A stretch of 20,315 nt of DNA from Chloroflexota bacterium (GTDB lineage Bacteria > Chloroflexota > Ktedonobacteria > Ktedonobacterales > Ktedonobacteraceae). Where the stretch lies: the NCBI GenBank assembly GCA_902810755.1, contig CADDYT010000114.1, positions 1-20,315 on the forward strand, read 5' to 3'. The notes under the pieces are model-generated. The model did not search any database and was not told the origin of the DNA. It saw nothing but the letters and a program-made list of their open reading frames with translations. Position 1 is the first letter of the stretch. Each line of letters begins with the position of its first letter. Positions 1 through 20,315 of the stretch are shown in pieces. A program made the translations under genes and the position numbers.

Positions 1-44
1 CTACTATAGACGGATCTCTCGTGCAGGGCTGTCGTCTATAGTAG
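1..44. repeat. 12-bp inverted repeat at the window edge
   Basis: CTACTATAGACG at 1-12 is the exact reverse complement of CGTCTATAGTAG at 33-44, with a 20-nt spacer. The right arm runs directly into the first GGCCACC/GGTGGCC hairpin at 45-65. The pair at 1491-1589 has the same layout, with TATAGTAG ends facing each other between hairpins. A left-hand hairpin therefore probably lies just outside the window, and this is likely half of a composite palindromic element. Confidence 0.7.
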
Positions 45-271
45 GGCCACCTCTTGCGGGTGGCCTGCCCCCGCCCGGGGTCGGTAGACGTCCTCGCGTA
101 TAGTAGGGCCACCTCTTGCGGGTGGCCTGCTTCGCGCGAGTAGGGCCATCCCTTGCGGGTGGCCTGCTGCGTGGCCCGCCGGGTAGTTTTTCGAGATCGC
201 CCGCCAGGAAGTTGGCAAGATCTCTTGCAACTGGCCTGCTGCGTGGCTTGATGGGTGGTCTGGGAAGGGCA
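41..271. repeat. Array of three REP-like palindromic units plus degenerate remnants
   Basis: Three 28-bp units begin GTAGGGCCA at 41, 103 and 140. Each contains a 7-bp stem: GGCCACC at 45-51 with GGTGGCC at 59-65, the same at 107-127, and a one-mismatch version at 144-164. The loop is TCTTGCG or a close variant and each unit ends in CTGC. From 168 to 271 there are only decayed pieces such as tggcctgctgcgtggc. No credible gene was seen in this stretch. The unit recurs at 1491-1589, with a related subtype at 18822-18913 and at the window end. Confidence 0.8.
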
Positions 272-1639
272 TCACAGGTGGAAGGCATACAGTTTGCCAT
301 CCCAGGAGCCGACATAGACCACGCCATTAGCGATGGCCGGTGAGGAGTCAATGCCGTCACCGGCTCTATAGCTCCAGAGGATTTTGCCCGTTTGCGCGTT
401 GAGAGCATAGAGGCGGTGATCTTGCGAGCCGATATACACGACCCCGTTGGCAACGGTTGGCGAGGAGTCGATGACGGCGCCGGTGAAGGTGGCCCAGACT
501 CGTTTGCCCGTGCGAGCATCAAAGGCGTAGAGGCCGTGATCGGTCGAGCCGATATAGACAAGGCCGTTGGCCACTGCCGGAGATGAGTGCGTGAAGCCGC
601 CTGTCCGGGCAGTCCAGAGCGTTCTCCCTGTCCGGGCATCAAAGGCGTAGAGCTTGCCGTCTTCGGAGCCGACATAGACAACACCGTTGACAATCGCCGG
701 TGAGGAAACGCGGATGGGCAGACTGACCTGTACTTTCCAGCGCAGGTGTCCCGTTCTGGCATCAAGGGCATAGAGGTAGTCGTCCTCGGAGCCGACATAG
801 ACGACACCCTGATAGACCGCCGGGGAAGAGGAGACCTGATCGCCGGTGGCGTAGATCCAGATGGCTTTGCCGGTGAGGGCATTGAAGGCATACAGCGTGC
901 CATCATTGGAGCCAATATAGAGTATGCCGTTGGCAACTGTTGGCGACGACCAGATCTCCCCTCCGGTTACCAGGCTCCAGACTCTGGCCCCCGTTCTGGC
1001 ATTAAAAGCGTAGAGACGCCGGTCGTTTGAGCCAACGTAGACAATGTCGGCAGCCACCGCTGCCGAGGAGCCAATCGAAGCCGTCGTGGGCGCTGCCCAG
1101 ATAGCCTTTCCCGTCGCGGCATTATACGCATGGAGCATCTGATCGTAGGAGCCGACATAGACAATGCCGTTGGCGACAACCGGCGCGGCAATGATCACCT
1201 TTCCTGTGGAAGCCGACCAGTCCAGGACAAGATGAGAGACATTCTCGCTGTTGATACGATGTTCCGCCGGGTTAAAGTGCGTGTGCTGCACATCGAAGCC
1301 GAACATGGCACCGTCGGAATTGGCCCGAACGGGAGCCACAGGGCGAGGCGGCTGCCGGTAATTGACCCGGAATATGAACAGCACGACGCTCACAAGCACA
1401 ATGAGCAACGCCAGACAGCAGGCCAGCCGCAATGCCGCAGGCCATGTACTCTGCGCAGGCCACCGCCGTCCCGCAGGCCACCCCCGTCCCGCAGGCCACC
1501 CGCAAGAGGTGGCCCTACTATACACGGAGCATTCGCGCGCTCTGGGAACGTGTCGTATATAGTAGGGCCACCTCTTGCGGGTGGCCTGCGGCCATGCAGG
1601 TGGCCTGGCGTCTTCCCACTTCTCGGGATCAACCGCCAT
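272..1639 (-). CDS. Membrane-anchored PQQ-like beta-propeller protein (eight blades)
   Basis: The mature part is eight near-identical blades of about 40 residues. Each carries a YVGS-x-D-x-x-LYAF-type strand followed by A-x-TG-K-x-x-W. This is the PQQ-binding-like (BamB/PQQ_2) propeller signature. A hydrophobic helix at about residues 70-92 follows a basic N-terminus, so the protein is probably a signal-anchor protein with the propeller outside the cell. The start ATG at 1639 has GGGAG 8 nt upstream; a start 15 nt earlier lacks a site. Residues 17-27 and 40-50 are encoded by palindromic repeats and residues 51-62 by an 18-bp tandem repeat, giving an odd Trp/Arg/Pro-rich cytoplasmic tail. A GTG at codon 39 is an alternative start but has no visible ribosome site. 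No enzyme domain is attached, so the role is probably scaffolding or binding; ligand unknown. Confidence 0.85.
   Translation of the reverse strand: MAVDPEKWEDARPPAWPQATRKRWPYYIRHVPRARECSVYSRATSCGWPAGRGWPAGRRWPAQSTWPAALRLACCLALLIVLVSVVLFIFRVNYRQPPRPVAPVRANSDGAMFGFDVQHTHFNPAEHRINSENVSHLVLDWSASTGKVIIAAPVVANGIVYVGSYDQMLHAYNAATGKAIWAAPTTASIGSSAAVAADIVYVGSNDRRLYAFNARTGARVWSLVTGGEIWSSPTVANGILYIGSNDGTLYAFNALTGKAIWIYATGDQVSSSPAVYQGVVYVGSEDDYLYALDARTGHLRWKVQVSLPIRVSSPAIVNGVVYVGSEDGKLYAFDARTGRTLWTARTGGFTHSSPAVANGLVYIGSTDHGLYAFDARTGKRVWATFTGAVIDSSPTVANGVVYIGSQDHRLYALNAQTGKILWSYRAGDGIDSSPAIANGVVYVGSWDGKLYAFHL
1455..1490. repeat. 18-bp tandem repeat inside a coding region
   Basis: Two 18-bp copies, both GCAGGCCACC followed by SCCGTCCC, lie at 1455-1472 and 1473-1490 with one mismatch. 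A third GCAGGCCACC at 1491 runs into the palindromic repeat. Eighteen bases is six codons, so on the minus strand the tandem encodes GRGWPA/GRRWPA-like peptides without breaking the propeller gene frame. Confidence 0.75.
1491..1589. repeat. Inverted pair of REP-like units within the propeller gene
   Basis: A 32-bp unit at 1491-1522 is the reverse complement of the unit at 1558-1589, with 35 nt between them. Each also contains its own hairpin: GGCCACC at 1494-1500 with GGTGGCC at 1508-1514, and GGCCACC at 1566-1572 with GGTGGCC at 1580-1586. The pair matches the array at 41-167. It lies fully inside the propeller reading frame, upstream of the membrane helix. Confidence 0.85.
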
Positions 1640-1652
1640 GTGTGTAACTCCC

Positions 1653-1695
1653 ATGATCTGAACAAAAACAGGATTTCCGCTTTTGTTCAGATCAT
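1653..1695. other. 15-bp perfect inverted repeat between MFS stop and propeller ribosome site
   Basis: ATGATCTGAACAAAA at 1653-1667 and TTTTGTTCAGATCAT at 1681-1695 are exact inverted copies around a 13-nt spacer. It lies 3' of the MFS stop (1740) and directly abuts the GGGAG ribosome site (1648-1652) of the next minus-strand gene. It could be a transcription terminator whose U-run is inside the stem, a repressor operator, or a translation-limiting hairpin. There is no separate T-tract after the stem, so the terminator reading is only moderate. Confidence 0.6.
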
Positions 1696-1739
1696 AGCAG
1701 ATTGCCGCCCGAAAAGCGAGAGCCGTTTCTCATAGCTTG

Positions 1740-3572
1740 CTATTCCGAAGTCGTTCGCGTGGGCAATGGTTCCCCGGCTTCAAGTTCTGACAGCGCATGC
1801 GGGGCCTGCTCTACCTGTGACAGGCCGTAGACAGTGCGTTTGCCACGCAGGAACGAGGCGACGGCGGCGACGAAACACATGGCCGCCGAGAGGAAAAACA
1901 CCGCGTGCAGGCCAACCGCGAACGGGGGCGTAATCAGGTTCGGGAAGAAACTGCGACCGAGCAGCAGGGCCTGGCTGGCAGGAGGCAGGAGATGAAGCAC
2001 CGGCGGCGGCAGCAGTTGCGCCATCGGGTTGTAGCCGAGGAAGGCGGCAAAGAGCGCGGCGGTCGGCGGCAGATTCGCGATTTGCGCGGCGGTCGCCGTC
2101 GGCACGCCCGCCTTTGTCAGCCCACTGAAGAGCGTCGTTGGCAGCGTTGAGGCCAGACCGATGGTAATGATGCTGAAGAAAACGCCGATGCTCACCAGCG
2201 AACCGGAGTTCTGGAAGGTCGAACGCATGCCGGAGGCAACGCCGCGCTGATCGGCAGGCACGCTGCTCATGATCGACGCGGTGTTTGGCGAGGAGAACAT
2301 GCCCTGCCCGACACCCAGCATGAAGAGGATGAGCGCGAACCAGATGTAGCTGAAGTTGACCGGCAACACGATCAGCAGCAGGAAGCCGACGACCTGAATG
2401 AGCATGCCCGCCGTCGAGAAGAGACGCGCACCAAAGCGGTCGGAAAGATAGCCGCTCATAGGCCCCATCAGCAGGAAGCCGACCAGCAACGGCAGCATGT
2501 AGATGCCTGCCCACAGGGGTGTGACCGCGTAGTCATAGCCATGCAGCGGCAGCCAGATGCCCTGCAGCCAGATCACCAGCATGAATTGCAGACCCCCGCG
2601 CGCAATGCTGGCCAGGAAACTGCTGGCAATACCGGCGGAGAACATACGTATCTTGAAGAGATTCAGCCGGAACATGGGGTCTTCGACCCGACGCTCGACC
2701 TGGACGAAGGCAACCAGCAGGATCAGGCCGAGCGCGATGGCCCCAAGTACCAGCGGGTTGCCCCAACCGGTGGGTGCGTTCCCATAGGGTTGAATACCAT
2801 AGGTGATGCCAAGCAAGATAGAAGTTGCGCCCGCAGCAAAGGTGATATTGCCCGCCCAGTCAAGCTTCTGATTTTTGCGAATGGTCGCGATCTCCCGCAG
2901 GTTCAGATAGGCCCAGATTGTGCCGATAATGCCGACCGGGACGCTGACCAGGAAGACCAGCCGCCAGTCGAAGTAGGCCAGGATGCCGCCGAGAATCAGC
3001 CCGATCACAGAGCCAAGAATGGCGGCAATCTGGTTGATGCCCAGAGCTAGCCCGCGCTGGTTGGCAGGAAAAGCATCGGTGATGATGGCCGCGCTATTAG
3101 AAAAGAGAAAGCCCGCGCCAATGCCCTGCACAAAGCGGAAGAGAATCAGTTCCAGCGCGCCCGCGCTGCCCGTCCCCGGCGTGAGCCAGAGCAGGATGCT
3201 GCCCACACTGAAGATGGCGAAACCCATGTTATAGAGCCGCACACGCCCGAACATGTCCGAGATGCGCCCGAACGTCACCAGCAGGGTCGCGGTGACAACC
3301 ATATAGCCGAGCAGCATCCAGAGAAAATAGCCGGTCTCGCCCGGCGCCAGCGGATTGATATGAATGCCATTAAAGATAGCCGGTAAAGAGATCAGCACAA
3401 TACTGGAGTCGATGCTCGCCATCAGTACGCCCAGCGTGGTATTGCTCAATACACTCCATTTATAGTGCGGGCCAACCGGCCTGTTGCGCCGCGAAACACG
3501 CGCTTCTTTTCTCGCCTGCGCCCGCTCCTGTCGTGTCATCGTATCCATTCTCACTGCTTTTATCCCTTTCAT
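1740..3572 (-). CDS. MFS drug exporter, DHA2 (EmrB/QacA-like) family
   Basis: A protein of about 610 residues with a hydrophobicity pattern matching the 14-helix DHA2 branch of the major facilitator superfamily. These are proton-coupled exporters of drugs and other small molecules across the inner membrane. The first helix contains [17 protein letters not shown], the usual DHA2 start with an acidic residue in TM1. [17 protein letters not shown] is the loop 2-3 MFS signature (G-x-x-x-D-x-x-G-R). [16 protein letters not shown] resembles antiporter motif C territory. The N-terminus is basic and cytoplasmic. The ATG at 3572 is preferred because GGGAG lies about 7 nt upstream; an in-frame ATG at 3593 has no site. 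It is divergent from a TetR gene and an ABC exporter, which suggests shared efflux regulation, but the substrate cannot be read from sequence. Confidence 0.92.
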
Positions 3573-3622
3573 AAATGACTCTCCCACCCTCAACTGCCCT
3601 CTACCACATTCGCTTCGTACTT

Positions 3623-3652
3623 ACTATACACTATCGTTTACGTCAACGTCAA
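3623..3652 (-). promoter_or_regulatory. Promoter for the MFS exporter gene
   Basis: On the minus strand TTGACG (3652-3647) is followed after 18 nt by TATAGT (3628-3623), a good sigma-70-type match. A second TTGACG lies immediately downstream (3646-3641), making a 6-bp tandem. The start codon at 3572 would leave a leader of about 45 nt. Confidence 0.6.
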
Positions 3653-3681
3653 TGTTCTGGATACAGACATGCGAAAAGGTC

Positions 3682-3710
3682 TTGACAGCAGAGATATTAT
3701 CAGGTATATT
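3682..3710 (+). promoter_or_regulatory. Promoter of the TetR-ABC exporter operon
   Basis: TTGACA at 3682-3687 and TATATT at 3705-3710 are separated by exactly 17 nt, nearly the sigma-70 consensus. Transcription should start near 3717, just before the palindrome at 3721-3739, so a protein bound there would block initiation or early elongation. Confidence 0.75.
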
Positions 3711-3720
3711 TTCTACAGGA

Positions 3721-3739
3721 CAGACCGACGGTCGGTTTG
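3721..3739. promoter_or_regulatory. TetR-type operator palindrome
   Basis: ACCGAC at 3724-3729 and GTCGGT at 3731-3736 are perfect arms around one central base. Two more complementary pairs (3722/3738 and 3721/3739) lie outside a single mismatch. ACCGAC/GTCGGT half-sites are common in TetR/AcrR-family operators (family knowledge). Its place at the predicted start site of a TetR gene implies autorepression. Confidence 0.65.
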
Positions 3740-3759
3740 CTGATTGAATGGAAGGAATT

Positions 3760-4440
3760 ATGGCTCGCGTTGTAAAAGAACGTACTGAGAGGCGCAACGA
3801 AATCCTGGATGTGGCACAGCGGCTTGTGATGACGAAGGGGTATGAGCAGATGACGATCCAGGATATTCTGGATGCCTTGCAGATATCGAAAGGAGCGTTC
3901 TACCACCACTTCGATTCCAAGCAGGCGCTGCTGGAAGCACTGGTCGAGCGTATGGGGGAAGAAGCGCTCAAAATCCTCCAGCCTATCGTACACGACCCAC
4001 AGTTGCCTGCCCTCGATAAATTCCAGCGTTACTTAGACACGCTAAACCGCTGGAAAGTTGGACGGAAGGACTTTTTTATCGCTCTCCTGCGTGGCTGGTA
4101 TGCCGACGACAACGCGATCGTGCGCCAGAAACTGCGCACAACCGCGCTGCGGGAGGTTGCGCCTCTCTTCAGCGAGATTATCCGGCAGGGCATCCGGGAA
4201 GGCGTCATGACGGTCGCCTACCCCGATCAGGTAGGCGAAGTGATTATGTCTATGGCGTATGACGCCGGGGAAGCAATTGGCATGCTGCTCCTCTCGTTTG
4301 ACGCAGAGCGCGGTGATATGCAGCGAATAGAGCGCACCGTCGCCGTCTATACCGATGCGTTTGAGCGCGTACTGGGGCTTCGTGCAGGTTCCCTTGTGAT
4401 TGTCGACACTGAAACGCTAAAGCGGTGGGCATTCTCGTAG
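3760..4440 (+). CDS. TetR/AcrR-family transcriptional regulator
   Basis: A protein of about 226 residues with a classic TetR N-terminal helix-turn-helix: RNEILDVAQRLVMTKGYEQM leads into TIQDILDALQISKGAFYHHF and DSKQALLEAL, all within the first 60 residues. The C-terminal helical domain should bind a small effector and dimerise; its ligand cannot be predicted. The ATG at 3760 is preferred because GGAAGGA lies just upstream (short spacing). An in-frame ATG at 3748 would add four residues but has no ribosome site. The gene is first in an operon with the ABC ATPase and permease, with 43 nt before the ATPase. The palindrome 21 nt upstream is its likely target. It may also act on the divergent MFS gene, although the site does not overlap that promoter. 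Confidence 0.93.
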   Translation: MARVVKERTERRNEILDVAQRLVMTKGYEQMTIQDILDALQISKGAFYHHFDSKQALLEALVERMGEEALKILQPIVHDPQLPALDKFQRYLDTLNRWKVGRKDFFIALLRGWYADDNAIVRQKLRTTALREVAPLFSEIIRQGIREGVMTVAYPDQVGEVIMSMAYDAGEAIGMLLLSFDAERGDMQRIERTVAVYTDAFERVLGLRAGSLVIVDTETLKRWAFS

Positions 4441-4483
4441 TAATCCATTGACGCGCCAGTCAGACTGGCAAAAGGGAGAAGAT

Positions 4484-5410
4484 ATGGCTACTATTATTCA
4501 GACCAACCGGCTCACGAAAAGCTATGGCAGGAACCGGGGCATCATCGACGTAACCTTCGACATTCAGGAGGGCGAGGTTTTCGGCTTCCTGGGACCCAAC
4601 GGCGCAGGCAAAACCACCACCATGCGCACGCTGATGGGCCTGCTGCGCGCCAACAGCGGCAGCGCCACCATTGGCGGCCTGGATTGCTGGACGCAATCTA
4701 CCGAAGTCAAGAAACTGGTCGGCTATCTGCCCGGCGAGTTCACCTTTGATCCTGGCCTGCGCGGCGGTCAGATTCTCGAATACCTGGGCCACCTGCGCGG
4801 CGGTGTCGACCAGACATACCTCAAGCAGCTCATTCAGCGGCTCGATCTCGACCCCACACGCAAGTTTCGTCAGTATTCGAGCGGCAACAAACGCAAGATC
4901 GGGCTGATTCAAGCTTTCATGCACAAGCCTCGCGTCCTCATCCTCGACGAGCCAACCAGCGGGCTGGATCCGCTCAACCAGCAGGAATTCTATAAAATGG
5001 TGGCTGAAGTGCGCGCAGAGGGACGTACTGTCTTTCTCTCCTCGCACATCCTGCCCGAAGTCGAACACACCTGCGACCGCGTGGCGATCATTCGCGAGGG
5101 ACGGCTGGTCAAGATCGATCACGTCTCCGCGCTCAAAGACATCCACCAGCACGACGTGGAGATCAGCTTTGCCGGGCCTGCCACCCCGACGTGGTTTGAG
5201 CATGTCGCGGGCGTCATCAAAGCGGAAGCCGGAGCCGACGGGCGCACCGTGCAACTGTACGTGCATGGGCCATTGACAGAGGTCATCAAGATCGCGGGCG
5301 AACGGGGCGCGACGAATATTGTGACGCACGAGCCGACGCTGGAAGAGGTCTTCCTGCGTTTCTATCAGGGCGATGATCAGACGGCAAAGGAGGCCAGCTA
5401 TGTGGTTTAA
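4484..5410 (+). CDS. ABC exporter ATP-binding subunit (with DUF4162-like tail)
   Basis: This is the nucleotide-binding subunit of an ABC-2 type exporter, powering the permease encoded next. The Walker A loop GPNGAGKTT is at residues 37-45. A variant signature SSGNKRK sits near residue 138 in place of LSGGQ, as is common in CcmA-type drug ATPases. Walker B LILDEP follows with D-loop SGLD and H-loop SSH. The last ~80 residues have the shape of the C-terminal extension found in antibiotic ATPases. The ATG at 4484 has AGGGAG about 5 nt upstream; an upstream TTG at 4448 is less likely. The stop overlaps the permease start by 11 nt, so the two are translationally coupled. Confidence 0.93.
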   Translation: MATIIQTNRLTKSYGRNRGIIDVTFDIQEGEVFGFLGPNGAGKTTTMRTLMGLLRANSGSATIGGLDCWTQSTEVKKLVGYLPGEFTFDPGLRGGQILEYLGHLRGGVDQTYLKQLIQRLDLDPTRKFRQYSSGNKRKIGLIQAFMHKPRVLILDEPTSGLDPLNQQEFYKMVAEVRAEGRTVFLSSHILPEVEHTCDRVAIIREGRLVKIDHVSALKDIHQHDVEISFAGPATPTWFEHVAGVIKAEAGADGRTVQLYVHGPLTEVIKIAGERGATNIVTHEPTLEEVFLRFYQGDDQTAKEASYVV

Positions 5411-7049
5411 GAGCATCTACCTCAAAACGCTGCGCGATTTCCGCGTTGCCATTGTGGGCTGGGGTGTGGGCATGGGCCTGCTCATGTACGTTCTCCTGTC
5501 TGCCATACCCTCGCTGATAGCAACGCCGCAGGCGCGGGCCTCACTCGTCAGCCTCGCCAGTTCGTTTACCTGGCTTGCCGACCCTGTCGCGGTCGATACC
5601 GTTGGCGGCTACGCAACCTGGAAATACGGCCTTACCATCTTAATCATCGCCGTCTGGGCGCTTCTGGCTGGCAGTCGCCTGTTACGCGGCGAGGAAGAGC
5701 GCGGCTCAATGGATACCTTGCTCTCCGTGCCGGTCGGGCGCACGCACATTGCCCTGGAAAAGCTGGCCGGATTGTGGACGGCTCTGCTTCTGATAGGCCT
5801 GCTGATAACACTGCTCACCTTTGCAGGCGCCAGGAGTACCAACGCCGACTTCGGTTTCGCCGATTCCCTGCTCTTCAGTCTGAATATCGTGCTGACCTGC
5901 GGCGTTTTCGGGAGCATTGCCCTGCTGCTCTCCCAGTTTACGCGCGAGCGCGGCACAGCTGCGGGGATCACAGGAGCTTTGCTGCTCATTTTCATCGTGC
6001 TGGATATGGTCCATCGTGTCGTCCCCAATACGGAATGGATCAGTCGCCTCTCTCCCATCTACTACTACAACCTGAGCAAGCCGCTCATCCCATCCTATGG
6101 CACGAACGCTGGCGCAATGCTCGTTTTGCTGGCCATCAGCATCGTCTTGAGCGGAGCCGCCATCTGGCTCTTTGCAGGGCGCGATGTCGGCGCGACGGTG
6201 GCACTGCCCGGCTCTCCTGGCCTGACAGGGCGAGCGGCGCCGTCTGAGCTTGCGCTTCCCGTGAATGACTGGTCACTGCGCTCGGTCTATGCTCGCAGCC
6301 TGGCAAAGCTCGCGGTTCCCACCTTCTGGTGGACGCTCATCATTGCCGGATTTGCTGCCTGGATGGTGGAGATCGTCAAGCAAATTGAGGTGCAAATGAG
6401 CAGCCTTTACGCCAGCTCACCTCTACTGAAGGATCTGGTCAGCAAGGTTGGCGGCGGCGATATTACTACAAACGCCACCCTGCTGAGTTTTCTCTTCGTT
6501 TTCCTGCCGCTCCTGTTGATGGCCTTCGCCGTCACGCAGGTGAACGGCTGGTCTGCCGATGAAGAGGACGGGCGGCTCGAACTCCTGCTTGCCACGCCGC
6601 AGCCACGCCTGCAGGTACTCCTGGGCCGCTTTGCCGCCCTTACCACCGCGCTGGTGATTATCGGTGTAGTCACCCTGGCTGCTACCGCGCTGGCCTCGAC
6701 CGCCACAGGCCTGAAGCTCGACGGGGGTAATCTGGCCGCCGCCTCACTGGGCATAATCCCGCTGGGATTGCTGATCGCTGCTCTGGGCTACCTGCTTGCA
6801 GGCTGGTTGCGCACGGCGTTCGATACTGGCCTTTTGAGCTTCTTGCTGGTCCTCTGGTTCTTCATCACCTTTGTCGGCCCTGAGTTGAACTGGTCGGATG
6901 CGGCCCTGCGCCTCTCCGCCTTCTATTACTACGGGACACCGCTCTTGCACGGCCTTCCCGCAGGAGATACGCTGGGCCTGCTGGCCGTCGCTGTCGTGGC
7001 GCTGGCGCTTGCCTCGCTGCGTTTTATGCGCAAGGATATCGGACACTGA
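5400..7049 (+). CDS. ABC-2 type exporter permease (COG3559, polyketide-exporter type)
   Basis: A protein of 549 residues with two similar halves, each with about six hydrophobic segments. Each half also has an LL-x-x-x-x-x-R-x-x-x-x-x-E/GR cytoplasmic loop: SMDTLLSVPVGRTHIALEKL and RLELLLATPQPRLQVLLGR. That duplicated layout matches the long ABC-2 permeases annotated as putative exporters of polyketide antibiotics. A single gene would form the whole membrane pore with two copies of the upstream ATPase. The start is the ATG at 5400, with AAGGAGG 6 nt upstream and 11 nt of overlap with the ATPase gene. Together with TetR this looks like a self-contained, drug-inducible efflux operon. The two P450 genes downstream are on the other strand, so a biosynthetic link is only a possibility. 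Confidence 0.88.
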   Translation: MWFKSIYLKTLRDFRVAIVGWGVGMGLLMYVLLSAIPSLIATPQARASLVSLASSFTWLADPVAVDTVGGYATWKYGLTILIIAVWALLAGSRLLRGEEERGSMDTLLSVPVGRTHIALEKLAGLWTALLLIGLLITLLTFAGARSTNADFGFADSLLFSLNIVLTCGVFGSIALLLSQFTRERGTAAGITGALLLIFIVLDMVHRVVPNTEWISRLSPIYYYNLSKPLIPSYGTNAGAMLVLLAISIVLSGAAIWLFAGRDVGATVALPGSPGLTGRAAPSELALPVNDWSLRSVYARSLAKLAVPTFWWTLIIAGFAAWMVEIVKQIEVQMSSLYASSPLLKDLVSKVGGGDITTNATLLSFLFVFLPLLLMAFAVTQVNGWSADEEDGRLELLLATPQPRLQVLLGRFAALTTALVIIGVVTLAATALASTATGLKLDGGNLAAASLGIIPLGLLIAALGYLLAGWLRTAFDTGLLSFLLVLWFFITFVGPELNWSDAALRLSAFYYYGTPLLHGLPAGDTLGLLAVAVVALALASLRFMRKDIGH

Positions 7050-7063
7050 GGAGGCAAGCGACT

Positions 7064-7098
7064 CCGGTCAGCTTTCAATACGCCTGGAAGCTGACCGG
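7064..7098. terminator. Inverted repeat between convergent genes
   Basis: CCGGTCAGCTT at 7064-7074 and AAGCTGACCGG at 7088-7098 form an 11-bp perfect stem with a 13-nt loop. It lies 14 nt after the permease stop and overlaps the P450 3' end, the expected place for a bidirectional terminator. There is no T-run on either side, so intrinsic termination would be weak. Confidence 0.4.
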
Positions 7099-8262
7099 CA
7101 GCGAGCGGATGACAAAGACGATGCCCTGATGCACCATAACCGGGACACCCTCTATCCGTCGGAGGTCTTTGAGCTGTTCCAGCATCATGGTCAGAGCAAT
7201 CTTCGCTTCCAGACGCGCCAGCGGGGCGCCGACACAGTAGTGGACGCCATGCCCGAAGGCCAAGTGGCGATTCGGCTCGCGTTCGATATCGAAGCGGTCG
7301 GGGTCGGGAAATTGAGCCGGGTCGCGGTTGGCCGAGGCAGTCCAGGCCAGCACGATCTGGTTAGCGGGGATGGTTCGGCCTGCCAGTTCCACGTCGGTCG
7401 TCGTCTGGCGGAAAAGGAACCAGACCGGCGGCAGGTAGCGCAGCACTTCTTCTATGGCGGTTGGCATCAGAGCCGGTTCGCGCCGCAGTCTTTCCATTGT
7501 TTCGAGATGAGCGGCAAAGCAGACGATAGCATTAGCAATGAGATTCTTGGTGGTTTCCTGTCCGGCGGCCAGCAAGAGCGTGCAGAAGCTGACAAGTTCG
7601 CGCTCGCTCAGGCGTTCGCCGTCCACTTCCGCCACACTCAGGGCGCTGATCAGGTCTTCACGGGGCGCGCGCCGTCGCTCGGCCAGCAACCGGGAGAAGT
7701 AATCGGCCATCTCCTCACGCATGCCGCGACCATCGCCGTGTCCGGGCCGCATAGGAGGCCCATCGCCGATGCGCGCCCAGCGTTGGAAGATGTTCCAGTC
7801 CTCAGCAGGCACGCCCAGCAAATCCGCGATGACTTTGGCCGGGAGCGGAAAGGCGATATCCGCGACAACATCCATCCTGCCCTGCTCGCGCACCTGGTCG
7901 AGCAATTCCTGCGTTATCTGCGTCACACGCTCCGAGAGGCGCGCCACCGCTCGCGGCGTAAAAGCCTGATTGACCAGGTTGCGCAGCTTGCGATGATCGG
8001 GCGGGTCCTTCGCAATCAAGGTATCTGTGAACAGGCCCCCCATCACGCCGAATGCCTGCGAAGAGAAGCGCGTATAATCATTCAGAACGGTGAGGACATC
8101 TTTGTAGCGAAAAACGTGCCAGAGGGGCCTGCTTTCGTCCTGGAAGACGGGATTGTTTACCCGCATCTCTTCAAGCCAGGCGAAGGAGCGGGGAATCTCT
8201 GTGAGGGGTTGCAGGCCAAACAGCGAGATGGCCTGCGCACGAAAACCGGATGGATGCTGCAT
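7075..8262 (-). CDS. Cytochrome P450 (no. 1)
   Basis: A soluble bacterial class I P450 of 395 residues, expected to insert one oxygen atom into a substrate using electrons from a ferredoxin and its reductase. Landmarks are all present: oxygen-activation I-helix LLLAAGQETTKN with the acid-Thr pair (E-T), the K-helix E-x-x-R as EEVLRY, the PERF-region FPDPDRFDIER, and the haem loop FGHGVHYCVG with the axial cysteine near residue 343. The ATG at 8262 was chosen because AAAGG lies about 10 nt upstream; a GTG at 8310 would add 16 residues. No redox partner gene is nearby. The substrate is unknown. The general look is that of CYP107-type secondary-metabolism enzymes, but this is only a resemblance. 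Confidence 0.93.
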   Translation of the reverse strand: MQHPSGFRAQAISLFGLQPLTEIPRSFAWLEEMRVNNPVFQDESRPLWHVFRYKDVLTVLNDYTRFSSQAFGVMGGLFTDTLIAKDPPDHRKLRNLVNQAFTPRAVARLSERVTQITQELLDQVREQGRMDVVADIAFPLPAKVIADLLGVPAEDWNIFQRWARIGDGPPMRPGHGDGRGMREEMADYFSRLLAERRRAPREDLISALSVAEVDGERLSERELVSFCTLLLAAGQETTKNLIANAIVCFAAHLETMERLRREPALMPTAIEEVLRYLPPVWFLFRQTTTDVELAGRTIPANQIVLAWTASANRDPAQFPDPDRFDIEREPNRHLAFGHGVHYCVGAPLARLEAKIALTMMLEQLKDLRRIEGVPVMVHQGIVFVIRSLPVSFQAY

Positions 8263-8302
8263 CGCGAAAACCTTTCTTGTTTCAGATCCTGATTGTGCTG
8301 GA

Positions 8303-8346
8303 AACGTCACTCTTCCTGATTCTATCTCTGCCAGTCAACGTCACTC
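8303..8346. repeat. Pair of AACGTCACTC direct repeats upstream of P450 no. 1
   Basis: AACGTCACTC occurs at 8303-8312 and again at 8337-8346, 34 bp apart (about three helical turns), 41 nt upstream of the P450 start. It could be a two-site regulator binding region, but no regulator is identified and two copies of a 10-mer could be chance. Confidence 0.35.
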
Positions 8347-8439
8347 AAACAGGAGTGGCATGCCATGACAAACACGTTCAGCGGTCCTCTGGTGCCAGGG
8401 CGCAGGCCAGCTGCGCCCCTGCCAACCAACCGTCCCACA

Positions 8440-8468
8440 GATGCTTCGCTGCCGCTCAGCATGACACG
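8440..8468. repeat. 29-bp dispersed repeat copy
   Basis: GATGCTTCGCT to GACACG, 29 bp. By eye it is 24/29 identical to 11699-11727 and 25/29 to 19098-19126, all at the same length. It abuts the stop codon of the M20 hydrolase gene. A GGGCGCAG/CTGCGCCC hairpin lies just beside it at 8398-8418. Confidence 0.55.
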
Positions 8469-9620
8469 TCAAGGCGAGTTTGTCATAGCAAGCCAGTTCG
8501 AAGCTTCGACGCACAGTCGCGTCAGTTGCGCCATGCCAGCGGCGATGGGCGAGATGGTGAGAAACTCTTCCAGCGTGTGCGCGCCTTCGACCCGCGTGAT
8601 GCCAATGCAGATCGCCGGAATGTTGAGGCTGATGGGGATATTGGCGTCAGTGCTTGAGGCGCCGTAGCGCGGCTCCATCCCCAGCCAGGTGAGGGCGTCG
8701 GCGGCAAGTTGTACGAGCGGGGACGAGCGACTCAACTGCCCTGCCGGGCGATTTCCCAGTATCTCAATTTCCGTTTGCAGGCCGGGGCCTGCGCGCTGCT
8801 CAACGATTGCCCGCACCTCATCCGCCAGCTTATCAAGGGCAGCGACATCGACGGAACGCATATCGAGCAGGGCAGAAGCCTGTGCGGCGATGGTGTTGAC
8901 GCTGGTGCCGCCCTCGATGATACCGACATTGAAGGTCGTTTTTGGCTGCTGCGGCACTGCGAGGTCGGCAATGGCAGCGATGATGCGGGCCAGCCCGTGA
9001 ATGGCGCTGGGCGTGCCAAAAGCGCCGTAGGAATGTCCGCCGGGGCCGCTCACGATGATACGCCAGCGTTGAGAACCAACGGCGATATGGGTGAGATGGC
9101 CCAGGCTGCCATCAACGGCGATGACGGCGCCCAGTTGCGCACGGTAGCGTTCAACTGCCGTGCGCGCCCCCAGCAGGTTGCCCAGTCCCTCTTCGCCCAC
9201 ATCGGCCACCGCGACAATATCGACGGCGGTCTCTATCCCCAGTTCGTCCAGGATGTCCAGCGCGCTTATGATGGCGGCAACATTGACGCTGTTGTCGCCG
9301 ATGCCGGGGCCGCGCAGAATGTCCTCTTCGCGCTTCACCACGATAGGCGTTGTCTGTGGAAAAACGGTATCTGTGTGCGCCAGCAGCATCAGCACCGGCC
9401 CCTGCCCGCGTTTGCCGCGCCGCACATAGACATTGCCAACAGCATCGATCTCCGGCGTATAGCCACGCTCCTGCCAGAGAGAGACGATCAGTTGCGCTCG
9501 CTCCCACTCATGGCCTGTTGGCGCCGGTACCTCACAGATACGCCGGGCGAGATCGGCAACGGCTTCGGTATGCTGCGCTGCGGCGGCGCGTAGCTGGCTC
9601 GATACGGATTCCGGGATCAT
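8469..9620 (-). CDS. M20-family zinc metallohydrolase (peptidase/deacylase)
   Basis: A cytosolic amidohydrolase of 383 residues in the M20/M25/M40 clan (ArgE/DapE/CPG2/LysK relatives), which cleave amide bonds with a two-metal site. Visible metal and catalytic residues: H82-x-D84 in LLAHTDTVFP, D109 in GPGIGDNS, the E143-E144 pair in DVGEEGLGN, and a C-terminal His in GAHTLEEF. The inserted dimerisation domain starts near VSGPGGHSYGAFG, a usual M20 signature. The ATG at 9620 has AAAGGAGAG about 6 nt upstream. Only 13 nt separate it from the YbaK-type gene, so they are surely co-transcribed. The substrate (peptide, acyl-amino acid or carbamoyl compound) cannot be fixed. Confidence 0.92.
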   Translation of the reverse strand: MIPESVSSQLRAAAAQHTEAVADLARRICEVPAPTGHEWERAQLIVSLWQERGYTPEIDAVGNVYVRRGKRGQGPVLMLLAHTDTVFPQTTPIVVKREEDILRGPGIGDNSVNVAAIISALDILDELGIETAVDIVAVADVGEEGLGNLLGARTAVERYRAQLGAVIAVDGSLGHLTHIAVGSQRWRIIVSGPGGHSYGAFGTPSAIHGLARIIAAIADLAVPQQPKTTFNVGIIEGGTSVNTIAAQASALLDMRSVDVAALDKLADEVRAIVEQRAGPGLQTEIEILGNRPAGQLSRSSPLVQLAADALTWLGMEPRYGASSTDANIPISLNIPAICIGITRVEGAHTLEEFLTISPIAAGMAQLTRLCVEASNWLAMTNSP

Positions 9621-9633
9621 AGCTTGCTCTCCT

Positions 9634-10098
9634 TTATCTGGCAAAGGACGCGACAACAGGTGAAACCAGCGCGCGCAGGTCGGCGCTTTTCATGGCAATT
9701 GAGTGCGTGGTACTGCCGGGATTGAAATTGACCACCTCATTCTCGAACAGCCCTTCATCGAAGTAGGTGGGCAGCCCCAGAATATTGCCGAAGGGCGGCA
9801 CGCTGCCCATTTTGACACGGGCAACACTTTCGGCCTCCTCCTCGGTCGCGAAACGCAGGTGGCGCACGCCCAGAATGGCACGCAGCCGCTTCCAGTCAAG
9901 CTGTTTGTCGGCAGGCAGGACGAAGAGATAATAATCGTCTTCCTTGCCGCGCACAATCATAGCCTTCGCTCCCGTTTTGAGGGCGACGCCGCGCAATCTC
10001 GCCGCCTCCTCGCTGGTGCGCACTGCCCTGTGTTCCGTCAATTTGTATGGCACATGCCGTTCTTCCAGCAGCGCGAGAATCTGTTCAAAGACACTCAT
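9634..10098 (-). CDS. YbaK/EbsC-type aminoacyl-tRNA editing protein
   Basis: A stand-alone YbaK/ProX editing domain of 154 residues. Such proteins hydrolyse wrongly charged tRNAs, for example Cys-tRNA(Pro) or Ala-tRNA(Pro), in the cytoplasm. Recognisable features are the N-terminal helix EQILALLEERHVPYKLTEH, the central strand GAKAMIVR with its conserved Lys, and GSVPPFGNILGLPTYFDEGL near residues 99-118, the substrate-pocket loop. The length is normal for a single-domain member. Its exact amino acid and tRNA specificity is not readable. It lies 50 nt after a lipoprotein gene and 13 nt before the M20 hydrolase gene on the same strand, suggesting one transcript, though this pairing has no obvious shared pathway. 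Confidence 0.9.
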   Translation of the reverse strand: MSVFEQILALLEERHVPYKLTEHRAVRTSEEAARLRGVALKTGAKAMIVRGKEDDYYLFVLPADKQLDWKRLRAILGVRHLRFATEEEAESVARVKMGSVPPFGNILGLPTYFDEGLFENEVVNFNPGSTTHSIAMKSADLRALVSPVVASFAR

Positions 10099-10148
10099 CT
10101 TGTACTATCCATCCTACAATTGTTGCTTTATGCCATGACACGTTTAGA

Positions 10149-11573
10149 TCAAGATATCGTGGCGGCAACTACCCCGCTCATGGTTCCCACAAAGACCAGG
10201 TTGCCCGCAAGGGTGGGCGTGGCAAAACGCGAAGTCGGGCCGATAGACAGCGTGGCACGTACATTGCCATTGCTGACATCGACGGCGTAGAGCGTGCCGC
10301 CGACGTAATCGACGCTGTAGACGGTGTGGCCGCCGATAATGGGCGAGCCGCTGATCTGCGCTTGCGTGTGCCAGCCCACGTTCATCAACGGTGCGGAACT
10401 GATGATGACCTGCCGTATGCCATCAGTGCAGGGGACAAAGACCTGCGAGTCAATCACTGCTGCCCCCCCATAGGCGGCGCAGATCGTCTTTTCCTGAATC
10501 TGGCCTCCGACACCGCCGAGCGCATTGGCCCGCAGCAGGTACGCCTGGCCTGATTTGCCGTCGGCGTAAATCAAGCCATCGGGAAGCAGGACCGGCCCCA
10601 TTGAACCGAGGTCGGCATCAGTGCTATTATCCTGTTGCCACTGTGTGGGGGCAAAGCCATCCTCGTATTGCAACGTTGGGGACAGGCGCAAAATTGAATC
10701 ACTTTTATCCCACTGACCCGAAGTCACCTCGCCATTACCAACCGAGACATAGAGATTGCCCGTGCTATCCACCGTCGGTCCCGGTGGCGCCCAGATGCCG
10801 CCTTCGCGCGGAGTGGGAACGCGGAAGGAAAGCAGGGAGCCGGTACCATCTGTGCGCGAGGCCACCACCGTGCCGATGTAATCGCTACAGTCACCGGCCA
10901 GGCCGCCATAGGCAATATAGATCATATTGTGAGAGAGTGCCAGCGCCGCACGCTGCTGATACGCGCGGGCGTCCATGTCCGCCAGATCGGCGGAGCGACG
11001 CACGCGCACCTTGCCGGTGGTGAGATCGACCCCTACCAGAATATGCGCCGGGGACGAGGGCTGCACCTCGGCCACCGCGAAGACCAGCCCCGTCGCCGGG
11101 TCATAGACAGGCGTGCCGGTAATGCCCAGCGGGAAAATATTCCCACAGGGCAGCGATGAGTGCGGCACCGGCGTGCCAACATTGGTACGCCACTGCACCT
11201 GCCCCGTACTTTTATCCAGCGCATAGAACGAATCGCCCTCCGTCACCACAATCACGCGATTGCCAATGACGAGCGGCTCGGCATAGACTGCCCCATCCAG
11301 TTTGACATTCCATGCCCGTGTCAGGGTACTCGGATCAGGCGCGCTGGCAACATATCCTGTGCGCGCATTGTTGAGGTGATAGGTGGTCCAATCGGTATCG
11401 CTCACCGGCGTCGCAGTCGCGCTGCCGGTCGCATCGGGGGTGAGCGTTATCGGCGTAATTGTGGGCGCCGGTGTATTGCCCTGCCCCGATCCCAGACTGC
11501 ACCCGGCGAGCATGATGAGCAAGAAACTCATCAACACTACAAAGAGCCTGCGTCGTGTGCGTTCTCTTCTCAA
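10149..11573 (-). CDS. PQQ-like beta-propeller lipoprotein
   Basis: A secreted, lipid-anchored propeller of 474 residues. The N-terminus is basic (MRRERTRRR), followed by LFVVLMSFLLIM and the lipobox LAGC; Cys25 would be acylated. A Thr/Pro-rich linker (about 27-60) leads to quinoprotein-type blades: TYHLNNARTGY, FYALDKSTGQVQWRTNVGTP, AVDVSNGNVRATL. No dehydrogenase active-site residues were recognised, so a binding or scaffolding role is likelier than catalysis. The start is a TTG at 11573 with GAGAGG 7 nt upstream; the first in-frame ATG would cut into the signal peptide. It is more diverged in its blades than the propeller at 272-1639, so the two are not recent duplicates. Confidence 0.87.
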   Translation of the reverse strand: MRRERTRRRLFVVLMSFLLIMLAGCSLGSGQGNTPAPTITPITLTPDATGSATATPVSDTDWTTYHLNNARTGYVASAPDPSTLTRAWNVKLDGAVYAEPLVIGNRVIVVTEGDSFYALDKSTGQVQWRTNVGTPVPHSSLPCGNIFPLGITGTPVYDPATGLVFAVAEVQPSSPAHILVGVDLTTGKVRVRRSADLADMDARAYQQRAALALSHNMIYIAYGGLAGDCSDYIGTVVASRTDGTGSLLSFRVPTPREGGIWAPPGPTVDSTGNLYVSVGNGEVTSGQWDKSDSILRLSPTLQYEDGFAPTQWQQDNSTDADLGSMGPVLLPDGLIYADGKSGQAYLLRANALGGVGGQIQEKTICAAYGGAAVIDSQVFVPCTDGIRQVIISSAPLMNVGWHTQAQISGSPIIGGHTVYSVDYVGGTLYAVDVSNGNVRATLSIGPTSRFATPTLAGNLVFVGTMSGVVAATIS

Positions 11574-11637
11574 CTTGTAACCTCTCTATGTACACATCAA
11601 GATGCCCAGGTAACGACAAAGCCATGAGAAGCCAGCG

Positions 11638-11731
11638 CGCTCGTGTCGTGCCGGGCGCGAGCGAAGCAGGTCATCGCTTCCGAGTATGGCTTACACTGGA
11701 TGCTTCGCTCGCGCCCGGCACGACACGAGCG
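11638..11731. repeat. 31-bp perfect inverted repeat (long hairpin)
   Basis: The arms at 11638-11668 and 11701-11731 are exact reverse complements, 31 of 31 bp, separated by 32 nt. They begin CGCTCGTGTCGTGCC and end GGCACGACACGAGCG. The right arm overlaps a 29-bp repeat family seen singly at 8440-8468 and 19098-19126. It lies between the HD gene stop and the lipoprotein start, both minus strand. It may act as a terminator or mRNA-stabilising hairpin, or be a small palindromic mobile repeat. Confidence 0.9.
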
Positions 11732-11799
11732 GATACCTTTTTCATAGCATGTAGTAACTATATCATAGCAGTTTCAGAGCTTCCTGTAAGGTAGGAAAT

Positions 11800-12408
11800 T
11801 CAGAGTTTCATAGAGGTAAGAAACGCCTTCACCGTCTCTTGCTCGATCCCAACCTTCCCGGCATACTTGAAAATCTCCTCTCGTTGCCGCGCATACATCT
11901 GCTTGATGAGCTTTCGTCTGGATGGATCGATGCCTCTGGGCGAAGACTGGCCGATTTCGTAAAGGAAGCCGATCATATCCAGCAATTTCAGTTCATCGCG
12001 AAGTTCCTGATCTTCCTCGATGGCAAACGCTTGCAGGATATCCTGCTGAATGGAGTCGATGGCCTCTTTCACAGCTGTCGTCTTGAAAAAGGGCAGAATA
12101 TCGCCGATCACCGCCTCGTGGACATCATGCATCAACGCCAGCGTCACCAGCCGGTCACGTTTCTCCTGTGGATAGCCGTGGAAGGCCGACCAGTAGAGAG
12201 CCAGAAAGGCAACGGCCATCGTGTGCTGCCCGACATTCCAGGTGCCAAAACCGGAGACGCTGTAGACTCTGGGAATATTGAAGATATTCATGAGGAAATC
12301 GAGGTTGGGATGCTTCGAGACATGCCCCAGCATGCCCTGCGGCGTAAAGATGTTCTCGTAATCAATACGTTCGCCTTCGTCGTTTTTCTGATGTTCTGAT
12401 TGCTCCAT
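11800..12408 (-). CDS. HD-domain phosphohydrolase, YfbR (5'-deoxynucleotidase)-like
   Basis: A 202-residue HD-superfamily metal-dependent phosphohydrolase. The metal ligands are H62 (GQHTMAVAFLALYW), H94-D95 (LALMHDVHEAVIGDI) and a downstream Asp in LKLLDMIGF. The run HD-x-x-E-x-x-x-GD-x-x-P is the form found in YfbR/YGK1-type enzymes, which remove phosphate from deoxynucleoside monophosphates. The role is therefore probably nucleotide pool control, but substrate assignment from motifs alone is tentative. ATG 12408 is chosen; a TTG-started extension to 12462 adds a Cys/Ser-rich stretch and is unlikely. It lies 113 nt downstream of the P450 no. 2 stop on the same strand. Confidence 0.85.
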   Translation of the reverse strand: MEQSEHQKNDEGERIDYENIFTPQGMLGHVSKHPNLDFLMNIFNIPRVYSVSGFGTWNVGQHTMAVAFLALYWSAFHGYPQEKRDRLVTLALMHDVHEAVIGDILPFFKTTAVKEAIDSIQQDILQAFAIEEDQELRDELKLLDMIGFLYEIGQSSPRGIDPSRRKLIKQMYARQREEIFKYAGKVGIEQETVKAFLTSMKL

Positions 12409-12457
12409 AGATATGCTTTCTTGATGTCCTCTCCCACAGCATGATGAACTCGCAGGC

Positions 12458-12517
12458 GTCAATTGATCGGCAGAACAGGTAGAACGGGTAGAACAGATAA
12501 AACAGGCCGGTCAATTG
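12458..12517. repeat. Four imperfect 9-bp tandem repeats inside an inverted repeat
   Basis: AGAACAGGT, AGAACGGGT, AGAACAGAT and AAAACAGGC run head to tail from 12472 to 12507. The block is bracketed by CAATTGATCGG (12460-12470) and CCGGTCAATTG (12507-12517), inverted copies with one mismatch. It lies in the 113-nt gap between P450 no. 2 and the HD gene. Function unknown. Confidence 0.5.
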
Positions 12518-12521
12518 GCGC

Positions 12522-13742
12522 CTACACGATTACGGGCAAGGCGCGCAGGCCGCGAAAGACGAGGCCGGGCAGCCAGGTCAGCATATCGGCCTCGCAGGCA
12601 AGGCGCAGGCCAGGGAAGCGGCGCAACAGGGTACTGAGGGCGATCTCGGCCTCAAGGCGACCAAGGGGCGCGCCCAGGCAGTAGTGGATGCCGTGACCAA
12701 AGGCGACCTGTTTGCCTGCCGCTCGTTGCAAGTCGAGCCGGTCGGGGTCAGGAAACTGCTGCGGGTCGCGATTGGCCGCGCCCAGGCAGGCGAGAACGTA
12801 TTGCCCGGCCTCAATATGCTTGCCGCCAATGTCCAGGTCTGTACGCGCCTGCCGACCGGTCATCTGTACCGGGCTGTCGTAGCGCAGCAGTTCGAGAACG
12901 GCAGGGCCGATCAGGGCAGGATTGCGCCGCAATAGCTCTAGCTGGCCGGGGTGTTGCAGCAGGGCCAGCAGGCCATTGCCGATCAGATGTGTGGTGGTAC
13001 CATGACCGGCAGCCAGCAGGAGAATGCAGTTGCCCAGCAGTTCATCCTCGCTGAGCGTGTCGCCCTGTTCCTCCGCATTGAGCAACGCCTGCAACAGATC
13101 ATCGCGGGGCGCATTGCGTCGCTCGGCAATGATCTGGCGAAAGTAGTCCATTAATGCAGAAACGCGGACGAGCGCCTCCTGCAAGCCAATCGCGGTGAGC
13201 AGCGCGCCATCGAGCAGCGCGCCGAAGGCAGCGGTCCAGTGGGCAAATTGCAGGCGATCCTCCGGCGGCACACCAAGCATCTGAGCAATCACGATGGCAG
13301 GCAAGGGAAAAGCCAGCGCGCCGATGACCTCGAAGCTCCCCTCAGGCTCAACCGCGTCCAGCAGGTCGTCAACGATACGCTGGATAGACAGGCGCATCAT
13401 CTCCACCATACGCGGCGTGAAGGCTTTGGCGGCCAGCATGCGCAGGCGCGTATGATCGGGCGGGTCGAGAAAGAGCATCTGCCGGGCCAGAGCGCGCACA
13501 GGCCGCTGCACCTCTTCCGGTAACCCCGAAACATCCAGCGAGAAACGCTCCGCCGAGAGCCGGGAATCGCGCAGGGCCGCGACGACATCTGCGTAGCGCG
13601 TCAGCACCCAGCTCCCCCGTTCATCCCAATGTACAGGGTCTGCAGCGCGCAATCGACTGTAGAGCGCGTAGGGATTGCCAGCATATGGCGGTTCGAGCAG
13701 GTGTGACAGGCTCAAATCCTCTCTCTCATCAATATCCGGCAT
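12522..13742 (-). CDS. Cytochrome P450 (no. 2) with atypical I-helix
   Basis: A soluble P450 of 406 residues with the haem loop FGHGIHYCLGAPLGRLE (axial Cys near 355), K-helix E-x-x-R as LELLRY and the FPDPDRLDLQR segment. Its I-helix reads LLLAAGHGTTTHLIGNG. The threonine is kept but the usual acidic residue before it (AG-x-D/E-T) is glycine. That acid normally helps proton delivery during oxygen activation, so this enzyme may use substrate-assisted chemistry or do an unusual reaction. The third codon ATG (13742) has AGGAG 7 nt upstream and is preferred over 13748. It has its own promoter, back to back with that of the kinase gene. No ferredoxin or reductase gene is adjacent. Confidence 0.92.
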   Translation of the reverse strand: MPDIDEREDLSLSHLLEPPYAGNPYALYSRLRAADPVHWDERGSWVLTRYADVVAALRDSRLSAERFSLDVSGLPEEVQRPVRALARQMLFLDPPDHTRLRMLAAKAFTPRMVEMMRLSIQRIVDDLLDAVEPEGSFEVIGALAFPLPAIVIAQMLGVPPEDRLQFAHWTAAFGALLDGALLTAIGLQEALVRVSALMDYFRQIIAERRNAPRDDLLQALLNAEEQGDTLSEDELLGNCILLLAAGHGTTTHLIGNGLLALLQHPGQLELLRRNPALIGPAVLELLRYDSPVQMTGRQARTDLDIGGKHIEAGQYVLACLGAANRDPQQFPDPDRLDLQRAAGKQVAFGHGIHYCLGAPLGRLEAEIALSTLLRRFPGLRLACEADMLTWLPGLVFRGLRALPVIV

Positions 13743-13790
13743 GGTCATTCTCCTCTCGATTTCGCGGCCAGAACATTCTTCTTAACAGGT

Positions 13791-13820
13791 AGTATATGCC
13801 AGAGACTACGCTTCTATCAA
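13791..13820 (-). promoter_or_regulatory. Promoter for P450 no. 2
   Basis: On the minus strand TTGATA (13820-13815) and TATACT (13796-13791) lie 18 nt apart. The predicted start site is about 45 nt before the ATG at 13742. Only 22 bp separate its -35 box from that of the divergent kinase promoter. Confidence 0.6.
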
Positions 13821-13842
13821 ACTTCGCCCCTGCCCATGTTCC

Positions 13843-13871
13843 TTGACAACCTGGCTGTACTTTCCTAGAAT
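13843..13871 (+). promoter_or_regulatory. Promoter for the Ser/Thr kinase gene
   Basis: TTGACA at 13843-13848 and TAGAAT at 13866-13871 have exact 17-nt spacing. The leader would be about 75 nt before the ATG at 13953. Confidence 0.7.
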
Positions 13872-13952
13872 GAATCAACAACTCAACGCATGGCATGACG
13901 CGCCTGCGATGGTTTTTATTCTGGCTGGCAAGCTGAAGCAAGGGAAGCATGT

Positions 13953-15665
13953 ATGGCAAAGCAAGAGGAACAATACCTGGGCAGGCAGCTGGGAAACTAC
14001 CGCCTCACCCGGTTCCTGGGCCGGGGAGGCTTCGCAGAAGTCTATCTCGGCGAACATATTTACCTGGGAAGTTATGCCGCCATCAAAGTCCTGACCACCG
14101 CCCTCTCGGAAGAGGAGGTTGAGCAGTTTCGCAATGAGGCCCGCACCATCATCAATATCGAACATCCCAATATTGTGCGTGTCTTTGACTTCGGCATCGA
14201 AGGCTCCATCCCTTTTATTGTCATGAGCTACGCGCCCAACGGCTCATTGCGCAAACGCTACCCGGCGAGAACTCGCCTCCCTTTACCTGTAGTGATTACG
14301 TATGTCAGGCAGCTTGCCTCCGCCTTGCAGTACGTGCATGACCGCAAAATTGTCCACCGAGACATCAAGCCGGAGAACATGTTGCTGGGGCGCAATGATG
14401 AAGTCTTGCTCACCGATTTCGGCATTGCCGCTATCGCTCGCAGCACCAGTTCGATCAGCACTGAGGCCGGCAGCGGTACCCTCTACTACATGGCTCCCGA
14501 ACAGATTCAAGGCAAGCCGCGCCCGGCCAGCGATCAATACGCGCTGGCTGTGGTGGCCTACGAATGGCTGACCGGCAACCGCCCCTTTGACGGCACTTCG
14601 TGGGAAATTATTTCGCAGCACCTTTCAACGCCGCCACCTCCCTTACGCCAGCAAGTTCCGTCCTTGCCAGAGGCGGTTGAGCAGGTCATCTTGCGGGCGC
14701 TGTCCAAAGACCCGCACCAGCGTTTTGACACGGTGAGTGAATTTGCCGCCGAACTGGAGCAGGCGGCTACCAGACCATCGCGGGGCGCGCTGCTCTGCGC
14801 CTATCGCGGCCACAGCGAACTCATCTGGTCGGTGGCCTGGGCGCCCGATGGCTCGCGCATCGCTTCGGCAGGCGTCGATAAAACGGTTCAACTCTGGGAA
14901 GCGCGCACGGCCAATCCCATTCTGACCTACAGTCGCCACGCCCAGCCGATCCTCTCGGTGGCCTGGTCGCCCGACGGCACCCGCCTCGTCTCAACGGATA
15001 CCGAATATATAGCGCGCGTCTGGCTGGCGCGCACAGGACAGCATATGCTGACCTACCTCGGACATAGCGACCAGGTCTGGGCAGCGGCATGGTCGCCCGA
15101 TGGCGCGCTCATCGCCTCGGCAGGAGCTGACAAAACAGCGCAAGTGTGGGAAGCCGCCACCGGGGAACGCCTGCTCAGCTATCGTCAGCACAAAGGAACA
15201 ATCGACGCCCTGGCATGGTCGCCTGATGGTACGCGACTCGCCTCCGCCAGCGATGACCGGACGGTGCAAATCTGGCAGGCGCGTACAGGAGCAACAGTGC
15301 TGACATATGCAGGTCATACAAACGAAGTATGGGCAGTGGCATGGTCACCGGATGGCATACTCATCGCCTCGGCTGGCCGCGATAAGACCGTTCACATCTG
15401 GCAGGCGCAGACGGGCCGTCAGCTTTTAACATATAAAGGGCATACAAACTGGATCAGAGCCGTCTCCTGGTCGCCGACGCGACCCATCATTGCCTCCGCC
15501 AGCTACGACGGCACGGTGCAGGTATGGGAAGCCACAACAGGCAAAACGCTCTATACCTACCGGGGCCACACCCGCGAAGTCCTCGCCCTGGCATGGTCGC
15601 CCGACGGCACCCACATCGCTTCAGCCGGGGGCGACGGCACTGTGCAGGTCTGGCAGGCAATCTAA
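13953..15665 (+). CDS. Ser/Thr protein kinase fused to a seven-blade WD40 propeller
   Basis: A 570-residue fusion. Residues ~16-272 form a Hanks-type kinase with glycine loop GRGGFAEV, catalytic K45, alphaC E62, HRD as HRDIKPEN (D137), DFG at 155-157 and APE at 181-183. All catalytic residues are intact. There is no transmembrane segment, so it is cytosolic, unlike PknB-type receptors. From ~282 on there are seven WD40 repeats (GH ... V-x-x-x-x-WSPDG ... IASAG-x-D-K-T-V-x-x-W), enough to close one propeller that likely recruits partners or substrates. Bacterial kinase-WD40 fusions are typical of Chloroflexota, Cyanobacteria and Planctomycetes. AGGGA lies about 7 nt upstream of the ATG. Promoter boxes indicate single-gene transcription. 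Substrates unknown. Confidence 0.96.
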   Translation: MAKQEEQYLGRQLGNYRLTRFLGRGGFAEVYLGEHIYLGSYAAIKVLTTALSEEEVEQFRNEARTIINIEHPNIVRVFDFGIEGSIPFIVMSYAPNGSLRKRYPARTRLPLPVVITYVRQLASALQYVHDRKIVHRDIKPENMLLGRNDEVLLTDFGIAAIARSTSSISTEAGSGTLYYMAPEQIQGKPRPASDQYALAVVAYEWLTGNRPFDGTSWEIISQHLSTPPPPLRQQVPSLPEAVEQVILRALSKDPHQRFDTVSEFAAELEQAATRPSRGALLCAYRGHSELIWSVAWAPDGSRIASAGVDKTVQLWEARTANPILTYSRHAQPILSVAWSPDGTRLVSTDTEYIARVWLARTGQHMLTYLGHSDQVWAAAWSPDGALIASAGADKTAQVWEAATGERLLSYRQHKGTIDALAWSPDGTRLASASDDRTVQIWQARTGATVLTYAGHTNEVWAVAWSPDGILIASAGRDKTVHIWQAQTGRQLLTYKGHTNWIRAVSWSPTRPIIASASYDGTVQVWEATTGKTLYTYRGHTREVLALAWSPDGTHIASAGGDGTVQVWQAI

Positions 15666-15967
15666 CAGAAAGGCACTTCCAGGTACGAGGCCTTGCGAGA
15701 TGCCTTAAAAACATCCCGTCCAGGCCGACCTGGAAGTGAGGCAGACCACCGGGGCAGATGCCTACCGGATGACCTGAGAGTGGAGCAAACAACCGTTCCG
15801 ACAAAGCGCGACACCGTTCAGCCAGAACGAACTGGAACTGGCTCCGGCCGTGCCGCAGATGCACTCCGGTCATTTCCACCACGATCATGGAGCCGACATT
15901 CTGTCGACATATATATTACGAACGGGCGTTCAAAAAGTTAGCCTGCAAGGTATGCAAATTTACCAGC
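15666..15967. other. Non-coding stretch with a two-part stem after the kinase gene
   Basis: No convincing gene is seen here. CACTTCCAGGT (15674-15684) and ACCTGGAAGTG (15728-15738) are an 11-bp perfect inverted repeat. Inside it GGCCT (15689-15693) can pair with AGGCC (15722-15726), giving a stepped hairpin just 8 nt after the kinase stop. It may be a terminator or structured 3' end, although no T-run follows. The rest, up to the convergent transporter stop, shows no recognisable feature. Confidence 0.45.
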
Positions 15968-17293
15968 CTATCCCGGAAACTGGATACCGAAGAGGCCAAG
16001 AACCTGCGTAACAAGGTAGAGCAGGGCCAGAAAGCTGACGATAATGGTCAGCGCGTAGGCCAGAATATTGTAGAACAGGCCGTTGGTATAGCGTCCCATC
16101 AGGCGCTTGTCGTTGACAAGGCGCAGGATGGTAAAGAGAATAATCGGCAGCAACAGGCCGTTGAGCATGTAGAGGTTGAGCAAAATTGGCACCACCGGCA
16201 GGTTGGGTACCATCGCTACCACCACGCCAACCACAATCAGCAGGGTAAAGAGCGTCCAGAAAAAGGGGGCTTCTCGCCAGCGCCTGCCAACGCCTCTTTC
16301 CATGCCGAGGGCTTCGGCTATCGAATAGCTGGTGGAGAGAGGCAGCACGGCGGCGGCGAGGAAGGCGGCGCCGATCAGGCCAAGCGCGAAAGCATCCCTG
16401 GCAAAGACGCCCAGAAACGGGGTCAGCGCCTGTGCGGCATCGGCTGCTGAAGCAAGCGCAACGCCCTTGCCCCCGCTATGCGCAAAGAGCGTGGCGGCCG
16501 TTGCGACCACAATAAAAAAGGCGATGGTATTGGAAAAAACAGCCCCCGCGTAGACTTCGAAGCGTTCATATTTATAATCGCTCATACTGATGCCTTTATC
16601 AACAACGGCGCTCTGCACGTACAACTGCATATAGGGGCTGATGGTGGTGCCTGTAGCTGCGATCAGCGTCAGGATATAGCCGCCGTTCAGTTGAATGGTG
16701 GGAATGACGGTTCCGGTCAATACCTGTCCCCAGTCCGGTTTCGCGAGAAAGGCGGAGATGATATAGGCAAAAAAGGTGAAGGTCAGGGCGAGGAAGACCT
16801 TCTCGACGCGCTCGTAGGAGCCGCGAGCAACGAGCAGCCAGATCAATATGCCGCCAGCAGGGGCGGCAATCCAGCCGGGAACGCCAAAAAGGCCGAGCGC
16901 GGCAGTAATGCCGATAAATTCAGAGACAATGATTCCGCCGTTTGCGACCAGGAAGATCAGCATAATAAAGGCCGTCAGTCGCAGGGGAAAGTTTTCGCGA
17001 ATCAGGTCAGAAAGCCCTTTGCCCGTGACTGCTCCCATGCGACTCGCCATTTCCTGCACAATTGCCATGCCCACCGTGAGTACGACCAGCGTCCAGAGCA
17101 TCTGGTAGCCGAACTGCGCGCCCATTGTGCTGTACGTATAGATGCCGCCGGGGTCGTTTCCCGCGTTGGCGGCGATCAGGCCCGGCCCAAAGATGCCGAG
17201 ATAGAACAGCAGGCGTGAACCACGCTTCCTCAGATGCTGCCGATGTCGGCGACCTACACGCTCCCGATTCTCCTGTGGGATGATTTTGTCCAT
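15968..17293 (-). CDS. NRAMP-related (SLC11-type) transporter, probable Mg2+ importer
   Basis: A 441-residue LeuT-fold metal transporter with about 11 hydrophobic helices. The TM1 motif reads D47-P-G-G50 (NDPGGIYTYSTMGAQFGYQ) where Mn/Fe NRAMPs have DPGN. TM6 reads GTTISPYMQLYVQSAVVDKG (215-234) where they have MPH, so the soft-metal-binding Met is Ser219. Loss of the Met and Asn is the hallmark of the NRAMP-related magnesium transporters (NRMT group). The 5' leader is an M-box Mg2+ riboswitch, which independently supports magnesium uptake in low Mg2+. The ATG at 17293 has AGGGAGG about 8 nt upstream. Monocistronic, convergent with the kinase gene. A generic Nramp Mn2+ role is the less likely alternative. 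Confidence 0.9.
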   Translation of the reverse strand: MDKIIPQENRERVGRRHRQHLRKRGSRLLFYLGIFGPGLIAANAGNDPGGIYTYSTMGAQFGYQMLWTLVVLTVGMAIVQEMASRMGAVTGKGLSDLIRENFPLRLTAFIMLIFLVANGGIIVSEFIGITAALGLFGVPGWIAAPAGGILIWLLVARGSYERVEKVFLALTFTFFAYIISAFLAKPDWGQVLTGTVIPTIQLNGGYILTLIAATGTTISPYMQLYVQSAVVDKGISMSDYKYERFEVYAGAVFSNTIAFFIVVATAATLFAHSGGKGVALASAADAAQALTPFLGVFARDAFALGLIGAAFLAAAVLPLSTSYSIAEALGMERGVGRRWREAPFFWTLFTLLIVVGVVVAMVPNLPVVPILLNLYMLNGLLLPIILFTILRLVNDKRLMGRYTNGLFYNILAYALTIIVSFLALLYLVTQVLGLFGIQFPG

Positions 17294-17332
17294 TGGCGCA
17301 CCTCCCTGTCAGGGGCAGACTCAGAAAAGAGC

Positions 17333-17363
17333 AATAAAAATACCCCCATCACTAACGAGGGGG
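17333..17363 (-). terminator. Riboswitch expression platform terminator
   Basis: On the minus strand CCCCC (17363-17359) pairs with GGGGG (17347-17343), followed by TATTTTTATT, an intrinsic terminator. An upstream GAGGGGG (17397-17391) can instead pair with CCCCCTC (17363-17357), forming a 7-bp antiterminator. Mg2+ binding to the M-box should favour the terminator, the usual logic for this class. Confidence 0.7.
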
Positions 17364-17402
17364 CGTAATCAGAGCCGCATACAGCACAAACCCCCTCTAG
17401 TT

Positions 17403-17556
17403 GAGCTTTGGCACTGCACGACGTAAGATAGCAGGCAAACTATCCAGCCACTTCGGGTCACGCCTTATGCCGACGAGACCTGGCCTGATCGTTGGCGTCT
17501 CTCGACGTTTCTGATCAGTGGCCTGTGTTCATGCAGCCACCTCACCTAACGAGGTA
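17403..17556 (-). promoter_or_regulatory. M-box (ykoK leader) magnesium riboswitch aptamer
   Basis: Read on the minus strand, the conserved M-box blocks appear in order and spacing: CCTCGTTAGGTGAGG from 17554, GACGCCAA at 17499-17492, GTCGGCATAAGG at 17474-17463, and GTGCAGTGCCAAAGCTC at 17419-17403. These are the hallmark elements of the Mg2+-sensing M-box (Rfam ykoK family), recalled from knowledge of the Bacillus mgtE leader. The aptamer binds several Mg2+ ions and compacts, turning the downstream gene off when magnesium is plentiful. It sits between a strong promoter and the NRAMP-related transporter gene, with a terminator before the ribosome site. Confidence 0.92.
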
Positions 17557-17585
17557 AGACAGAAAACATAGTATTTGTTATTTGT

Positions 17586-17614
17586 ACTATACGGCCCCGG
17601 ACAAGATTTGTCAA
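17586..17614 (-). promoter_or_regulatory. Promoter driving the M-box leader
   Basis: On the minus strand TTGACA (17614-17609) and TATAGT (17591-17586) are exactly 17 nt apart. The expected start near 17579 lies about 23 nt before the first M-box block, giving a leader of about 285 nt. Confidence 0.8.
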
Positions 17615-17633
17615 ACGCTTCCCGGCACATTCA

Positions 17634-17682
17634 GGAAAACAGGCAGGGAGAGCGAACTATTCCTATTCGCTCTCCCTGCCTG
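17634..17682 (-). terminator. 17-bp perfect stem terminator after the small ORF
   Basis: The arms at 17640-17656 and 17666-17682 pair perfectly over 17 bp (CAGGCAGGGAGAGCGAA and its complement) with a 9-nt loop. On the minus strand it is followed by TTTT at 17639-17636. It lies 14 nt past the stop of the short ORF and just before the M-box promoter, insulating the riboswitch unit from upstream readthrough. Confidence 0.75.
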
Positions 17683-17695
17683 TCCTGCATAGAGA

Positions 17696-17797
17696 TTATC
17701 CCGGTCTCTGCCGTTCCAGCGTTCGTTTCAACAGCCCGACCAGGGCAATCGTACCGAACCAGAGGGCGGTGATGACCCATGCTCGCTTCTCGCTCAT
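17696..17797 (-). CDS. Possible 33-residue single-helix membrane peptide
   Basis: The peptide is MSEKRAW, then a hydrophobic helix (VITALWFGTIALVGLL), then a basic end (KRTLERQRPG), a typical layout for a small single-pass membrane protein. AAAGG lies 9 nt before the ATG; a longer start at 17821 gives 41 residues but has no ribosome site. A strong minus-strand terminator follows the stop by 14 nt, which supports real transcription. No family is recognised. It lies upstream of the Mg2+ transporter and could be an unrelated small gene or a chance reading frame next to a decayed insertion sequence. Confidence 0.4.
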   Translation of the reverse strand: MSEKRAWVITALWFGTIALVGLLKRTLERQRPG

Positions 17798-17871
17798 CTG
17801 CTTCCGCCTTTCGCTGCTCATTGCATCATGTTTCAAGGGAGAACATTCTTTCCCACCAGATATACGCTCCA

Positions 17872-18538
17872 TTACCAGCAAGGGTTAAGCATTTGTTTGT
17901 TGCGGGGACCAGTACGCACAAGGTCGGTGAGGTGGCCCAAACGTTGATGGGAGTCGCCCCCAGCGCGAGCGCGGTCAGCCGTCTCAATCATACCTTAACT
18001 GAACAGTTTGAAGCCTGGCGAGAGCGTTCACTGCTACCCCACTATCGCATCCTGTATCTCGATGGGATTCATTTTACCGTCCGACATGGAGAGAAAACTG
18101 ACTCGACCATCATCTGTCTCGGCGCTCTTTCCCACCACGCCGCGCCAGCGTTGTGTGGTGTATAAAGAGCGCAATGTGCTTAATGCCATTCCTCATCGGG
18201 AACGCAAAGAGGTCAGTGCGGAACTGGCTGGAATCTTCAAGGCCGCAACGAAGGAGGAGGCTCAGCTCAATTTGGCGGCCTTCAAAGGCAAATACCAGAA
18301 ACGCTATCCCGAAGCGATTCGTAGCCTCTGTGAAGATGAAGAGCATTGGTTGACGTTTTATGCCTTTCCACCAGTGATGCATCGCTACATTCGCACCACC
18401 AATGCGATTGAAAGCTTTTTCAGCAACGTTCGGAAACGGACAGACCAGATTGACGCTTTCACCACGGAAACGAGCTGTCTCACCATCGTGTGGGCCGTGA
18501 TGCAAGATATCCGCTTGCCAAAGATTCCGGTCGGCTAA
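17872..18538 (+). pseudogene. IS256-family (Mutator-type) transposase remnant
   Basis: The left part (frame of 17872, to about 18120) reads VKHLFVAGTSTHKVGEVAQT then GVAPSASAVSRLN and ILYLDGIHFTVRHGEKTD, the IS256 N-proximal domain with the first catalytic Asp. From about 18122 a different frame reads ALFPTTPRQRCVVYKERNVL through RYIRTTNAIESFFSNVRKRT, with the catalytic Glu, to the normal end RLPKIPVG. The stretch normally between them (about 60 residues, holding the second catalytic Asp) is deleted and the frame shifted. About 100 N-terminal residues are also missing. The protein cannot be active. Terminal inverted repeats were not found. Confidence 0.85.
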
Positions 18539-18816
18539 AGGTGAAATGTTCAGTGTGAGAGGCAAACAGACAACCAGCCGGAAAGGGTGGATTGGGGGGA
18601 GATGGTGTTTGCCGATGACCCAGTGTCCCGGCGTGACTCAAGGAGCCTGTTTGCTGATAAGGGCAGGCTTGCGCTCACTGTTTCCGTTTCGCCAGAGTTG
18701 GTCAGCGGGACGCTCTCACCTTCACCTTGCTTTTCTGCTTACCGGGTATTATATACCAGTTTCATACAGCGCGGTTCACCTGCATGGAGCTATCTGATGA
18801 GGGCAGGGGCGAGCCT

Positions 18817-18950
18817 CATAGGCGTTAACTTAGGCCCGGACAGGCCAGCCGCAAGGGGATGGCCCCAGAAGCGTTAACTTCAGGCCGCCGCAGGCCACCC
18901 GCCAGGGGTGGCCTGCCCGGCGTTGGCACTGGCTTACGTTAACGCCTATG
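18817..18950. mobile_element. 134-bp MITE-like element with 13-bp TIRs and 11-bp flanking direct repeats
   Basis: CATAGGCGTTAAC at 18817-18829 and GTTAACGCCTATG at 18938-18950 are perfect terminal inverted repeats. GGGGCGAGCCT occurs immediately outside both ends (18806-18816 and 18951-18961), exactly as a target-site duplication should. Inside are two 43-bp subunits starting GCGTTAACTT (18822 and 18871), each with a GGCCACC/GGTGGCC-type hairpin (clean at 18893-18913). There is no coding capacity, so a full-length partner would have to move it. A related segment begins at 20264. From 18539 to 18805 nothing else is recognised. Confidence 0.8.
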
Positions 18951-19097
18951 GGGGCGAGCCTGGTGGCCGCCTTGCCGCTCAATCCTTACCAACCTCGCTT
19001 CAGGCTGTTGCCTATCCTCCCAATTTCAGGTGAGTGGCATTAAGGTGTAGAGAGGTGATCGACTCTGGCGGGCTACGTTGCTCAGTTGCTCACCGCA

Positions 19098-19126
19098 GAT
19101 ACTTCGCTCCCGCTCCGCGTGACACG
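19098..19126. repeat. 29-bp dispersed repeat copy
   Basis: GATACTTCGCT to GACACG, 29 bp, is 25/29 identical by eye to the copy at 8440-8468 and 23/29 to 11699-11727. It lies in the non-coding stretch before the hydrolase gene. Confidence 0.5.
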
Positions 19127-19167
19127 TCCCGACCACCTGTTCATGACATGCTACCCGCAACCTGCCC

Positions 19168-19197
19168 TTGAGATTGCGCACTGCTTTGTTGCATACT
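19168..19197 (+). promoter_or_regulatory. Candidate promoter for the alpha/beta hydrolase gene
   Basis: TTGAGA (19168-19173) and CATACT (19192-19197) lie 18 nt apart. The -10 box matches the consensus at only four of six positions, so this is a weak call. The leader would be about 70 nt. Confidence 0.35.
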
Positions 19198-19273
19198 GTT
19201 AGCAAGAGTCTCACTCACCGAAAGTCGTTGAGACACAACAATATTTCGCAGAACAGTCAGGAGAAAACCGTCT

Positions 19274-20209
19274 ATGCCACTCGATCCTCAAATTCAAGCC
19301 TATCTCGATCAGATGGCGGCAATGAATATGCCCCCGATACATACGATGACGCCCGAACAGGTACGAATGGGAATAGCGATGCAGCTTGCGATGGAGAACA
19401 TTGAGAAAGAGCAGGTGGCTCGCGTTGAGAACCGCACCATTCCCGGCCCGGCGGGCGAGATACCTGTGCGCATCTATACGCCGCAGGGCAACGGGCCATT
19501 CCCGGCACTGGTCTTCTTTCATGGCGGCGGCTGGGTGATCTGCAACCTGGACACGCACGATGGTATCTGCCGCGGCCTGGCAAACGGCGCGGGCTGCGTG
19601 GTCGTCTCGGTCGATTACCGGCTCGCGCCCGAACACAAATTTCCTGCCGCGCCCGAAGATTGCTATGCCGCGACGCAATGGGTTGCGGAGAACGCGGCAG
19701 AGTTGAACGTTGACGCTTCCCATATCGCCGTTGGCGGGGATAGCGCGGGCGGCAATCTCACTGCCGTTGTGGCCCAGATGGCGCGAGATCGGGGAGGCCC
19801 GCACCTCGTCTTCCAGTTGCTGATCTATCCCGCCACCGATTTCAGGATGAACACGCCCTCCATCGAAGAGAACGCTACCGGCTACTTCCTGACAAAAGAC
19901 GACATGATCTGGTTCACGAACCATTACCTGAACAGCGAAGAGGATAAGACGAACCCGCTGGCTTCCCCCCTGCTGGCAAGCGATCTGAGCGGCCTGCCCC
20001 CGGCCCTCATCATCACCGCCCAGTATGACCCACTGCGCGACGAGGGTGAGTTGTACGGCCAGAAATTAAGGGAAGCGGGCGTCCCCGTCACCGTCAGCCG
20101 CTACGCAGGGGTTATTCACGGCTTTTTCGGCAGCATCCCCTCCGATAAGGGCAAGCAGGCTGAGGCCGAAGCCAGCGCCGCCTTGCGCGTGGCCTTTGGC
20201 AAAGCGTAG
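19274..20209 (+). CDS. Alpha/beta hydrolase, HSL-type carboxylesterase/lipase (fold-3)
   Basis: A 311-residue esterase of the hormone-sensitive-lipase group (bacterial esterase family IV). The oxyanion motif HGGG is at 83-86 and the nucleophile elbow GDSAGG centres on Ser157. Asp252 (YDPLRDEG) and His282 (GVIHGFF) complete the triad. YRLAPEHKFPAAPEDC (115-130) is the conserved segment of this family. It has no signal peptide, so it is cytosolic and acts on short-chain acyl esters. AGGAG lies about 10 nt before the ATG. It is preceded by a repeat-rich non-coding region and followed by another repeat block. It is intact and of normal length; the natural substrate is not predictable. Confidence 0.95.
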   Translation: MPLDPQIQAYLDQMAAMNMPPIHTMTPEQVRMGIAMQLAMENIEKEQVARVENRTIPGPAGEIPVRIYTPQGNGPFPALVFFHGGGWVICNLDTHDGICRGLANGAGCVVVSVDYRLAPEHKFPAAPEDCYAATQWVAENAAELNVDASHIAVGGDSAGGNLTAVVAQMARDRGGPHLVFQLLIYPATDFRMNTPSIEENATGYFLTKDDMIWFTNHYLNSEEDKTNPLASPLLASDLSGLPPALIITAQYDPLRDEGELYGQKLREAGVPVTVSRYAGVIHGFFGSIPSDKGKQAEAEASAALRVAFGKA

Positions 20210-20238
20210 CAGCCGCCCGCACATGCCCGGCCCCACCC

Positions 20239-20315
20239 GCAGGCCACCCGCCAGGGGTGGCCCCATAGGCGGTAACTTAAGGCCGCCACAGGCCAGCCGC
20301 CAGGGGTGGCCCTAC
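20239..20315. repeat. REP-like hairpins and a truncated MITE-family copy at the window end
   Basis: GGCCACC/GGTGGCC hairpin at 20242-20262, loop CGCCAGG. From 20264 CATAGGCGGTAACTT starts a segment like the left part of the element at 18817, continuing through GGCCAGCCGCCAGGGGTGGCC-type sequence (20291-20311) to the window edge. Its right end is outside the window. Confidence 0.75.

Follow-up and report, generated by a model that had tools for sequence, protein, structure and literature searches.

The window analysed here (the whole stretch of DNA, 20,315 nucleotides from a Chloroflexota bacterium) carries an SLC11-family transporter gene whose leader matches the M-box magnesium riboswitch. 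Between 17614 and 15968, in minus-strand order, the unit runs promoter, M-box, terminator/antiterminator region (17397-17333), ribosome-binding site and gene. The limits given to it in a sequence-only reading of this DNA, 15968-17614, coincide exactly with the stop codon and the -35 box. Its features are:

17609..17614, minus strand: -35 hexamer TTGACA (promoter scan)
17586..17591, minus strand: -10 hexamer TATAGT, after a spacer of 17 bases (promoter scan)
17386..17560, minus strand: M-box (ykoK leader) Mg2+ riboswitch aptamer (RF00380 covariance match)
17551..17554, minus strand: 5' strand of aptamer helix P1, paired with 17395-17392 in the aptamer form (Rfam alignment and constrained fold)
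17390..17397, minus strand: predicted switching tract GAGGGGGU, serving as P1 3' strand (17395-17392) or as antiterminator 5' arm (fold)
17342..17364, minus strand: predicted intrinsic terminator hairpin, whose 5' arm (17364-17357) doubles as antiterminator 3' arm (fold and scan match)
17333..17342, minus strand: U-rich terminator tail UAUUUUUAUU (terminator scan and sequence)
17301..17307, minus strand: ribosome-binding site AGGGAGG, separated from the ATG by 7 bases (sequence)
15968..17293, minus strand: NRMT-type SLC11 transporter of 441 residues (441 codons and a stop; start ATG at 17293; ORF and Pfam)

The transporter gene is flanked by a kinase-WD40 gene and by transposase remnants. The former (13953-15665, plus strand) encodes a Ser/Thr protein kinase fused to WD40 repeats (seven stretches) and is convergent with the transporter gene. 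The remnants (17779-18538, plus strand) are of the Mutator family, match profile positions 103-184 and 238-372 in two frames, and lie just upstream of the M-box promoter. Elsewhere in the window, a long inverted repeat (1487-1593, each arm about 33 bases) gives microRNA-precursor matches below the gathering score on both strands.

The sequence-only reading had assigned to the leader a consensus promoter, an M-box and a terminator/antiterminator platform, and we recover all three. The promoter hexamers match the consensus at 11 of 12 positions and form the best of seven promoter-like sites between 15900 and 18000 (mean 1.2 in shuffles); transcription would start near 17579 on the minus strand. 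A covariance search with RF00380 matches 17560-17386 of the minus strand along the full length of the model (positions 1-169 of 169; 135.7 bits, gathering score 44; E 6.8e-31). Canonical pairs are kept at 43 of the 46 Rfam model pairs, and the 3' limit of the M-box lies 92 bases from the start of the transporter gene.

The platform consists of mutually exclusive pairings. Enforcing the Rfam pairs joins 17395-17392 to 17551-17554 and lets the downstream arm form the terminator at 17364-17342. When no constraint is applied, 17397-17390 pairs with 17364-17357 to form an antiterminator that excludes both P1 and the terminator. The computed energies favour this antiterminator fold (-100.8 versus -88.0 kcal/mol with the aptamer forced, a gap of 12.8 kcal/mol), and they omit Mg2+ and the tertiary contacts of the M-box. 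The terminator stem has an energy of -12.8 kcal/mol, equally low in 3 of 500 mono-nucleotide shuffles, and its U-tail is interrupted by an A. A plain scan finds two terminator-like sites, against a mean of 2.6 in shuffles; by count alone the terminator is not above chance. The OFF-switch design of this leader is supported by its geometry and by its recurrence in two related leaders (loci L074 and L075), not by energy; the same layout is described for M-boxes in the Figure 1 legend of PMC4072509. Among 46 aptamers (the window and 45 relatives), a simple and permissive search run without a shuffle control finds a terminator candidate after 39, and none after those of L068, L079, L087, L088, L109, L110 and L112.

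The protein is SLC11/NRAMP-related, as first proposed (Pfam Nramp, 287.6 bits), and it belongs with the Nramp-related magnesium transporters (NRMTs) by sequence, tree and fold. Its best solved relative in a sequence search is EleNRMT (E 3e-107), followed by MntH (4.8e-24); pairwise BLAST gives 44% identity over 412 residues to EleNRMT versus 30% over 313 residues to the Deinococcus radiodurans MntH. An AlphaFold2 model (mean pLDDT 82.2, residues 1-34 below 50) again retrieves EleNRMT best in a fold search (E 3.6e-25, TM 0.83/0.91; best MntH 2.4e-15, TM 0.74/0.84). EleNRMT is the one characterised NRMT with which we compared the protein. In the protein tree, eight canonical rows lie on one side of a 100/100 branch and the window protein on the other. 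It scores below the family cut-offs of NF001923 (125.6 versus 430) and TIGR01197 (68.6 versus 272.5), and passes the broad Nramp_1 model NF037982 (75.8 versus 50). A canonical Mn/Fe NRAMP (MntH) was ruled out by the tree, by these two cut-offs and by the site residues.

The predicted ion site reads DPGG at 47-50 and TTIS at 216-219 (D47, G50, T216, S219) and has no methionine. Eight canonical members in the same alignment have DPGN and ATVM, and where the canonical signature continues from DPGN to MPH the window protein has DPGG and SPY. The positions of the MntH alpha-6b histidines are occupied by Tyr221 and by Val226 or Gln227 (a one-residue gap leaves this pair ambiguous), so proton coupling is unlikely. 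Passages of PMC8806188 give the NRMT consensus as DxxG-TxxA/T and relate the loss of Met and Asn to a widened site that takes hydrated Mg2+. Thr216 fits the alpha-6 part of this consensus, and Ser219 falls outside A/T. Across 71 alignment rows the fourth alpha-6 residue is S in 37, A in 14, T in 12 and M in 8; in rows labelled as having an M-box it is A or T in 13 of 15, with S only in the window and L107. The TxxS site is commonest among proteins lacking an M-box label. The M-box rows were gathered through their M-box, so these residue counts are not a fair sample. RNA and protein agree on magnesium, as the sequence-only reading had it: the M-box match and the NRMT-type grouping and site both point to Mg2+ as the probable substrate.

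M-boxes precede NRMT genes elsewhere in Chloroflexota. An even draw of 400 genomes from the phylum holds at least 46 M-boxes in 43 genomes, a lower bound because few candidates were scored per genome. Genes downstream (sought on the same strand within 5.5 kb, or up to an earlier contig end) are NRMT-type after 15 of these M-boxes, an ABC double permease after 14, MgtE-type after 11 and a P-type ATPase after two; one M-box precedes only a PRC-MgtE_N protein, one precedes none of these and two have no usable sequence. Locus L101 is counted as ABC, though an MgtE-like protein is present too, and Pfam was applied to nine of the 11 MgtE-type proteins, two of the nine being short pieces. At all 15 NRMT-type loci the protein has a DxxG or DxxA motif, a Thr starting the alpha-6 motif and no Met; the 15 include several close relatives and a pair from a single genome, and should not be counted as 15 independent events.

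Included in this total are 12 M-boxes from 11 of the 47 genomes that we searched directly in the class of the Dictyobacter genome, which we take to be Ktedonobacteria. Seven of the 12 precede NRMT genes, four an ABC transporter, and one runs into a contig end. By protein search, 46 of the 47 genomes have an SLC11 protein; at 30 such loci (one per genome), an M-box lies within the 1.5 kb flanks at two, and at a third (L044) it lies further up, before a tandem copy.

The nearest kin of the window protein differ from it in their leaders. Among 24 relatives in species genomes we found neither an M-box nor a yybP-ykoY element at gathering score, with less than 1 kb of upstream DNA at several loci. 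Eight relatives with 64-74% identity and readable upstream DNA (L001, L002, L010 and L037-L041) have no M-box; a degenerate M-box left upstream of them was considered, and a permissive Rfam scan of these eight loci found none. A DNA search of the 47 class genomes with the window leader found no copy in G001, G026, G035, G036, G037 and G039, the genomes that hold the closest protein relatives. Leaders of the Mn2+-riboswitch type (yybP-ykoY), which the sequence-only reading had named as refuting its claim if carried by homologues, are absent from the window and, at gathering score, from 54 relative loci (24 and 30, with at least two places in both sets and little upstream DNA at some), and Mn2+ riboswitch control of the relatives was rejected on this survey.

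We propose that the gene is transcribed under Mg2+ repression and encodes a Mg2+ importer, with a probability of roughly 0.83. The aptamer match, the geometry of the exclusive hairpins, the protein group and the site residues are computed; Mg2+ sensing, attenuation in vivo and the substrate are what we infer from them. RNA polymerase would begin near 17579 and transcribe the M-box. With sufficient cytosolic Mg2+ the aptamer would compact and P1 would hold the GGGG tract at 17395-17392, leaving the downstream CCCCC arm free to form the terminator at 17364-17342, and transcription would end before the gene. At low Mg2+, P1 would not hold, GAGGGGGU (17397-17390) would pair with 17364-17357, no terminator would form and the transporter would be made. 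It would then import largely hydrated Mg2+ through a widened SLC11 site (Asp47, Gly50, Thr216 and Ser219, no methionine), without a histidine proton path.

The switch could be a true Mg2+ riboswitch and the transporter still import mainly Mn2+, or both ions, so that Mn2+ uptake is coupled to low Mg2+. According to passages of PMC4072509, the M-box-free NrmT of Acidobacterium capsulatum is mainly an Mn2+ importer, EleNRMT is reported to carry Mn2+ as well (a passage of PMC8806188), and the TxxS site is the one commonest in proteins without an M-box label. We nevertheless consider this unlikely: the soft Met ligand and the Asn of DPGN are lost from the site, M-box and NRMT are paired at 15 Chloroflexota places (some of them close kin), and the M-box was proposed in 2014 as a marker of Mg2+-specific members (PMC4072509, in part). 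Less probable still is a degenerate or inactive M-box. The broken U-tail and the predicted preference for the antiterminator would fit such a leader, but its aptamer matches the model at full length with 135.7 bits and 43 of 46 canonical pairs, and its promoter and expression platform keep the order found in L074 and L075.

Leader and gene have different relatives. The protein falls in a 19-row subclade (100/100) with Ktedonobacterial proteins, whose eight genome-anchored members are the M-box-free loci named above. The aptamer tree unites the window aptamer with those from L074 and L075 (99/98); the proteins of these two loci sit in a different NRMT subclade. A protein tree constrained to unite the three proteins is worse by 457 log-likelihood units (AU p 0.00021); forcing the window aptamer with those of L073, L076, L077 and L078 is more weakly disfavoured (AU p 0.029). 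Between the window and L074/L075, aptamers are 86-87% identical and proteins 47%. This aptamer identity lies about 2.6 SD over the trend that the remaining 89 pairs follow; the pairs are not independent, and the groups were named after the identities had been seen. The flanks outside the aptamer, from promoter to ribosome-binding site, are also similar (0 to 3 of 1,000 mono-nucleotide shuffles as high), part of which is shared function of promoter, terminator and ribosome-binding site. The relatives change at the start codon, with the ribosome-binding site and its spacing intact.

Exchange of the leader as a unit is the simplest reading of this conflict, and we infer, with less assurance than for the switch itself, that promoter, M-box, platform and ribosome-binding site are one module exchanged between NRMT subclades. 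The fuller claim, that the whole leader moves as a cassette between distant subclades and has thereby placed, in the lineage of the window, a TxxS transporter of otherwise unswitched kin under Mg2+ control, we regard as an even bet; if it is true, a change of duty can first become visible through a switch, and some TxxS proteins are Mg2+ importers. A somewhat less probable history is vertical: the leader was ancestral to both subclades and most relatives of the window gene lost it, following an old duplication with no exchange. Aptamers do change slowly (that of L073 is 88-92% identical to those of L077 and L076 at 62-64% protein identity, the L073 protein being partial), and some of the seven changes of M-box label needed on the protein tree are possibly losses. 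Such a history has to accommodate aptamers 2.6 SD above the trend (pairs not independent), flanks that are similar beyond the aptamer, and a grouping backed by the aptamer tree and rejected by the protein tree. Discordant relatives could also arise from a chimeric assembly that joined the leader of one organism to the gene of another, which we think improbable given that ribosome-binding site and spacing are preserved where the relatives change, at the start codon, and that, at the protein level, the 90%-identity cluster holding the window protein has four member sequences on five contigs and a 98% relative is found on three.

We compared neighbouring genes to tell whether the leader or the gene had moved, and they gave no decision. 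For the ABC permease gene at 5373-7049, 25 genomes have matches with 57-75% identity and one more has a match with 78% over part of the length, in no clear order. The closest matches of the peptidase gene at 8469-9656 are in G023 (75%; G048 too, over part) and G038 (72%), with lesser matches in G022, G024, G025 and G027 (65-67%) and G026 (61%).

The ABC genes behind 14 of the 46 M-boxes (L067, L069, L070, L071, L101, L102, L103, L112, L127, L128, L131, L132, L134 and L135) encode fused double permeases of about 580-725 residues (in L101 split into two pieces), which share 37-67% identity with the L071 permease. An ATPase gene follows in 11 of the 14, within the DNA read. In L071, L112 and L127, from different lineages, the permease matches BPD_transp_1 in two stretches and the ATPase matches ABC_tran and AAA_assoc_C; NCBIfam offers L071 only names of the nitrate/taurine type, below cut-off. 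This transporter, a candidate Mg2+-controlled importer, may be an added Mg2+ uptake route, or one whose use depends on Mg2+. We found no paper on an M-box-controlled ABC transporter in a search that had most subscription journals outside it. At L103, L127, L128 and L131 an ORF of about 130-175 residues lies between M-box and permease, about 0.7-1.3 kb after the M-box. At L131 (scanned as L098) this ORF matches rubrerythrin with a score under the Pfam cut-off. A similar ORF at L126 (scanned as L085) matches nothing and is not followed by an ABC gene.

Proteins with PRC-barrel, MgtE_N and CBS domains (Pfam for three) occur at M-box loci L076, L077, L078, L107, L109, L110, L123, L124 and L125, beside NRMT genes except at L123, where the contig ends; L076 has two NRMT genes in tandem. 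An MgtE-N partner gene was described for most NRMT members in 2014 (PMC4072509, in part). A Pfam scan of ten window ORFs found no MgtE_N, and no such partner gene adjoins the window transporter.

The sequence-only reading presented the pairing of M-box and NRAMP relative as a departure from what was known, and this is not supported. Passages of PMC4072509 already report, in 2014, M-boxes on Nramp-related genes of the NrmT class with Mg2+ function, and EleNRMT was characterised and its structure published in 2022 (PMC8806188, in part), so the kind of unit found in the window was known. The same reading saw in the gene a case for correcting annotation. For the window gene this is probably right, if already implicit in the literature: databases usually call such a protein an Nramp family divalent metal transporter, a name that does not convey the likely substrate. 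Carrying the correction across relatives by similarity is risky because eight of them at 64-74% identity lack an M-box and the Acidobacterium NrmT is mainly an Mn2+ importer (PMC4072509, in part). The riboswitch marks single genes, not whole subclades, and a near-identical leader stands before quite different NRMTs. What our survey adds is Chloroflexota as a further phylum with the pairing (NRMT genes follow about a third of the M-boxes found in the sample) and the M-box-linked ABC transporter as a possible further Mg2+ route. The pairing had been reported mostly for Clostridia and Deltaproteobacteria (PMC4072509, in part), and our search, with most subscription journals outside it, found no earlier report of it in Chloroflexota, nor of a magnesium riboswitch in Ktedonobacter.

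Among known systems, the NrmT genes Ca_c0685 and Ca_c3329 of Clostridium acetobutylicum share the M-box upstream of an Nramp-related gene, and Ca_c0685 shows Mg2+-dependent expression and rescues a Mg2+-transport mutant; only a subset of NrmT proteins is likely to be high-affinity Mg2+ transporters (all from passages of PMC4072509). Compared with these two genes, taken by description, the window unit has a Chloroflexota host, a TTIS site, no adjoining MgtE-N gene and a leader akin to those of another NRMT subclade. EleNRMT of Eggerthella lenta (PDB 7qia; PMC8806188, in part) has the same fold, the DxxG motif, the Thr starting the alpha-6 motif and no site Met, but has Ala at the fourth alpha-6 position where the window protein has Ser219. 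The D. radiodurans Nramp (PDB 8e6l), a canonical MntH/NRAMP, shares the SLC11 fold, the binding-site Asp and the Glu125 equivalent; the window protein differs in lacking the DPGN/ATVMPH signature and the alpha-6b histidines, and lies across the 100/100 branch. PMC12873925, in part, places 'NRMT-like' proteins as the sister group of canonical Nramps. Finally, the classical ykoK/mgtE leaders (RF00380) have the aptamer and OFF-switch layout in common with the window, but they regulate an MgtE-type transporter, whereas the M-box described here precedes an SLC11-type protein.
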